Source: Thermoleophilia bacterium
Lineage (GTDB): Bacteria > Actinomycetota > Thermoleophilia > Miltoncostaeales > Miltoncostaeaceae
Reading direction: 5' to 3'
Length of the DNA stretch: 64,000 bases
Assembly (NCBI GenBank): GCA_017882545.1
Contig: JADGPG010000075.1
Coordinates: forward strand, 62,001-126,000
How positions within the stretch are numbered: position 1 is the stretch's first letter; the number at the start of each line of letters is the position of its first letter. The notes beneath the pieces were generated by a model that searched no databases, had not been told where the DNA came from, and saw nothing but the letters and a program-made list of their open reading frames with translations. This document shows, one piece after another, positions 1 to 64,000 of the stretch. Made by a program: the position numbers and the translations under genes.

Positions 1-46
1 TGGTCTTGCCGACACCGCCCTTTTGGTTCGCCACGGCGTAGATCAT
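1..46 (-). CDS. parA: ParA chromosome-partitioning ATPase, N-terminus only (runs off left edge)
   Basis: The reverse strand from 46 reads an ATG followed by IYAVANQKGGVGKT, the N-terminal strand and deviant Walker A (P-loop) of ParA/Soj ATPases. Only 15 codons are inside the window. The start overlaps the rsmG stop as ATGA, so the two are translationally coupled. ParA would work with ParB bound to the parS site at 761-776 to segregate the origin region; parB is expected just beyond the left edge. Confidence 0.85.
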   Translation of the reverse strand, partial: MIYAVANQKGGVGKT

Positions 47-768
47 CGGCCTGCGACACCGGACGGCGACGCGACGAGGGGACGCGCGGACGCGCGGCCC
101 GCCCGCCGCGGGTACCGCGCCGAGGGCGCCTCGCGCTTGCGCAACGTGGCGAGGTATCTGCGCGCGCCCGGAAACGGCTCGACCGCATGAATGACCGGTG
201 CATCAAATCCGACCATGTGGGCCGCTTCGGTGGCCGCCGGATCGTTTCGGGCCGCGTCCGCAACCCACGCGACGAGGTGGCCGTCAACGGCGGTCAGGGG
301 CGCCGCCAGCTCAATCGTGGCCACCAGCGGCGCCACCGCACGCGCGGTGACGGTCACAAACGCCTCACGGTGACGCTTGGCAAGCGATTCTGATCGATCG
401 GCCACGACGCGAACGTTAGGGAGATTCGCGGACGCCCGCGACAACCACTCACACTTGCTCCGTTCACTCTCGACGAGCGTGACGGTGATCTCCGGTCGCA
501 GCATCGCGATCACGAGGCCCGGAAATCCGCCCCCGCTGCCGAGATCCGCGAGCGTCGGGCCCGAGAGCTCGGGACAGGTCAGGCCGGCGAGTGAATCCGC
601 CAGGTGCCGGTCGACCGCATCGGCGACATCCTCGATGGCAGTCAGGTTCTGGGGCTCGAGGAGCAGACGATCGAAGAGGGCCACCAGGGCCCCGGCCTGC
701 TCGGGTGTTAGCCCGACCCCGAGCACCTCGGCCCGCGCGAGGAGCTCACGCGCCGGTCCGCGTTTCAC
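43..768 (-). CDS. rsmG: 16S rRNA (guanine-527-N7)-methyltransferase RsmG (GidB)
   Basis: 241-residue class I SAM-dependent methyltransferase that modifies G527 of 16S rRNA in the cytoplasm. NLTAI lies near residue 41 and the SAM-binding loop LADLGSGGGFPG near 73-84; the TARAVAPL segment is also typical of GidB. Length is close to the usual 210-240, with a basic, low-complexity C-terminal tail of about 30 residues. The start is GTG, and this codon sits inside the parS palindrome, so ParB binding covers the translation start. The stop overlaps the parA ATG. Loss of this enzyme is known to give low-level streptomycin resistance in other bacteria. Confidence 0.93.
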   Translation of the reverse strand: MKRGPARELLARAEVLGVGLTPEQAGALVALFDRLLLEPQNLTAIEDVADAVDRHLADSLAGLTCPELSGPTLADLGSGGGFPGLVIAMLRPEITVTLVESERSKCEWLSRASANLPNVRVVADRSESLAKRHREAFVTVTARAVAPLVATIELAAPLTAVDGHLVAWVADAARNDPAATEAAHMVGFDAPVIHAVEPFPGARRYLATLRKREAPSARYPRRAGRASARPLVASPSGVAGR

Positions 769-776
769 GTGAAACG
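761..776. promoter_or_regulatory. parS: parS centromere site (ParB-binding palindrome)
   Basis: CGTTTCACGTGAAACG is a perfect 16-bp palindrome that differs from the consensus TGTTTCACGTGAAACA only at its outermost base pair. It lies about 4.7 kb from the dnaA-dnaN intergenic region, where origin-proximal parS sites are expected, next to parA. It contains the GTG start codon of rsmG at 766-768. No second full copy was found by eye in this window. Confidence 0.93.
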
Positions 777-783
777 TCCCTGC

Positions 784-1260
784 CTAGTCGGCGGGCTCGA
801 CGACGATACGCCGCCGAGGCTCGTCCCCTTCGCTGCGCGTGACGACGTCGGTTCGGTCCTTGAGGGCCATGTGGACAATCCGCCGATCGTGCGGAGTCAT
901 CGGATCAAGCTCGATCTCGTCGCCGTACTCCAGCGCTTCCGCCGCCGCGCGCTGGGCGAGTCCGATCAGGGTCTCCTCGCGGCGGGCCCGGTACCCATCC
1001 GCATCGAGGGACACGCGATAGCGCCCGCCGCCCTCGGCCCGACTGACGATCTGCGAACCCAGATATTGGAGCGAGTCGATGACTGTACCGCCACGTCCGA
1101 CCAGGGCGTCGGCCCCGACTCCGTCGATCGATGCCAGGATCTCCCCGTCGTCGCCCGTCGAGACGCGAACCTCGCACGACAGGCCGAATCCGGCCGTCAC
1201 GGCCGCGAGGACGTCGGTGAGCGCCTGCGCGCCCGGTGTGGATTGCTGGTAGCTCCCCAT
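784..1260 (-). CDS. khpB: Jag/KhpB RNA-binding protein (KH + R3H)
   Basis: 158 residues. A KH-like segment with VGRGGTVIDSLQYL lies around residues 55-70, followed by an R3H domain with the DPMTPHDRRIVHMAL core around 120-135 and a conserved RRIVVEP near the C-terminus. The Jag_N domain of Bacillus SpoIIIJ-associated protein is absent, as in short actinobacterial versions. KhpB is a cytoplasmic RNA-binding protein linked to cell division and envelope control. It is 6 bp downstream of its start from the yidC stop, with a clear AGGAG upstream of ATG, and belongs to the rnpA-yidC-jag operon. Confidence 0.92.
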   Translation of the reverse strand: MGSYQQSTPGAQALTDVLAAVTAGFGLSCEVRVSTGDDGEILASIDGVGADALVGRGGTVIDSLQYLGSQIVSRAEGGGRYRVSLDADGYRARREETLIGLAQRAAAEALEYGDEIELDPMTPHDRRIVHMALKDRTDVVTRSEGDEPRRRIVVEPAD

Positions 1261-1266
1261 CTGCTC

Positions 1267-2220
1267 CTACTTGCGCTTCTTTGGCTGACGTCGCTGCTTG
1301 TTCGCCTGACCGCCGGACCCACTGCGTGGGCGAGGTTTGCGTCGGTTCTGGTTCTGGGGGGTTGCCTTGGGCGGCGGCGACTCGGCGGTGTCGGTTGCCA
1401 CCTCCGGGGTGCCGTTGGACTCCGCCAGGTCGGTCGGCTCGGCGCCATTGACGTCCGAGGCGTCCGCGGGTGCCTCAAGCTCCGACGCCGTGTCGGCTGT
1501 CGGCGCGGTCCGGGAACCTCGCGACCGCGAGGGACGGTCCTGCTCCTGAAGGTGCAGACCGATCGCGTGCTTGATGATCAGCATCTGGCCCGCCGTCCAC
1601 ATGTTGGTGGTGACCCAGTAGATCGCCAGACCGGCCGGGAACGGGAACTGAAACGCGAACAGCACGATCGGGATCGGGATAAGTCGCATGATCCGGCGCT
1701 GCATGTCCGGCGTTTGCGGCTCAAACGAGAGCTCGGTCGACAGCAGCTGCGAGCCGCCGTAGATGATGGCGAGGATGACCGCCGACTGGAGCGGCAGATC
1801 GCTCACGTGCTTGGTGATGTTCGGAATGATGTGCAGGAACGACAGGTCGGAGTTCGTTCCGGCCGAGTTCGCGAAGCGCTTGAGTCCGTAGTACAGACCC
1901 AGGAACACCGGGATCTGGGCGACGAGCGGCAGGCATGACGCGAACGGGTTCGCGTTGTTCTCCTGGTAGAGCCGCATGAGCTCTTCCTGCTGCTTCTTCT
2001 TGTCGCCCTTGTGCTTGCGCTGCATTTCCTTGATCTGCGGCGCGAGCACCTGCATCTGACGCATCGAGCGGTACTGTCGGACCACCAGCGGCAGCAGGGC
2101 GGCCCGGACGATCAGTGTCAGGACGAGGATGGACCACCCGTAACTGAGATGCAGGTCGTAGTGCAGCCGATCCAGGATCCAGATGACTGCGGTTTCAAGA
2201 GGGTTCAGAGGATTAATCAT
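1267..2220 (-). CDS. yidC: Membrane protein insertase YidC/Oxa1
   Basis: 317 residues. YidC inserts proteins into the inner membrane alone or with SecYEG. The short Gram-positive type is seen: a first transmembrane segment containing the conserved cavity arginine (SILVLTLIVRAALLP, R39), a basic cytoplasmic hairpin (MQRKHKGDKKKQQEELMRLY) and further membrane segments including PIPIVLFAFQFPFPAGLAIYW. The C-terminal 90 residues are low complexity and end very basic, which suits ribosome or nucleic-acid contact. I chose the ATG at 2220 because it overlaps the yidD stop as ATGA; the frame is open upstream but not YidC-like there. Confidence 0.94.
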   Translation of the reverse strand: MINPLNPLETAVIWILDRLHYDLHLSYGWSILVLTLIVRAALLPLVVRQYRSMRQMQVLAPQIKEMQRKHKGDKKKQQEELMRLYQENNANPFASCLPLVAQIPVFLGLYYGLKRFANSAGTNSDLSFLHIIPNITKHVSDLPLQSAVILAIIYGGSQLLSTELSFEPQTPDMQRRIMRLIPIPIVLFAFQFPFPAGLAIYWVTTNMWTAGQMLIIKHAIGLHLQEQDRPSRSRGSRTAPTADTASELEAPADASDVNGAEPTDLAESNGTPEVATDTAESPPPKATPQNQNRRKPRPRSGSGGQANKQRRQPKKRK

Positions 2221-2474
2221 CGATGCGCCCTGAAGATACGCTGCTCGGACGGATAGTCCACGCCCCCTGCGCTCCAGGGGTTGCAACGCAACAACCGCCA
2301 TCCGGCGAGCACGACGCCGCGACCCACCCCGAACTCACGCACGGCGCGGACCGCGTACTCCGAGCACGTCGGGTAGTACTTGCAGCGTCGGCCAAGCATC
2401 GGCGAAACCACGCGCTGGTACGCGCGGATCGGCGCGATCGCGATGCGCTGAGCTGACAGGTCCGAGGTCTTCAT
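2217..2474 (-). CDS. yidD: Membrane protein insertion efficiency factor YidD
   Basis: 85 residues, the usual size of the family (about 70-100). The conserved cysteine-rich core is present: YQRVVSPMLGRRCKYYPTCSEY, abbreviated here as RRCKYYPTCSEY, then GVVLAGWRLLRCNPW and the closing GGVDYP. YidD is a small membrane-associated helper of YidC. ATGA overlaps link it to rnpA upstream and yidC downstream. Confidence 0.95.
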   Translation of the reverse strand: MKTSDLSAQRIAIAPIRAYQRVVSPMLGRRCKYYPTCSEYAVRAVREFGVGRGVVLAGWRLLRCNPWSAGGVDYPSEQRIFRAHR

Positions 2475-2884
2475 GCCGCGTCGGACCGGTCTGAGTCACC
2501 GAGTGAGGACTGGATCGCGCGCTCGAGCAACTCCCCAAGGCGCTCGCCGATCGCCGACGAGCCGTGCTCCTCCAGATACTCGGCACTCCCTGGGCGGGCG
2601 ATCACGACAATGTCGAGATGGCCGGGAACATCTCCGGACCGGTGGGAGAACTCTTCCCGCAACACGCGCTTGACGCGGTTACGGGTCACGGCGTCGCCGA
2701 CCTTCTTCGACACCGACAGCCCAAGCCGTGGAGTGCGCATGTCGCCGAATTCGTCACGTGGAAACGCGTAGACGACAAGGTGACGACCGGCCGCCGACTT
2801 GCCCCGCCGATAGACGGCGTCGAAGTCGCGGGATCGGCTGATGCGTCCCCGACGGCCGGGTGCCGGTCGTTCGGACAACGACAT
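2471..2884 (-). CDS. rnpA: Ribonuclease P protein component
   Basis: 137-residue basic protein that forms RNase P with the RNA subunit and matures tRNA 5' ends. SRDFDAVYRRGKS is near the N-terminus and the family signature with RNRVKRVLREEF lies near residues 68-79; LGLSVSKKVG precedes it. The C-terminus is about 15 residues longer than typical and acidic. It begins 11 bp after the rpmH stop and overlaps the yidD ATG as ATGA. The RNA partner (rnpB) is not in this window. Confidence 0.95.
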   Translation of the reverse strand: MSLSERPAPGRRGRISRSRDFDAVYRRGKSAAGRHLVVYAFPRDEFGDMRTPRLGLSVSKKVGDAVTRNRVKRVLREEFSHRSGDVPGHLDIVVIARPGSAEYLEEHGSSAIGERLGELLERAIQSSLGDSDRSDAA

Positions 2885-2895
2885 GGTGACGAGAG

Positions 2896-3030
2896 TCAGG
2901 CCGAAAGCCGGGCGCGGCCCTTCGCGCGCCGGCGCTTCAAGATGGCACGGCCCGCCCGCGAGCTCATGCGCTTACGAAAACCATGCGTCTTCTTACGCTT
3001 GCGTTTATTGGGCTGGTATGTGCGCTTCAC
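2896..3030 (-). CDS. rpmH: 50S ribosomal protein L34
   Basis: 44 residues read from a GTG at 3030: [20 protein letters not shown] begins after the start, then [18 protein letters not shown] and a short RLSA end. This is the complete L34 sequence pattern. AAGGAG lies about 10 nt upstream of the GTG. It is the first gene of the leftward rpmH-rnpA-yidD-yidC-jag-rsmG-parA group. A reverse-strand TATCAT at 3112-3107 may be its -10 box, without a convincing -35. Confidence 0.96.
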
Positions 3031-3362
3031 GAGGCGCTCGCTCCTTGACCTCAGCTTGGGCCGTCCAAGGGCGGCCCTCAGCGCGTCCCGGTTTCACGGG
3101 TCCGGAATGATAACAGGCGGCACCCGCCGGGGGGGCCGGAGATCTTTTCCCCATGTGGGGATAGACCTGTGGAGAACCCAAAAACCCTGGGTGTTACAGG
3201 CGTCTCACATGGAATGGTTGTTGATGGGTTACCGTCCCGCAACGGTTTTTGCCGCTTGCACCCACCGAACGTTTTCCACAGGGTCGTCCAGCACTTCCTA
3301 TCTTCGCACGGCCCGGATTAGAGTCATTCGCGGCGGTCGGACCGCCAAGCGCGCACCTCGGG
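3031..3362. other. Divergent rpmH/dnaA-side intergenic region with DnaA-box-like sites
   Basis: 332 bp between the leftward rpmH and the rightward HATPase-dnaA pair. It holds DnaA-box-like 9-mers: TTTTCCACA at 3272-3280 (one mismatch to TTATCCACA), TTCTCCACA on the reverse strand at 3168-3176, and a weaker ATCCCCACA at 3154-3162. TAGAGT at 3319-3324 could be a -10 for the plus-strand genes, and TATCAT at 3112-3107 a -10 for rpmH. A TTG-initiated frame enters at 3249 but would run through a DnaA box. Confidence 0.6.
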
Positions 3363-4085
3363 ATGACCACACTTTCGCTCTCACATACGCCTGCGTCCAC
3401 GACGCCCGCACGCTGCGCTCGCATCGCTGTGTACCTGGAACCGTCGGCGCCGCCGACGGTGTCCGAGATCGCCGGGGACGATCTGGGGATGTTGATCGAG
3501 CGAATCTTCGAGGCCGTGGCACGTTGGGCCAAGTTGCCGATCATCGCGATCCGCGAGGTGATCGAGAACCTGGTCCACGCCGACTTTCGTGATGCACTCG
3601 TCAGCGTGCTGGCGGGCGGCCACGTGATTCGCGTCTCCGATTCGGGCCCCGGCATCACCGATCCCGAGCGGGCGATGCAGCCGGGCTTCACGACGGCGTC
3701 CGCCCATGAGCGAACGGTAATCCGCGGGGTCGGCAGCGGTCTACCGCTGGCCGCGACAGTCATGGACGCCGAGGGCGGCACGATTGAGTTCGCAGAAAAT
3801 CTCGGTGGCGGGACCGTCGTGACCCTCTCCACTCCCGCGTCCGTAATCGACGACGACTCCGAGACGTCGGTGATGCCAGGTGCGGACGACCGGCTGATCA
3901 TGGCGCTGTTGCTCGAGATGGGCCCGTCAACCCCCGAGCGCCTCGCGTCCGAGCTGGCATGGACGATCGGCCGTTGCGGGCGGGAACTCGTGGTGCTCGA
4001 GAGCCGGGGACTGGTCTCCCGCGATCTCGACGGGCGTCGGACACTTACCCCGAGCGGCTCGCGACTGCTCTCGACCCTCTTCTAG
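3363..4085 (+). CDS. HATPase_c (GHKL-type) ATP-binding protein with C-terminal winged-helix-like domain, coupled to dnaA
   Basis: 240 residues from the ATG at 3363; GTG at 3433 and TTG at 3249 are alternatives, and none has a clear Shine-Dalgarno. Residues 20-155 look like a Bergerat ATPase: N-box REVIENLVHADF with N69, G1 box DSGPGI at 93-98, and G2 box GVGSGLPLA at 122-130. There is no dimerisation/phosphoacceptor histidine domain or membrane segment. Residues 172-240 resemble a MarR/ArsR-type helix-turn-helix with a wing (VLESRGLVSRDLDGRRTLTPSG). It ends 5 bp before the dnaA start, so both are probably co-transcribed. An anti-sigma or SpoIIAB-like kinase, or an ATP-gated regulator of dnaA/oriC, are possible roles; none is proven. 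Confidence 0.75.
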   Translation: MTTLSLSHTPASTTPARCARIAVYLEPSAPPTVSEIAGDDLGMLIERIFEAVARWAKLPIIAIREVIENLVHADFRDALVSVLAGGHVIRVSDSGPGITDPERAMQPGFTTASAHERTVIRGVGSGLPLAATVMDAEGGTIEFAENLGGGTVVTLSTPASVIDDDSETSVMPGADDRLIMALLLEMGPSTPERLASELAWTIGRCGRELVVLESRGLVSRDLDGRRTLTPSGSRLLSTLF

Positions 4086-4090
4086 GCGGC

Positions 4091-5488
4091 GTGGTGTCGG
4101 AAACTTCACTCACGCAGCCCGGGGCGACCCACAATGTCGACGGGGTCTGGGCGGATGCCTGCGAGCGGCTCCAGTCGACCCTGAATCCTCAGACGTTCAC
4201 GTTCGCGTTCGGCAACGCCCGTGCGATCGCCCTCGACGACGACGCATTGAAGATTGGCGTCGACACGGAATTCGCGCGCAACTGGATCCAACAGCGGTAC
4301 ATGACCCTGCTTCGCGATGCGCTGTTCGAGGTGACCGGAGTCGATCTCGAGGTCGAACTTGTCATCGACACCACCGAGCGGCCGGCACCCACGGTCGCGC
4401 CGGACGCCCAGCCGCAGCCCGTCGTCACACCGGTCGAGATGACCCGACGCCACCACGGTCTGCTCCAGCCCCGCTTCACGTTCGACGCCTTCGTGACAGG
4501 GCCGTCGAACCACTTCGCCCACGCCGCCGCCTTGGCCGTCGCGGAAGCACCGGCCCGTGCCTACAACCCGTTCTTCATCTATGGCGGAGTCGGCCTCGGC
4601 AAGACCCATCTCCTGCACGCGATCGGTCATTTCATCGATAGCAACTACCCCGAGCTCGCGTACATGTACGTGTCGGTCGAGACGTTCACGAACGAGTTCA
4701 TCAATGCGCTGCGCGATGGGAATATCCGCACCTTCAAGGACCGGTACCGCAGCGTTGACGTGCTGCTGATCGATGACATCCAGTCACTGCAGGGGCGCGA
4801 ACAAACCCAGGAAGAGTTCTTCCACACGTTCAACGCGTTGCATGACAGCGGCAAGCAGATCGTGATCTGCTCCGACCGCCCGCCCAAGGCCATCGCGACA
4901 CTTGAGGACCGCCTCCGGTCCCGATTCGAGATGGGTCTGATTACGGACGTCCAACCGCCGGACCTCGAGACCCGCATCGCCATCTTGCGTAAGCGGGTCC
5001 AGTACGACGGATATCAGGTGTACGACACCGAGGTGCTGTCGTTCATCGCCTCCCGCGTCTCGACAAATGTCCGTGCGCTCGAGGGCGCACTGACCAGGGT
5101 GATGGCACATGCCTCGATCTCGGGCCGGCCCGTCAACGTCGAACTCGCGCAGGAGGTCCTTCAGGACCTGTATCCGCCAGATGACGGGGTCGTCACCGTC
5201 GACAGTATTCAGCGCGAAACCTGCCGCTACTTCGAGATCAGCTTCGACGAGCTTGTGAGCCAGAAGCGCACGCGGCGTCTGGTGACCCCACGCCAGGTCG
5301 CGATGTACCTCAGTCGCGAACTGACCGACTCATCCCTGCCCAATATCGGCAAGGCGTTCGGCAACCGGGATCACACGACGGTGATGTACGCCGTCCAGAA
5401 GGTCGCCCAGCAGATGAGCGACGAGGGTGAGGTCTTCTCCGCCGTGCAGACGCTCACCACCCGGCTTACCGGCAACTCGTCGCGCTGA
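4091..5488 (+). CDS. dnaA: Chromosomal replication initiator DnaA
   Basis: 465 residues from the first of two tandem GTG codons (4091 or 4094); the frame is open further upstream, but that stretch lies over the preceding gene. Domain I is at about 15-95. The AAA+ core has Walker A GGVGLGKTH near 165 and Walker B VLLIDDIQSL near 224. The C-terminal DnaA-box-binding domain carries the signature GNRDHTTVMYAVQKV near 425-440. DnaA-ATP opens oriC; candidate boxes flank this gene on both sides. The following 334 bp to dnaN is the presumed origin. Confidence 0.97.
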   Translation: MVSETSLTQPGATHNVDGVWADACERLQSTLNPQTFTFAFGNARAIALDDDALKIGVDTEFARNWIQQRYMTLLRDALFEVTGVDLEVELVIDTTERPAPTVAPDAQPQPVVTPVEMTRRHHGLLQPRFTFDAFVTGPSNHFAHAAALAVAEAPARAYNPFFIYGGVGLGKTHLLHAIGHFIDSNYPELAYMYVSVETFTNEFINALRDGNIRTFKDRYRSVDVLLIDDIQSLQGREQTQEEFFHTFNALHDSGKQIVICSDRPPKAIATLEDRLRSRFEMGLITDVQPPDLETRIAILRKRVQYDGYQVYDTEVLSFIASRVSTNVRALEGALTRVMAHASISGRPVNVELAQEVLQDLYPPDDGVVTVDSIQRETCRYFEISFDELVSQKRTRRLVTPRQVAMYLSRELTDSSLPNIGKAFGNRDHTTVMYAVQKVAQQMSDEGEVFSAVQTLTTRLTGNSSR

Positions 5489-5822
5489 CCGCCCCGCGGA
5501 TGCAACTCCGGGCATATCAAGCCCCAGAGTTGCCTGGGGACATCACCGGGACATCCCGCCGACAACGTGCCCACAACCGAGGCGCCTGTCCACAGATTCA
5601 CCCGCGGCGGACACCACGCCGGGCCATACCGGGAAACTGGGGATGGTGTGACGCCGGCCTCCACACCGCAGAACACTGTCACACCGGTGTCCCAATGCGG
5701 GTTCTCGCCTCTCCGTCCCCATATCCACAGCGCCTACGACTACCACGAAAATCTATTTCAAGTCTTTCTAGAAACAGTCGTGCAGTCGGCAAACGCCGGC
5801 GCCGGACGGTAGGGTCGACCCC
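5489..5822. other. oriC: Probable replication origin (oriC) between dnaA and dnaN
   Basis: 334 bp without a gene. DnaA-box-like 9-mers: ATATCCACA at 5721-5729 and CTGTCCACA at 5586-5594, plus a weaker TGCCCACAA at 5568-5576. The AT-rich tract around 5740-5776 (from TACCACGAAAATCTATTTCA to TCTAGAAACAG) is the most AT-rich stretch nearby and could be the unwinding element. The dnaA-dnaN spacer is the usual origin location in Actinomycetota. Gene orientation also diverges around this region, leftward before rpmH and rightward from dnaA. Boxes are fewer than in Streptomyces. Confidence 0.75.
5810..5815 (+). promoter_or_regulatory. Candidate -10 box (TAGGGT) giving a leaderless dnaN transcript
   Basis: TAGGGT ends 7 nt before the dnaN ATG at 5823, the spacing that places transcription start at or next to the start codon. 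No Shine-Dalgarno is seen before this ATG. No strong -35 is visible. The same arrangement recurs at 43453 in this window. Confidence 0.45.
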
Positions 5823-6923
5823 ATGCGATTGACGTGTTCGAAGGAAGATCTCGCGGCGGTACTTGCGGCGGTTGGAAGGGTCACCTCGACCAAGAGCACC
5901 GTGCCGGTGCTGGCCAATGTTCTGATCGAGGCGAAAGACGGCGCCGTTCTCGTTGCGGCGACCGATATGGAGGTCTCGCTGCGCGCGCCGCTGGTGGCGA
6001 CCATCGAGGAACCTGGAAGTGTCGTGCTTCCACGGCTGGCCTCTGACATCGTGCGATCAATGGCGCCCGGGTCGGTGGTCATTGATCATCGTCCGGGAGA
6101 GGGGATCGTCTCGCTCTCGAGCGGTGCCTCGTCATTTACGTTGAATTGCCACCAAGCATCCGAGTTTCCCGAGTTGCCGACCGATTCGGGTACTGGAATC
6201 ACCCTTCCGGCGACGACGCTGGTGTCCGTTTCCGAACATGTCGTCAAGGCTGCCTCACGGGACGACACCCGCCCGGTGTTGACCGGTGTGCTCGTTCGGT
6301 TGGAGGCGGACTCGCTGACGATGGTGGCCACTGACTCATATCGGCTGGCCGTGAGTCGCGGATCGATGACCAGTGGCCCACCGGAACCGATCGAGGCGCT
6401 GGTGCCGGCGCGGGCCCTGGCCGAGGCGCAGCGCGTGATCGCGCTGGCCGGCGTCGACGAGGTCGAACTCGTCCTCACTGAGTCGCAGGGGACGCTGCGC
6501 GCCGGTGGCGTACGGCTCACGACTCGGCTCATCGACGGACAGTTCCCCGACTATCGGCAACTCATCCCGGACCGCTTTGAGCACGACCTGGTGTTGAGTC
6601 GCCCGGAATTGCTCGGCGTGCTCACTCGTATCGGGGTGCTAGCGCAGCGGAACACACCGGTTCGCATGTCGTTCGAGACGGGGCAGCTCACGGTGTCGGC
6701 CGTGAGTGACCAGCTCGGCGAGGGCCGCGAGTCGCTCCCTGTGCCGTTCTCGGGGGATTCGCTTGAAATCGGCTTCAACGTCGAGTTCTTGCGGGCCGGC
6801 GTCGACAGTATTGATGGCGACTCGGTCCGGCTCGGCATCATCAGCCCGCTTCGTCCAGGTCTGCTGCGGGGAGAGAACGACGATTTCCGGTACCTGCTGA
6901 TGCCGATTCGTCTCAGCGGATAG
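5823..6923 (+). CDS. dnaN: DNA polymerase III beta sliding clamp
   Basis: 366 residues, the normal clamp length, with the expected three repeated clamp domains of about 120 residues each and the C-terminal ending YLLMPIRLSG, which matches the conserved Y-x-x-MP-x-R/K of the hydrophobic partner-binding cleft. The clamp encircles DNA and tethers polymerase III. N-terminal MRLTCSKEDLAAVLAAVGRV is typical. It sits directly after oriC and 16 bp before recF. The start is the only sensible one and appears leaderless. Confidence 0.97.
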   Translation: MRLTCSKEDLAAVLAAVGRVTSTKSTVPVLANVLIEAKDGAVLVAATDMEVSLRAPLVATIEEPGSVVLPRLASDIVRSMAPGSVVIDHRPGEGIVSLSSGASSFTLNCHQASEFPELPTDSGTGITLPATTLVSVSEHVVKAASRDDTRPVLTGVLVRLEADSLTMVATDSYRLAVSRGSMTSGPPEPIEALVPARALAEAQRVIALAGVDEVELVLTESQGTLRAGGVRLTTRLIDGQFPDYRQLIPDRFEHDLVLSRPELLGVLTRIGVLAQRNTPVRMSFETGQLTVSAVSDQLGEGRESLPVPFSGDSLEIGFNVEFLRAGVDSIDGDSVRLGIISPLRPGLLRGENDDFRYLLMPIRLSG

Positions 6924-6939
6924 GGCGGGGACGAATGGT

Positions 6940-8073
6940 ATGGCTGGTGCTGCGCCTTGGCGCGTCGATGCGCTCGAGCTCACCGACCTGCGCTGTTGGG
7001 CGCACCTCTCGTTGGAGTTCCCGCCCGGACTGATCGTGATCAACGGCCCAAACGGGGCCGGCAAGACATCGATCGTCGAGGCCATCGTTGTTGCGACGCT
7101 GGGCGTGTCTCCGCGGAGCTCGCAGATGGCGGACCTGGTCCGGAGCGGGGCGCCTGCAGTCCGCGTCGGCGGACAATTCCTCGATCCCGCCCGCCCCGCC
7201 CGCCTAACGCGCCGTGAGATCGGGTACGCCACCGGGATCGGACGCCGTATGACGCTCGATGGTGACGCTGTGCGCCAGTTGCAGCAATGGCGACGACCGG
7301 GCGCCGTCTTGGTCTTCATCCCTGAGGAGCTACGGGCCGTGAAAGGTCCGCCGGCGGCACGGCGACGTTCCCTGGATCGTTTGTTGGAGGCTGTGACGCC
7401 AGGATTCGGCGACGACCTCGCCGCGTATCAGGAGGCGCTAAGTCAACGCAACGCGCTGCTGCGCCGGGCCCGGACCGGTGGCGCAGACGCCCGATCCGCG
7501 TTTCCGTGGGAAGCTCGCATGGCGGCCCATGGAGCCAGGGTGTCGGCCGCCCGCCGCCGGATGCTGGGCACCATCGCCTCGAGGTATGCCTTCTGGTTGG
7601 ACCGGCTCGGGGGCGGACATGGCGGGGACCTGCGCTGGGAGCCGTCGCCGACGGGCATCGCCGACACCGCCGACGACGCGTTGGAGGAGGCGCTACGCGC
7701 CTACTTTGAGGATCGGCGTTCCCGTGATCTGGCCGCAGGCATGACCACGGCAGGACCGCACCGCGACGACGTGTGGATCGGCGCTGCCGGCCGGGATGTG
7801 CGACGACTCGGGAGCCAGGGCGAGCAGCGGACGGCCGCGCTGGCGATCCTGCTTGCTCACCGCGACGTGATGCGGGCGGCGGGCGGCGGGCCGATCCTGT
7901 TGCTCGACGACGTACTCTCCGAGCTGGATCCCGATCGACGCGCCGCGCTGCTGGCGGCACTGGAGGGCGACGAGCAGGTGATCATCACCTCGGCGGACCC
8001 GGCGGCGTCGCTGCAGGGAACGTCTCGCGACACGACGATCTTCCGGGTTCACGACGGTGTCTGTACCGCATAG
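6940..8073 (+). CDS. recF: DNA replication and repair protein RecF
   Basis: 377 residues. An SMC-like ATPase that loads RecA at gaps with RecO and RecR. Walker A GPNGAGKTS is near residues 36-44, the ABC-type signature LGSQGEQRTAALAILLAH near 289-306, and Walker B ILLLDDVLSELDPDRR near 317-332. Length and motif order fit RecF. It follows dnaN by 16 bp with a GGCGGGG stretch upstream of ATG, and its 3' end overlaps the DUF721 gene by 17 bp, so dnaN-recF-DUF721 are likely one unit. Confidence 0.96.
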   Translation: MAGAAPWRVDALELTDLRCWAHLSLEFPPGLIVINGPNGAGKTSIVEAIVVATLGVSPRSSQMADLVRSGAPAVRVGGQFLDPARPARLTRREIGYATGIGRRMTLDGDAVRQLQQWRRPGAVLVFIPEELRAVKGPPAARRRSLDRLLEAVTPGFGDDLAAYQEALSQRNALLRRARTGGADARSAFPWEARMAAHGARVSAARRRMLGTIASRYAFWLDRLGGGHGGDLRWEPSPTGIADTADDALEEALRAYFEDRRSRDLAAGMTTAGPHRDDVWIGAAGRDVRRLGSQGEQRTAALAILLAHRDVMRAAGGGPILLLDDVLSELDPDRRAALLAALEGDEQVIITSADPAASLQGTSRDTTIFRVHDGVCTA

Positions 8074-8554
8074 GCGCCGCCGCCGCCGCGATCCGTCACC
8101 GGTGGCGTCCCTCATCGGTCGTTGGCAGCGGGCGTCGGCAAAAACAGGGACGGTCGATCTGGTGGCCGCGTGGCAGGAACTCGGGCGCGACGGCGCCGGC
8201 GCGATCCCGACCCGGGTGTCCCGCAACGGAGTCCTGACGATCGCCTGCAGCGACGCGATGCGCGCGCAGCAACTCGCCGCGGCATCGGATGACCTGCTTG
8301 ACCGGCTGCGGCACCTGACCGGCGCGTCATTGACCCGCCTGGACACGGTCATTGCCGACCACGCGCTGGTGATGCCGGAGCAGCACCAGCCGCCGCCCGC
8401 TGTGCCACCGATCGACGTTGCGACCCGTCAGGCCGCGACGGAAGCCGCAGCAGGCATGTCGTCCGATATCGCCGATCCCGACATCCGTGACGCCGTCGCT
8501 CGCGCGGTCGCAAAGGCGATTGCCAGAAGCTGGGACCGACAGAGTCACGGCTGA
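8057..8554 (+). CDS. DUF721 (DciA-like) protein
   Basis: 165 residues from a GTG that overlaps recF. A basic N-terminus (HRRRRRRDP) is followed by a DUF721 core: SLIGRWQRA, ELGRDGAGAIPTRVSRNGVLTIACSDAMRAQQLA, then an LDRLRHLTGASLTRLDTVIAD segment. DciA, a DUF721 protein, is the helicase-loading partner of DnaB in many bacteria. Placement between recF and gyrB is the standard actinobacterial position. The last 60 residues are alanine-rich and less conserved-looking. Confidence 0.85.
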   Translation: MSVPHRRRRRRDPSPVASLIGRWQRASAKTGTVDLVAAWQELGRDGAGAIPTRVSRNGVLTIACSDAMRAQQLAAASDDLLDRLRHLTGASLTRLDTVIADHALVMPEQHQPPPAVPPIDVATRQAATEAAAGMSSDIADPDIRDAVARAVAKAIARSWDRQSHG

Positions 8555-8626
8555 ACACGGAATAACCTGCAAATACTGGAAATCCGCCACCCTGAGCGCC
8601 GACCTGGGCTGCTAACATGTCACTAA

Positions 8627-11056
<2,430 letters not shown>

Positions 11057-11094
11057 CCGGCATGACTGCGGATCGTCGGGCGGAAGGAATCTAG

Positions 11095-13608
11095 ATGTCG
11101 ACGGTGGATCGCAACGGGCGAATCGAGCTTCGCGAGCTCGAGCATGAGATGCGCTCGAGCTATCTCGACTACGCGATGAGCGTGATCGTCGGTCGCGCAC
11201 TTCCGGACGTCCGCGACGGTCTGAAGCCGGTGCACCGCCGCGTCCTGTTCACGATGGACGATATGGGTCTCCAGCCCGAGCGTCCGCACGTCAAGAGCGC
11301 AAACATCGTCGGTCGTGTGATGGGTGAGTTCCACCCCCACGGCGACCAGGCGATCTACGATGCCCTCGTCCGCCTGGCGCAGGACTTCGCGTCCCGCTAT
11401 CCGCTTGTCGACGGGCAAGGGAACTTCGGATCGACCGAATTCCCCGCGGCCGCGATGCGCTACACCGAAGCGCGCCTGTCGCGCGTGGCGGTGGAAATGC
11501 TGCGGGGCATCGACGAGGACACCGTTGATGTGATCCCGACGTACGATGACCGGCGGACCGAGCCTGTCGTGCTTCCGGCGCGCCTGCCGAATCTCCTGAT
11601 CAACGGGTCGTCCGGAATTGCCGTCGGCATGGCGACGAACATTCCGCCGCACAACATCGGCGAGGTGATCAACGCGGTTGTCGCGATGATCGACGACCCG
11701 GAGATCCCGGTTGAAGGCCTCATGCGTCACGTGCATGGCCCGGACTTCCCGACCGGCGGATTGATCGTTGGTCGGCAAGGCATCGTCGATGCCTACAAGA
11801 CCGGCCGCGGCCGGGTCGTTGTGCGCGGCCGCGCCCACAATGAGGAGCTGCGCAACGGCCGCACGGCGATCGTCTTTACGGAGCTTCCCTACCAGGTCAA
11901 CAAGTCCGATCTCGTGCGCCGCATCGCCGAGCTGGCCGAGGAGAAGGTTGTTCCCGAAGTCAGCGACGTCAACGACGCGAGCGGGCGCGACGGCACGCGC
12001 GTCGTGGTCGTGCTCCGCCGCGGCGCGGTGCCGCTGGTGGTGCTCAACAAGCTGTTCAAGCACACCGCTGCCCAGAGCACGTTCGGCGTCAACGCCATCG
12101 CATTGGTCGACGGCGTCCCACGGACGCTCGGCCTGCGGGCGATCCTTGGCCACTATCTCGATCACCAGCGCGAAGTGGTCGTCCGCCGGTCCCGTTTCCG
12201 GCTCTCCCGGGCCGAGGCCCGCGCCCACATTCTCGAGGGCCTGCTCATTGCGCTCGGCAACATCGACGAGGTCATCGCGTTGATCCGGGCCGCAGCGGAC
12301 CCGGACGAGGCCCGCAGTGGCCTGATGGCGCGATTTGCGCTGACCGAGGTCCAGGCACGCGCCATCCTCGATCTGCGCCTGCAGCGTCTGACGCAGCTCG
12401 AGGGCGACACGATTCGCAACGAACACGAGCAGCTTCAAGTGGAGATCGGCGAGTTGCGCGAGATTCTCGGCAACGAAGCCCGCGTGATGTCGGTGATCCG
12501 CGAGGAGATCCTGGCCCTCCGCGAGCGCTTCACCGATGAGCGGCGGTCGGAAATCATCCCGGGCGAGGGCGAGATCGACCTCGAAGATCTCATCGCCGAA
12601 GAAGAGATGGTCGTGTCGATCTCCCGGGGCGGTTACATCAAGCGGCTCCCGGTCACGACCTACCGGTCGCAGCGACGCGGCGGAAAGGGTCTTCGCGGCG
12701 CCCGCCTCAAAGACGACGACTACATCGATCACCTGTTTATCGCGTCGACCCATGCATATCTGCTGTTCTTCACCAATCGCGGACGCGTCTACCGACAGAA
12801 GGTCTACGAGTTGCCGCAAGGCGCGCGGGACGCGCGCGGCCGCCATATCAGCAACGTGCTTGCACTCGTTGAGGGCGAGGAGGTCCGGGCGGTGTTCGCC
12901 ACCCGCGACTACGGCGAAGCCCGGTATCTCGTGTTGGCGACACGCGACGGCATGGTCAAGAAGACCGAGCTCACGGCGTACGACACCGTCCTGCGCGAAG
13001 CCGGGATCTACGCGATCAACCTCAGCGGCGACGACGAGTTGGTCGGCGTTCAGATGACCGACGGCGAGGACGACATCCTGGTCGTTTCTGCCCGCGGTCA
13101 GGCGGCGCGCTTTAGCGAGTCGTCGGTGCGCCCGATGGGCCGCCAGACCCGTGGGGTCAAGGCGATGAATCTCGACAAGGGCGACCGGGTACTCGCTCTC
13201 TGCGTTGCGCGAGACGACGAGGACCTCCTTGTCGTGACCGGCAACGGGTTTGGCAAGCGGACCCCGATGTCCGACTACCCGCGCAAGGGACGTCCCACCA
13301 AGGGCGTGCGAACCATCAAGGTGACAGACCGGAAGGGCGAACTTGTCACGGCTCGCCCCGTCGCGGAGGGCCACCAGCTACTGCTGATTTCGCTCGGCGG
13401 CCAGGTGATCCGGATCGATGCGGAGTCCGTTCGCAAAACGGGCCGTTCTACCGAGGGCGTTCGCCTGATGGTGCTGCCCGACGACGACCAGGTTGCAACG
13501 GTCGCCGCGGTGCTCGATAACGACGATGCGTCCGAGCCTGACGAGGCACCGGACGAGGCAGGCGAGGGCGCTCCGCCAGACCCGCCGACCACCCCGCCGG
13601 CAGAATAG
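11095..13608 (+). CDS. gyrA: DNA gyrase subunit A
   Basis: 837 residues. The catalytic tyrosine is Y123 in AAAMRYTEARLS. The quinolone region reads GEFHPHGDQAIYDALVR: the position equivalent to E. coli S83 is Q85, while the D87 equivalent (D89) is kept. The GyrA-box QRRGGKG near 526-532 confirms gyrase rather than topoisomerase IV, and the six-bladed C-terminal wrapping domain is complete, followed by an acidic, proline-rich tail of about 30 residues. It follows gyrB by 38 bp and converges on the galT-like gene with a 1-bp gap. Confidence 0.97.
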   Translation: MSTVDRNGRIELRELEHEMRSSYLDYAMSVIVGRALPDVRDGLKPVHRRVLFTMDDMGLQPERPHVKSANIVGRVMGEFHPHGDQAIYDALVRLAQDFASRYPLVDGQGNFGSTEFPAAAMRYTEARLSRVAVEMLRGIDEDTVDVIPTYDDRRTEPVVLPARLPNLLINGSSGIAVGMATNIPPHNIGEVINAVVAMIDDPEIPVEGLMRHVHGPDFPTGGLIVGRQGIVDAYKTGRGRVVVRGRAHNEELRNGRTAIVFTELPYQVNKSDLVRRIAELAEEKVVPEVSDVNDASGRDGTRVVVVLRRGAVPLVVLNKLFKHTAAQSTFGVNAIALVDGVPRTLGLRAILGHYLDHQREVVVRRSRFRLSRAEARAHILEGLLIALGNIDEVIALIRAAADPDEARSGLMARFALTEVQARAILDLRLQRLTQLEGDTIRNEHEQLQVEIGELREILGNEARVMSVIREEILALRERFTDERRSEIIPGEGEIDLEDLIAEEEMVVSISRGGYIKRLPVTTYRSQRRGGKGLRGARLKDDDYIDHLFIASTHAYLLFFTNRGRVYRQKVYELPQGARDARGRHISNVLALVEGEEVRAVFATRDYGEARYLVLATRDGMVKKTELTAYDTVLREAGIYAINLSGDDELVGVQMTDGEDDILVVSARGQAARFSESSVRPMGRQTRGVKAMNLDKGDRVLALCVARDDEDLLVVTGNGFGKRTPMSDYPRKGRPTKGVRTIKVTDRKGELVTARPVAEGHQLLLISLGGQVIRIDAESVRKTGRSTEGVRLMVLPDDDQVATVAAVLDNDDASEPDEAPDEAGEGAPPDPPTTPPAE

Positions 13609-13609
13609 G

Positions 13610-14539
13610 TCAGCGGCCTGCGCCGGGCTCAGTCGCGCCCATGCGGTCGCGAACCGCCTCGGCGAGGATTGCGGGCTCGGTGAACAGTGACAGCACCCCC
13701 GCACCAAGCTCCATTCCCGCCAGCATGCCACGGCGCGGCACGAGCTCGAGGTGCCAGTGGTATGGGCGGTCGTCGGGCCGCGAGCGATGCAGCCACACGT
13801 TGAGCGCATCGGTTCCTACGGCCTCGGCAAGCGCACGCAGGACGGGACGCATCAGTGGTGCAATGTCTGCGCCGGGGAAATCCGGCCAGCCCGCCGTGTG
13901 GGCCAGGGGCGCGATCCGCACCGATCCTGACAGCGGCGGTGTCATCGGGCACCACGCCAGCAGCGTCGCGGTTGCGGCGATGTGTGCGGTGGCGGGATCG
14001 GCGATCTCGCTGCACACGGGGCATTGCTGTGCGTTGTGGAACGCGTGGCGACGTCCCGCCATCAGCGGCGGCTCAAAGGGAAATCCGATGACCTGTGCGT
14101 GGGAATGCTGGAGGGACGCGCCGGCGGCGGCTCCTTGGTTGACGAACAAGAACGGGGTCAGACCCCGAGGATCCGCGCGCACTGCGCGCTCGCGAATCGC
14201 CCAGCCATCGATCGCCGCGGCGAGTTCGTCCGTCCCGAGGTCCCAAAGTGTCAACACGTGGCGGGGCGTGTTGACGATGACCTCGTGGACGCCCTCGTCG
14301 GGCGGCAACACGGGGAATCGGTTCGGCACGGCCCGTACCCTCCAACCGGGTCGGTCCGGCAGCGACCCGTCGGGTCGATCTGCCCACACCTCGGGCGGCG
14401 TCTGGTCTTCGGCGCCGGGGCAGAACGGGCAAGCTGCACTGCCCGTCGCGCCCGGATCGGTGTCGTGGGGCCGTGAGGTCCGGGCCGGGGCGAGGAGCAT
14501 CGGGGTGCCGCTGAGGGGATCCCAACGGGTGGGGCTCAT
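13610..14539 (-). CDS. galT: Galactose-1-phosphate uridylyltransferase-like HIT-superfamily enzyme
   Basis: 309 residues. A zinc-type CPFC is near residue 37 and a second cysteine pair (CPVC) near 173. The active-site motif is SLQHSHAQVIGFP, an HxHxQ with serine where classical GalT has proline, as in many archaeal and actinobacterial relatives. YHWHLELVPRRG near 264 supplies the C-terminal histidines. The reaction would exchange UMP between UDP-glucose and galactose-1-phosphate, but an ADP-sugar phosphorylase or Ap4A-type role is possible. No galE or galK is nearby. It faces away from the fab operon. Confidence 0.75.
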   Translation of the reverse strand: MSPTRWDPLSGTPMLLAPARTSRPHDTDPGATGSAACPFCPGAEDQTPPEVWADRPDGSLPDRPGWRVRAVPNRFPVLPPDEGVHEVIVNTPRHVLTLWDLGTDELAAAIDGWAIRERAVRADPRGLTPFLFVNQGAAAGASLQHSHAQVIGFPFEPPLMAGRRHAFHNAQQCPVCSEIADPATAHIAATATLLAWCPMTPPLSGSVRIAPLAHTAGWPDFPGADIAPLMRPVLRALAEAVGTDALNVWLHRSRPDDRPYHWHLELVPRRGMLAGMELGAGVLSLFTEPAILAEAVRDRMGATEPGAGR

Positions 14540-14632
14540 GCGGCAACCTGGACAACGAAGGCGGTGGCGGCAACCATCGTGGGCACGCTATCGCAGCCGG
14601 TCCCGAAACCGATGCGCGGTGCAGACGTTCGC

Positions 14633-14638
14633 TAGGAT
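14633..14638 (+). promoter_or_regulatory. Candidate -10 box (TAGGAT) for the fatty-acid operon
   Basis: TAGGAT lies 12 nt before the GTG start of the fabZ-like gene in the 110-bp divergent spacer with galT. The predicted 5' leader would be only a few bases and no Shine-Dalgarno is visible. No clear -35. Confidence 0.4.
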
Positions 14639-14650
14639 CAAAACCCAGTC

Positions 14651-15091
14651 GTGAGCCTGCCCGACCCCCAAGACCTGCTCCCGCATCGGGACCCCTTTCT
14701 GCTCGTCGACGAGATTCTCGAACTCGTTCCGGGAGTTTCTGCGCGGGCGCGATGGACGCTGCGTGCCGACATGCCGTTCTTCGCGGGTCACTTTCCGGGG
14801 AATCCCATCACTCCTGGAGTGCTCATTGTGGAGTCCCTGGCGCAGACCGCCGGGCTCGCCGCTCTGAGCCTTCCCGAAAATGCCGGCCGGCTCGCATTGT
14901 TCGCCGGAATCGAACGGGTGCGCTTTCGGCGCCCGGTGCGCCCAGGCGAGACGCTTGAGCTCAATATGCGGATGACGCGTCAGCGTGGTCCGGTGGGGTG
15001 GGCTGAGGGCGAGGCCCGCGTCGGCGATCAACTGGCCTGCTCAGCCAGCCTCTCGTTTGCGTTCGTCGACGCGAGCTTGGCGGCAGGATGA
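14651..15091 (+). CDS. fabZ: 3-hydroxyacyl-ACP dehydratase, FabZ type
   Basis: 146 residues, hot-dog fold. LLPHRDPFLLVDEI near the N-terminus and the catalytic segment FFAGHFPGNPITPGVLIVESLAQTAG contain the active-site His and Glu of FabZ. It removes water from 3-hydroxyacyl-ACP during elongation. GTG start at 14651; the stop overlaps the fabH ATG. It is the first gene of a tightly overlapping operon ending with accA. A FabA-type isomerase is unlikely because the GHFPGNPITPG form is FabZ-like. Confidence 0.92.
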   Translation: MSLPDPQDLLPHRDPFLLVDEILELVPGVSARARWTLRADMPFFAGHFPGNPITPGVLIVESLAQTAGLAALSLPENAGRLALFAGIERVRFRRPVRPGETLELNMRMTRQRGPVGWAEGEARVGDQLACSASLSFAFVDASLAAG

Positions 15092-16107
15092 TCGCCGTTC
15101 CCGGGTCCGCCGGGACCCGCCGGGCGCGGCTCGCCGCGCTGGGGTACTACGTGCCCGAACACCGGCTCACGAACAGCGATCTCGAGAAGCTCGTCGACAC
15201 GACCGACGACTGGATCGTCAGCCGCACGGGGATCCGCGAGCGGCGGATTGCTGCGCCCGACGAGGCGACGAGCGACCTGGCCATCAAGGCCGCGGAGGAC
15301 GTGCTCGCGAACGCCGGTCGAAGCGCCCAGGACATCGACGTCCTGATCGTTCCGACCTGTACGCCCGACCACCTCTTCCCGTCGGTTGCTGCGCTGACCG
15401 CCGATGCGATCGGAGCCCGTGGGGCCGCCGCGTTCGACATCCAGGCAGCGTGCAGTGGGTTCATCTACGGGCTGGCCCAAGCCGTCGCGCTGGTGGAGTC
15501 GGGGCTGGCAACGTCGGTACTGGTCGTCGGCGCCGAGCTGTTCAGCCGCATAGTCAACCCCGGGGACCGCAGCACGTTTATCCTGTTCGGCGACGCCGCC
15601 GCGGGTGCCCTCGTGGTCGCCGACGACGATGGCGGCCCGTCGGGCTTCTTCGGCTTCGAGCTGGGAGCAGACGGGAGCAAGGGCGACCAGTTGCAGATTC
15701 CCGTCGGGGGAACCCGGCACCCGGCGTCGCTCGCTTTCGACCAGGCTGACGCCTACCTCCAGATGAACGGCCGCGAGGTGTTCAAGTTCGCGACACGGGT
15801 CATGGAGGAATCGGTGCTGCGCCTGCTCGAACGTCTCGAGATGACTGTCGACGACATCGATCTGATGGTGCCGCACCAGGCGAACCAGCGGATCATCGAC
15901 CACGCGATCGGGCGCCTCGGGATACCGCCAGAGCGGGTGTTCGGCAACCTCGAGCACTACGGGAATACCTCGGCGGCCTCGATCCCGCTTGCGCTCGCCG
16001 AGGCACGTGACGCCGGGGTCCTAACATCGGGAATGCGCGTGATGATGGTGGGGTTCGGTGCCGGCCTGACGTGGGCCGCGAGTCTTGTGAGGTACGAGCC
16101 AACGTGA
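15088..16107 (+). CDS. fabH: 3-oxoacyl-ACP synthase III (KAS III)
   Basis: 339 residues. FabH condenses an acyl-CoA primer with malonyl-ACP to begin chain synthesis. The nucleophile Cys lies in DIQAACSGFIYGL, the catalytic His in MVPHQANQRIID and the Asn in HYGNTSAASIPLAL. DDWIVSRTGIRERR near residues 41-54 is typical. ATGA overlap with fabZ and GTGA overlap with fabD indicate coupled translation. Primer preference (straight or branched) cannot be read from the sequence. Confidence 0.95.
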   Translation: MIAVPGSAGTRRARLAALGYYVPEHRLTNSDLEKLVDTTDDWIVSRTGIRERRIAAPDEATSDLAIKAAEDVLANAGRSAQDIDVLIVPTCTPDHLFPSVAALTADAIGARGAAAFDIQAACSGFIYGLAQAVALVESGLATSVLVVGAELFSRIVNPGDRSTFILFGDAAAGALVVADDDGGPSGFFGFELGADGSKGDQLQIPVGGTRHPASLAFDQADAYLQMNGREVFKFATRVMEESVLRLLERLEMTVDDIDLMVPHQANQRIIDHAIGRLGIPPERVFGNLEHYGNTSAASIPLALAEARDAGVLTSGMRVMMVGFGAGLTWAASLVRYEPT

Positions 16108-17015
16108 TCGCATTGATGTTTCCGGGCCAGGGTGCCCAGGTTGTCGGAATGGGCCAGGAGCTCGCCGCCAGTTCGCTGGCGGCCCGCGCTACGTTCGACG
16201 AGGCCGACAAGGTGCTCGGGTTCGCACTGTCGACGCTGTGCTTCGAGGGTCCTGCCGACCGCCTCATGCAGACCGACGTGTGCCAGCCGGCCCTCGTTGC
16301 GACGAGCATCGCCGCGTGGCGGGCCGCCGAGGAGCGGGGCCTTCGTGGCGACGTGGTGATGGGCCATTCGCTCGGGGAGTACTCGGCGCTCGTGGTTGCC
16401 GGCGCGATCTCCTATCCAGACGCGCTGCGCCTCGTTGCCGAGCGTGGAGCCGCGATGCAGGCAGCGGCCGACGCCAACCCCGGAGCGATGGCAGCGGTGC
16501 TCGGGGCGACCGACGCGGACGTCGAGACGTTGTGTCGCGAGATCGGTGACGTGTGGCCGGCGAACTTCAACTGTCCGGGCCAGGTGGTTGTCAGTGGCAC
16601 GCGTGACGGCATCGATCGCCTCTTGGCGCGCATCGCCGCCGAGGGCGGGAAGGCGGCCCGATTGCAGGTGTCGGGTGCCTTCCACTCCCCGCTCGTGGCC
16701 TCTGCCGCCGATCGACTTTCGGTTGCGTTGAACGCCTGGTCTCCGGGGGAGATCGACGTGCCCTTCCTGTCAACGACCACCTGCAGGTTCGAGCCGGCCG
16801 GCGGACTCCGGCGGTTGTTGGCGGACCAGCTCGTCTCGCCGGTGCGGTTCGGGGCGGCGGTGGAGGTCGCGATCGACCATGGGGCCACCATGTTCATCGA
16901 ACTCGGGGTGGGTCGCGTGCTCTCCGGTCTGGTTCGCCGTGTGCGGCGCGACGCCACGGTCATGCAAATCACGTCGCCCGGCGAACTCGATGGTATTGCG
17001 GAGGTGATGGGCTGA
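16104..17015 (+). CDS. fabD: Malonyl-CoA:ACP transacylase
   Basis: 303 residues from the GTG at 16104, which overlaps the fabH stop as GTGA. FPGQGAQVVGMG at the N-terminus, the nucleophile motif GHSLGEYSALV near 90, the substrate-binding arginine region, and the late GAFHSPLV near 198 carrying the catalytic His. It loads malonate from malonyl-CoA onto ACP for FabH and FabF. A TGATG overlap joins it to fabG. Confidence 0.95.
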   Translation: MIALMFPGQGAQVVGMGQELAASSLAARATFDEADKVLGFALSTLCFEGPADRLMQTDVCQPALVATSIAAWRAAEERGLRGDVVMGHSLGEYSALVVAGAISYPDALRLVAERGAAMQAAADANPGAMAAVLGATDADVETLCREIGDVWPANFNCPGQVVVSGTRDGIDRLLARIAAEGGKAARLQVSGAFHSPLVASAADRLSVALNAWSPGEIDVPFLSTTTCRFEPAGGLRRLLADQLVSPVRFGAAVEVAIDHGATMFIELGVGRVLSGLVRRVRRDATVMQITSPGELDGIAEVMG

Positions 17016-17746
17016 TGCCGGTGGCACTCGTCACGGGGGCCAGCCGCGGTATCGGTGCTGCCATCGCGGAAACGCTGGCTATGCAGGGATTTGACGTCGC
17101 CGTGGGGTATGGGTCGGACGCGGACGGGGCCGCCCGGACGGCGGCGGCTGTCTCGGCGCTCGGCCGGCGAGCCGTGGCCCTAAAGGCCGATGTGTCCGAC
17201 GACGTCGAGGCGGCGGAGCTCGTCGCGGCCGCCGAGACCGAGCTCGGCCCGTTGGATGCGGTGATCCTCAACGCGGGCATCACCCGGGACGGGCTTTTCG
17301 TGCGAATGTCCGTCGAGGACTGGCGCGCCGTGATCGACACCAACTTGACGGGCGCCTTCTACGTATCTCGTGCGGCCGTGCGCGGGATGCTGCGTCGACG
17401 TTCTGGATCAATCGTCGCCGTGTCGTCGATCGTGGGCCTGACGGGAAACGCGGGGCAGGCGAACTACGCGGCGGCCAAGGCCGGAATGATCGGGATGGTC
17501 AAGTCGCTCGCGAAGGAGGTCGGCGGCCGCGGAATCCGCGTCAACGCGGTGGCCCCCGGGTACGTCACGACCGACATGACCGCGGACCTGAGCGACGAGC
17601 AGCGGGACCAGATTCTCGCCAGTACGCCGCTCGGGCGGCTCGGGACTCCGGCCGACGTCGCCGACGCCGTCGCATTCTTGTGCTCGGATGCTGCAACATT
17701 CGTGACCGGAAGCGTGATCCGCGTCGACGGAGGTCTCGGCATATGA
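17015..17746 (+). CDS. fabG: 3-oxoacyl-ACP reductase
   Basis: 243-residue short-chain dehydrogenase. NADP-binding TGASRGIG at 7-14, NAG at about 89-91 (LNAGITRDG), and the catalytic Ser, Tyr and Lys in SSIVGLTGNAGQANYAAAKAG. The C-terminal VTGSVIRVDGGLGI is typical of FabG. It reduces 3-oxoacyl-ACP. ATGA overlap with fabF. In many related operons acpP sits at exactly this junction, but none is encoded here. Confidence 0.95.
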   Translation: MPVALVTGASRGIGAAIAETLAMQGFDVAVGYGSDADGAARTAAAVSALGRRAVALKADVSDDVEAAELVAAAETELGPLDAVILNAGITRDGLFVRMSVEDWRAVIDTNLTGAFYVSRAAVRGMLRRRSGSIVAVSSIVGLTGNAGQANYAAAKAGMIGMVKSLAKEVGGRGIRVNAVAPGYVTTDMTADLSDEQRDQILASTPLGRLGTPADVADAVAFLCSDAATFVTGSVIRVDGGLGI

Positions 17747-18990
17747 CCGCGGGCCGCCGCCGCGTCGCCATTACCGGGCTCGGCTTGGTCACCTCGATCG
17801 GCATCGGCCGGGAGGACGTCTGGCGCAATGCAGTGGCCGGGATCAGCGGTGCCGCCACGATCAGCTCGTTCGACCCGTCCCGACTCGCGACGCAGATCGC
17901 CTGTGAGGCGCGGGACTTCTCCCCGTCTGACTTCATGGACCGCCGGACCGAGCGGCGCCTGGACCGGTTCGCCCAGTTGGCGGTCTCCGCGGCAACCCTC
18001 GCCTTGGACGATGCCCGGCTCGACCCGGCGACGATTCCCGACGCCGGCGTGTATGTGGGAAGCGGCATCGGGGGGCTGGCAACCTTCGTCGACCAGTCGC
18101 AGGTCTACTTCGAGCGCGGACCCGACCGCCTGTCGCCACTGTTCATTCCGATGATGATCGCCAACATGGGTGCGGCCCAGATCTCCATGCATCTCGGCCT
18201 CCGAGGGCCCGTACTGTCGACGGTCAGCGCGTGCGCGACCTCAAACCACGCCATTGGCGAGGCCCTCGATGCGATCCGGCTCGGTCGTGCCGACGTGATC
18301 CTCGCCGGCGGCAGTGAGGCGTCGATCGTGGAAATGGGGATCGGCGCGTTCAACGCCATGCGCGCCCTGTCGGTGCGCAACGACGACCCAGCGACCGCCA
18401 GTCGCCCGTTCGACGCCGACCGCGACGGGTTCGTCATGGGCGAGGCCGGTGCGGTGCTCGTGCTCGAGGAGCTTTCGCGCGCCCGCGCCCGCGGCGCCCA
18501 CGTCTACGCGGAACTACTCGGTTACGGCCTCACCGCCGATGCGCACCACGTCACCGAGCCCGACCCCACCGGCACGGCGCCTGCCGGTGCCGTGCTCATG
18601 GCGCTCGCCAATGCCGGCGTGACCCCGGAGCAGGTTGGCTATATCAACGCGCATGCGACGTCGACCCCGGTGGGTGATCCGAACGAAATCCGGGCCATCC
18701 GTTTGGCGCTGGGCGATGCCCACGCTGCGAAGTGTCTGGTCAGTTCGACCAAGTCCATGCACGGGCATTGCCTCGGCGCCGCCGGCGGCATCGAGGCCGC
18801 ACTCACCGCATTGGCGCTCGACACCGGCACCATTCCCGCCACGATCAACGCCGCCCATCTCGATCCGGACTGCATCGGTGTCGACCATGTGCTCAACACG
18901 GTCCGCGAGGCCATCGTGGACGTCGCCGTCTCGAACGCCTTTGGCTTCGGGGGTCACAACGCGGCGCTCGTGCTGGGGCGGGCGGAGTGA
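17743..18990 (+). CDS. fabF: 3-oxoacyl-ACP synthase II (KAS II)
   Basis: 415 residues. Condensing enzyme for chain extension. The Cys-His-His triad is visible as VSACATSNHAIG, NAHATSTPVGDPNE and STKSMHGHCLGAAGGIEA. FGFGGHNAALVLG closes the fold. I chose the ATG at 17743 because it overlaps the fabG stop and has GGAGGT upstream; the frame extends further up inside fabG. The stop overlaps the GTG of the phosphatase gene. Confidence 0.95.
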   Translation: MTAGRRRVAITGLGLVTSIGIGREDVWRNAVAGISGAATISSFDPSRLATQIACEARDFSPSDFMDRRTERRLDRFAQLAVSAATLALDDARLDPATIPDAGVYVGSGIGGLATFVDQSQVYFERGPDRLSPLFIPMMIANMGAAQISMHLGLRGPVLSTVSACATSNHAIGEALDAIRLGRADVILAGGSEASIVEMGIGAFNAMRALSVRNDDPATASRPFDADRDGFVMGEAGAVLVLEELSRARARGAHVYAELLGYGLTADAHHVTEPDPTGTAPAGAVLMALANAGVTPEQVGYINAHATSTPVGDPNEIRAIRLALGDAHAAKCLVSSTKSMHGHCLGAAGGIEAALTALALDTGTIPATINAAHLDPDCIGVDHVLNTVREAIVDVAVSNAFGFGGHNAALVLGRAE

Positions 18991-19589
18991 TCGGAGGACC
19001 GGATCGCCTGCCGGGGTTGCGCGGCCTGTGGCATAGCGTGGCGACCCGGGCCTATGGGCCGCGCGACGGTCTCCGCGGCCTGTCGTTTGTCCCCGGAGAA
19101 CGGGTTGCGATCGGCGCGATGCCGGTGGCGGGAGAGATCCTGCGCCTGCCCGATCACGGGATCACCCACGTCGTGGTCTGCAGGGCTCGTCCTCAGACGC
19201 TGTTCAGTCAGGATCGCTGGGCGGCCGGCCAGGTCCTCGGTCTCGACAACGTCGCACACGCGGGGATGTGGGACACCGGGCGCCCGAAAGGCTCCGAGCA
19301 GTGGTCTGAGGCGGCCATCTTCGCCGCCTCCGCCCTCCAGGCCGATCCCGAGGCCCGGGTGCTGGTGCACTGCCAGCAGGGCCGTCGGCGGTCGGTGATG
19401 TTGGCCTACGCTACTCTCCGGTTGCTCGGCCATTCCGAGGCGGACGCCGCCCGCGGCGTCATCGAGGCGCGTCCGATGGGGCGCCTCGTCCCGGCCTATC
19501 GCGCAAGCGTGGAACGCTGGCTGGCATCCCGGGCGGACGCGCAGCAGGCCCCCCCGTCGGGTGTCCAAGATCCATCGGCCCTGCGATAA
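18987..19589 (+). CDS. Cysteine-dependent (dual-specificity/tyrosine-type) phosphatase inside the fab operon
   Basis: 200 residues from a GTG overlapping the fabF stop (GTGA). The P-loop VLVHCQQGRRRS at about 126-136 matches HC-x5-R-S with nucleophile C129 and R135. A conserved aspartate that could act as general acid lies before it (GMWDTGRP, D96). No membrane segment or signal peptide. The family removes phosphate from proteins, lipids, nucleotides or sugars; the substrate is unknown. Its place between fabF and accD suggests a link to acyl-chain or phospholipid metabolism or to Ser/Thr/Tyr-phosphorylation control of fatty-acid enzymes. Confidence 0.78.
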   Translation: MIGGPDRLPGLRGLWHSVATRAYGPRDGLRGLSFVPGERVAIGAMPVAGEILRLPDHGITHVVVCRARPQTLFSQDRWAAGQVLGLDNVAHAGMWDTGRPKGSEQWSEAAIFAASALQADPEARVLVHCQQGRRRSVMLAYATLRLLGHSEADAARGVIEARPMGRLVPAYRASVERWLASRADAQQAPPSGVQDPSALR

Positions 19590-19600
19590 TCGGAGCACTG

Positions 19601-20608
19601 ATGGCACGCAATTCGATTTCCGTCTCGATCGACCGCCTTCGCGGAAGGCACCCGGATGATCCTCCGACGCGCCGGATGCCCGGTGACGAGCGCTCATGTC
19701 CACGGTGCCAAAGTCATTTCCGTGCGGACGAGATGGAGCGCAATTCCTACGTCTGCGCGGTGTGCGGGCACCACTTCGCGATGACCGCGCGCCAGCGTCT
19801 TGATCACCTCGCGGACGACGGCGCCTGGGAGGAGATCGGCGGCGATTTGCGTGCGGCCGATCCGCTGCGGTTCGTCGACCTGCAGCCCTACACCGACCGC
19901 ATCCGGGCGGCCGAGGCGAAGGGCGCCACCGAGGCGATCATTTCCGCGTCCCTGGCGATCCAGGGCCAGCCGTGCGTCGTCGCTGCGATGGACTTTGGCT
20001 TTCTCGGCGGATCGATGGGGTCGGTCGTGGGCGAGCGGTTTGCGCGCGGCGCCGAGGTTGCGGTCGCGCGCGGCGTACCGTTCATCAGCATCACCTCGTC
20101 CGGTGGTGCGCGCATGCAGGAGGGGGTGCTCGCCCTCATGCAGATGGCCAAGTCGATCGTCGCGCTCGACGAACTCGCGGCGGCGGGCCTGCCATTCATC
20201 ATGGTGCTCGCCCATCCGACGACCGGCGGCGTGTGGGCGTCGTTCGCGTCGCTTGGCGACGTGACCTACGCCGAGCCCGGGGCCCTGATCGCATTCTCGG
20301 GCCCGCGCGTGATCGAGCAGACGACCCGCGAAAAGCTCCCCGACGATTTCGGTCTGGCGGAGCGCCAGGTGGAGCATGGGCATGTCGACGCGGTGGTGGA
20401 CCGACGGGAGCTGCCGGCGCGTGTTGGACGCCTGCTGGCGATCCTCGAGCGTCCGGCGCTCGACGAGACACAGTCGTTGGCGAGCCAACTGGCCCAAAAC
20501 GGCACCGAGCGCGCGGCCCGTATGGCGCAGGCACTTCCGAGCCTGTCCCGACGGCTGCGCGGTCGCCCCGAACACGCCGCCGCCGACTCGGGCGCCGACT
20601 CAGAATGA
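19601..20608 (+). CDS. accD: Acetyl-CoA carboxylase carboxyltransferase beta subunit
   Basis: 335 residues. An N-terminal four-cysteine zinc ribbon (CPRC near 33, CAVC near 52) is followed by a crotonase-like carboxyltransferase fold with ITSSGGARMQEG and TTGGVWASFASLGDV. With AccA it transfers carboxyl from biotin to acetyl-CoA to give malonyl-CoA. GATAAT at 19585-19590 could be an internal -10. The stop overlaps accA as ATGA. The biotin carrier and carboxylase (accB, accC) are not in the window. Confidence 0.94.
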   Translation: MARNSISVSIDRLRGRHPDDPPTRRMPGDERSCPRCQSHFRADEMERNSYVCAVCGHHFAMTARQRLDHLADDGAWEEIGGDLRAADPLRFVDLQPYTDRIRAAEAKGATEAIISASLAIQGQPCVVAAMDFGFLGGSMGSVVGERFARGAEVAVARGVPFISITSSGGARMQEGVLALMQMAKSIVALDELAAAGLPFIMVLAHPTTGGVWASFASLGDVTYAEPGALIAFSGPRVIEQTTREKLPDDFGLAERQVEHGHVDAVVDRRELPARVGRLLAILERPALDETQSLASQLAQNGTERAARMAQALPSLSRRLRGRPEHAAADSGADSE

Positions 20609-21495
20609 CGGTCTCGACGGGATCCGGCGGCCGACGCGGCCGCTTCGTCCGGCGAATTGCCGGCAAGTTCCACGTGGCCGACGCTGCCTCCGGCGACATT
20701 TGGGATGCGATCCAGCTGGCCCGCCATCAAGATCGGCCCTACCCGCTGGACTACATTTCGCGGCTCATGCCGGACTTCGAGGAGATTCACGGCGATCGCA
20801 TGAAGGGTGATGACCCCGCCATCGTTGCGGGCGTCGGCCGCTACAACGGCGCACCGCTGGCGATCATCGGCCAGCAGAAGGGCCGCGATGCCCAAGACCG
20901 GGCGTACCGGAACTTCGGGATGCCGAGCCCAGAGGGATATCGCAAAGGCATGCGCCTGATGGAGATCTGCGACCGCCTGAGCATCCCGCTGGTTACCCTG
21001 ATCGACACGCCCGGCGCGTTTCCGGGCGCAGGTGCGGAGGAGCGCGGGCAGGGCGGTGCGATTGCGCACAGCATGATGATGATGCTGGGGCTGCCGGTCC
21101 CGACCGTCGCCGTGGTGATCGGCGAGGGATCCTCGGGAGGCGCGCTCGCGCTCGGGGTCGCGGATCGCGTTGTGATGCTCGAGAACGCGACATACTCGGT
21201 GATCTCGCCGGAGGGCGCCTCGGCCATCCTCTGGCGCGATGCGGGCAAGGCAAAGCTTGCTGCGGCGGCATTCAAGCCCACGGCTGCCAACTGTTACCGG
21301 TGGGGCGTCGCCGATGCCGTCGTGCCCGAGCCGGAAGGCGGGGCCCACCTCGATCATGACGAGGCGGCGCGGCTGCTGGATGGCTATCTGTCCCGCACCA
21401 TCCGGGAGCTTCAGGCCCTGCCGATCGCCGATCGCGGCCGTCAGCGGCGTGAGCGGTTCCGGCGTTTGGGCGCCGTCCGCGACGCCGGGGTCTGA
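20605..21495 (+). CDS. accA: Acetyl-CoA carboxylase carboxyltransferase alpha subunit
   Basis: 296 residues from the ATG overlapping the accD stop; the frame is open far upstream but overlaps accD there. FEEIHGDRMKGDDPAIVAG, IGQQKGRD, LIDTPGAFPGAGAEERGQ and EGSSGGALALGVAD are AccA signatures. It pairs with AccD. It is the last gene of the fab/acc operon and converges on a small minus-strand gene 13 bp away. Confidence 0.95.
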   Translation: MTVSTGSGGRRGRFVRRIAGKFHVADAASGDIWDAIQLARHQDRPYPLDYISRLMPDFEEIHGDRMKGDDPAIVAGVGRYNGAPLAIIGQQKGRDAQDRAYRNFGMPSPEGYRKGMRLMEICDRLSIPLVTLIDTPGAFPGAGAEERGQGGAIAHSMMMMLGLPVPTVAVVIGEGSSGGALALGVADRVVMLENATYSVISPEGASAILWRDAGKAKLAAAAFKPTAANCYRWGVADAVVPEPEGGAHLDHDEAARLLDGYLSRTIRELQALPIADRGRQRRERFRRLGAVRDAGV

Positions 21496-21508
21496 CCCGG
21501 CGCTGTCG

Positions 21509-21844
21509 TTAGGGGCGCGTTTCGGTCAGGCGTCGTTCCGCCGCCGCCGAGTTCCCATCGAGACGGTGGTGCGCGATCAACTCGAGGCGCAGGGCTTCGA
21601 AGACGAGCTCGCGATTGGTATCGATCTGGTTGCGCGGTGGGACGCCGAGTTCGTCAGCAAGGCGGGCGCACCATCGGCACATCTCGGCCGTCGGGCGCCG
21701 GTCGGGATCGACGCGGGCCATGTCGAGCGCGATCGCGACGACGCCACGTGCAGCGGCGCGCGGATCTGGGCCTTGGACCGCCATATCGGGGAACTCCTCG
21801 GGTGAGTGCACGACGTCGCTGACGCCGCCCATACGCCCAACCAT
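21509..21844 (-). CDS. Small hypothetical protein
   Basis: 111 residues, not recognised. The codon third positions are strongly G/C as in neighbouring genes, which argues that it is real. The centre is rich in charged, probably helical residues with a CRWC pair (AEMCRWCARLADELG near 55-68) and there is no membrane segment. It lies 21 bp downstream of the lipid kinase in the same direction and may be co-transcribed. No Shine-Dalgarno is obvious, so the start is uncertain. Confidence 0.5.
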   Translation of the reverse strand: MVGRMGGVSDVVHSPEEFPDMAVQGPDPRAAARGVVAIALDMARVDPDRRPTAEMCRWCARLADELGVPPRNQIDTNRELVFEALRLELIAHHRLDGNSAAAERRLTETRP

Positions 21845-21865
21845 CGGTTGTGCCCATCCGCTTCT

Positions 21866-22798
21866 TTAGGAGCCAGGCGCATGCACCCGGAGGCGCCCAC
21901 CGGGGGCGATCGTGATGTCGCTGACCTCGCCGAAGGGGTCTCCGTCCACCTGCACCGGGAACGGCCTGTCGGCGCTGATGCGGAGCGACGATTCCGTGGT
22001 TCCGCCGACGACCCCAGGCCCGGCCAGATGCTCGGCGTTCGTCAACCCGAGAAAGATGAGTCTCAGCACCCGCACCAGCGAACGGTTGGTGAGGCCAATC
22101 CATTCCAGGCGTCCGTCCCACGCGACGTGCGGCAGGAGGTTGAGCGGCTGCGGACCCAGATACGCGTAGGGGGACCCGCACGCCGCGATCAATGAGTGGA
22201 CGCGAATTCCGTCGGCCTCGGGGCTCAGATGGAGGGTCAGGGCCGGCCCCTGCCGGAGGGCGTGGAGGCCCGGACCGAGGCTCGCGAGCGCGAACGCCCC
22301 CTGGCGCATGCGGTGTTTGAGATCCGGGTGTCGCTCGACCCATGCAACCGTCGCTGCATCGAGGCCGATCCCGGCGTTGACGCAGAACACGGCCCGGCGG
22401 TCGCCCGAGACGATCCGCCCGATGGAGAGATTGCGCGGCGGCTGGCTGAGCGCGCTGGAAATGCGGTCGGCGGCGCGCTCGGGTTGCGCCGGCCAGCCGA
22501 GTCCTCGGGCCAGTACGTTCGTGTTCCCGCCCGGCAGCGGAATCAGGGTGACGTCGGTGTCGGCCAGTACGCTGGCCGCAATGCCGATCGTGCCGTCGCC
22601 ACCCAGGACGGCGACCGATCGGGCTCCGTCGGCGACTGCCTGGTTGACTGCGGCGCGGATGTTGTCCGCGCCGATCGGGTCGGCGACGCCGATCAGGCCG
22701 AATGGCGCCAACTCCCGAGCGATTCGGGCCTGGAGCGGTCGTGTCGTCCGGGTCGCGGCCGGATTGACCACGAGGACGACCCGGTGGTTGGTGGTCAT
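21866..22798 (-). CDS. Diacylglycerol/lipid kinase family protein
   Basis: 310 residues. VVLVVNPAATRTT at the N-terminus, the nucleotide-binding VLGGDGTIGIAAS near 64-76 and PLPGGNTNVLARGLGWP near 89-105 are the DAGK catalytic-domain motifs. The C-terminal lobe ends with VQVDGDPFGEVSDITIAPGG, typical of YegS/DgkB-like kinases. It would phosphorylate a lipid alcohol with ATP. I chose the ATG at 22798 because it overlaps the hydrolase stop (ATGA); the frame is open further upstream without kinase character. Confidence 0.87.
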   Translation of the reverse strand: MTTNHRVVLVVNPAATRTTRPLQARIARELAPFGLIGVADPIGADNIRAAVNQAVADGARSVAVLGGDGTIGIAASVLADTDVTLIPLPGGNTNVLARGLGWPAQPERAADRISSALSQPPRNLSIGRIVSGDRRAVFCVNAGIGLDAATVAWVERHPDLKHRMRQGAFALASLGPGLHALRQGPALTLHLSPEADGIRVHSLIAACGSPYAYLGPQPLNLLPHVAWDGRLEWIGLTNRSLVRVLRLIFLGLTNAEHLAGPGVVGGTTESSLRISADRPFPVQVDGDPFGEVSDITIAPGGRLRVHAPGS

Positions 22799-23487
22799 CG
22801 CTCGCCCACGGTCAGCTCGAGGCGTGCCAAGAAGGCGGCGACGAGCAGTTCGACCGTCCGCGGTGCATCCGCCTGGACGAGGTGGCGTGCGCCGTTGATC
22901 ACCACCATGTGGCTTCCCGCCAGGGCCGCCGCCAGCCGGGCGGCGTCGTCGAGCGGCGCCCACAGGTCGCCGTCACCGACGACGACGAGCACCGGGCAGG
23001 TGATCGCGCCGACAAGGGGGGCGAGATCGAGTGCACCCACGAGCTCCAGGTCAGCTGCCAGCGTTGCCGGGCCGACGATCTGCATGGCCAGCGCGAGCGA
23101 CCGGCCGAAGTCACCGTCGGGCTCGCCCATACTGCCGGCGAGCAGCGCCGTGATCGCCGCATCCGGGTCGATCGGGACGTCGAGGGTGCGCAGCCGGGTG
23201 GCACACCCGATCGCCACGACGCCCTCCGTCACGTCGGGATAGCGCGCCGCGATCATGAGCGCCAACAGACCGCCGAGCCCCTGGCCGATCAGCACCCTCG
23301 GGCCCTCGAGCTCCGCCAGCGCGCGGGCGGTCCATTCCGCGAGCCGGTCCGGATCAGTGATCGGAGCACCGGCCGGATGCCCCGGGAGTCCGACCACGGC
23401 TCCTCCATCAAAGTGCTCGGGGACGGACCCCCAGCTCGAGGGGCCGGCGATCGCGCCGTGCAGGAAGATCGGCCGAGGGGCGTTCAT
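22795..23487 (-). CDS. Alpha/beta-hydrolase-fold protein lacking the nucleophile
   Basis: 230 residues. The fold is recognisable: FLHGAIAGPSSWG near the N-terminus, a nucleophile-elbow segment VLIGQGLGGLLAL near 70-82, the acid region VVVGDGDLWAPL near 174-185 and the histidine region GARHLVQADAP near 203-213. The elbow reads GQGLG instead of GxSxG, so the usual Ser is Gly (codon GGG). It may be a non-enzymatic member or use another residue. ATG at 23487; the stop overlaps the lipid kinase ATG, so both are coupled. Confidence 0.8.
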   Translation of the reverse strand: MNAPRPIFLHGAIAGPSSWGSVPEHFDGGAVVGLPGHPAGAPITDPDRLAEWTARALAELEGPRVLIGQGLGGLLALMIAARYPDVTEGVVAIGCATRLRTLDVPIDPDAAITALLAGSMGEPDGDFGRSLALAMQIVGPATLAADLELVGALDLAPLVGAITCPVLVVVGDGDLWAPLDDAARLAAALAGSHMVVINGARHLVQADAPRTVELLVAAFLARLELTVGER

Positions 23488-23599
23488 CGCAGAGAGATGC
23501 CTTGGGTGAGATGTCGGACGGCGCCGGTGTCCCGTGAGGCCCGGCGGTTGCGCAGTCCGTGCCGCGGATGTTATCGGGGGTCGGGACGCGGGCCTTTGG

Positions 23600-23605
23600 T
23601 ACGAT
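23600..23605 (+). promoter_or_regulatory. Candidate -10 box (TACGAT) just before the HAD phosphatase gene
   Basis: TACGAT lies 9 nt before the GTG at 23615, with no Shine-Dalgarno between them; a leaderless or nearly leaderless mRNA is possible. No confident -35. Confidence 0.35.
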
Positions 23606-23614
23606 CCGGCATCC

Positions 23615-24277
23615 GTGAGGCGCTTCCTAATTGCCATCGACTTCGACGGCACGATCACGCAGCACGACACGCTGCATCTCATCGTCGATCGCTATGGCGA
23701 CCGATCGGTCTGGGATCGCCTGACCCCAGACGTCATGGCGGGTCGGGTAAGCGTCGAGGAGGCCATGCAGGCCGAGTTCGCAACCGTTCGTGCCACACCT
23801 GGCCAGGTACTGGACTTGGTGCGCGCTGAGGCCGGCATTCGCGACGGGTTCGTATCGTTCGTCGAGTGGGCGAGGGGTGCGGGCCACGAGGTGCACGTGC
23901 TCTCCAACGGATTCCGGACGGTCATCGAGGACACTTTGTCCCGGGCCGGGCTCGGCGACCTCGCGTTTTGCTCCCACGACGCCGAGTTCTCGGAGGACGG
24001 GACGCGTCTGATCTGGGCGGACCGCGGTGAGCGCTGCGAGCTCTGCAACCGGCCGTGCAAGCGGTTCGATCTCGCGGGGCTCCACACGGGCCTTCCGGTC
24101 GCCTATATCGGCGATGGTGTGTCTGACCGCTGCGTGTGCGGAGCCGCGGACGTCGTGTTCGCCCGTGCGGAGCTCGCCGATTGGCTGCAGGACGCGGGAC
24201 GTCGCTTCATCGCGTTTGAGAGCTTCGACCACGTGCGTGACGCGTTGACCCGGATCGCCGAGGTGGCGGCCAGATGA
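23615..24277 (+). CDS. HAD-superfamily phosphatase (MtnX/SerB-like)
   Basis: 220 residues from the GTG at 23615. HAD motif I DFDGTIT at about 8-14, motif II LSNGFRT near 97, and motif IV GDGVSDRC near 166. A cysteine cluster (CELCNRPCKRFD) lies between motifs II and IV, as in 2-hydroxy-3-keto-5-methylthiopentenyl-1-phosphate phosphatase-like proteins of the PSPase subfamily. The substrate is uncertain: no other methionine-salvage gene is nearby. The stop overlaps the ileS ATG, so expression is coupled to a tRNA synthetase. Confidence 0.82.
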   Translation: MRRFLIAIDFDGTITQHDTLHLIVDRYGDRSVWDRLTPDVMAGRVSVEEAMQAEFATVRATPGQVLDLVRAEAGIRDGFVSFVEWARGAGHEVHVLSNGFRTVIEDTLSRAGLGDLAFCSHDAEFSEDGTRLIWADRGERCELCNRPCKRFDLAGLHTGLPVAYIGDGVSDRCVCGAADVVFARAELADWLQDAGRRFIAFESFDHVRDALTRIAEVAAR

Positions 24278-27200
24278 CATCGCAGCACGCGACCGGCGGT
24301 TGGCGGATTCCCGGATCCAGCGCGCAGTGGCGCGAGATGGAGGAGCGGGTGCTCGCCTTCTGGCGGGAGGAGCGGATCTTTGCCCGAAGTGTTGCCGAGC
24401 GACGCCACGGGGAGCCGTACGTGTTCTATGAGGGGCCGCCGACCGCCAACGGGCGTCCGGGATCCCACCACGTCTTGTCGCGGGTCTTCAAGGATGTCTT
24501 TCCGCGATTCCACACGATGCGCGGACGGTACGTCGAGCGTCGCGGCGGATGGGACTGCCACGGCCTGCCGGTCGAGCTCGAGGTCGAAAAGCGGCTTGGC
24601 ATTTCGGGCAAGCCCGACATCGAGGCCTACGGGATCGCCGAGTTCAACCAGCAGTGTCGCGAGTCGGTGCTGACCTACCTCGACGAGTGGGAGCGGCTGA
24701 CCGAACGCATCGGGTTCTGGATCGATACGGAGCGGGCCTACCGCACGATGGACACCCCGTTTATCGAGAGCGTCTGGTGGAGCCTCGCCGAGCTCAATGC
24801 CCGTGGCCTAATCTATGAGAGCGACAAGGTCGTCCCGTACTGCCCGCGCTGCGGCACCGCGCTGTCGAGCCACGAAGTCGCCCTCGGCTACAAGGATGTT
24901 GAGGATCCGTCGGTGTATGTGCGCTTCCCTCTGGTCGACCGTCCGGGAACCTCACTGCTGGTCTGGACCACGACCCCGTGGACGCTGCCGGCCAATCAGG
25001 CCGTCGCGGTCAATCCGGCGGTGACCTACGCCGTGGTCGAGGATCGTGGTGAGCGGCTGGTCGTCGCCGAGCCGTTGGTGACCAAGGTGTTCGGTGAGGG
25101 CGCGGCCGTCGTCGAGCGGATCTCTGCCGCCAACCTCGTCGATGCCGCCTACGCGCCACCGTTCGACGACATCCCGGGTGCGCATCGGGTCCTACCCGCC
25201 GAGTTCGTGACAACCGACGACGGCACGGGGATCGTCCACATCGCTCCGGCCTTTGGCGAAGACGACATGGGCGTCGCCCGTGCCCACGGCCTGGATGCGC
25301 CGAACCCCGTCGACCGTCAGGGGCGGTTCACCGCCGCCGTGCCGTTGGTCGAGGGCATCTTCGCCAAGGACGCCGACCGAGCGTTGATCGACGACCTGGA
25401 TTCCCGCGGCCGGCTGGTGCGCGAAGAGCCGTACACCCACGCATATCCGCATTGCTGGCGATGCCAGACCCCGCTGCTCTACTACGCGAAGCCGTCCTGG
25501 TACATCCGCACCACTGACGTGCGCAACCGCATGCTCGAGCTCAACTCCGGGATTGGCTGGCACCCCGATCGGGTCCGCGACGGTCGGTTCGGGAAGTGGC
25601 TGGAGGGCAACGTCGACTGGGCGATCTCCCGGGAGCGGTACTGGGGCACTCCGCTGCCCTTCTGGCGTTGCGGCGACTGTGACCACGTCGAGGTCGTAGG
25701 GTCGTTCGCACGCCTCGGCGAGTTGGCGACGACGCCGATCGACGCCGATCTGGACCCTCACCGGCCATACGTGGACGACATCGCAATCGCGTGCCCGCGC
25801 TGCGGTGGCACGGCCCACCGCGTGCCCGAGGTGCTCGACGTCTGGTACGACAGCGGTGCGATGCCCTTCGCCCAACAGCATCATCCGTTCGACACGGGGG
25901 GCTCGCTGGACGGGATCTTCCCGGCCGATTTCATCTGTGAAGCGATCGACCAGACCCGCGGATGGTTCTATTCACTGCTGGCCGAATCGACGCTCCTGTT
26001 CGACCAGGCGGCGTACCGCAACGTCATCTGCCTCGGGCTGATCCTGGACGGCCAGGGCCAAAAGATGAGCAAGAGCAAGGGCAACGTCGTCGAGCCATGG
26101 AGCGTGCTCGACCGCCAGGGCGCGGATCCGTTCCGCTGGTACCTGCTGACGGCGCAAAGCCCGTGGGATTCGTTCCGTTTCAGCCTTGATGCCGTCGACG
26201 AGTCGATGCGATTCCTGCTGACCCTCTGGAACACCTACGTCTTCCTGGTGACCTACGCGGCCCTGCCGGACGGCTGGACGCCGGGTGGCGTCGATCCCGC
26301 CGCCGCGGACCGCCCGTTGCTCGACCGATGGATCCTGTCGCGCTGCGATCGGGTGACCGCCGGCGTGACCGGGTGTCTCGAGGCGTACGACGCCACCGGG
26401 GCGGGCCGGCTGCTGGAGACGTTCGTCGACGATCTGTCGAATTGGTACGTCCGGGTCTCGCGCGCCCGCTTCTGGGGCGGCCGTCAGGGTGACTCCGTGG
26501 CCGACGCCGATCACCACGCGGCGTTCGCAACGCTCCATGAGTGCTTGGTGCGCGTCGCCCACCTGATCGCGCCGTTCTGCCCGTTTGTGGCCGATGAGCT
26601 CTACGGCAACCTGGTGGCCGCACACGATTCCGCCGCACCGCCAAGCGTGCACATGGCGCGCTGGCCGACGTCGGCCGGGCGCGAGGACGACGCGCTCGAC
26701 GACGCCGTCGGTGCCGCACGCGTGGCGGTGTCGCTGGGCCGCGGTGCCCGGGCCGAGGCCAAAATCAAGATTCGGCAGCCGCTCGGCCAGGCGGTCATCG
26801 CCTGCCCCCCGGCCACCGCGACCGCGCTCGCCAGCCTGCAGGAATTGATTGCCCGGGAGCTCAACGTCCACGAGGTGCGGTTCGTCACGGACCCTGGGGA
26901 GCTCGTCGCGGTGACGATCAAACCGAACTACCGGACGCTGGGGCCTCGGTTCGGCAAGCAGATGCCGGCGCTCGCGGCCGCCGTTTCCGAGCTACAGGGC
27001 GCCGACACCGCCAGAAGGCTCGAGGCGTCCGAGCCGGTCGCCGTCGCGTTCGGGGGCGCAGATCACGAGATGGGCCCCGATGATCTCCTGATCACGGCCC
27101 GTCCCACCGAAGGCTACGCAGTCGGCCAGGACGCCGGGATGGCTGTCGGTTTGGCGACGGACATCTCCGCAGGGCTGCGCATGGAAGGGCTCGCGCGCGA

Positions 27201-27459
27201 GCTGGTCCATGCCGTGCAGAATGCACGGCGTGCGGCCGGGCTTCGCGTGGAAGATCGGATCTTCCTCCACCTGGACGGATCCGGGCCGGTCCGGGAGGCC
27301 ATCGACGCCTTCGGTACGTCGATCGGCGCGGACACCCTCGCCGATCGGATCACCACCGGGCACGGCGCGCCGATCGCCGGGATCTATCGTGAGGAGCTCG
27401 TCCTCGACGGCGAGCCCGTCGCGATCCGCATCGACCGCGCCGCCCCCGAGGGGTCCTAG
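24274..27459 (+). CDS. ileS: Isoleucyl-tRNA synthetase, type 2 (IleRS2) with GSHH in place of HIGH
   Basis: 1061 residues. Class I synthetase charging tRNA-Ile with editing of Val. WDCHGLPVELEVEKRLG, the zinc-type CPRC sites, the CP1 editing domain and a long type 2 C-terminal region are present; KMSKS is canonical at 597-601. The HxGH signature is replaced by G63-S64-H65-H66 (PTANGRPGSHHVLSR). Such swapped GxHH motifs are known in some bacterial IleRS2 enzymes and are associated with very high mupirocin resistance. ATGA overlap with the upstream HAD gene; convergent with a small gene whose stop it overlaps. Confidence 0.96.
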   Translation: MTSQHATGGWRIPGSSAQWREMEERVLAFWREERIFARSVAERRHGEPYVFYEGPPTANGRPGSHHVLSRVFKDVFPRFHTMRGRYVERRGGWDCHGLPVELEVEKRLGISGKPDIEAYGIAEFNQQCRESVLTYLDEWERLTERIGFWIDTERAYRTMDTPFIESVWWSLAELNARGLIYESDKVVPYCPRCGTALSSHEVALGYKDVEDPSVYVRFPLVDRPGTSLLVWTTTPWTLPANQAVAVNPAVTYAVVEDRGERLVVAEPLVTKVFGEGAAVVERISAANLVDAAYAPPFDDIPGAHRVLPAEFVTTDDGTGIVHIAPAFGEDDMGVARAHGLDAPNPVDRQGRFTAAVPLVEGIFAKDADRALIDDLDSRGRLVREEPYTHAYPHCWRCQTPLLYYAKPSWYIRTTDVRNRMLELNSGIGWHPDRVRDGRFGKWLEGNVDWAISRERYWGTPLPFWRCGDCDHVEVVGSFARLGELATTPIDADLDPHRPYVDDIAIACPRCGGTAHRVPEVLDVWYDSGAMPFAQQHHPFDTGGSLDGIFPADFICEAIDQTRGWFYSLLAESTLLFDQAAYRNVICLGLILDGQGQKMSKSKGNVVEPWSVLDRQGADPFRWYLLTAQSPWDSFRFSLDAVDESMRFLLTLWNTYVFLVTYAALPDGWTPGGVDPAAADRPLLDRWILSRCDRVTAGVTGCLEAYDATGAGRLLETFVDDLSNWYVRVSRARFWGGRQGDSVADADHHAAFATLHECLVRVAHLIAPFCPFVADELYGNLVAAHDSAAPPSVHMARWPTSAGREDDALDDAVGAARVAVSLGRGARAEAKIKIRQPLGQAVIACPPATATALASLQELIARELNVHEVRFVTDPGELVAVTIKPNYRTLGPRFGKQMPALAAAVSELQGADTARRLEASEPVAVAFGGADHEMGPDDLLITARPTEGYAVGQDAGMAVGLATDISAGLRMEGLARELVHAVQNARRAAGLRVEDRIFLHLDGSGPVREAIDAFGTSIGADTLADRITTGHGAPIAGIYREELVLDGEPVAIRIDRAAPEGS

Positions 27460-27704
27460 CCGCGGCCACCCCGGAGCTGGGTGAAGTCCTCGTCGCCCCG
27501 GAGCCGGCTCCAGACGCGCTCGGGGTCGAGGCCGAACTTGACGATCAGCTCAGGCAGCCGCACAACGTCGGAGGTCTCGCTGAGTCGCAGACCGACGATC
27601 TTGCCGTCGCCGGTGACGAGCGTCACGCCAGGCTCGTCGTCGACGTTCTCGACGGCAATCTTGGCGAACGGCTGGACTGAGCTCACGGAGAGGTACAGCG
27701 GCAT
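27456..27704 (-). CDS. Small hypothetical protein
   Basis: 82 residues, not recognised. Sequence is plausible as a compact beta-rich domain (PGVTLVTGDGKIVGLRLSE) followed by a helical end and a glycine/arginine tail; no membrane segment or cysteine. It resembles DUF2283-type small proteins only loosely. It lies downstream of otsB on the same strand with a 114-bp gap, and its stop overlaps the ileS stop (CTAG), forming a convergent pair. Confidence 0.55.
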   Translation of the reverse strand: MPLYLSVSSVQPFAKIAVENVDDEPGVTLVTGDGKIVGLRLSETSDVVRLPELIVKFGLDPERVWSRLRGDEDFTQLRGGRG

Positions 27705-27818
27705 GTCTCGATGCTCCCGGACGATGACACGCGGCAGTGGCTGAGACGTGTCCCGCCGCGCCGCGACAACGATCGGGATCCTAGTCGGTTTCCACGATCT
27801 CGCGGGGACAGGCGAGGA

Positions 27819-28643
27819 TCATCGGGCCTCGTGGGTGGCCAGGCGTGCGACGAGCACGCGGAGCAGCTCCAACACCTCGACCGGACCCTGTACGACGGCA
27901 TCGCCGGCCGCGATGACCTCGTCTGGCGATTCCGGGCTCGCGACGGCCACCGCGATCGCGTGGTCCAGCTCACCGGCCCTCCGCATCGCGTGGAGCGCAG
28001 TCCATGCGTCCACGTCGGTGCGGTCGTCGCCGACGTACGCCGCTCCCCGCCATCGGGGCGCCGACAGTACTTCGCGGACTGCGGTGCCCTTGTTGATCGC
28101 CACGGGGGGGCGGACCTCCATCACCATCCGCCCCCAGGTCACCACGAGCCCGCGTCGGTCGGCCTGGGGCGCCAGCCGGTCGCGCAGCAACAGCTCCGCG
28201 CCACGCGGATCCACGGCGGTCCGCCAGTGGACCGACAACGTGACCCCTTTGGGTTCGACGTGGACGCCCGGCTCGACCTGGACCTCGGTGCGCCACGACT
28301 CGACCAGTTCAGTGATCGCCGGCAGCCAGCGTCTCGCCTCGGCCGCGATGCGGATGTCGCCATCCGGCCCCTGCATCTCGAATCCGTGGTTGCCCACGTA
28401 CGTGCAGCCGGGAATGTCGACGATGCGGAGCAGGTCCGCGAGTCCGCGCCCGCTGACGAACCCGACAAGGCCTAGGCGATCGCGGAGCGCGATCAGTGCG
28501 TCACGGGCGCCGTCGATGACAGCGGCGTCTTGGGGCCGGGCCACAATAGGCGCGAGCGTTCCGTCGAGATCCACCAAGAGTGCCGACGCGGACGGGTCCA
28601 CGACCAGTGGCGCACACGCGAGGGCAGCGGAGGAGACAGACAC
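27819..28643 (-). CDS. otsB: Trehalose-6-phosphate phosphatase
   Basis: About 274 residues from the GTG at 28643; GTG at 28601 is an alternative and no good ribosome site decides it. HAD motif DLDGTLAPI near 26-34, then VSGR, YVGNHGFEMQGPDG, INKGTAVREVL and YVGDDRTDVDAW, all family markers. It hydrolyses trehalose-6-phosphate to trehalose. No otsA is in the window, so the synthase is elsewhere or the substrate is a related sugar phosphate. It is divergent from the tauE-like pair, with starts only about 2 bp apart. Confidence 0.87.
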   Translation of the reverse strand: MSVSSAALACAPLVVDPSASALLVDLDGTLAPIVARPQDAAVIDGARDALIALRDRLGLVGFVSGRGLADLLRIVDIPGCTYVGNHGFEMQGPDGDIRIAAEARRWLPAITELVESWRTEVQVEPGVHVEPKGVTLSVHWRTAVDPRGAELLLRDRLAPQADRRGLVVTWGRMVMEVRPPVAINKGTAVREVLSAPRWRGAAYVGDDRTDVDAWTALHAMRRAGELDHAIAVAVASPESPDEVIAAGDAVVQGPVEVLELLRVLVARLATHEAR

Positions 28644-28644
28644 C

Positions 28645-29022
28645 GTGGCTGAGGCTACCAGCGCGGCGGGCATGCGCACGGCGCTCATTTTCGCCGGCGG
28701 GGCGGCGGGACTCGTGTCGGCGCTCTTCGGTGTCGGCGGCGGCATCGTGATCGTCCCGATTCTCGTGGCGTTTGCGGGGTACGGCGCGAAGCGGGCGACG
28801 TCGACCTCGCTGGCGGCGATTATCCTGGTTGCGCTGTGGGGAGCGCTTGCCCAAGGCCTGCTCGGGAACGTCGACTGGCGGGCTGCGCTGCTGATCGGAA
28901 TTCCGGCGATGCTTGGCGTCACCCTCGGAATCGGCATCAAGCGGAGAATCACCTCCGATCAGCTCGAGCTCGGATTCGCGGCCCTGATGGTGGTCGTCGC
29001 GGTTGCCTTGGTGGTGCGCTGA
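28645..29022 (+). CDS. Half-length TauE/SafE-type membrane protein, subunit 1
   Basis: 125 residues, about half the roughly 250 of normal TauE/SafE (DUF81) permeases. GTG start at 28645 with GGAGGAG 9 nt upstream. About four transmembrane segments; the family hallmark AGLVSALFGVGGGIVIVPILV is seen as GVGGGIVIVPIL near 24-35, then TSTSLAAIILVALWG. The stop overlaps the next gene as TGATG. The two encoded proteins align with each other along their length, like the two repeats of a full-size permease. They probably form a heterodimeric transporter of an organic sulfonate or other anion; the substrate is unknown. Confidence 0.8.
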   Translation: MAEATSAAGMRTALIFAGGAAGLVSALFGVGGGIVIVPILVAFAGYGAKRATSTSLAAIILVALWGALAQGLLGNVDWRAALLIGIPAMLGVTLGIGIKRRITSDQLELGFAALMVVVAVALVVR

Positions 29023-29417
29023 TGGGTGCCGACGTGTTCATCGCGGTCTTGGGGGTCGGTGCGGGAATAATTGCCGGGGTCTTTGGGGTCGGTGGCGGCG
29101 TCGTATTCGTGCCCGCGCTGGTGTTCTTCCTTGGGATGAGTCAGGTCCACGCTCAGTCGACGTCGCTGCTGGCGATCATCCCCGTGGCGCTCCTCGGCAC
29201 CTGGCAGGAGCGGCGGACCGGCGGCGTCGACTGGCGGCACGTAGCGATCATCGGCGCCGCATCGGTCGCCACGGCGATCATCGGCGCACTGATCGCCGAT
29301 AGTGCTCCCGAGCGGGTGCTTCGTGCGGGCTACGCGCTCATCCTGGTCTGGACGGCGTACCGGCTAGTGCAGGGGGTGCGCCGCCGCCGGGCCGCGGCCG
29401 CCGCCGACCGGTCGTAG
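29022..29417 (+). CDS. Half-length TauE/SafE-type membrane protein, subunit 2
   Basis: 131 residues from the ATG overlapping the previous stop. Hallmark GIIAGVFGVGGGVVFVPALV, here GVGGGVVFVPAL near 21-32, followed by STSLLAIIPVALLGTW and VDWRHVAIIGAASVATAI. Four predicted membrane segments and a basic C-terminal tail (VRRRRAAAA) expected in the cytoplasm. It shares GVDWR and the STSL core with the first subunit. A perfect 14-bp hairpin begins 6 bp after its stop. Confidence 0.8.
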   Translation: MGADVFIAVLGVGAGIIAGVFGVGGGVVFVPALVFFLGMSQVHAQSTSLLAIIPVALLGTWQERRTGGVDWRHVAIIGAASVATAIIGALIADSAPERVLRAGYALILVWTAYRLVQGVRRRRAAAAADRS

Positions 29418-29422
29418 AAACA

Positions 29423-29460
29423 CTTCGGGGTGGGTCTTCCGAAGAGGACCCACCCCGAAG
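29423..29460. terminator. Bidirectional hairpin terminator between tauE-like and AADC-like genes
   Basis: Perfect 14-bp inverted repeat, CTTCGGGGTGGGTC at 29423-29436 and its complement at 29447-29460, with a 10-nt loop. It sits between two convergent genes (stops at 29417 and 29485). No run of T follows, as is common in high-GC genomes. Confidence 0.8.
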
Positions 29461-29484
29461 ATGGTGCAGCGTATGCGGTACGGC

Positions 29485-30504
29485 TCAGACGCCCGGAGGC
29501 TTCGGGAACCGGTGACGCATGGTGTACTGGTACGGGGTTGCGAACAGCAGGTCCCCGATGTCCTCCGCGGTGCGCTCAATGGTCTGCGACCACAGAGTCT
29601 GCGCACCCGGGATGATGAGGTCAAAGTTGAAGCTCATCAGACCGATGAGTTCCTTGACCGGCATCATCGCGCCCATGTTGTCGAACGGAGTGGCCTGCAG
29701 GGCCCAGCTGCGAATCGCGCCCGGCGAAGCGGTGCGGATCGATTCGGGCTTCAGCTGGAACCGGTGCTGACCTTCGGTCTCCGGACGGCCCATGGCGGCT
29801 GCCGTCGCGGCAGTCACCTCGGAGGGCAGGTAGGTGAGCTCCCACTTCGTCTCCGTAAGGGTGGGACGAGTGAGAATACGGAGGTTCATGCGACCGTAAC
29901 GCGGGTCGCCATAGAAGGCCGGCTTCGCCGAAAGCTCGGCGTCGTCGTACTTCCCGGTTGCGGTGTGCAGCAGGTAACCACGACGCTCCATCGTGAAGTT
30001 GAAGTAGTCGTTACCAAAACCACCGTAACCGTCGTCCTCCTTGCCACCGTGCTCCTGGGTGACGATGTACGCGATCTTCTTCGGGAATCCGAAGGGCTCG
30101 CGACCGGCGAACACAGCAGCGTCCTGCGTCAGGTACATGTAGGGGTAGTACCCGCCGTAGTACGTGTTGCCGTCGTCAGCCTTGATCGAAGCCGACACGG
30201 TGACACCGAATTCACCGTACGGGCCAAGACCGGTGTGCAGGTGGTCGACGTACCAGAACTCGACAACGTCGTCCTCAAGGGTGAGGCACTTGGGAAGGAT
30301 CCGCTTAAGGTCCTTCTCGTCAGCCCGGTAGAAGAATGCCGACCAACGCGAGTTGGTGTAGGTCAGCGGGACGATGTCGTAGTCGACCAGCGGGTCAGCG
30401 ACACCCTGGGAGATGATGTCACGCTTGTCGCGGTCGAGAGCGAGCGGCGGTGCGTCGCCCGAGTCAATCCACGGCACGCTAGTGACGTTCACGTTCTGCG
30501 CCAT
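29485..30504 (-). CDS. Acetoacetate decarboxylase family protein, paralogue 1
   Basis: 339 residues. YYPYMYLTQDAAV leads to a GFPKK motif at 139-143, matching the Schiff-base lysine pair of acetoacetate decarboxylase (PF06314). It is longer than the classical enzyme of about 245 residues, so it may act on another 3-oxo acid or have another role. AAGGAGG lies 10 nt before the ATG, the best ribosome site in the window. Codon choice is very uniform (GAG, AAG, TAC, GTC), suggesting strong expression. It is the downstream member of a tandem pair transcribed leftwards. Confidence 0.75.
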   Translation of the reverse strand: MAQNVNVTSVPWIDSGDAPPLALDRDKRDIISQGVADPLVDYDIVPLTYTNSRWSAFFYRADEKDLKRILPKCLTLEDDVVEFWYVDHLHTGLGPYGEFGVTVSASIKADDGNTYYGGYYPYMYLTQDAAVFAGREPFGFPKKIAYIVTQEHGGKEDDGYGGFGNDYFNFTMERRGYLLHTATGKYDDAELSAKPAFYGDPRYGRMNLRILTRPTLTETKWELTYLPSEVTAATAAAMGRPETEGQHRFQLKPESIRTASPGAIRSWALQATPFDNMGAMMPVKELIGLMSFNFDLIIPGAQTLWSQTIERTAEDIGDLLFATPYQYTMRHRFPKPPGV

Positions 30505-30533
30505 ATGCGCCTTTCCTCCTTCAAGAGAGTCTC

Positions 30534-30573
30534 ATACGACGGGGAGTCGGCTATTGCCGCGACCCCGTCGTAT
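30534..30573 (-). other. Hairpin in the spacer between the two AADC-like genes
   Basis: Inverted repeat ATACGACGGGG (30534-30544) and CCCCGTCGTAT (30563-30573), 11 bp perfect with an 18-nt loop. It lies 20 nt after the paralogue 2 stop and 30 nt before the start of paralogue 1. No T-run. It may be a partial terminator or an mRNA-stabilising element that sets different levels of the two proteins. Confidence 0.7.
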
Positions 30574-30592
30574 CGACCAATGACAGTGAGAC

Positions 30593-31618
30593 TTACGCGC
30601 CGAGACCGATCGGCTTCGGGAAGCGGTGACGCAGACCAAAGCGGTAAGGCTTGGCAGCGCCGGCCCACGTAGCGTCGCGGGTGTAGGTCTCAGTCCACAG
30701 AACCTCGCCTGCCGGAATGATCAGGTCGAAGCTGAAGGTCATGAGGCCGATGTGCTCCTTCGGCGGGAGCTCGTGACCCAGGTTGTCGTACGGAGTGGCC
30801 TGGCTGAACCAGTTGTAGCTCTCCGGCGACGCCGTGCGGATCGACTCCGGCTTCACCTGGAAGCGGTGCGAACCTTCGGTGTCCGGGCGGCCCATTGCTG
30901 TGGCCAGGTCCTTGGTGACGAGCGAAGGCAGGTACACCAGCTGCCACTCGGAGTTCGAGATGTCAGGAGCGGTGATCACCTTCATGTTCATGCGGCCGTA
31001 CTCGGTGTTGCCGTAAAAAGCGGGCTTCGCCGAGAGGTCGGCATCGTCGTACTTACCGGTCACAGAGTTCAGCACGTACCCGTTCCGAATCATGAGGAAC
31101 GAGAAGTAATCGAACTGGTAGTTGTGACCGTCCATCACCCCGTAGCCGTTGTCAGGGGCGCCACCGTGCTCGAGCACGCGAATGAAGGCTTCCTTCTTGG
31201 GGAAACCAAGCACGCGGCCGGCGTCGATAGCGGCGTCCTGAGTCAGGTACATGTAGGGGTAGTACCCGGCGTAGTACGTCTTGCCGTCGCCACCCTTGTA
31301 GGAAGCGGCGACCGTCACACCCATCTCGCCGTACGGGCCAAGCATGGTGTTGTTGTGGTCGACGTACCAGTACTCGACGATGTCGTCTTCGAGTTCCAGA
31401 CAGTCGGGGAGCACGCGACGAAGGTGCTTCTCGTCAGCGCGGTAGAAGAAAGCTGACCAACGGGAGTTGGTGTAGGTCAGCGGGAGAACATCGATGTCCC
31501 ACACCGGGTCGACGAGCGAGTAGATGATGACAGTCTTCTCGTCGCGGTCCACGGGGACGGGCGGAATCTCGCCCGTCTCCATGCCCGGGATCTGGGTCAC
31601 GGCGAACTGCTCGGCCAT
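30593..31618 (-). CDS. Acetoacetate decarboxylase family protein, paralogue 2
   Basis: 341 residues from the ATG at 31618, with AGGGGG upstream; the frame stays open beyond it but that part overlaps the promoter region. Same architecture as the neighbour: LTYTNSRWSAFFYRADEK, YYPYMYLTQDAA, GFPKK near 142 and the C-terminal RHRFPKP. The two proteins are clearly paralogues with long identical blocks. This is the first gene after a recognisable promoter. Function as a 3-oxo acid decarboxylase is inferred from the family; no thiolase or CoA-transferase is adjacent. Confidence 0.75.
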   Translation of the reverse strand: MAEQFAVTQIPGMETGEIPPVPVDRDEKTVIIYSLVDPVWDIDVLPLTYTNSRWSAFFYRADEKHLRRVLPDCLELEDDIVEYWYVDHNNTMLGPYGEMGVTVAASYKGGDGKTYYAGYYPYMYLTQDAAIDAGRVLGFPKKEAFIRVLEHGGAPDNGYGVMDGHNYQFDYFSFLMIRNGYVLNSVTGKYDDADLSAKPAFYGNTEYGRMNMKVITAPDISNSEWQLVYLPSLVTKDLATAMGRPDTEGSHRFQVKPESIRTASPESYNWFSQATPYDNLGHELPPKEHIGLMTFSFDLIIPAGEVLWTETYTRDATWAGAAKPYRFGLRHRFPKPIGLGA

Positions 31619-31711
31619 GGGCTGGCGTCCCCCTAGCTCGGTGAAAGGCAGAAAGAACGAATCGCGTGAAGTTCGGATCAATCGGTTAGGACGTCTCCGA
31701 ATTTCATTAGC

Positions 31712-31741
31712 AGCATATGTCACATACCTCGATACCGTCAA
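31712..31741 (-). promoter_or_regulatory. Sigma-70-type promoter for the AADC-like pair
   Basis: On the reverse strand TTGACG (31741-31736) and TATGCT (31717-31712) are separated by 18 nt. This is the best -35/-10 pair noticed in the window. It predicts a 5' leader of roughly 85 nt before the ATG at 31618. Confidence 0.65.
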
Positions 31742-31756
31742 CAGGGACGGGCCCGG

Positions 31757-31772
31757 TGTGACGCTCTGTGAC
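31757..31772. promoter_or_regulatory. TGTGAC direct repeat upstream of the AADC promoter
   Basis: TGTGAC at 31757-31762 and again at 31767-31772, a 10-bp (one helical turn) spacing, about 15 bp upstream of the -35. A TGTGACA also occurs in the spacer of the promoter (reverse strand, near 31719-31725). It could bind a regulator on one DNA face. Confidence 0.4.
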
Positions 31773-31998
31773 AGGTGCCCGAAAGACGTGTTTTGCAGCT
31801 GAGACATCGGAGTGGGTGGGGTACTTAGTGCGGATGCTTACAAAGTCCTGTGAATGCCCGCAGGCTCCTTCGCACCGGCCGGCCCGCGGATCCCGACTCG
31901 TGCCATACAACGGGGTTTGGGGACTGCGTGGACGCGCTCGCCGACCGTGGGCGGCACACCGGCACAAGATCGGTCGGCGCGCCCTGTAGAACCCTGAT

Positions 31999-32913
31999 GT
32001 GCGGTCACCGAAACTCTTGGCGCTCGCGGCGATGGTCTGCTGGGGCTGTGCGTTCGTTCCCTCCGCGTGGCTTACCGATGCGGTGGGACCATTCGGGGCG
32101 GCAGCCTGGCGCCTCGGGTGTGCCGGGGTCATCGTGCTGGCGACACTGGCGGCCACGGGTCGGCCGATCAGCCCGCGTGTGTCCAACCGGACCGTGCTGT
32201 GGCTCGCCCTCACGCAGACTTCGATCTTTTACGGCGCGACGTTCTGGGGTATCGCCCACAGCGGCGCCGGCCTCGCGTCGGTGCTGGCCAACAGCGACCC
32301 GCTGTTTGTCGCCGTTCTCGCGACGGTGTTCCTGGGAGAGCGGTTGAGCGGGGTCCAACAGATCGGTCTCGGCGTGGGATTCGTGGGCGTCGCGTTTGCG
32401 ATCTGCAGCCAGAGCGTCTGGCCGCCGCAGCCGACGTGGTCTGCGGCAATCGTCGTGATTGGGTCACTCGGGTGGGCGATCGGCACGATCGTGGCGGCGG
32501 GGGCCATGCGGCGTGACTCGCGGCCGATCGCCCTCGCGGGATGGCAGATGTTCCTCGGTGCGATCGTGCTCGCGATCATCAGCCCCCTTGACGGACACGG
32601 TGCCATCCCCGGCAGCTGGCGGGTCGTCGGCCTGATCCTGCTGCTCGGTGCGGTGGGGTCGGCGCTGCCGACCGCCCTCTTCTACTCGGCGCTACGCCGG
32701 GGCCCCGCGGCCGAGCTATCGGCGCTGTTCTTCCTCGTCCCGGTCATCGGAGTCGCGACGGCGTGGCCGCTCCTCGGGGAAACGGTCACCGTGCCGCTCG
32801 CCATCGGGCTCGTCGGCATCTCGGCCGGCCTCTGGCTCGTGCTTCGCCCCCGTCGGCCGTTGGTAGAATCGGGCCCCGTGACGACCCCGCACAATCCGCC
32901 TGAGTTGCCGTGA
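31999..32913 (+). CDS. EamA/DMT-superfamily transporter
   Basis: 304 residues with ten hydrophobic segments and the two tandem EamA repeats of the drug/metabolite transporter superfamily: first repeat SIFYGATFWGIAHSGAGLASVLANSDPLFVAVLATVFLGER, seen as NSDPLFVAVLA with FLGE, and second repeat ALFYSALRRGPAAELSALFFLVPVIGV with LLGE. It is an inner-membrane exporter of small metabolites; the substrate cannot be told. GTG start at 31999; its 3' end overlaps cofD as GTGA, which may tie it to the F420 genes. Confidence 0.87.
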   Translation: MRSPKLLALAAMVCWGCAFVPSAWLTDAVGPFGAAAWRLGCAGVIVLATLAATGRPISPRVSNRTVLWLALTQTSIFYGATFWGIAHSGAGLASVLANSDPLFVAVLATVFLGERLSGVQQIGLGVGFVGVAFAICSQSVWPPQPTWSAAIVVIGSLGWAIGTIVAAGAMRRDSRPIALAGWQMFLGAIVLAIISPLDGHGAIPGSWRVVGLILLLGAVGSALPTALFYSALRRGPAAELSALFFLVPVIGVATAWPLLGETVTVPLAIGLVGISAGLWLVLRPRRPLVESGPVTTPHNPPELP

Positions 32914-33839
32914 TCCTGGTCCTCTCCGGAGGTACCGGAGGCTCCAAGATGGTCGACGGCGTCGCCCAGGTCATCGGTGCACCCAATCTCGCGGTTGTCG
33001 TCAACACGGGCGACGACGCGGACTTCTACGGGCTGCGCGTCTGCCCGGATCTCGATATCTGCACCTACGTGCTCGCGGGCACGATCGATGACCGCGGATG
33101 GGGCTTCGCGGACGATGGGTTCCGGTGCCTGGAAGGGCTCGCCACGTACGGCTTGGACGCCTGGTTCGGCCTCGGCGATCGCGACCTCGCCACCCACATC
33201 TTTCGGACGATGCGTCTCGGCGCGGGGGCATCCTTGCACGAGATCACGGCGGATATCGCCGCCGCCCTCGGGGTCGAGGCCCGGATACTGCCGATGTCCG
33301 ACGATCCGGTTCGGACGCGGATCACGACGTCGAACGGCGTCCTGTCATTCCAGGAGTTTCTGGTGAAGTCCGGCGCGCGCGACGAGATTACGCACATTGA
33401 GTTCGACGGGATCGACGACGCACGGCCGGCCCCCGGCGTCCTCGAGGCGATCCGTGGGGCCGAAGCGATCGTGATTGCGCCGTCCAGCCCGATCGTGTCG
33501 ATCGGGACCATTCTCGCGGTGCCCGGCGTCCGGGAGGCGGTCGCGTCCCGTCGTGCCGACTGCATCGCCGTCAGTCCGATCATTGGTGAGCGCCCCGTCG
33601 AGGGCCCGGCCCACAAGTTCCTCGCCGGCGCCGGGTATCCCCGCTGTTCGGCGACCCAGATGGCGACCCTGTATTCCGACGTGGCGGCGACCTTCGTGCT
33701 CGACGACCGCGATGCGGCGGAAGTAGCCGGCGTCGAAGCGCTCGGGGTCCGCGCGGTGACCACCGACATTCTCATGCCCGACCGTCCGGCGCGTCAGCGC
33801 CTGGCGCGGGACGTGCTGGCCGCCGTGGGTGCATCGTGA
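32910..33839 (+). CDS. cofD: 2-phospho-L-lactate transferase CofD (FbiA)
   Basis: 309 residues. LSGGTGGSK at the N-terminus and VVNTGDDADFYGLRVCPDLD with later PSSPIVSIGTIL and PIIGERPVEGPAHKFL are CofD signatures. It joins the phospho-lactate (or phosphoenolpyruvate) moiety from the CofC product to Fo, giving F420-0 or its dehydro form. GTGA overlaps link it to the transporter before and cofC after. TAGAAT at 32864-32869 could be an internal -10 for this group. Confidence 0.95.
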   Translation: MILVLSGGTGGSKMVDGVAQVIGAPNLAVVVNTGDDADFYGLRVCPDLDICTYVLAGTIDDRGWGFADDGFRCLEGLATYGLDAWFGLGDRDLATHIFRTMRLGAGASLHEITADIAAALGVEARILPMSDDPVRTRITTSNGVLSFQEFLVKSGARDEITHIEFDGIDDARPAPGVLEAIRGAEAIVIAPSSPIVSIGTILAVPGVREAVASRRADCIAVSPIIGERPVEGPAHKFLAGAGYPRCSATQMATLYSDVAATFVLDDRDAAEVAGVEALGVRAVTTDILMPDRPARQRLARDVLAAVGAS

Positions 33840-34507
33840 GCGCAGCTGCGGTGATCCCCGTCAAGCCGATCGACCGGGCACTCGGTCGTTTGGCACCTGT
33901 GCTGCGCCCGGTGGAACGTCGGGAACTGCAGGCAGCGATGCTCGCCGACCTTCTCGACGCGTGCCGGGACAGCGCCGCGATTGCGCATACGTTCGTCGTG
34001 ACCAGCGATGTGGTCGCGGCCGGGCTGAGCCGTGCCGCCGGCGCCACCGTGCTCATCGATCACATCCCGCCGCGCGGCATGAACCCGGCGGTCGCGCTTG
34101 GGCAGGCCGCCGCCGAGGACCGCCTCTTTGACCGGGCCCTGATCCTCACCGCGGACCTGCCGCTCGTGCGTGCGGCCGACCTCGACACCGTCCTGGCCGC
34201 GCTCCCGGCGGCGCGCGGCGCCGTGCTCGTTCCCTCCCGCGACGGGACCGGAACGAACGCGCTCGCCCTGTCGCCTCCGTTCGGGATCGCCACGCGCCTG
34301 GGTCCAAACTCGCGCACGGCCCACGAGACCGCGTTGATGGCCGCGGGACTCGTGCTCAGGGAGGTCGAGATTCCGTCCCTCGGGCTTGACGTCGACACTC
34401 CCGACGACCTGGCCGCCCTGGCCCTGCGGCGCCACGACGGACGCGCGGCGGCATGCTGCGTCGCCTGGAGCGTCGCGGACCGCCTCGCGGCGGGGGTTGT
34501 GCACTGA
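33836..34507 (+). CDS. cofC: Phospholactate/PEP guanylyltransferase CofC (FbiD)
   Basis: 223 residues. A MobA-like nucleotidyltransferase: AVIPVKPIDRALGRLAPVLRP at the N-terminus, ALILTADLPLVRAADLD near 101-117 with the metal-binding Asp, and a C-terminal LGLDVDTPDDLAAL. It activates 2-phospholactate or phosphoenolpyruvate with GTP for CofD. GTG start overlaps the cofD stop; its 3' end overlaps the likely cofE start by about 55 bp. Confidence 0.92.
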   Translation: MSAAAVIPVKPIDRALGRLAPVLRPVERRELQAAMLADLLDACRDSAAIAHTFVVTSDVVAAGLSRAAGATVLIDHIPPRGMNPAVALGQAAAEDRLFDRALILTADLPLVRAADLDTVLAALPAARGAVLVPSRDGTGTNALALSPPFGIATRLGPNSRTAHETALMAAGLVLREVEIPSLGLDVDTPDDLAALALRRHDGRAAACCVAWSVADRLAAGVVH

Positions 34508-35238
34508 AGCTGTTTGCCCTCGAGGGCATCCCCGAGGTCATGCCCGGCGACGGGCTGCCCGCGCTGATCGCGGCCGCCGCGGTGGTTCAGGGCGTGCGCT
34601 CGGGGGACATCCTCGCCGTGGCCCAGAAGGTTGTCAGCAAAGACGAGGGGCGCATCGTCGTGATGGCCGACGTCGAGCCGGGTCCGCGCGCGTCCTCGCT
34701 CGCCGAGCTCACCGGCAAGGATCCGCGACTGTGTGAGCTCATTCTGCGGGAGTCGATGCGGATCGTGCGCCGGCGCGGCGCGACGCTCATCTGCGAAACC
34801 CACCAGGGCTTCATCTGCGCCAACGCCGGTATCGATACCTCCAACACCGCCCACGGCACCGCCGTGCTGCTTCCGGTCGACTCGGACCGGTCGGCGCACC
34901 GAATCCAAACAGCGGTCAGCGCCGCGGTCGGCGGGCGCGTCGGCGTCATCGTCACCGATACCCACGGCCGTGCCTTCCGGCGTGGGCTGGTCAACGTCTG
35001 TCTCGGCATCGCAGGGTTTGAGGCCGTCAACGACTGCCGTGGCGACGTCGACCGCGAAGGCCGCGTGCTGGTCGCCACGGAGCTCGCGTTCGGCGACGAA
35101 CTCGCGGCCGCGGCTGGAGTCCTTATGGGCAAGGCGGCCGGGACGCCGGTCGTGGTGATCAGCGGGGTTGTCAGTACGCCGGCGCCCGGCACGGTCGTCG
35201 ATCTGCTCCGCCGGCCGGAGCACGACTTGTTTCGCTAG
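34453..35238 (+). CDS. cofE: F420-0:gamma-glutamyl ligase CofE (stand-alone)
   Basis: Up to 261 residues. The CofE core begins near KLFALEGIPEVMPGDGL, then DILAVAQKVVSKDEGR, ETHQGFICANAGIDTSN and VIVTDTHGRAFRRG. It adds gamma-linked glutamates to F420-0. The C-terminal nitroreductase domain that is fused in actinobacterial FbiB is absent. The only ordinary start before the core is ATG 34453 inside cofC, adding 17 unusual basic residues; a CTG at 34504 next to the cofC stop is an alternative. Confidence 0.93.
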   Translation: MLRRLERRGPPRGGGCALKLFALEGIPEVMPGDGLPALIAAAAVVQGVRSGDILAVAQKVVSKDEGRIVVMADVEPGPRASSLAELTGKDPRLCELILRESMRIVRRRGATLICETHQGFICANAGIDTSNTAHGTAVLLPVDSDRSAHRIQTAVSAAVGGRVGVIVTDTHGRAFRRGLVNVCLGIAGFEAVNDCRGDVDREGRVLVATELAFGDELAAAAGVLMGKAAGTPVVVISGVVSTPAPGTVVDLLRRPEHDLFR

Positions 35239-35319
35239 GCCGGGCGCGGCTTTTCGCCCCCACTGCCGGTAACATCGCGGTTTCACGATCAAGTCGCTCG
35301 CGTGGAGGAATCAGGGGAC

Positions 35320-36759
35320 GTGACCGAACCCAGGTTGGGCACCGAGGCCCGCCCGTTGCGCGTTGCCGTGGTCGGATCGGGCCCGTCCGGGTTCTATGCT
35401 GCGGAGCACCTGCATCGGCAGCACGAGCTCGTCGTTCAGGTGGACATGTTCGATCGCCTCCCGACGCCGTTCGGGCTGGTGCGCGGCGGGGTCGCGCCGG
35501 ACCACCAGAACATCAAGGCGGTGACGCGCGTCTACGACAAGATCGCCGCGCACCCAGAGTTCCGCTTCTACGGGAACATCGAGTTCGGCCGGGAGCTCAC
35601 CCACGACGATCTGCGCGCCTACTACCACGCGGTCATCTACGCCGTCGGCGCCCGCACCGACAAGCGCCTCGGTATCCCCAAGGAGTACCTGCCCGGAAGC
35701 CACTCCGCCAGCGAATTCGTCGGTTGGTACAACGCGCACCCGGACTTCCGGTCGCTGACGTTTGACTTCTCCGGCACGTCGGCGATCGTCGTCGGCAACG
35801 GCAACGTGGCCATGGATCTCGCGCGCATCTTGCTCGTCCCGGTCGACGACCTGCGACGCACGGACATTGCCGAGCACGCGCTGCGTGCCCTCTCCAACTC
35901 GAACATCCGCGAGGTCACCATCCTCGGACGTCGTGGGCCCGCCGAAGCGGCGTTCACAACGAAGGAGCTGCGGGAGCTCGGACACCTCCCCGACTGCGAT
36001 GTCGTCGTCGACCCCGCCGATCTCGACTTCGAGGCCGCACCGGACGCCGAGTACTCGAAGGCGACGCAGGCCAATCTCGACGTGCTGCGCGAGTACGCGC
36101 AGCGCCCTCCGACCGGCGCCCGGCGCCGCGTCATCCTCCGCTTTCTGCGTTCGCCCGTCGCGATTGTCGGTGAGGACCGTGTCCGCGGAGTCGTGGTCGC
36201 CGAAAACGAGCTCTTCCGGAGTGACGACGGCACTGTGCGCGCCCGCATGACCGAACGGTCCGATGTGTTGGATACGGATCTCGTGTTTCGGGCGATTGGC
36301 TATCAGGGCATGCCGTTGATGGGCATCCCCTTCGACGCCGCACGCGGGGTCATTCCGAACGACCACGGCCGCGTCATGGACCCGACCACCGGCGCGCCTG
36401 TCGCTGCCGAGTACGTGGTCGGCTGGATCAAGCGCGGGCCGCGCGGCATCATCGGGACCAATAAGCCCGACTCCCAGGAGACCGTCGACTCACTGTTGGA
36501 GGACCTGCGCGCAGGCATGTTCGAAGCTCAGGAGGTTCCCGGCCGTGCCGTGCTCGAACGGCTGCTCGGCGAGCGCCGCCGCGACTTCGTGAGCTATGAC
36601 GACTGGCAGATGATCGACATGCTCGAGCAGGAGCGCGGTCGCAAGGCCGGGGAACGCCCCCGGGTCAAGTTCAGCCGGATCGAGGACATGCTGATCGCGC
36701 TCGCCGAGAAGAAGTTGCGCGACCGCGAGGCCGAGGGGCCGCCCGAGTCCCCGGCCTGA
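35320..36759 (+). CDS. FprA-type ferredoxin-NADP reductase (adrenodoxin reductase family)
   Basis: 479 residues from the GTG at 35320, preceded by GGAGG; GTG at 35302 is an alternative. FAD-binding VVGSGPSGFYAAEHL near 15-29, DRLPTPFGLVRGGVAPDHQNIK, NADP-binding VVGNGNVAMDLARIL near 160-174, and the C-terminal GWIKRGPRGIIGTNKPDS that matches the family GW-KRGP-G-IGTN motif. It shuttles electrons between NADPH and a ferredoxin. No ferredoxin gene is adjacent. A weak link with F420 metabolism is suggested only by location. Confidence 0.92.
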   Translation: MTEPRLGTEARPLRVAVVGSGPSGFYAAEHLHRQHELVVQVDMFDRLPTPFGLVRGGVAPDHQNIKAVTRVYDKIAAHPEFRFYGNIEFGRELTHDDLRAYYHAVIYAVGARTDKRLGIPKEYLPGSHSASEFVGWYNAHPDFRSLTFDFSGTSAIVVGNGNVAMDLARILLVPVDDLRRTDIAEHALRALSNSNIREVTILGRRGPAEAAFTTKELRELGHLPDCDVVVDPADLDFEAAPDAEYSKATQANLDVLREYAQRPPTGARRRVILRFLRSPVAIVGEDRVRGVVVAENELFRSDDGTVRARMTERSDVLDTDLVFRAIGYQGMPLMGIPFDAARGVIPNDHGRVMDPTTGAPVAAEYVVGWIKRGPRGIIGTNKPDSQETVDSLLEDLRAGMFEAQEVPGRAVLERLLGERRRDFVSYDDWQMIDMLEQERGRKAGERPRVKFSRIEDMLIALAEKKLRDREAEGPPESPA

Positions 36760-36775
36760 GGGCGTCCGCCGGGAA

Positions 36776-37261
36776 TCAGTCCTCGTCGTCCTCGTCGGAC
36801 TCGTCGTTGTCGTCGATCGCCGACGACAGCCCGCGGATCATCTGGACGGTGATCGCATCGCTGACGGCGACCTGGACTTGGCTTCCGTCCTGGTCCTCGA
36901 ATGTCAGCGTCCAGTGCGGGATCATCCCGTCAGGAGTGACCTGGGGCGGGGTCACCGAGATGCCCACGACCGCCGGGGAGAGCATCCAGAACATGCCCTC
37001 GGGTAGCCCGGCCGGCTGCGGCTCCCATTGCACGTCGGGAATCTGGCCACGATGCGGTTCAGCCTCGGTGAACGCGTTCATCGTGTTTCCGGCGTCGGTG
37101 ACCGACATCGGGATGGTCAGCACGACGTTCGGGCCGGACTGGAAGACGAGTACCACCACGGGCGTCGCATCGGGGTCGACCGGCCCGTTGTTCGGATCGG
37201 CTTCGACCTGCACCGGCTGGGCTTCGAAGGCCGTGGCCTGGAACGCAATCGTCTGACGCAT
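36776..37261 (-). CDS. Hypothetical acidic protein
   Basis: 161 residues, not recognised. ATG at 37261 with GGGAG upstream. The middle is predicted beta-rich (VVVLVFQSGPNVVLTIPMSV, written here as VVLVFQSGPNVVLTIPMSV), and the last 15 residues are almost all Asp/Glu with Asn/Ser. No signal peptide, membrane segment or cysteine. It lies about 110 bp downstream of the pucR-type gene on the same strand, separated by a hairpin, and ends 16 bp from the FNR stop. Confidence 0.7.
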   Translation of the reverse strand: MRQTIAFQATAFEAQPVQVEADPNNGPVDPDATPVVVLVFQSGPNVVLTIPMSVTDAGNTMNAFTEAEPHRGQIPDVQWEPQPAGLPEGMFWMLSPAVVGISVTPPQVTPDGMIPHWTLTFEDQDGSQVQVAVSDAITVQMIRGLSSAIDDNDESDEDDED

Positions 37262-37349
37262 GTGGCTCCCTGGAGGTGCTGGCGTGGATGGCCGCTGGCG
37301 CGTGAGACGCGCGCCCTGCCGCCCGGCATTCTCCCACACCGGTCCTGAT

Positions 37350-37370
37350 GGCACCGGCCGGCGCGGTGCC
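37350..37370 (-). terminator. Candidate terminator after the PucR-type regulator gene
   Basis: GGCACCG (37350-37356) and CGGTGCC (37364-37370), a perfect 7-bp stem with a 7-nt G/C loop, directly downstream of the minus-strand stop at 37374. No T-run. Confidence 0.45.
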
Positions 37371-37373
37371 GGC

Positions 37374-39029
37374 CTACGGGGTCGAGGCCCGCCCGGAGCC
37401 CTCCTTGGCGATGGGCGTCGGCACCTTGCGCCCGAGCAGGCGCATCGACTTGAGCCCGAGCGACAGCTTCTCGCGGTCGTCCGTCCGTCCGATGTCGAGC
37501 CCGCAGAGCTCGGCGATGCGATCCAGCCGGTACCGGATGGTGTGCCGATGCGTGAACAGGCTGGCCGCGGTCGCCGCGAGGTTGCAGTCGAACTCCAGGT
37601 ACGTCGCCAGGGTCGCCACGAGCTCGGTCTGGTACTGCTCGTCGTAACGCACGAGTGGAGCGATGGTCTGCTCGTAGAAGGCCGACAGTTCCTCGGGGCG
37701 GTCCGCGAAGATCTGGAACAGCAGCTTGTAGGTGCCGGTCTCCTCGAACGTGACGACATCACCGGCACGTCCGATGCGCTCGCCGATCGACAGCGCCAGG
37801 CTCGCCTCCTCGAGCGCCGCGCCGAGACGCTCGGGTTCGGGCGTGTACCGCGAGATCGCGAGCGTCAGGACCAGGCCCGGAACCGTGTCCTTGGTCGCGG
37901 TGATGAGCCGACCCGACAGGGTGTGGGCCCGCTGTTCGATGTCCTCGCGATCCGCGACGTCGTGCTCGCGCGGACCTGGAAGGAGCACGAGCAGCCGGTC
38001 GCCGTTCCAGTCGACCAATCCCCTGGGCCAATGGAGATCGAGCACGGCGCGGGCCTGCTGTACGAATCGTCGAGCGACGCGCTCATCGGTCTCGGCGGGC
38101 CCCCGCTGGTGCGGGTCCTCCAGCTTGCCGAGCATCGCCACGGCGCCCCCGGCGAGATCGGCGCCCAGGTGCCGTGCACGGCGGATCAGGGACTCACGGC
38201 TGATCGCCTCGCCCGCCATGAGCTCACGGATGAGGTCGCCGCGCAGCTGCGATTCGGTCTGGGTGCGGACTTCCTGACGCCCCCACTCGATGCCGCAGGC
38301 TTCGGCCATCTCGGCCAACACCGCGGTTTGGGCGAGCGTCAGCGGCGCCGGGAGCCACGTGGCGATCACCATGACCTGGCGGTCCCCGGGCCCGAGGACA
38401 AGCATGCGGGTGACGTCCGCGGGCGCGTCGGCGACGAAGGGCTCCAGCGGGGTGACCGCTCCCCGGGCGCGGGCGTCGGCGATCGCCATGTCGAGCTGCT
38501 GGGTCTGCGCGTCGTCGACGTCAATCTCGGCGAGCACGTCGAGGTAGTCGTCGAGCACGGCGACCGGCGCTCCAAGCAGGTCGCGGCACGCTTCGGTCAA
38601 GCCGCCGAACCCGCGTCCGTCCGTCAGGGGAATGCGGAACGCGGCGCGGGCCCGGTCGGCGGCGCGCCGACCGCGGTGGGCGCCGAGCAGGCCCGTCAAA
38701 TCGTCGATGACGCCCGTCCAGGAGGCGTCTGGCGCCAGGACGATCACCGGGATCGGGTAGCCTGGGGGTGCCTCGGCACGGGCGATCACGGCCACTGCGC
38801 CGGCAGGCGCGGGGTCCGGCAACGGCCCGTCGCACAGGAGGATTTCGGCTTCGCCGGCGCTGTCCCCGCCGCCCGGGCGGAGTGCACGGACGTCGGCGGA
38901 CATGTCGGCACCGGTCGGCGTGACGTGGCTACCGGCGAACGCGGTCAGCTCGTAGACGTCGGCCAGCGTCGGGTGCCGGGTCGGGGGTCCAACCAGGCGC
39001 ACGTCCGCGGGAAGATGACGTGTGCTCAT
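37374..39029 (-). CDS. PucR/CdaR-type transcriptional regulator
   Basis: 551 residues from the ATG at 39029. The N-terminal 100 residues resemble a PucR_1-type ligand region (HPTLADVYELTAFAGSHV). A GGDEF-like linker typical of PucR follows (LVDWNGDRLLVLLPGP). The C-terminus is a PucR helix-turn-helix: EFDCNLAATAASLFTHRHTIRYRLDRI near 495-521, seen as AATAASLFTHRHTIRYRL. Such proteins control purine, amino-acid or nitrogen catabolism. It is divergent from the glutamine synthetase genes across a 410-bp spacer containing a palindrome, so they are the likely targets. Confidence 0.82.
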   Translation of the reverse strand: MSTRHLPADVRLVGPPTRHPTLADVYELTAFAGSHVTPTGADMSADVRALRPGGGDSAGEAEILLCDGPLPDPAPAGAVAVIARAEAPPGYPIPVIVLAPDASWTGVIDDLTGLLGAHRGRRAADRARAAFRIPLTDGRGFGGLTEACRDLLGAPVAVLDDYLDVLAEIDVDDAQTQQLDMAIADARARGAVTPLEPFVADAPADVTRMLVLGPGDRQVMVIATWLPAPLTLAQTAVLAEMAEACGIEWGRQEVRTQTESQLRGDLIRELMAGEAISRESLIRRARHLGADLAGGAVAMLGKLEDPHQRGPAETDERVARRFVQQARAVLDLHWPRGLVDWNGDRLLVLLPGPREHDVADREDIEQRAHTLSGRLITATKDTVPGLVLTLAISRYTPEPERLGAALEEASLALSIGERIGRAGDVVTFEETGTYKLLFQIFADRPEELSAFYEQTIAPLVRYDEQYQTELVATLATYLEFDCNLAATAASLFTHRHTIRYRLDRIAELCGLDIGRTDDREKLSLGLKSMRLLGRKVPTPIAKEGSGRASTP

Positions 39030-39179
39030 GCCGACAGAATGGCAGCACCGGCGGCATCCGCAAGCGCGACGGAGGTCCGCGATCGCCGCCGACCGGGTGA
39101 AAATCCGGTCGTCATGGCGTTCTTGCCTGGCGCATGAGTCTCGCGGTGCCGATACCGCGGAATCGATCCGGCTGCGCCC

Positions 39180-39199
39180 GTTTGGCCACGCGGCCAAAC
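39180..39199. promoter_or_regulatory. 20-bp palindrome, candidate operator
   Basis: GTTTGGCC-ACGC-GGCCAAAC: perfect 8-bp arms around 4 bp. It lies between the divergent pucR-type and glutamine synthetase genes, about 150 bp upstream of the former start and 135 bp upstream of a candidate TAGGCT for the latter. Symmetry and size suit a dimeric regulator. Confidence 0.55.
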
Positions 39200-39369
39200 C
39201 GCTGCCCCCAAACTTGTCCGCGGGTCGAAACCACCGGCGACGGGGGCGGCCGTATCCTCGATCGGCGCGGTCGGCAATCGCCTGGATGGCACACCGGCCG
39301 CCTGCGTGCTTACTCAACTCGGCTACTGACGGTTAGGCTCTACCAATTGCCCGACGCCCGCGAGCCCCC

Positions 39370-39402
39370 GTCGACGCCTGTGAGGCGCCGACGGCGCGCC
39401 TC
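39370..39402 (+). promoter_or_regulatory. Two mutually exclusive leader hairpins before glnA3-type gene
   Basis: Hairpin A (39370-39392): GTCGACGCCT / AGGCGCCGAC arms with one A-C mismatch and a 3-nt loop. Hairpin B (39382-39402): GAGGCGC / GCGCCTC with a 7-nt loop. They share 39382-39392, so only one can form. They end about 20 nt before the ribosome site. Such geometry is seen in attenuators, but G/C-rich DNA gives chance hairpins. Confidence 0.4.
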
Positions 39403-39440
39403 AGCGGCAAGCCATTTCGCCAGGAGGGACCGCGACCCTG

Positions 39441-41570
39441 ATGACCAAGATGCGACTCGCGAACGTCACCGCCGCCCAGTGGAGCGCAGGCGCTCCCATT
39501 GGCGAGGACGAGCCCGCAAACGTATTCGGCGCCAACGTCTTCGGACAGAACGAACAGCGCGCACGGCTGCCCAAGCAGGTCTTCCGCGCTCTACAGCGCA
39601 CGATCGAGCGCAGCGAATCTCTGGATCCCGCGTTGGCGGACGTTGTCGCCGCCGCGATGAAGGACTGGGCACTCGAGCGGGGTGCGACGCACTACACGCA
39701 CTGGTTTCAGCCGCTGACCGGCTTCACCGCCGAGAAGCACGACTCGTTCTACGCACCGATCGGTGACGGGACCGCGATCGCCGCGTTCTCAGGCGGCGAG
39801 CTTGTGCAGGGCGAGCCGGACGCATCCAGTTTCCCGACCGGCGGCGTCCGTGCCACGTTCGAAGCGCGCGGGTACACGGCCTGGGACCCGACGAGCCCGG
39901 CATTCCTCCTGGAGAACCCAAACGGGACCTTCCTCTGCATCCCGACCGCGTTTACCTCGTGGACCGGTGAGGCGCTCGATCACAAGATCCCACTGCTGCG
40001 GTCGATCGAGGCGCTCAGCAAGTCGGCGGTCCACGCTCTGCATTTGCTCGGCGACACCCATGTGGAACGGGTCACCACCACGATGGGTCCCGAGCAGGAG
40101 TACTTCCTGATCGACAAGACCTACTACTACCAGCGCCCGGACCTGATCACCACGGGGCGCACGCTGTTCGGCGCCAAGCCCCCGAAGGGCCACGAGCTCG
40201 ACGACCACTACTTCGGCAGCATCCCGGAGCGGATCCTCGCCTGCATGATGGATACCGAGCGCGAACTGCTCAAACTCGGCGTGCCGATCAAGACGCGCCA
40301 CAACGAGGTTGCGCCGGCCCAGTACGAGATCGCACCCATCTTCGAGAACACCAACGTCGGGGTGGATCATCAGCAGCTGCTGATGACCGTGCTCAAGAAC
40401 GTTGCCCACCGGTACGACTTGGTGGCGCTGCTGCACGAGAAGCCGTTTGCGGGCGTCAATGGCTCCGGCAAGCACAACAACTGGTCGATGAGCACCGACG
40501 GAGGCGAGAATCTCCTCGACCCGGGCGACACGCCCGAGGAGAACCTGCAGTTCCTGTTCTTCGCGGCCGCGGTCGTCAAGGCGGTCGATACCCATCAGGG
40601 TCTGCTGCGCGCGTCGGTTGCCAGCGCCGGGCAGGACCACCGGCTCGGAGCGAACGAGGCGCCGCCGGCGATCATCTCGATATTCCTCGGCGCCGAGCTC
40701 GAGAACGTGTTCACCGCGCTCGCCGAGGGGCGCGTCTACGTGTCGCCGGCCGGTGAGTTCATGGGGCTCGGATCGCCCGCGCTGCCGACCCTCCCGAAGG
40801 ACACGGGTGACCGGAATCGCACGAGCCCGTTCGCGTTTACCGGGAACAAATTCGAATTCCGCGCGTTGGGATCGAACATGTCACCGGCACTTCCGAACAC
40901 CGTCCTCAACACGATCGTCGCCGAGGCGATCGACTCCCTGGTCGAGGACGTCGAGGCCGCCGTCGACGCCGGCAAGACGGTCCCCGAGGCCATCTCCGCG
41001 GTCGTCGGCGCGAACTACCGCGAGCATGGGCGCATCGTGTTCGCCGGCGATGGCTACTCCGAGGAGTGGCACGCCGAGGCCGACACGCGGGGTCTGCTGA
41101 ACCTGCGCACGACGCCGGAAGCCCTGCCGGAGCTGATCTCGGAGCAGACGCTGTCGACGTTCAGCAACTACGGCGTGCTCTCGGAACGCGAATTGCATTC
41201 GCGGTTCGACGTCTTTCTCGAGCAGTACATCGTCAACATCAACATCGAGGCCGAGACGGCCGCCGACATTGCCAGCACCATGCTGCTGCCCGCGGCGCTG
41301 CGGTATCTGCGCCTGGTCCAGGAGACCGGGGTCAGCGTGTTGGAGGGTGAGATCCGCGACCTGGTCAACAAGTTCGTCGATGCGATCAACACTCTCAGGG
41401 GCGTCAACGCCGTCCATCCCGACGGCACGGACGTCGAGGCGATCTACATGCGCGACAGGGTGCTCACCACCATGGCCGAAGTGCGGGAGTACGCCGACGC
41501 ACTCGAGCGGATCGTCGCCGACGATCTGTGGCCGCTCCCGAAGTACGCGGAGATCTTGTTCATCAAGTAA
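39441..41570 (+). CDS. glnN: Glutamine synthetase type III (GlnN family)
   Basis: 709 residues, the size of GSIII (about 700-730) rather than [25 protein letters not shown] at the N-terminus, [14 protein letters not shown] near 74-87, [11 protein letters not shown] near 211, [15 protein letters not shown] near 338, and the conserved late [17 protein letters not shown] region. It ligates ammonia to glutamate with ATP as a large oligomer. GGAGGG 12 nt upstream of ATG. It is followed after 73 bp by a type I enzyme gene, making a two-enzyme nitrogen unit. Confidence 0.95.
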
Positions 41571-41643
41571 CGCAGCAGCGATGCGCGCGGTGTGCGGGCG
41601 TGCCCGCACACCGCATCCGCACCCTGACCGAGGAGCTGCCGAT

Positions 41644-42969
41644 ATGACCCACGACGACGTGATGCGTGTCGTTTCCGAGCGGGACGTGAAGTTCGTCCGA
41701 CTGTGGTTCACCGATGTTCTCGGCCGGCTCAAGAGCTTTGCGCTGCCGGTCGAGCACCTTCCGGACGCGCTCGCACGCGGGGTGCGCTTCGACGGATCCT
41801 CGATCACGGGGTTCAATCCGATCGAAGAGTCGGACATGGTCGCCGTGCCCGACCCGGCCACCTTCGCCATCCTTCCATATCGCCCGCAGGAGCAGGCGGT
41901 TGCGCGGTTGATCTGCGACGTCCACACGCTCGCGGGAACCCCGTATGAGGGGGACCCGCGGTTCGTCTTGCGCCGGGCTTTGGAGCGCGCCCGCGACATG
42001 GGATTCGACGGGTTCGATGTCGCCACCGAACTGGAGTTCTTCTACTTCCGCGATTCGGTGTCTCCGGAGCCGCTGGACCAGGGTGGCTACTTCGACCTTA
42101 CGACGCTTGACGTCGCCAGCGACGTGCGCCGGGCGACGGTGCTCGCGCTCGAGCAGATCGGCATCGACGTCGAGTTCTCGCATCACGAGAGCGGTCCGTC
42201 GCAACATGAGATCGACATGCGCCAGACCGATGCCCTGCAGATGGCCGACAACGTCATGACCTACCGCACGATCGTGAAGGAGATCGCCCATCAGCACGGG
42301 TGGTACGCAACCTTCATGCCGAAGCCGCTCGTGGACGCCAACGGCAGCGGCATGCATACCCATGTGGCGCTCATGTCGGGCGGCCGAAACGCGTTCTTCG
42401 ACCCGGACGAGCCGAGCCAGCTGTCGGCGGTCGGTCGCGGGTTTGTCGCCGGCATCCTGCGCCACGCGCGGGAGCTGTGCTTCGTCTTCGCGCAGTGGGT
42501 CAACTCGTACAAGCGCCTGGTCCCCGGCTTCGAAGCCCCGGTCTACGTGGCCTGGAGCGAGCGGAACCGCTCAGCGGTCGTTCGGGTGCCGCAGCAGGGC
42601 GTCGTCCCCGACAGAACCGCCGGACGCCCGGAGCTTCGCGGTCCGGATCCGGCCTGCAATCCATATCTGACGTTCGCCGCGATCCTCCACGCCGGGCTCG
42701 AGGGCATTGCGCGCGGCTACGAACTGCCCGATGCGATGGAGATGAACCTCTACCACCTCTCGCACGCCGAGCGGCTACGCGCCGGGGTCGAGCAGCTGCC
42801 CTCGACGCTGGGCGACGCGGTCGAGATCGCCGCCGCGTCCGAGCTGCTCTTGACCGCCTTCGGCGAACACATCTACAGCCGACTGATCGAGCTCAAACGT
42901 GCGGAGTGGGAGGAATACCGGGCGCAGGTCACGCCGTTCGAGCTCGAGCGGTACCTGCGCCTGCTCTAG
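41644..42969 (+). CDS. glnA: Glutamine synthetase type I, short (GSI-alpha-like)
   Basis: 441 residues from the ATG at 41644 with GAGGAG upstream; the frame is open further up over glnN. VRLWFTDVLGRLKSFALP, VRFDGSSITGF, ATELEFFYF, DANGSGMHTHVAL and VPGFEAPVYVAWSERNRSAV are the active-site motifs. There is no NLYDLPPEE adenylylation segment; the corresponding stretch reads MNLYHLSHAERL, as in Bacillus-type enzymes controlled by feedback and not by GlnE. A related gamma-glutamyl-amine ligase is possible. It converges on the thioesterase gene 6 bp away. Confidence 0.92.
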   Translation: MTHDDVMRVVSERDVKFVRLWFTDVLGRLKSFALPVEHLPDALARGVRFDGSSITGFNPIEESDMVAVPDPATFAILPYRPQEQAVARLICDVHTLAGTPYEGDPRFVLRRALERARDMGFDGFDVATELEFFYFRDSVSPEPLDQGGYFDLTTLDVASDVRRATVLALEQIGIDVEFSHHESGPSQHEIDMRQTDALQMADNVMTYRTIVKEIAHQHGWYATFMPKPLVDANGSGMHTHVALMSGGRNAFFDPDEPSQLSAVGRGFVAGILRHARELCFVFAQWVNSYKRLVPGFEAPVYVAWSERNRSAVVRVPQQGVVPDRTAGRPELRGPDPACNPYLTFAAILHAGLEGIARGYELPDAMEMNLYHLSHAERLRAGVEQLPSTLGDAVEIAAASELLLTAFGEHIYSRLIELKRAEWEEYRAQVTPFELERYLRLL

Positions 42970-42975
42970 CGGCCG

Positions 42976-43404
42976 TCAGTGGTTGATGTCGAGCGGCCGC
43001 CACTCGTCCGCCGTTGCAAGCCCGCGCAGCCAGCCCGGCGCCTCGACGGACGTGCGGGTGGTGCGGTCCAGGCAGACGTGGATCAATTCGCCGTCGGCAA
43101 CCAGCTCGCCGTGCCGCACGAACCAATGGCGGCTCCGGAACGAGGACGACCCGACTGCCGCCATCCATGTGGTGAGCTCGATCTCGTCGTCAAGCAGGAT
43201 GCGCTTGCGAAACTGGGCATGGGCATCGACCACGGGTATCCCGGGACCGTCGGCGAGCAGGTCCGTGAACGGATGCCCCGTGTTCCAGAGCCACTCGCTG
43301 AGACCGCGATCCATCCACCGGAACAGCGCCGTGAAGTGGATCTGGGCGACGTCGACCTCCGACATGACGATCCGGAAGCGGTGGGTGTGGATGTACGGCG
43401 GCAT
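42976..43404 (-). CDS. Acyl-CoA thioesterase, 4HBT/YbgC-type hot-dog fold
   Basis: 142 residues from the ATG at 43404. HRFRIVMSEVDVAQIHFTALFRWMDRG contains the Asp and aromatic pattern of the YbgC/FadM group; SSSFRSRHWFVRHGELVADGELIHVCLDR forms the central strands. It would hydrolyse an acyl-CoA or acyl-ACP thioester. The longer open frame upstream (to 44577) is antisense to a glycosyltransferase and is not coding. It is head-to-head with the GT4 gene at 43468. Confidence 0.82.
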   Translation of the reverse strand: MPPYIHTHRFRIVMSEVDVAQIHFTALFRWMDRGLSEWLWNTGHPFTDLLADGPGIPVVDAHAQFRKRILLDDEIELTTWMAAVGSSSFRSRHWFVRHGELVADGELIHVCLDRTTRTSVEAPGWLRGLATADEWRPLDINH

Positions 43405-43452
43405 ATGGGGGTAGAGCCTAGCCGCGGCGGGAAGTGTCGTGCGGGGGTCCAG

Positions 43453-43458
43453 TAGGGT
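43453..43458 (+). promoter_or_regulatory. Candidate -10 box (TAGGGT) giving a leaderless glycosyltransferase mRNA
   Basis: TAGGGT ends 9 nt before the ATG at 43468, with no Shine-Dalgarno between. It copies the arrangement seen before dnaN at 5810-5815. Confidence 0.4.
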
Positions 43459-43467
43459 CACCGTTCG

Positions 43468-44556
43468 ATGTCGTCGACGGTCCTGCTTGATGCGACGCCG
43501 CTGCGTGCGCCCGAGAACGACCGGGCCGACGCGGCCTGGGTCGGCGGCCTGATCACGGCGCTTGGGAAGCGCCCGATCGCCGAGCGCCCGGGCGTGATCA
43601 TCGCGGCCGATGCCGCGGCGCCCGTCGGGTTCGTCGCGCACCGGCTGCGGCATCCACACGGAACACTCGGGCGGCTCGTGCGGCGCTCCGCGCCGGCGCG
43701 CGGCGCCGTCGAGTTCGCGGATCTCGTGCACATCACCTCGACACTTGGGCTCTCCGAGCCGGCGCAGATCTCGACGTGCTTCGACCTGCTGCCGCTCCGG
43801 TTTCCCGCACTCGAGCTCGGAGCCGGCCGCGTCGCCGCTCGCCGGCGCTACAACGACTACCTGGACCGTCTGATCGCTGCACGCCTCGTCCTGGTTCCGT
43901 CGACCGCCGTCGCTGAGGAAGTAGCCGAGCTGCTGGCGATCCCGGAGCGCCGGATCCGCGTGGTCCCGCTGGCTGCGCCGCCGCGACCGGACGTCGACGA
44001 CGCACCGGCGGACGTCGGTCCGACCGTGCTGGTCGTCGCCAACCGCGAGCCGTACACCAACGCCGACCTCGCGATTCGGGCTCTGGCCGCGAGCGACCCC
44101 CATATCGGGATCGCTCTGGTGGTCGCCGGCGTTGGCGATCGCCGTCGTCGCGAACGGCTGCGCCGACGGGCTGACGGGCTCGGGCTCGGCGATCGGGTAT
44201 GCATCCGTGGTCCGCTCGGGATCGTCGAGCTGGATGACTTGCGGGCACGGGTGTCGATCGCCGCGGTGCCGTCGCTCGCGGGCGACGCCAGCGCCCCCGC
44301 GCTTGCGGCGATGGCTGCCGGGTTGCCGGTCGTCGCGGGCGACAGCGTGGAGCTCGACGATGTTCTTGGGACCGTTGCCATGCGGTTGCCGACTGCCCGT
44401 GCCGACGTCTGGGGCGATGCGCTGTCGGCGCTTGCGGCCGACGGCGCACGCCGAGCACGCCTGGCCGCGGCCTCGCGCGCACGCGCCGGCGAGCGTTCCT
44501 GGAAGGACGTGCTCGGCGAGGTCCGCGCTGCCTGGGACGAGGCGACCGATGGATAG
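43468..44556 (+). CDS. GT4-like glycosyltransferase with degenerate catalytic motif
   Basis: 362 residues. GT-B fold features are visible: DLLPLRFPALE, a linker VPSTAVAEEVAELLAIPERRIRVVPLA, and a C-terminal Rossmann half with ANREPYTNADLAIRAL. The EX7E motif of GT4 enzymes (usually EGFGLPPLE) reads GDASAPALA, so both acidic residues are gone. It may be an inactive partner of the next protein, whose gene overlaps it by 8 bp. Probably involved in envelope polysaccharide or glycolipid synthesis; acceptor unknown. Confidence 0.72.
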   Translation: MSSTVLLDATPLRAPENDRADAAWVGGLITALGKRPIAERPGVIIAADAAAPVGFVAHRLRHPHGTLGRLVRRSAPARGAVEFADLVHITSTLGLSEPAQISTCFDLLPLRFPALELGAGRVAARRRYNDYLDRLIAARLVLVPSTAVAEEVAELLAIPERRIRVVPLAAPPRPDVDDAPADVGPTVLVVANREPYTNADLAIRALAASDPHIGIALVVAGVGDRRRRERLRRRADGLGLGDRVCIRGPLGIVELDDLRARVSIAAVPSLAGDASAPALAAMAAGLPVVAGDSVELDDVLGTVAMRLPTARADVWGDALSALAADGARRARLAAASRARAGERSWKDVLGEVRAAWDEATDG

Positions 44557-45640
44557 GCACGTCGTGCGCGACGGCATCCGCGTCGGCGTGGACTGGCGTC
44601 TGGTCGGCCGTCCGGCACGTGACCCCGCTGATAGCGGTCGGTATCAGCAGATGCTGACGGCGGCGCTGGCACAGGCCGCAACCCCTGCCGACGAGGTCTG
44701 GGCACTGATCTCGTGGCCGCACGCCGCCGATCTGATCGGTCCGGGCATCGGACACGCGGGGGTCGGGCGGCGCAGCGGCGACCGTGCGGCGATGCTGCGG
44801 TCGCTCGGGGCCGATGCCGCCGTGTTCGCCCAGCTACTGCCCCCCGAGGTCACGGTCCCGGCGGCGGTCGTCATGCACGACGTGCTGGCGATCACCCATC
44901 CCGACTGGCTCGCGCCAAGTGAGCGCCACCGGACCCGCTCCCGCACGGAGGCATCGCTGCAACGCGCGGCGGTCGTGATCGCGCCATCGCGCGTGGCCCG
45001 CATCGACGTGCTGTCGGTCGGGGATCTCTCCGATGAGTGCGTCGTCGTCGTACCGCCCGCACCGGCGGGGGCGTTCCGCGTGCGCCCCGGGGCGGAGTCG
45101 CGGGTGGCGACCCGCTTCGGGCTGGGCCGGTACTGCGTGGCGCTGGGCGACAGCGCGCCGCGCGGGAATCTCAGCCATCTCGTCGAGGCTGTCATGCGCA
45201 CCGGGAGCGGCCTGACCGTTGTGTCCCCGCTGTCACGACCGCGACGGGGTCGTGACAGCGACGGCGTGATGTTCGTCGGCCCGCTGTCGGATGAGGACCG
45301 TGCGGATCTCCTGTCGGCGGCGAGGTTCGCGGCGTGCGTCGCGTTCGCGGACGGGTCCGGGCTCGGGACACTCGAAGCGCTGGCGTGCGGCGTTCCGGTG
45401 CTCGTCAGCGATCGCGGGGCGCTGAGCGAGGTCGCGGGAGGGGCCGCAATCGTCGTGCCGCCGACCGTCAACGCCATCGCCGAGGGAATCCATGCACTCG
45501 ACGATTCAGTGGCCGGCGACCGTCTGCGTGCGGCCGGGCCCGTGCGCGCGGCGGCATACCGTGCGGAGGATACCGGGCGCGCCGCCTGGGACGTGCTTGC
45601 GGGTCTGGACGATCGTCACACGGCCGTCGGCCTGGGCTGA
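44549..45640 (+). CDS. GT4-family glycosyltransferase with altered EX7E
   Basis: 363 residues from the ATG at 44549; the frame is open upstream only as overlap with the preceding gene. VGVDWRLVGRPARDPADSGRYQQML resembles the GT4 N-terminal glycine loop, VVMHDVLAITHPDW the middle, and ADGSGLGTLEALACGVPVLVSDRG the donor site. The EX7E is DGSGLGTLE, so the first Glu is Asp and the second is kept. The tandem overlap with the previous gene suggests a heteromeric pair. A perfect 13-bp inverted repeat lies inside its coding sequence at 45228-45260. Confidence 0.78.
   Translation: MDRHVVRDGIRVGVDWRLVGRPARDPADSGRYQQMLTAALAQAATPADEVWALISWPHAADLIGPGIGHAGVGRRSGDRAAMLRSLGADAAVFAQLLPPEVTVPAAVVMHDVLAITHPDWLAPSERHRTRSRTEASLQRAAVVIAPSRVARIDVLSVGDLSDECVVVVPPAPAGAFRVRPGAESRVATRFGLGRYCVALGDSAPRGNLSHLVEAVMRTGSGLTVVSPLSRPRRGRDSDGVMFVGPLSDEDRADLLSAARFAACVAFADGSGLGTLEALACGVPVLVSDRGALSEVAGGAAIVVPPTVNAIAEGIHALDDSVAGDRLRAAGPVRAAAYRAEDTGRAAWDVLAGLDDRHTAVGLG
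45228..45260. repeat. 13-bp inverted repeat inside a glycosyltransferase gene
   Basis: CGCTGTCACGACC (45228-45240) and GGTCGTGACAGCG (45248-45260), perfect arms with a 7-nt spacer. It encodes the surface-like stretch PLSRPRRGRDSDG. It is too long for an easy coincidence and might be a protein-binding site or a replication/recombination scar. Confidence 0.65.
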
Positions 45641-45655
45641 CCGCGGACGGACTCT

Positions 45656-46753
45656 TCAGCGGGTCGCGATCGCCGCTCGGTAGGCGTCGACCGTCAGCTC
45701 GGCGCAGCGGTCCCAGCTGAATTGGCGCGCCCGCGCGATGCCGCGAGCCCGTAGGTCGGTCGCAATGTCGGGCGCGAGTAGGATGCGTTCAATCCCATCG
45801 GCGATGTCGTCGGGGTCCGTCGCGTCGACAAGGATCCCGGCGTCGCCCACGACCTCTGGGATGCTGCTCCGGTTCGACGCGACCACGGGCGCCCCGCACG
45901 CCATCGCCTCGACTGGTGGCAGTCCGAACCCTTCGTTCAGTGACGGGAACACCAGACATGCGGTGGCCGAGTAGAGCGCGACGAGGTCGTCGTCGGTCAC
46001 AAATCCCGGTCTGATGACGCTGCTGCCGAGACGTTCCATCTCGGCGTCCAGCTCGCCGTCGGTCACCCGGTCCATGCCGACCAGCACGAGCACGCATTCG
46101 GGCGCCCGCCGCCGCACGAGCCCGAATGCGCGCAGCAGCGTGCCGAGATTCTTGCGTGGCTCCGGGGTGCCCACCCACAACACGAACGGCACCGGCGGAA
46201 TGCCGAAGCGATGGGCGAGCTGCATGGGTTCGGATTCGATGTGTTGGAAGCGACGGTCGACGCCGAGCGGCACCGCGGTGATCCGATCCGCGTGGATTCC
46301 CACGAGGTGGACCAGCTCGGCCTTCGTGAACTCGGACGCGACGACGATCCGGTCTGCGCGTTTTGCGGCCCGGGACACCAGGAGCCGCTGCTGCGCCGCG
46401 CCGGCGCGCGAGAAGAGCTCCGGCGACCGCCAGGCCAGCACGTCATGCACCGTGACGACCAGCGGCAGCGCGGTGTGGACCGGGATCATCTGCCCGGGGC
46501 AGTGCAGCACGTCGACATCGCGGCGGGTTGCGGTCCGGTCCAGCATCGCGGGGTAGTAGGTGAGACGCCGGCCTGCACGCCTGGTCACCCTCTCCATCCG
46601 AGACGTCCGGGCGTCGTGGTCGGTAAGTCGCTCGACCTGGACGCCGGGGGAGCGTCCGAGTGCGGCCGACAGATCGCGCGTGTATCTGCTGATGCCCGCC
46701 GACTGCGACTCGGACGGCGTCACGTCGAACCCGACGCGAAGCAGGCGGTTCAT
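45656..46753 (-). CDS. GT4-family glycosyltransferase (canonical)
   Basis: 365 residues. [25 protein letters not shown] at the N-terminus, [28 protein letters not shown], and the donor-binding half with [18 protein letters not shown]. The EX7E is intact as [15 protein letters not shown]. It transfers a sugar from a nucleotide-sugar, probably for surface glycans or glycolipids. It converges on the other two glycosyltransferase genes (15-bp gap), forming a three-gene GT4 cluster. Confidence 0.88.
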
Positions 46754-46983
46754 GATCGTCGGGCGCGCGCTGTCGGCGTCGCGGCGGGGCCGGGCGCGGA
46801 TGGCAGCGGATCATGAATGCGCACGATGCGGACGGGATGACCTCGAGTCGGGGCGGCACCCTGTGTCGCCTGACTGGATCAGCGACACCTGTCAGAGACT
46901 ATCGGCCGGGACCGGCGGACGCGGCCCCGGGACGGTCCCGTGCGGAGCGATCGGCTGCGGACGGCACGGAAGCGAGCTTCGGT

Positions 46984-46989
46984 TAGGAT
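46984..46989 (+). promoter_or_regulatory. Candidate -10 box (TAGGAT) upstream of the malic-enzyme gene
   Basis: TAGGAT lies 39 nt before the ATG at 47029, a normal leader length, with AGGT just before the start codon as a weak ribosome site. No clear -35. Confidence 0.4.
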
Positions 46990-47028
46990 TCCCGCTGTTC
47001 AGACCGCCCTACCGACTCCGAGGTCCAC

Positions 47029-48315
47029 ATGCCGGACGTCAACTCCAGCCTCATGCTCCGCGTCAATGTCCCCGCGACGACGGGAACGTTCGGCAAGGTC
47101 GTCGCCGCGATCGGCGAGGCCGGAGGACGAGTAGGGGCGGCGGACATCGTGCGGTCCAGCTCAACCGACGTCACCCGCGACTATCACGTCTATGTCCGGG
47201 ACACGGCGCACGGCGAGGCTGTCGCCGCCGCCGTGTCGGCGCTTGCCGGCGTCACGGTCGAGTCGGCAACCTCGAATGTTCTCACGGCGCACGAGGGTGG
47301 TGCGATCGGCATGAAGACCCGCGCACCGATCGCGACGCGTGACGACCTGTCGATGGCGTACACCCCCGGTGTCGCCCGGGTCTGCATGGCGATCCACCAC
47401 GATTTCGAGCAGGCGTGGGACTACACGATCAAGGCCAACAGCGTCATGGTCGTCTCCGACGGCAGCGACGTCCTCGGCCTCGGCGACATCGGCGCCGAGG
47501 CGTCCTTGCCGGCCTGCGAGGCCAAGAGCCTGTTCCTGCGGAATCTCGCCGGCATCGACGCGTTCCCGCTGCCCGTCGACGCGCGGGATCCCGAGGTCAT
47601 CGTCGAGACGGTCGCGCTGTGCAGTTCGGTATTCGCCGGGGTGCACCTTTCGGACATCGCGGCCCCGCGCTGCTTCGAGATCCGCGATGCCCTCGACGCC
47701 CGCCTGGACGTGCCGGTCTTTCACGACGACCGCCAAGGAACCGCCGTGGCGGTATTGGCGGGATTGATCAATGCGCTGTCGGTGGTCGGCAAATCGATCG
47801 GCGACGTGACCGTCGCGGTCATGGGCCAGGACACGCCCGCCGGCGCCGGCACCGTGGAGTTGCTGACGACGGCCGGCGTGGGAGTCATCTCCGATACCCC
47901 GGACGGAGCCGACGCGCTCGTGCGGTTCGACGGTCCGGTGACGTCGGCGTGCCTGGATGCGCTTGGGGCGCACCCGATCGTGTTCAACCTCAACGGGACG
48001 AGCATCGAGGCGCTCGACCGGGCCGCGGTCTACGCGAGCTCGTTCCCCAGTGCCCCGAACCAGATGAACTCGACGATCGCCTTCCCGGGAATTTGGAAGG
48101 GCGCCTTGGCGGTCCGGGCCACCACCATCAACGACGAGATGCTGCTCGCTGCCGCCGACGCGATCGCTGCGCTGTGCCGCGACGACGATGGCAACGTGTC
48201 GGCGGACCTCGTTGTGCCGTCGCTGATCAGCGAGAACGTCGTGCGTGATGTCGCCGAGGCGGTGCGGCGCGCCGCCGAGGCGACGGGCGTCGCCCGAGTC
48301 GGCACAACCGTGTAG
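47029..48315 (+). CDS. ACT-domain malic enzyme homologue with divergent cofactor domain
   Basis: 428 residues, shorter than typical bacterial malic enzymes. An ACT-like domain (VNVPATTGTFGKVVAAIGEAGGRVG) occupies 10-85. The catalytic half is clear: MAYTPGVARVC with Y111, VVSDGSDVLGLGDIGAEASLPACEAKS with K166, and PVFHDDRQGTAVAVLAG. The metal-binding Glu-Asp pair reads S208-D209 (HLSDIAAPRCFEI), so one ligand is changed. The NAD(P)-binding loop GAGAAG is GQDTPAG and the second half is shortened. It may be an altered decarboxylase or a sensor rather than a standard malate-oxidising enzyme. Confidence 0.8.
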   Translation: MPDVNSSLMLRVNVPATTGTFGKVVAAIGEAGGRVGAADIVRSSSTDVTRDYHVYVRDTAHGEAVAAAVSALAGVTVESATSNVLTAHEGGAIGMKTRAPIATRDDLSMAYTPGVARVCMAIHHDFEQAWDYTIKANSVMVVSDGSDVLGLGDIGAEASLPACEAKSLFLRNLAGIDAFPLPVDARDPEVIVETVALCSSVFAGVHLSDIAAPRCFEIRDALDARLDVPVFHDDRQGTAVAVLAGLINALSVVGKSIGDVTVAVMGQDTPAGAGTVELLTTAGVGVISDTPDGADALVRFDGPVTSACLDALGAHPIVFNLNGTSIEALDRAAVYASSFPSAPNQMNSTIAFPGIWKGALAVRATTINDEMLLAAADAIAALCRDDDGNVSADLVVPSLISENVVRDVAEAVRRAAEATGVARVGTTV

Positions 48316-48356
48316 CCCGTTGCCCTGTGCGTCACGGGTTCCGACCCACGATGTCC

Positions 48357-49139
48357 TCAGGCGCGGAGCGCCTGCGCCATCCTGATCAGCGGTATCGGAA
48401 ACAGCACGACCGCCATCGCCATGAGCACCAGGATGTGCACCCACGTCATCCCATTGGCGGTGCCGAGCGTCAGCGCACGGAGCACCACGACGAGATTCGA
48501 CAGCGGCAGACACCAGGCGATCGCCTGCGCCCATTCGGGGAGCTTGTCGAACGGGAAGAACACGCCACCGAACAGGAACATCGGGGTGAGCACCGCCGTG
48601 AAGAAGATGTTGAAGCTCTCGATGTTCGTGACGAACGCCGTGTAGAGCATGCCGAGCACGGCGAAGACCAGCGCTCCAAGGAGCATCACCGGGAGACAGA
48701 GGATGGCCAGCGGAGAACTCACCAGTCCGAACACGGCCATCACCGCGAGGAAGATCGTTCCGTAGGCGACCGCGCGCGTGGTGGCCCACAGGTACTCGCC
48801 GACGACGACATCCTGCACCGACAGTGGCGTCGTGACCGCCGCCTCGTAGACCCGCCGGATGTGGATGCGCACAAAGGCGTTGTAGGTGGTCTCGAGGATC
48901 GCGCCGAACATCACCGTCGCGCCGGCGACCCCGGGGGCGATAAAGCGGACGTAGTCGACGCCGTTGATCGTGGTCACATACGCGCCCAGGCCGAGGCCCA
49001 TGACCGCGAGATAGGCGATTGCCTCGAGGAACCGCGGGATCAGCGTGACGACGAGCGTCTTGCGTCCGACGGTCAGATTGCGCCACCAGAAGCGCCCGGC
49101 GGCGCGTGGCGAGAACTCCGCGGCTGCCAGCACCGACAT
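48357..49139 (-). CDS. ABC-2-type transporter permease (orphan)
   Basis: 260 residues from the ATG at 49139. NodJ/DrrB-type ABC-2 permease with six predicted membrane segments; FNIFFTAVLTPMFLFGGVFFPFDKLPEWAQ is the characteristic family segment (here PMFLFGGVFFPFDKLPEW). It would form a channel for a polysaccharide, lipid or drug exporter. No ATPase gene is in the neighbourhood, so its partner lies elsewhere. It starts 2 bp after the stop of the TPR gene, which is likely in the same operon. Confidence 0.88.
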   Translation of the reverse strand: MSVLAAAEFSPRAAGRFWWRNLTVGRKTLVVTLIPRFLEAIAYLAVMGLGLGAYVTTINGVDYVRFIAPGVAGATVMFGAILETTYNAFVRIHIRRVYEAAVTTPLSVQDVVVGEYLWATTRAVAYGTIFLAVMAVFGLVSSPLAILCLPVMLLGALVFAVLGMLYTAFVTNIESFNIFFTAVLTPMFLFGGVFFPFDKLPEWAQAIAWCLPLSNLVVVLRALTLGTANGMTWVHILVLMAMAVVLFPIPLIRMAQALRA

Positions 49140-49141
49140 CC

Positions 49142-49447
49142 CTAGAGCGCCTCGAGTGCGGCGCGCAACTCGTCCGCCATTCCGCCGTGGCCGTGCGCAA
49201 GGGCCTGGTCGATGCCGGCGAGGTAGGCATCGGCGGCGCCGTCGCGGTCTCCGAGCGCGGCCAGCGACTCCGCCAGCCGGCCCCACGCATTGCCTTCGTC
49301 GTCCTGAAGACCGAGGTAGGCCCGATACTGGACCACCGCCTCCGCGAACCGGCCCGCACGCTGCAGCTCGACGGCATAACCGAACCTCGCGCGGGCGACC
49401 TCGGGCGCCTCGGCGACGGCCCGGGCGAAGTAGTCGATGCGGTCCAT
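49142..49447 (-). CDS. Small TPR-repeat protein
   Basis: 101 residues. Two to three tetratricopeptide-like repeats are visible: DYFARAVAEAPEVARARFGYAVELQRAGRFAEAV (first), then NAWGRLAESLAALGDRDGAADAYLAGID, with the usual Ala/Gly/Tyr spacing. TPRs mediate protein contact. ATG at 49447. It is coupled to the orphan ABC-2 permease and may dock its missing ATPase or another partner; that is inference only. Confidence 0.75.
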   Translation of the reverse strand: MDRIDYFARAVAEAPEVARARFGYAVELQRAGRFAEAVVQYRAYLGLQDDEGNAWGRLAESLAALGDRDGAADAYLAGIDQALAHGHGGMADELRAALEAL

Positions 49448-49771
49448 GGGAAGAACCTACCGATGACGACCGGCGGGACGCCTCCGGGTCTGGCGGGCCG
49501 TCCGACGGGACAATCTTGGGCCGGCAATCGGCGTATGGTGGGTCAGTCGTCAGCGCGGCGCGGCGGCGCCCATGCCATAGAGTGGCAGCAGATCGTCGTG
49601 CTCCCCCGTCTGTGTCGGGCTAATCCCGCTCGGAGCGGGGAAGTTTGCACCAAATGACACAACCAGAATGCGCCGTTCGTTACAAAGGTGCACAAAGGTC
49701 ACGCCGTTGGTAGCGTGCTGTTGACGGAGGGCGGTTCCGACGGACGTTTCGGCGTGTAAGCAGAGGTCGAC
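49448..49771. other. Divergent intergenic region upstream of the nuo operon
   Basis: 324 bp. It holds a tandem ACAAAGGT repeat (listed separately), a small CCCGCT-CGG-AGCGGG hairpin at 49625-49639, and TTGACG at 49722-49727 as a possible -35 without a good -10. The nuoA ribosome site AGAGG lies just before the GTG at 49772. No gene is seen. Confidence 0.5.
49682..49699. promoter_or_regulatory. ACAAAGGT tandem direct repeat upstream of nuoA
   Basis: ACAAAGGT at 49682-49689 and 49692-49699, period 10 bp, about 75-90 bp before the nuoA start. Same-face spacing suits a regulator that binds as a direct-repeat dimer. Confidence 0.45.
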
Positions 49772-50128
49772 GTGAGGCTCTGGGACTACTTACCGATATT
49801 GATCTTCATGATCGTCGGCCTCATCGTCGGCGGTGCCATTCTCGGGCTCTCCAAGATCGTCCGGCCGAAGCACAATCCGGTCAAGGACCTTCCGTACGAG
49901 AGCGGCATCCTTGCCACGACACCGGTCCGCCAGCGCTTCTCGATCAGCTTCTACCTCACGGCGATGCTGTTCATCGTCTTCGACATCGAGTTGGCGTTTG
50001 TCTACCCGATCGCCGTGACCCTGCGTGATCGCGGTATCACTGCGCTGATCGTGATGCTGTCGTTTGTCGTCACCGTCGTCGTCGCGCTGATCTACATCTG
50101 GCGAAAGGGGGCCCTGGAGTGGCGCTGA
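49772..50128 (+). CDS. nuoA: NADH-quinone oxidoreductase subunit A
   Basis: 118 residues, three membrane segments, GTG start with AGAGG upstream. [41 protein letters not shown] is the conserved central region (here YESGI and FDIELAF). It lies at the membrane/hydrophilic-arm junction of complex I. First gene of a complete nuoA-N operon; its 3' end overlaps nuoB by 10 bp. Confidence 0.95.
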
Positions 50129-50772
50129 TTCCGCCTCCGGGTGCACCGACCGAGCGGGCACCGCGCACCGACGCGTCGATCGATCGCGACCTGCGCGACC
50201 TCGCCGAGACGGCCGAGGAAGATGCGTTCGTCTCGCGGCTGCTGACGACCAAGCTCGATCGCGCCCTCAGCTGGGCCAGGTCCTCGTCGATCTGGCCGGC
50301 GACGTTCGGGCTTGCCTGCTGCGCGATCGAGATGATGCATACGGCCACGCCCCGGTATGACATCGCCCGCTTCGGGGCAGAGGTGTTTCGCGCATCGCCC
50401 CGACAGTCGGATCTGCTGATCGTCTCTGGCCGGGTCTCGCAGAAGATGGCGCCCGTGCTGCGCCGCATCTACGACCAGATGATGGAACCCAAGTGGGTGA
50501 TCTCGATGGGCGCGTGCGCCACGTCGGGCGGGGTGTTCAACAACTACGCCATCGTTCAGGGCGTGGACAAGGTCGTCCCCGTCGACGTGTACGTGCCCGG
50601 CTGCCCCCCACGTCCCGAAAGCCTCATCGAGGGCATTCTGATCCTGCAGCGGGTCATTGGCGCCAAGGGGCAGCCGAGTTCGCTCGACCTCATGCACGAA
50701 CAGGGTCTGCCAGTCCCCGAGGACGCTGCCCGGATCGCCACAGAGCGCCGGGCCTGGGCGGCCGCCCGTTGA
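50119..50772 (+). CDS. nuoB: NADH-quinone oxidoreductase subunit B
   Basis: 217 residues; GTG start overlapping nuoA. It carries the terminal N2 [4Fe-4S] cluster next to the quinone site: [18 protein letters not shown] and VPGCPPRPE provide the cysteines. About 45 residues precede the core ([20 protein letters not shown]), a longer N-terminus than usual. The stop overlaps the TTG start of nuoC. Confidence 0.95.
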
Positions 50773-51254
50773 GCGAGTACCGCAATCTGATCGAAGCCGC
50801 GTGCCCCGGTGCCGTCGTCGAGGAGTTCGAGGGCCCCGGCGACGAGGTGACCATCGAGATCGCAGCTGAACGTATCCGCGAGGTGTGCCGGTTCCTCAAG
50901 GCGGAGCCGGCCGCGTTCCGCCAATTGTCGGACGTGACCTGCGTCGACGTGCTGGACGGCAACGGGCGCGGCGGGCGGTTCCGGCTCGCGTACCAATTGT
51001 TCTCGATGGACAGCGGGGATCGTCTGCGCCTGCGCGTCTGGGCCGACGCCGACCAGCCCGAGGTGGATTCGGTCACCCAGGTCTGGGGCACCGCAAACTG
51101 GCATGAGCGCGAGGTCTACGACATGTTCGGCGTCCGGTTTGCCGACCACCCGGACCTGTCCCGGATTCTGATGCCGTTCGACTGGGAAGGACACCCCCTC
51201 CGACGCGACTACCCGATCGGCGGCGAAGAGGTCAAGTTCAGCGATGCGGTGTAG
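50769..51254 (+). CDS. nuoC: NADH-quinone oxidoreductase subunit C
   Basis: 161 residues from a TTG at 50769 that overlaps the nuoB stop (TTGA); no ATG or GTG fits the homologous N-terminus. The 30-kDa subunit motif is [38 protein letters not shown], recognised by [13 protein letters not shown] and GHPLRRDYP. Peripheral-arm subunit, not fused to NuoD here. Confidence 0.93.
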
Positions 51255-51269
51255 GGCGGCGGGGAACCG

Positions 51270-52622
51270 ATGAGCTCCGAACAGGCCGACGTGTTCGCCC
51301 TCGAGGCGCGTGAAGCGCGGGAGGCCGCGCGCCGGGAAGGCCGTGAGCTGGCCGAGACCGAGCGGATCGTGGCGCAGGTCGAGGCGTCGACGCCGCAGGA
51401 GGCGATCGCGCGGACCCGGGCGAACGAGGAACTGTCGTCGGAGATGGCGCCGGGATCCAGGGCACCGATGATCATCAACCTCGGACCCCAGCACCCGTCG
51501 ACCCACGGGGTCCTGCGCCTGATCACCGAACTCGACGGCGAGACCGTACGGGACATCCACCCGGTCATCGGATACCTCCACACCGGCATCGAAAAGCAGT
51601 GCGAGAACAAGACCTACTGGCAGGGCATCACGCTCGTGACGCGGATGGACTACCTGTCGCCGTTCTTCAACATCCACGCCTACACGCAGAGCGTTGAGAA
51701 ACTGCTCGACCTCGAGGTGCCCGCCCGAGCGCAGTGGCTGCGGGTGATGATCTCGGAGCTCAACCGGATCACCAGCCACCTCGTCTGGCTTGGGACGAGC
51801 GGGCTGGAACTCGGGGCGATCAGCATCTTCTTCTACGCGTATCGGGAGCGCGACCGGGCCCTCGACCTGTTCGAGATGATCTCGGGCGAGCGGATGAACA
51901 ACCGCTTCTTCCAGGTCGGTGGCTGCGCGGACGACATGCCGCCCGGGTTCGAGACGCTGCTGCGCGAGTTCGTCACCGAGATGCCGTCACGCATCGACGA
52001 ATACGAGGGGCTGCTGTCGCAGAATCCCATCTGGCTCGAGCGCACCCGCGGGGTCGGGTCGCTCCCCGCCGATCAGCTGATCGACCTCGGCATCACCGGT
52101 CCGGCGCTGCGCGCGGCCGGCGTAGATCTCGACTTACGCAAGGCGCGCCCGTACTCGGGCTATGAGCACTTCGACTTCAGCGTTCCGGTGGGCACCAACG
52201 GAGACGCCTATGACCGCTATCTCATCCGACTCCGCGAGATGCGCGAATCGGTCAGGATCATCGAGCAGTGCCTCGACGGGATGCCGGAGGGGCCGCACAT
52301 CTCCGACAACCGCAAGGTGGTCCTGCCGCCCCGGGGCGAGCTCGCGGGCTCGATGGAGGCGTTGATCCACCACTTCAAGCTCGTGACCGAGGGCTTCTCC
52401 GTGCCGGCGGGCGAGGCCTATTGCGCGGTCGAGAGCCCGCGCGGGGAGATGGGGTGCTATGTGGTGGCCGACGGCGGCCCAAAGCCGGTACGCGTCCATA
52501 TGCGCGACCCGAGCTTCGTGAACCTTCAGGGCCTGCGGCCGATGGCCAAGAACGCCTACCTTGCCGACCTCATCGTGATGATCGGGTCGATGGACAACGT
52601 GATGGGCGGAGTCGACCGATGA
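51270..52622 (+). CDS. nuoD: NADH-quinone oxidoreductase subunit D
   Basis: 450 residues. 49-kDa subunit lining the quinone site: NLGPQHPSTHGVLR, GYLHTGIEKQ, RITSHLVWLGT and the closing DLIVMIGSMDNVMGGVDR. The first 65 residues (FALEAREAREAARREGRELAE) form a charged, probably helical extension absent from most NuoD; an internal ATG at 51444 would remove it, but the upstream ATG has a purine-rich ribosome site (GGCGGGGAACCG). Confidence 0.95.
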   Translation: MSSEQADVFALEAREAREAARREGRELAETERIVAQVEASTPQEAIARTRANEELSSEMAPGSRAPMIINLGPQHPSTHGVLRLITELDGETVRDIHPVIGYLHTGIEKQCENKTYWQGITLVTRMDYLSPFFNIHAYTQSVEKLLDLEVPARAQWLRVMISELNRITSHLVWLGTSGLELGAISIFFYAYRERDRALDLFEMISGERMNNRFFQVGGCADDMPPGFETLLREFVTEMPSRIDEYEGLLSQNPIWLERTRGVGSLPADQLIDLGITGPALRAAGVDLDLRKARPYSGYEHFDFSVPVGTNGDAYDRYLIRLREMRESVRIIEQCLDGMPEGPHISDNRKVVLPPRGELAGSMEALIHHFKLVTEGFSVPAGEAYCAVESPRGEMGCYVVADGGPKPVRVHMRDPSFVNLQGLRPMAKNAYLADLIVMIGSMDNVMGGVDR

Positions 52623-52665
52623 TGGTCAGTCCCATACCGCGAGCGATGAACGTGGGCCACCGCAG

Positions 52666-53166
52666 ATGACCGCTGACCAGATCCGTGCCCACATCGATCC
52701 GATCCGCCACGAGTTCGCTGAGCCGCGCTCACTCGTGCTGCCGGCGCTCAAGTTCGCACAGACGGAGAAGGGCCACCTCACCCGCGAGGACCTTGAGGCC
52801 GTCTCCGCGGCGACGGGCTTTTCCGCCGCCTTCGTGGAGAGCGTCGCGTCGTTCTATGACCGCCTCTATCTCGAACCGACCGGCACCCGCGTCGTCAGCG
52901 TCTGCGTGACGTTGTCGTGCATGCTCCGGGGGGCCGACGAGGTCTGGGAGCGGCTCTGCGACCGCGAAGGGGTCTCCCATCACGGAGGCACGACTGGGGA
53001 CGGCCGGATCACGATCCAGGAGGCCCAGTGCTTGGGGTACTGCGACCGCGCGCCGTGCATCCAGGTGGACGCTGACGAGACCGTCGGCCCGATGACGCCC
53101 GAGTCGGCCGGCCAACTGGTGGATGATCTGCGCGTCGCGCCCGCACCCGACGAGTTCTGGAGGTAG
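52666..53166 (+). CDS. nuoE: NADH-quinone oxidoreductase subunit E
   Basis: 166 residues. Thioredoxin-fold subunit with the N1a [2Fe-2S] cluster: cysteines in VCVTLSCMLRG and QCLGYCDRAPCIQV. It sits beside NuoF in the NADH-oxidising module. The ATG at 52666 is 43 bp after the nuoD stop. Confidence 0.94.
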   Translation: MTADQIRAHIDPIRHEFAEPRSLVLPALKFAQTEKGHLTREDLEAVSAATGFSAAFVESVASFYDRLYLEPTGTRVVSVCVTLSCMLRGADEVWERLCDREGVSHHGGTTGDGRITIQEAQCLGYCDRAPCIQVDADETVGPMTPESAGQLVDDLRVAPAPDEFWR

Positions 53167-53170
53167 GCGG

Positions 53171-54481
53171 GTGCCGATCCTCAACAGCGTCTACCGCCAC
53201 CGCGAGGCCGGCCACGTCCTCACCGATGTTGCCGCCTACCGCGAGGCCGGCGGATTCGATGCGCTCCACACCGCGCTCGGGGACATGGAACCCGACGACC
53301 TGTTGTACGTCTTCCATCGGTCCGGACTGCGCGGTCGCGGCGGCGCCGGGTTCCCGATGGGGCGGAAGGCCAGCTTCTTGCCCAAGGACGCGAAGCTCGC
53401 CAAGTACGTCGTCTGCAACGCGGACGAGAGCGAGCCGGGGACCTTCAAGGACCGCGAGATCATCCAGATGAACCCGTTCCAGCTCATCGAGGGCATTGTC
53501 CTTGCGGGCTACGCGATCGGGGCGGAGCGCGGCTACATCTATATCCGCGGCGAGTACGAATTCCAGGCCCGGATCCTTCAGGCCGCGATCGCTGCGGCCC
53601 GCGACGCTGGATTCCTGGGCACCGACATCGCGCGATCCGGGTTCACGTTCGACATCACGCTCTACCGCGGCGCGGGTGCCTATATCTGCGGCGAGGAGAC
53701 CGGACTCTTGGAGAGTCTCGAGGGCAAGCGTGGGCAGCCGCGCCTCAAGCCGCCGTTTCCGGCAGTCGCGGGGCTGTACAGCTCGCCGACGTTGATCAAC
53801 AACGTCGAGACGCTGTCGGCGCTGCCGCCGATCGTCACGCGAGGCGCCGACTGGTATGCGGCGCTTGGCCCGGAAAAGAGTCCCGGGTCGAAGATCTTCT
53901 CGGTGTCCGGGCACGTCACGCGGCCGGGCAACTACGAGATCATCCTCGGCCAAACCACGCTGCGTGAGTTGATCTTCGAGCACGCGGGTGGGGTACGCGA
54001 CGGTCGCCGCGTCAAGGCGATCTGGGTCGGCGGCTCCTCGGTACCCGTGCTCGGCGAGCAGCACTTGGACACGCCGCTCGACTACGAATCCCTGAATGCC
54101 GTCGGAACGTTCCTAGGATCCGGCGGATGCATTGTGATGGACGACTCCGGGTGCATCGTCCGGTCGACGCTCCGGCTGGCCAGCTTCTACAAGCACGAGA
54201 GCTGTGGAAAGTGCACGCCGTGCCGCGAGGGCACCACCTGGATGGAGCGAATCCTGCAGCGGATCGTCGACGGCGAGGGCAGAATGGAGGATCTCCAGCT
54301 GCTGGAGTCGATCTTCGGCAGGATCTCGGGCAAGGTCCTGTGCGCCTTGGCCGAAGGCGCCGTCGCGCCGATCTCGAGCGCGATCAAGCTCTTCCGCGAG
54401 GACTTTGTCGCGGCGATCGAGCAGGGCGGTGCGTTGCGGCCCGAGCCGATGTGGCCAGAAGCCCCGGCGGAGGCAAGGTAA
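53171..54481 (+). CDS. nuoF: NADH-quinone oxidoreductase subunit F
   Basis: 436 residues from the GTG at 53171 with AGGTAGG upstream. NADH/FMN-binding GLRGRGGAGFPMGRK near 53-67, ESEPGTFKDREI, RGEYEF and GAGAYICGEETGLLESLEG; the N3 [4Fe-4S] ligands are in HESCGKCTPCREG. This is where NADH is oxidised. 4 bp after nuoE and 3 bp before nuoG. Confidence 0.96.
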   Translation: MPILNSVYRHREAGHVLTDVAAYREAGGFDALHTALGDMEPDDLLYVFHRSGLRGRGGAGFPMGRKASFLPKDAKLAKYVVCNADESEPGTFKDREIIQMNPFQLIEGIVLAGYAIGAERGYIYIRGEYEFQARILQAAIAAARDAGFLGTDIARSGFTFDITLYRGAGAYICGEETGLLESLEGKRGQPRLKPPFPAVAGLYSSPTLINNVETLSALPPIVTRGADWYAALGPEKSPGSKIFSVSGHVTRPGNYEIILGQTTLRELIFEHAGGVRDGRRVKAIWVGGSSVPVLGEQHLDTPLDYESLNAVGTFLGSGGCIVMDDSGCIVRSTLRLASFYKHESCGKCTPCREGTTWMERILQRIVDGEGRMEDLQLLESIFGRISGKVLCALAEGAVAPISSAIKLFREDFVAAIEQGGALRPEPMWPEAPAEAR

Positions 54482-54484
54482 GCG

Positions 54485-56779
54485 ATGGCTGATTACGCAC
54501 CCGTCGACGCAACCGTCGACAACCTCGTCACGTTCGAACTCAACGGGCGGACCGTGAGTGCGCCGCCCGGCACGATGCTTGTCGACGCCGCGTATGCGGC
54601 CGGGGTCGAGGTGCCGATCTTCTGCTACGAGCCACGCCTCGGCCCGCCGATCGGCGCGTGCCGGATGTGCCTGGTCGAGATCGAGGGCATGCGCGGACTC
54701 CAGACCGCATGCAACACCCCGGTCGCGCAGGACATGGTCGTCACGACCAACTCGCCGAATGTCAAGGACGCCCACGACGGCATCCTGGAGCTGCTGCTCG
54801 TGCAGCATCCACTTGATTGCCCGGTGTGCGACAAGGGCGGCGAGTGCCCGTTGCAGGACCGGACTTTCCGGTTCGGCCCCGGCAAGTCGCGGTTCGTCGA
54901 GCCGAAGCGTCACTGGCCCAAGCCGCTCGAGCTCTCGAGCCGGATTGCGCTTGATCGCGAGCGTTGCATCCGTTGCTTCCGTTGCGTGCGGTTCAGCCAG
55001 GAGGTCGCCCAAGACGGCCAACTCACGATGCAGGAGCGCGGGGCGGCAAGCGAGATCACGACGTTTAGCGGCGATGCCTACGAAGCGCGATTCTCGGGCA
55101 ACATCGTCGATATCTGCCCGGTCGGCGCGCTGACAAGCATCCCGTACCGCTTTGTCGCACGACCGTGGGAGGTGACCAACACGCCGTCGGTGTGCGGCCT
55201 CTGTCCGGTCGGCTGCAATACGGAACTCACCACGCGAGAGGGCGATCTCAAGCGCGTAACGGGGCGCGACGACCCGAACTACGCGGTCGAAGAAGGCTGG
55301 CTCTGCGACAAGGGCCGCTGGGGCTACGACATCATTCACAGTCCGACCCGCCTGCAGGCACCCGTAATCCGCGAGGCAGCCGGCGATCGCACGGCGAGCC
55401 TCGAGGACACGCTGCCCGCGGTCGCCGGTCTGGTGGCCGGTCGGCGCGTCGGGATCCTGCTCGGCGGCGGGGCGACCCTGGAGGAGGCAGGCATCGCGCT
55501 CGACCTGGCCTCCGGTGCGTTGGCCGGTGCCGTCGTATCCCGGCTCGGCATTCCCGCAGGCGGGCTCAGCGCGTTGCGCGCCCGTCCGAGTGCCGATCTC
55601 GGCGAGATCGACGAGGCGGACGTGGTCGTGGTCGTCGGTGGCGATCCGGCCGCCCAGCAGCCGGTCGTCGAGCTGCGCCTGCGCAAGGCGCGTCGCTTCG
55701 GTGCAACGGTGATCGGAGCCGGGCCGCGCCCGCATGCGCTCGAGACACTCGGGGAGTTCACCCGCAGCGCTCCGGGTGCGCTGGCGGACGCCATCGGGAC
55801 CTTCGGCGCCCCCGTTGCGGCCGCGGCCAATCCGGTCGTCCTGTGGGACGAGGCGGACCTCGCCGCGGATCCGGCTGCGGTCGACGCGCTCGACGCGTTG
55901 CTCAGCGGGACCCCGAACGCTCGCCAGATCGAGCTCGGGACCGATGTCAACGGAGCGGGGCTCCAGGCGCTAGGCATTTCCACCGACGGGGTTTTGGCGG
56001 CGATCGCCGACCACGCGCTCGACGCACTCGTGTGTGTTCACGCCGATCCGCTCGGCGCCGCCGGACGCACCGCCTGGGCCGACGCCCTCGCGTCGTTCGA
56101 CGGTCCGGTCGTCGCGTTGGCCACCCACGAGACGGCGACGACGGCCCGCGCCGACATCGTGCTCCCCGCATTCACGATGTGGGAGCAGGACGGCACCATC
56201 GTCTCCATGACCGGGCGCGCCCAGCGCCTGCGGCCCGGGGCGCAGGGCCCTGACGAGGCTGCCGCCGGCTGGGAGCTGCTGGTAGCGCTCGCCCACTACC
56301 TGGGTGCGCCGCCCGTGTACCGGACCGCCGCAGCGGCCTTCGCATATACCGCCGCGCGCACACCGGCGTTGGCGGGGCTCACTGCGGATGTGATCGGTAC
56401 GGAAGGGGCGCGGATTGGTACGCGTCCGGACGTCAGCGACGGTTCCCGCGGCGTGGCCGAGGGAGCAGGCCTCGAACTCGTGGCGACCCACGACCAGTTC
56501 GGAGACGTTCAGACGGCCGATTCGCATGCCCTGCGGACCGCCTTCCAGCCGCCGGCCGTGCGGGTACACCCGGCCACCGCCGCCGCGGGCGGCATCGAGG
56601 CCGGTGCGCTGGTGGTGCTGACGAGCCCGATCGGCAGGTCCGAGCGGTTGCCCCTGATCGCCGACGATCGTGTGCCGGAGGGTGTCGTGCTCGCGCCGTT
56701 GGGGGCCCCGGGGGCGCCCGTCGAGGGCGCGCTCGCGGTCGATCGCCACCGCATTCGCGTCCGGATGGAGCGTGGCTAG
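54485..56779 (+). CDS. nuoG: NADH-quinone oxidoreductase subunit G
   Basis: 764 residues. N-terminal [2Fe-2S] (CRMCLVEIEG), His-coordinated N5 region (HPLDCPVCDKGGECPLQD), and CIRCFRCVRF. A further four-cysteine set CGLCPVGC ... WLCDKGRWGYD matches the optional N7 cluster of E. coli and Thermus NuoG. A molybdopterin-oxidoreductase-like C-terminal half follows, without molybdenum ligands expected to function. nuoH begins immediately after the stop. Confidence 0.95.
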   Translation: MADYAPVDATVDNLVTFELNGRTVSAPPGTMLVDAAYAAGVEVPIFCYEPRLGPPIGACRMCLVEIEGMRGLQTACNTPVAQDMVVTTNSPNVKDAHDGILELLLVQHPLDCPVCDKGGECPLQDRTFRFGPGKSRFVEPKRHWPKPLELSSRIALDRERCIRCFRCVRFSQEVAQDGQLTMQERGAASEITTFSGDAYEARFSGNIVDICPVGALTSIPYRFVARPWEVTNTPSVCGLCPVGCNTELTTREGDLKRVTGRDDPNYAVEEGWLCDKGRWGYDIIHSPTRLQAPVIREAAGDRTASLEDTLPAVAGLVAGRRVGILLGGGATLEEAGIALDLASGALAGAVVSRLGIPAGGLSALRARPSADLGEIDEADVVVVVGGDPAAQQPVVELRLRKARRFGATVIGAGPRPHALETLGEFTRSAPGALADAIGTFGAPVAAAANPVVLWDEADLAADPAAVDALDALLSGTPNARQIELGTDVNGAGLQALGISTDGVLAAIADHALDALVCVHADPLGAAGRTAWADALASFDGPVVALATHETATTARADIVLPAFTMWEQDGTIVSMTGRAQRLRPGAQGPDEAAAGWELLVALAHYLGAPPVYRTAAAAFAYTAARTPALAGLTADVIGTEGARIGTRPDVSDGSRGVAEGAGLELVATHDQFGDVQTADSHALRTAFQPPAVRVHPATAAAGGIEAGALVVLTSPIGRSERLPLIADDRVPEGVVLAPLGAPGAPVEGALAVDRHRIRVRMERG

Positions 56780-57772
56780 GTGAACGAACCGCTCGTCATC
56801 ATCACGATCGAGGCGCTGATCACGGTCCTGGTCGTGCTCAACGCGTTTGCCTTTGCGACGCTGTGGGAGCGCAAGCTGCTCGGACGGTTTCAGGCACGCT
56901 ACGGGCCGAATCGAGCCGGTCCGGTCGGCTACATGCAGCCGCTTGCCGACCTGCTCAAACTGGTCTTCAAGGAAGACTTCGTCCCTGAGGGCGCGAATCG
57001 AGTGTTGTTCCAGATCGCCCCGCTGATCTCCGTGATCACGGCGGTGACGGCAATCGCGATGATTCCATTCGGCGACCCGATCCACGTGGACGGGTACACG
57101 ATTCAACTCGTCGGCGCGAACGTGAGCGTTGGGCTACTTGTGTTGTTCGCGCTCTCGGGTCTGGCGACATACGCGCTCATCCTCGGCGGCTGGGCCAGCG
57201 GCAACAAGTACAGCCTCCTCGGGGCTGCCCGGTCTGCCGCACAGCTGGTGTCTTACGAGGTGGCCATGGGGCTCTCGGTCGTCGGCGTCCTGATGATCAG
57301 CCGGAGCATGTCGTTGGTCGACATCGTCCACGGCCAGGAGTCAAGCACCTGGTACATCCTGTTGCAGCCGGTCGGTTTCATCGTCTTCCTGGTCGCCGCC
57401 GTGGCCGAGACGAACCGGCCCCCGTTCGACCTCCCCGAGGCCGAATCGGAACTGGTCGCCGGATATCACACCGAGTACGCCGGCATGAAGTTCGCCATGT
57501 TCCAGATGGGCGAATACGTGAGCATGATGGTGATCTCCGCGCTCGGGGCGACGCTGTTCCTCGGCGGCTATCTCGGTCCGTGGCTCCCCGGGTTCGTGTG
57601 GCTGGTCATCAAGATCGTCGTGCTCCTGTTCCTGTTCATCTGGATGCGCGCGACGCTGCCGCGCCTGCGGTACGACCAGCTCATGAGGTTCGGCTGGAAG
57701 CTGCTGCTGCCGATCGCGACCGCCAACCTTGTCATCACGGCGATCGTCGTCGCCGTGTTCTTTCAGACGTGA
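56780..57772 (+). CDS. nuoH: NADH-quinone oxidoreductase subunit H
   Basis: 330 residues, eight membrane segments. LWERKLLGRFQARYGPNRAGPVG, LLKLVFKEDFVPEGAN, AETNRPPFDLPEAESELVAGYHTEY: the quinone-channel subunit with its conserved acidic loop. GTG start directly after the nuoG TAG. Confidence 0.96.
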   Translation: MNEPLVIITIEALITVLVVLNAFAFATLWERKLLGRFQARYGPNRAGPVGYMQPLADLLKLVFKEDFVPEGANRVLFQIAPLISVITAVTAIAMIPFGDPIHVDGYTIQLVGANVSVGLLVLFALSGLATYALILGGWASGNKYSLLGAARSAAQLVSYEVAMGLSVVGVLMISRSMSLVDIVHGQESSTWYILLQPVGFIVFLVAAVAETNRPPFDLPEAESELVAGYHTEYAGMKFAMFQMGEYVSMMVISALGATLFLGGYLGPWLPGFVWLVIKIVVLLFLFIWMRATLPRLRYDQLMRFGWKLLLPIATANLVITAIVVAVFFQT

Positions 57773-57806
57773 TGCTGTTGCGTTGCTACAGCACGGAGGT
57801 CGCCGC

Positions 57807-58268
57807 ATGAGCGTCCAGGATCAGATCAAAGGATTCGGGATCACCTTCCGGACGATGGTGAGTCGCCCGCTGACGCTTGGATATCCAGAGGTCAAGACGC
57901 CGGTCTTCCCGCGCTTCCGCGGACGACACCAGCTCTGGCGGTACGACGACGGCCTCGAGAAGTGCGTCGGCTGTTCGCTGTGCGTGGCGGCCTGCCCGGC
58001 GGACTGCATCCGGGTCGTCGCGGAGGAGAACACCCCCGAGCACCGTGTCTCCGCGGGCGAGCGGTATGCGCGCATCTACGAGATCAACATGTCTCGCTGC
58101 ATCTTCTGCGGCTACTGCGAGCTCGCGTGCCCGTTCGACGCGATCACCCTTGAGCACTCCTACGAGCTGTCCGAGCGCGAACGCGATCTCATGGTGTACA
58201 CGAAAGACATGCTGCTGACCCCCGCCCCGAAGCAGCCCCCGTTGCGCACCGTCGGCCAACGGGTCTAA
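57807..58268 (+). CDS. nuoI: NADH-quinone oxidoreductase subunit I
   Basis: 153 residues from the ATG at 57807 with GGAGG 6 nt upstream. Two 4Fe-4S ferredoxin motifs, CVGCSLCVAACP and CIFCGYCELACP, carry clusters N6a and N6b that pass electrons to NuoB. The spacer to nuoJ (58269-58330) shows no gene. Confidence 0.96.
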   Translation: MSVQDQIKGFGITFRTMVSRPLTLGYPEVKTPVFPRFRGRHQLWRYDDGLEKCVGCSLCVAACPADCIRVVAEENTPEHRVSAGERYARIYEINMSRCIFCGYCELACPFDAITLEHSYELSERERDLMVYTKDMLLTPAPKQPPLRTVGQRV

Positions 58269-58330
58269 GGGGGCGACGGCGAATGACGCACTCCAAACCG
58301 ACCGCTGTCCAAGGCGTAAGGTAGGCCGCC

Positions 58331-58855
58331 GTGGGGGAACGGATCTTCTTTGCGATCGCGGCGTTCGGCGTCATTGCGTCGGCGGTTGGCGTCATCACCC
58401 TCCGGAATCCGTTCCGCGCGGCGGTCGCGCTCATCGTGTCGCTGCTGTCGGTGGCGTTGATCTTCCTGCTCGAGCGCGCGCCCTTCGTCGCGATGATTCA
58501 GGTCATCGTCTACGCCGGCGCCGTCGTAGTGCTGTTCCTGTTCGTAATCGCCTACTTGGGCGACAAGCCGCCGGCGGTGGGCCCGGATCCCCTCGCCCGG
58601 TACCAAGTCTTGGCGTGGCTGGTGATCATCGGCCTCGGAATCGAAGGGTTCCTTGCACTCGGTAACAGCCGCCTGCCGGGGATTCGCGCGAATCCGTTCC
58701 AGGTGTCCGATATCGGGAGCCCGAGAGCGATCGGCCGGGCCTTCCTCGACAGCTTCGTGGCCGAATTTGAAGGCACGTCCCTCGTGTTGCTTGTGGCGGC
58801 GATCGGCGCTGTCCTGCTCGCCCGACGCGCGGTGCTCGGGGAGCGCGGTCGCTGA
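58331..58855 (+). CDS. nuoJ: NADH-quinone oxidoreductase subunit J
   Basis: 174 residues with five membrane segments; GTG start. ITLRNPFRAAVALIVSLLSVALIFLLERAPFVAMIQVIVYAGAVVVLFLFVI is the conserved region (key: VIVYAGAVVVLFLFVI). Membrane subunit; TGATG overlap with nuoK. Confidence 0.94.
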   Translation: MGERIFFAIAAFGVIASAVGVITLRNPFRAAVALIVSLLSVALIFLLERAPFVAMIQVIVYAGAVVVLFLFVIAYLGDKPPAVGPDPLARYQVLAWLVIIGLGIEGFLALGNSRLPGIRANPFQVSDIGSPRAIGRAFLDSFVAEFEGTSLVLLVAAIGAVLLARRAVLGERGR

Positions 58856-59196
58856 TGCTGATCGGGACGCTGTCCACGCACCACCAGGCGACCGGTGTGC
58901 CGCTGAGCTGGTACCTCGCGTTGTCGGGGGCCATGTTCCTGCTCGGCCTGCTCGGCGTGCTGATCCGGCGGAATCCGCTGCTGTTGCTCCTGGCCGTGGA
59001 GCTCATGCTCAACGCGTCGAACATCGCTCTCGTCGGCTTCTCCCGGTACTGGAACGTCAGCGACGGGCAGATCTTCGCCTTGGTCGTCATGGTCGTGGCG
59101 GCCGCGGAAGTGGTCATCGGACTGGGGCTGATCGTGGCGGTCTACCGCCAGCGGCTGGCACTCGACGTCGACGCGCTGTCGCGTCTGAAGGGATGA
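58855..59196 (+). CDS. nuoK: NADH-quinone oxidoreductase subunit K
   Basis: 113 residues with three membrane segments. LGVLIRRNPLLLLLAVELMLNASNIALV contains the conserved proton-path Glu (VELMLNA), and a second Glu is in VVAAAEVVIGLGL. Start overlaps nuoJ; an ATG further in (GAMFLLG) is less likely. Confidence 0.95.
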   Translation: MLIGTLSTHHQATGVPLSWYLALSGAMFLLGLLGVLIRRNPLLLLLAVELMLNASNIALVGFSRYWNVSDGQIFALVVMVVAAAEVVIGLGLIVAVYRQRLALDVDALSRLKG

Positions 59197-59203
59197 CCGG
59201 CCG

Positions 59204-61111
59204 ATGCTGATCACGACACTCGCGTGGATCGTTCTCGGCCTGCCGCTCGCCGGTGCGCTGTTGCTGTCCTTGTGGCCCGGTGAGCCGGACCGCAACCTGT
59301 CGCGCGTCATCGGGGTCGGGACGGTCGCACTGGGATTCGTGCTGACGACGATCGTCTTCTTCGACCTGCTGTCACGGACCCCGTCGCACCGGCACGCCAC
59401 GAATGCGTTGTGGCAGTGGATCAACGTCGACGGCCTGCATATCGATTTGGCCGTCCTGGTGGACCCGCTGTCGGTGATGATGATGCTGATCATCACCGGA
59501 GTAGGTTCGCTGATTGTCTGGTATTCGACCGAATACATGGCCGAGGACCGCGACTACCGGCGCTTCTTCGCCGAGATGAACTTCTTCGTGTTCTCGATGC
59601 TGCTGCTGGTGCTCGCAGCGAACTTCTTCTTTCTGATCGTCGGTTGGGCGTTCGTCGGTCTCGCGAGTTACCTGCTCATCGGCTACTACTACGAGAAGCC
59701 GAGCGCCGTCGCGGCCGCCAAGAAGGCGTTCGTCATCAACGTGATCGGCGACGCCGGCCTCGTCTTGGCCGCGTTCTTGATCGCCAAGACCTTCGGCAGC
59801 CTCGACTACGCGCAAGTGTTTGCCACCGCGCCGACCCGCCTTGGCGGCGGATCCTTCACGGCAGAGATGATCTGCCTGCTGCTGTTCGTCGGCTGTGCCG
59901 CAAAGAGCGCGCAGATCCCGCTGCACACCTGGCTTCCTGACGCGATGGAGGGCCCGACCCCGGTGTCGGCGCTCATTCACGCCGCCACCATGGTGACCGC
60001 CGGTGTCTACCTCGTCGTCCGCTGCAACGTCCTGTTCCACTTGGCGCCGTACGCGTCCGACTACGTCGCGATCACGGGGGCGGTGACCCTGCTGGTGGCG
60101 GCGAGCATCGCGATCGTCCAGGAGGACATCAAGCGGGTACTTGCCTGGTCGACTGTGAGCCAGATCGGTTACATGATGGTCGCCGCTGGGCTCGGCCTGT
60201 ACAGCCAGGCGATGTTCCACCTGTTGATGCACGCCTTCTTCAAAGCCCTGTTGTTCCTCACCGCCGGCGTAGTGATCCACGCCCTGTCGGGCGAGCAGAG
60301 CCTGAACCGGATGGGCGGGCTCCATCGCCTGCTCAAGTTTGCGTCGTTCGCGATGCTCATCGGCTGCCTGGCGATCTCGGGTATCCCACCCTTCTCCGGC
60401 TTCTTTAGTAAGGACGAGATCCTGTCCACCGCGATGGCGGCCGGGCCGCTGGGCGTCGTGTGTGCGGTCGCCGGGATCATCGGCGCTGCGATGACGGCGT
60501 TCTACATGTTCCGCATGTATTTCCGTGCGTTCGGCGGGCCGCAGCGGGAGGGCGGGTACCATCCCCACCCGCACATGTCCGGTCTGGCGATGGCCATCCC
60601 GGTCGGCGTGTTGGCCGTGCTCGCGACGATCGGCGGATTCCTTCAGGTTCCGTGGGGACGTCAGCTGGTCACGGACTGGCTGGCGCCGGCGATTCCGGAC
60701 CAGTCGTCGGTCGAGGCGTCCGCCACGGTGGAGTGGCTGACCAGTCTGGCAAGCGTCTCCGTGGCGGCGGTCGCGATCGGTATCGCGTGGTGGCTGTTCG
60801 GCGCAGGACCGGAGCGCCGCCTCAAGTACGCGCATACCCTCGCGGGCCTGCGCCATGTCCTGCTTGAGCAGTGGCTGTTCGACGACGCCTACGAGTCGGT
60901 GATCATCCAGCCCGGCCGCGATCTCGGAGACGCGGCGATCCGTACCGCTGAACCCGATCTCACCCAGGGGATCGTCACCGCCGCCGCCGGTTTCTCCATG
61001 GCCGGCGCCCGCGGGCTGCACCGCGTCCAGGGCGGTTTGGTGCGCACCTATGCCTTTGCTCTGATCGCGGGCGCCGCGATCGTGGGCCTCGTCGTCGTAC
61101 TGGCACGGTGA
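59204..61111 (+). CDS. nuoL: NADH-quinone oxidoreductase subunit L
   Basis: 635 residues, largest antiporter-like membrane subunit, with about 16 membrane segments and the lateral helix. DPLSVMMMLIITGVGSLIVWYSTEYM, CAAKSAQIPLHTWLPDAMEGPTPVSALIHAATMV and the Lys/His proton path (AFFKALLFLTAGVVIH) are present. The stop overlaps nuoM as GTGA. Confidence 0.96.
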   Translation: MLITTLAWIVLGLPLAGALLLSLWPGEPDRNLSRVIGVGTVALGFVLTTIVFFDLLSRTPSHRHATNALWQWINVDGLHIDLAVLVDPLSVMMMLIITGVGSLIVWYSTEYMAEDRDYRRFFAEMNFFVFSMLLLVLAANFFFLIVGWAFVGLASYLLIGYYYEKPSAVAAAKKAFVINVIGDAGLVLAAFLIAKTFGSLDYAQVFATAPTRLGGGSFTAEMICLLLFVGCAAKSAQIPLHTWLPDAMEGPTPVSALIHAATMVTAGVYLVVRCNVLFHLAPYASDYVAITGAVTLLVAASIAIVQEDIKRVLAWSTVSQIGYMMVAAGLGLYSQAMFHLLMHAFFKALLFLTAGVVIHALSGEQSLNRMGGLHRLLKFASFAMLIGCLAISGIPPFSGFFSKDEILSTAMAAGPLGVVCAVAGIIGAAMTAFYMFRMYFRAFGGPQREGGYHPHPHMSGLAMAIPVGVLAVLATIGGFLQVPWGRQLVTDWLAPAIPDQSSVEASATVEWLTSLASVSVAAVAIGIAWWLFGAGPERRLKYAHTLAGLRHVLLEQWLFDDAYESVIIQPGRDLGDAAIRTAEPDLTQGIVTAAAGFSMAGARGLHRVQGGLVRTYAFALIAGAAIVGLVVVLAR

Positions 61112-62691
61112 CCGGAATGCCCTGGCTGACCATCATCATCGTGATCCCGCTGCTGGCGGCGCTGGCCATGTTCATCGTCCCCGAGGGCGACGTCGGGACG
61201 GCACGCCTGGTGGCGGCACTCGGCGCCGGGCTGACGCTCGTCATGTCGGTGCTGATGCTGGCCAACTTCCATCGCGACTTCCCGGGTCCCCAGTTCGTCG
61301 ACCATGCAGGCTGGGCAACGCAGGTCGGCCTCGACTGGATCGTCTGGGTCGACGGCATCTCGATCTGGCTCATCATGTTGACGACCGGGCTGTTTGCGAT
61401 CGCGGTGGCGTACCTCTGTTTCCGAACGCCGGACCGGCCGCGTGCCTTTCTCGCGCTGATCATGCTGGCGGAGATGGGGCTGCTCGGATTGTTCAGCTCC
61501 GGCAACCTGGTGCTGTTCTACGTGTTCTGGGAACTGATGCTGGTGCCGTTCTACTTCATGATCGGCATGTGGGGCGGTGCCGGCCGCAAGCTCGCCAGCA
61601 TCAAATTCGTCATCTACACCATGGTCGGCAGCCTGCTGATGCTCGTGTCGATCGTCGCCACGGCGGTGATCGCCCACGGCATCACCGGCGTCTACACGTT
61701 CGACATCGTCGCGCTGCGCAACGTCGACTACACGCGGCCGGAGAGCATCTGGCTCCTGGCCGGATTTCTGCTGGCGTTCGTCATCAAGCTTCCGCTGTGG
61801 CCGTTCCACGGCTGGCTGCCGGACGCGTACCGCGAGTCTCCGATCGTCGTCGTGGCGCTGCTGGCCGCGGTCGTCAGCAAGGCGGGCGTCTACGGCCTGC
61901 TGCGGATCGGGTTGCCGCTGTTCCCCCGGGGCATGGCGTACTTCCAGTACCCGATCATCCTGCTCGCGCTCGTGAGCATCGTCTACGGGTCGCTCGTCGC
62001 CTGGCGACAGCCGACGATGCGGATGCTCGTGGGTTATTCCAGCCTGGCGCACCTCGGGTTCATTGCCCTGGGCATTGCGGCGATCGACCCCCAGGCCGCC
62101 CAAGGGGCGGTGCTGCAGATGGTTAACCACGGCGTGGTCGTCGTGGCCGCATTCGCGATCGTCGGGATCATCGCGACGCGGACCGGAAAGGAAGATATCG
62201 ACGACATCGGCGGGCTTGCTGCCCGCGCGCCGTGGTTGTCCGGGATCTTCCTGGTCGTCACGATGGCCTCCCTGGCCATCCCGGGTTCCAACAGCTTCGC
62301 GGGCGAGTTCTTCATCCTGTCCGGCACGTTCCGCCACGACTGGTGGGCGGCTGCGATCGCCATGATCGGTGTGGTGTACGCGTCGGTCTACATGCTGCGG
62401 CTGTACCAGTCGAGCATGAACGGACCGGCCCGCGGGGGCGACCCGCGGCGGGTCGAGCTCAGGGTGCGTGACGTGGTCGTGCTCGTCCCGCTGATCGCGG
62501 TGATGCTGTTCATCGCATTGTGGCCGCAGGTGCTGGCTGGGGCCTCGAGCGCGTCGGTCAACGCGGCTGTGGCGCCCGCGCAGGTGGCCGTCGGCCGTCC
62601 ACCGAGCGAGATTCGGTCCGTCGTGCTGCCGAACCCGCTGCCGGCGACCGTGTCATCAGCGTCGGGCGTGACCGGGGGGGCCTCCCAGTGA
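61108..62691 (+). CDS. nuoM: NADH-quinone oxidoreductase subunit M
   Basis: 527 residues, antiporter-like subunit. WELMLVPFYFMIGMWGG has the conserved Glu; KLPLWPFHGWLPDAYRESP and MVGYSSLAHLGFIALGI are family motifs. GTG start at 61108 overlapping nuoL. An unusual proline/serine-rich tail of about 30 residues follows the last membrane segment. GTGA overlap with nuoN. Confidence 0.95.
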   Translation: MTGMPWLTIIIVIPLLAALAMFIVPEGDVGTARLVAALGAGLTLVMSVLMLANFHRDFPGPQFVDHAGWATQVGLDWIVWVDGISIWLIMLTTGLFAIAVAYLCFRTPDRPRAFLALIMLAEMGLLGLFSSGNLVLFYVFWELMLVPFYFMIGMWGGAGRKLASIKFVIYTMVGSLLMLVSIVATAVIAHGITGVYTFDIVALRNVDYTRPESIWLLAGFLLAFVIKLPLWPFHGWLPDAYRESPIVVVALLAAVVSKAGVYGLLRIGLPLFPRGMAYFQYPIILLALVSIVYGSLVAWRQPTMRMLVGYSSLAHLGFIALGIAAIDPQAAQGAVLQMVNHGVVVVAAFAIVGIIATRTGKEDIDDIGGLAARAPWLSGIFLVVTMASLAIPGSNSFAGEFFILSGTFRHDWWAAAIAMIGVVYASVYMLRLYQSSMNGPARGGDPRRVELRVRDVVVLVPLIAVMLFIALWPQVLAGASSASVNAAVAPAQVAVGRPPSEIRSVVLPNPLPATVSSASGVTGGASQ

Positions 62692-64000
62692 ACACGCTTG
62701 CCGCGGCTCCGCCGATCATCGTGGCCACCACCGCGCTCCTCGCCCTCATGGCCGGCCTCTTCCCGCAGCGCCTCGTGCGCCGCGAGGGGCCGACGGTCAT
62801 TGCGATCGTGGGAATGCTGGTCGCCGCCGTCATGTCGATCCTGCTTTGGGGCAACCGCATCGTGGCGCTGGGCGGCGGATATCGGATCGATCACCTGAGC
62901 GTCCTGTTCAACCTCATCTTCATCGGGTGTGCGGTGATCACGCTGCTGTTGAGCGTGAACGAATCGTCGGGGGTCGACCGCCGCGGTGAGTATGCCGCCC
63001 TTGTGACGACGGCCACCGCAGGCATGATCCTCGTCGCCGGCGCCGGCGATTTGATCATGATCTTCCTCGGGATCGAGATCCTGTCCGTGGCCCTTTACGT
63101 GCTGTGTGCGCTCGAGCTCTGGCGCGAGCGATCGCTCGAGAGCGGCCTCAAGTACCTGATCGTCGGGGCGGTGGGCTCATCGTTCCTGCTCTATGGCCTC
63201 GCTTTTCTGTTCGGCACCACCGGGTCGGTCAACCTGACCAAGATCGGCGCCAGCCTCACCCAGGCGTCGTTCAACACCGAGCCGCTGTTGTGGATTGCGG
63301 TCACGCTTATCATCGTCGGCCTCGGCTTCAAGGCATCCGCCGCCCCGTTCCACATGTGGACCCCGGACGTCTATGAGGGCGCTCCGACGCCGGTGACGGC
63401 GTTCATGGCGACGGCGACCAAGGCCGTCGCGTTCGTCGCGTTCCTGCGGATCTTCGCCGGCCCCCTGATCGACATCGTGCACACCTGGCAGATCGCGATC
63501 GGGGTGGTGGCTGCGGTGAGCATCATCATCGGCAACGTCGCCGCACTCGTCCAAACGAACCTGAAGCGCATGCTCGCCTACTCGAGCATCGCGCAGGCCG
63601 GATACCTGCTGATCGGGGTCGCGGCCGGAACCGTCCAGGGCGCGCAGGCGGTGCTGTTCTATCTGCTCGCCTACGCGGCCATGACACTCGCGGCATTCGC
63701 GGTGGTGATCATCCGCGAGCGCGAGGTCGACAACGGTGAGGATCTGGCGTCATTCTCCGGCTACGGGCGTGCCCGCCCGTTCCTCGGCGGCATCATGACC
63801 CTCGCGATGCTGTCGCTCGCGGGCTTCCCGCCACTGTCCGGGTTTATCGGCAAGTTCCTGCTGTTCGGCGCGGCGGCCGAGCAGCACCTTTGGTGGCTCG
63901 CGGTGATCGGGGCACTCGGTAGCGTCATCAGCCTCGGCTACTACCTCCGGGTCGTCGGCGTCATGTGGTTCGGCGCCGCCGGCGACCCGGAGCCGCGCAA
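62688..64000 (+). CDS. nuoN: NADH-quinone oxidoreductase subunit N (cut by right edge)
   Basis: 437 codons are present from the GTG overlapping the nuoM stop, with no stop before the window end. It is an antiporter-like subunit: FLGIEILSVALYVLCAL with the conserved Glu, GLGFKASAAPFHMWTPDVYEGAPTPVTAFMA with the key Lys, and NLKRMLAYSSIAQAGYLLIG. The final visible residues are GAAGDPEPR, in the last third of the protein. It completes the standard A-to-N order. Confidence 0.95.
   Translation, partial: MNTLAAAPPIIVATTALLALMAGLFPQRLVRREGPTVIAIVGMLVAAVMSILLWGNRIVALGGGYRIDHLSVLFNLIFIGCAVITLLLSVNESSGVDRRGEYAALVTTATAGMILVAGAGDLIMIFLGIEILSVALYVLCALELWRERSLESGLKYLIVGAVGSSFLLYGLAFLFGTTGSVNLTKIGASLTQASFNTEPLLWIAVTLIIVGLGFKASAAPFHMWTPDVYEGAPTPVTAFMATATKAVAFVAFLRIFAGPLIDIVHTWQIAIGVVAAVSIIIGNVAALVQTNLKRMLAYSSIAQAGYLLIGVAAGTVQGAQAVLFYLLAYAAMTLAAFAVVIIREREVDNGEDLASFSGYGRARPFLGGIMTLAMLSLAGFPPLSGFIGKFLLFGAAAEQHLWWLAVIGALGSVISLGYYLRVVGVMWFGAAGDPEPR

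Follow-up and report, generated by a model that had tools for sequence, protein, structure and literature searches.

A GHKL ATPase-winged helix protein encoded next to dnaA in Actinomycetota and Bacillota

The dnaA locus

In the window (the whole 64-kb stretch of DNA analysed) a 240-residue open-reading frame, which we refer to as X, lies on the same strand as dnaA and ends 5 bp before its GTG start codon, in agreement with the original prediction made from the letters of the window (Table 1). The genes rpmH, rnpA, yidD, yidC, jag and rsmG, assigned by sequence, lie 5′ of X on the opposite strand, with the rpmH start at position 3030 (− strand), whilst dnaN, recF, gyrB and gyrA lie 3′ of dnaA. 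As the gap between them is tiny, X and dnaA are presumably cotranscribed. A search of the rpmH-X region for a sigma-70 consensus promoter returned none. The origin of replication more likely lies in the gap between dnaA and dnaN, because the minimum of the cumulative GC skew of the 134.7-kb contig (window position 5768), DnaA boxes and an AT-rich stretch are all found there.

Table 1 Features of the X-dnaA locus, in window positions.
Feature	Position	Strand	Basis
rpmH-X gap, presumed X-dnaA operon promoter	3031..3362	.	between rpmH start and X
Degenerate DnaA-box triad TTTTCCCCA / CTATCCCCA / TTCTCCACA	3145..3176	.	consensus matching, relatives
DnaA-box-like site TTTTCCACA, 8/9	3272..3280	+	
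X, GHKL ATPase-winged helix protein, 240 aa	3363..4085	+	ORF from ATG 3363 to TAG 4085; HATPase_c 1.9e-10; 172-member family
GHKL (Bergerat) domain, residues 17-156	3411..3830	+	AlphaFold pLDDT mostly >90; residue conservation
ATP-site codons of X	E65 3555-3557; N69 3567-3569; D93 3639-3641	+	
G2 box of X, G122-V-G-S-G126	3726-3740	+	
C-terminal winged helix of X, residues 174-239	3882..4079	+	AlphaFold; wHTH Pfam matches of relatives
Recognition helix 202-214 with R207; wing with R226	R207 3981-3983; R226 4038-4040	+	
dnaA	4091..5488	+	GTG start; Bac_DnaA 2.8e-72, Bac_DnaA_C 1.8e-30, DnaA_N 5.3e-12
Likely oriC, dnaA-dnaN gap	5489..5822	.	DnaA boxes 5586, 5721; AT-rich stretch 5744; GC-skew minimum

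DnaA-box-like sites had also been noted near the start of X, and these proved real and conserved: 8/9 matches to the box stand at 3168-3176 (−) and 3272-3280 (+), with only nine such sites in the whole 64 kb, 7/9 matches stand at 3145 (+) and 3156 (−), and the core TCCACAGG of the box at 3272 is retained by all seven of the closest loci in an alignment. In relatives the triad takes the form TTNTCCACA-nn-TGTGGA...TGTGGATAA with a fixed spacing of 11 and 23 bp; among Actinomycetota, 109 of the 140 loci and 23 of the 26 families show the 23-bp spacing (0 in shuffled sequence), and many Bacillota loci have the triad too. The sites are nevertheless a general feature of the DNA upstream of dnaA, as two loci without X (L163 and L164) carry the triad, which rules it out as a signature of X. 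The triad therefore belongs to dnaA control in general, and the boxes do not show where X binds. Footprinting upstream of X yielded no operator for it; the conserved words were DnaA boxes or AT-rich, and some occurred also where X is absent. In the family of the window (f1), loci L014-L032 share a conserved TTTTTCCCGC ~120 bp before X, between the DnaA boxes of the rpmH-X gap. It was rejected as an X operator, being found once before dnaA in the X-less locus L168 as well.

Spread, linkage and inheritance of the family

A single-sequence scan of genome contigs recovered one true relative only, and the breadth of the family comes from genome-wide searches of two phyla, Actinomycetota and Bacillota, in which many of the genomes were MAGs. 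In the window's class, full-length X was found in 65 of 299 genomes, all in families f1, f2 and f4, and across its phylum the X profile matched 160 of 397 genomes (E ≤ 1e-12). Leaving out two weak single matches (f36 and f40), the loci from both searches place full-length relatives in 26 GTDB families of Actinomycetota, some of which look like Coriobacteriia and Rubrobacteria. Full-length X was also present in 30 of 300 sampled genomes of Bacillota (the phylum of the Lachnospiraceae MAG L003), and in the class of one X-bearing Bacillota genome it reached 15 of 17. X is a dnaA-linked GHKL-winged helix family spanning two phyla, not a novelty of the window organism.

The DNA surrounding 172 members was taken and both X and dnaA were located by profile. 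dnaA lay directly 3′ of X and on the same strand in 159/159 testable loci, at a median gap of 21 bp, the contigs of the remaining 13 loci ending 2 to 458 bases beyond X. The association with dnaA proposed from the window alone holds in both phyla, and homologues are not scattered. Among the Actinomycetota and Bacillota genomes searched, we saw no full-length X at a site other than dnaA and no genome with a second full-length copy, whilst a search for plasmid-borne copies gave partial GHKL matches only, none covering 80%. X could in principle be unrelated to initiation in function, staying by dnaA through the stable gene order of the origin region, and the rpmH-dnaA-dnaN-recF neighbourhood is itself conserved. 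We regard this as highly improbable, as X adjoins dnaA even in f2, whose upstream DNA showed no rpmH-yidC block, no full-length X occurs off dnaA in two phyla, and whole families without X keep the neighbourhood. Since its relatives in two phyla adjoin dnaA in every testable case, X is likely to have an old and so far undescribed part in replication initiation, as a partner or a regulator.

In one locus (L101 of genome G302, family f16, positions 1751-3115) DnaA is interrupted near residue 164 and its two pieces lie in separate open stretches, owing to a frameshift, a sequencing error or a genuine split of the gene.

Ten f1 genomes had no X, nine of these had no dnaA domain match and one had a dnaA fragment only, so the missing X reflects an assembly gap. 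In 13 genomes of f3, f5, f6, f7, f8, f9 and f11, from the window's class, dnaA occurs with no X-like gene before it, and the same is true of 24 genomes from across the phylum, the usual X-less order being rpmH then dnaA. Loss of X does happen, as the X-bearing family f26 includes a member without it (L202). In trees built from 119 loci, families formed clades in 14 of 15 cases for X and 15 of 15 for DnaA, and X and DnaA distances were correlated (r = 0.58, a value reached by 0 of 999 Mantel permutations). The simplest reading of these sequence comparisons would be vertical inheritance with losses, and presence in both phyla suggests an origin before Actinomycetota and Bacillota split; transfer between the phyla is also conceivable.

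Domains of X and their known relatives

HATPase_c (PF02518) matched residues 62-159 of X in Pfam (41.6 bits against a cut-off of 26.4, E = 1.9e-10) and was matched by 53 of 53 aligned family members. The motifs read earlier from the translation (the N69 N-box, D93-SGPGI and G122-VGSGLPLA) were all located as stated, and N69, H72, D93, G95, G97, G122, G126, G139 and G150 are invariant in 172/172 X sequences, with the putative general base E65 kept in 171. The E-x3-N arrangement of E65 and N69 supplies the general base and the Mg ligand in GyrB, MutL, Hsp90, SpoIIAB and PDK. The AlphaFold model of the window protein (mean pLDDT 89.6) consists of the GHKL domain at residues 17-156, a flexible linker and a winged helix at 174-239, and a model of a Bacillota relative has the same two domains; the ATP-binding fold, previously called from motifs, is confidently predicted. 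With N, G1 and G2 boxes intact and a predicted Bergerat fold, X is a member of the GHKL ATPase superfamily with a complete ATP site.

The family profile, compared with solved structures, matched histidine kinase catalytic domains first (3d36, 2.4e-8), followed by MutL, PDK-type kinases, CheA and SpoIIAB (1til and 1l0o, ~2e-4), the SpoIIAB alignment spanning nearly the whole domain. X shares intact N, G1 and G2 boxes with the histidine kinase CA domain (PF02518), but is not a sensor histidine kinase, as it has no DHp/HisKA, phosphoacceptor His or sensor and carries a winged helix instead. The original prediction was right that sensor, membrane part and phosphohistidine are absent: there is no transmembrane segment, the sole invariant His of the family is H72 inside the N-box, and neither a HisKA match in Pfam nor a conserved His N-terminal to the GHKL domain was found.

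An alternative is that X is a SpoIIAB/RsbW-type (HATPase_c_2) Ser/Thr kinase or anti-factor, or a CapK-like kinase, fused to a DNA-binding domain and phosphorylating, for example, DnaA. SpoIIAB and RsbW are likewise soluble GHKL proteins, the N-box of SpoIIAB is E-x3-N as in X, its structures align over nearly the whole domain, and the best NCBIfam match of X is TIGR01925 (anti-sigma F). That match is far under its cut-off, though (26.4 against 135 bits), and HATPase_c_2 (PF13581) scored 18 bits against 27.4 on the window protein, which together rule out membership of the anti-sigma F/RsbW family itself. Histidine kinase catalytic domains also match better, X differs from SpoIIAB and RsbW in carrying a winged helix, and its neighbours included no STAS or anti-sigma-antagonist gene, dnaA being the constant one. 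The CapK+CapS system, where a GHKL kinase controls a winged helix repressor (PMC13373217), resembles X in coupling GHKL ATPase/kinase chemistry to a winged helix DNA-binding regulator, yet it is split over two proteins, has STAS domains and lies by immune operons, whereas X is one chain without STAS at dnaA. On this balance we consider the kinase or anti-factor alternative distinctly unlikely. A link to defence was also rejected, as the window protein had no PADLOC match and the PADLOC matches of a relative lie in its winged helix part.

The C-terminal HTH of the original prediction is borne out as a winged helix by the AlphaFold model and by the Pfam matches of relatives. This part of the model has pLDDT mostly >90, with helices at 174-186, 191-198 and 202-214 and strands at 218-220 and 226-228, and the fold includes both a recognition helix and a wing. 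The window protein alone scored under the Pfam cut-offs for winged helix families, but relatives L243 and L061 exceeded those of HTH_20, HTH_IclR or TrmB, and 41 of 53 members had a winged helix family match at E ≤ 0.01. R207 in the recognition helix is kept in 164 of 172 sequences and R226 in the wing in 160, a conservation that would be expected of DNA-contact positions. Outside the window clade a recognition helix of the type S-T-[AST]-Y-R-[DE]-L, often S-T-A-Y-R-[DE]-L, is common to many families in both phyla, and hints at one DNA target across these families. The helices of the window clade (f1) and of f2 depart from this common type, and may therefore recognise a different target.

The top Foldseek match of both models was DIP2311 (3lmm) of Corynebacterium diphtheriae (E = 8e-7 and 4e-7), the only solved structure among the top matches covering the whole length and, like X, a combination of GHKL and winged helix. 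It is about twice as long, shares 13-17% identity, and aligned with a TM-score to the query of 0.41-0.49 and an rmsd of 13-16 Å, so the domains of X are arranged differently. We take DIP2311 to be of the AlbA_2/GHKL/wHTH type (COG2865), and know of no link between it and dnaA. AlbA_2 and HATPase_c_4 were both absent from the Pfam families matched by the 53 X members at E ≤ 0.01, which rules X out as a COG2865-like AlbA_2/HATPase_c_4 regulator. Among openly searchable papers and family libraries we found no description of the X gene or family. The parts of X are known, and their combination is known from DIP2311, but the strictly dnaA-linked family appears to be undescribed.

A candidate regulator of the dnaA operon

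The reading we favour, at a probability of roughly one half, is that X binds DNA under the control of ATP and regulates the dnaA operon, of which its own gene is part. The original prediction pointed the same way, to an ATP-dependent DNA-binding switch that would tie initiation to energy or phosphorylation state; its domain reading and its coupling to dnaA are strongly supported. The GHKL domain of X, histidine-kinase-like without the phosphoacceptor half, would bind ATP and, with E65 as general base, probably hydrolyse it. The nucleotide state may then alter how the C-terminal winged helices pair or are oriented, and with this DNA binding in or near the rpmH-X region, through which X would most likely autoregulate the X-dnaA operon and thereby initiation. 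This regulator reading draws on the exceptionless dnaA linkage, kept in f2 without rpmH upstream, the single copy per genome, the concordant X and DnaA trees, the invariant ATP site, the conserved R207 and R226, the common recognition helix, and the agreement of AlphaFold and Foldseek for the window protein and the Bacillota relative. Against it stand the missing operator and the diverged recognition helix of f1 and f2, and a GHKL protein may instead be a kinase or work through contacts with other proteins.

X could act by protein contact, modulating DnaA or the initiation complex in a role comparable to that of YabA. In this view the winged helix would serve only to position X close to the origin, and Bacillota members may be brought to the membrane by a short amphipathic stretch at the N-terminus. 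YabA, a negative regulator of DnaA in Bacillota, is unrelated to X in sequence and has neither an ATPase nor a winged helix, but is a possible functional counterpart. We compared 60 genomes of the phylum of the Bacillota relative (G658-G693 and the 30 X-bearing genomes), where YabA exceeded its cut-off in 0 of the 30 X-bearing genomes but in 16 of the 30 X-less ones (Fisher p = 1.9e-6), a statistic which ignores phylogeny, so that the contrast may merely separate clades. The exclusion fits functional replacement; YabA has been reported to co-evolve with the polC of Firmicutes (PMC3814617), and a clade effect is therefore quite possible. As to the membrane, 23 of 30 Bacillota X members have an N-terminal pattern like MxGVFSRLFRK, which by its sequence resembles a membrane-targeting amphipathic helix, but the window protein lacks this pattern, which has a pLDDT <50 in AlphaFold. 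The strict linkage to dnaA would suit protein contact too, whereas conservation of R207 and R226 points to contact with DNA, and we regard action by protein contact as rather unlikely.

Detailed knowledge of how initiation is timed comes from only a handful of model species, and to our knowledge B. subtilis and the other model species presumably do not have X. The regulator reading may tentatively be extended to a wider proposal, less secure than the regulator reading itself: X could be an undescribed ancestral regulator of initiation in Gram-positive bacteria. As a GHKL ATPase switch it would sense adenine-nucleotide state (or phosphorylate a partner) and influence either the expression of dnaA or the origin, and it would have been kept by deep-branching Actinomycetota and Bacillota while other controls, for example YabA, replaced it in model lineages. 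Its exceptionless adjacency to dnaA over two phyla, together with the intact ATP site and the DNA-binding domain, makes X a strong candidate for an overlooked level of initiation control.

The ends and linkers of X vary between families. In their first ~15 residues, Bacillota members (L240, L241, L243, L220, L223, L248 and others) carry a short hydrophobic-basic segment, for example MSGVFSRLFRRD or MFGLIAKLFRKSK, and several Actinomycetota families have a different short N-terminal motif (MKDFLRKVLEEK, MESYFQRFIDNL). In f24, f31 and f45 (L116-L121, L130-L136 and L140-L145) the two domains are joined by a long linker rich in Pro, Gln, Gly and Tyr, probably disordered and over 200 residues in some members, and DnaA is also divergent in these three families.
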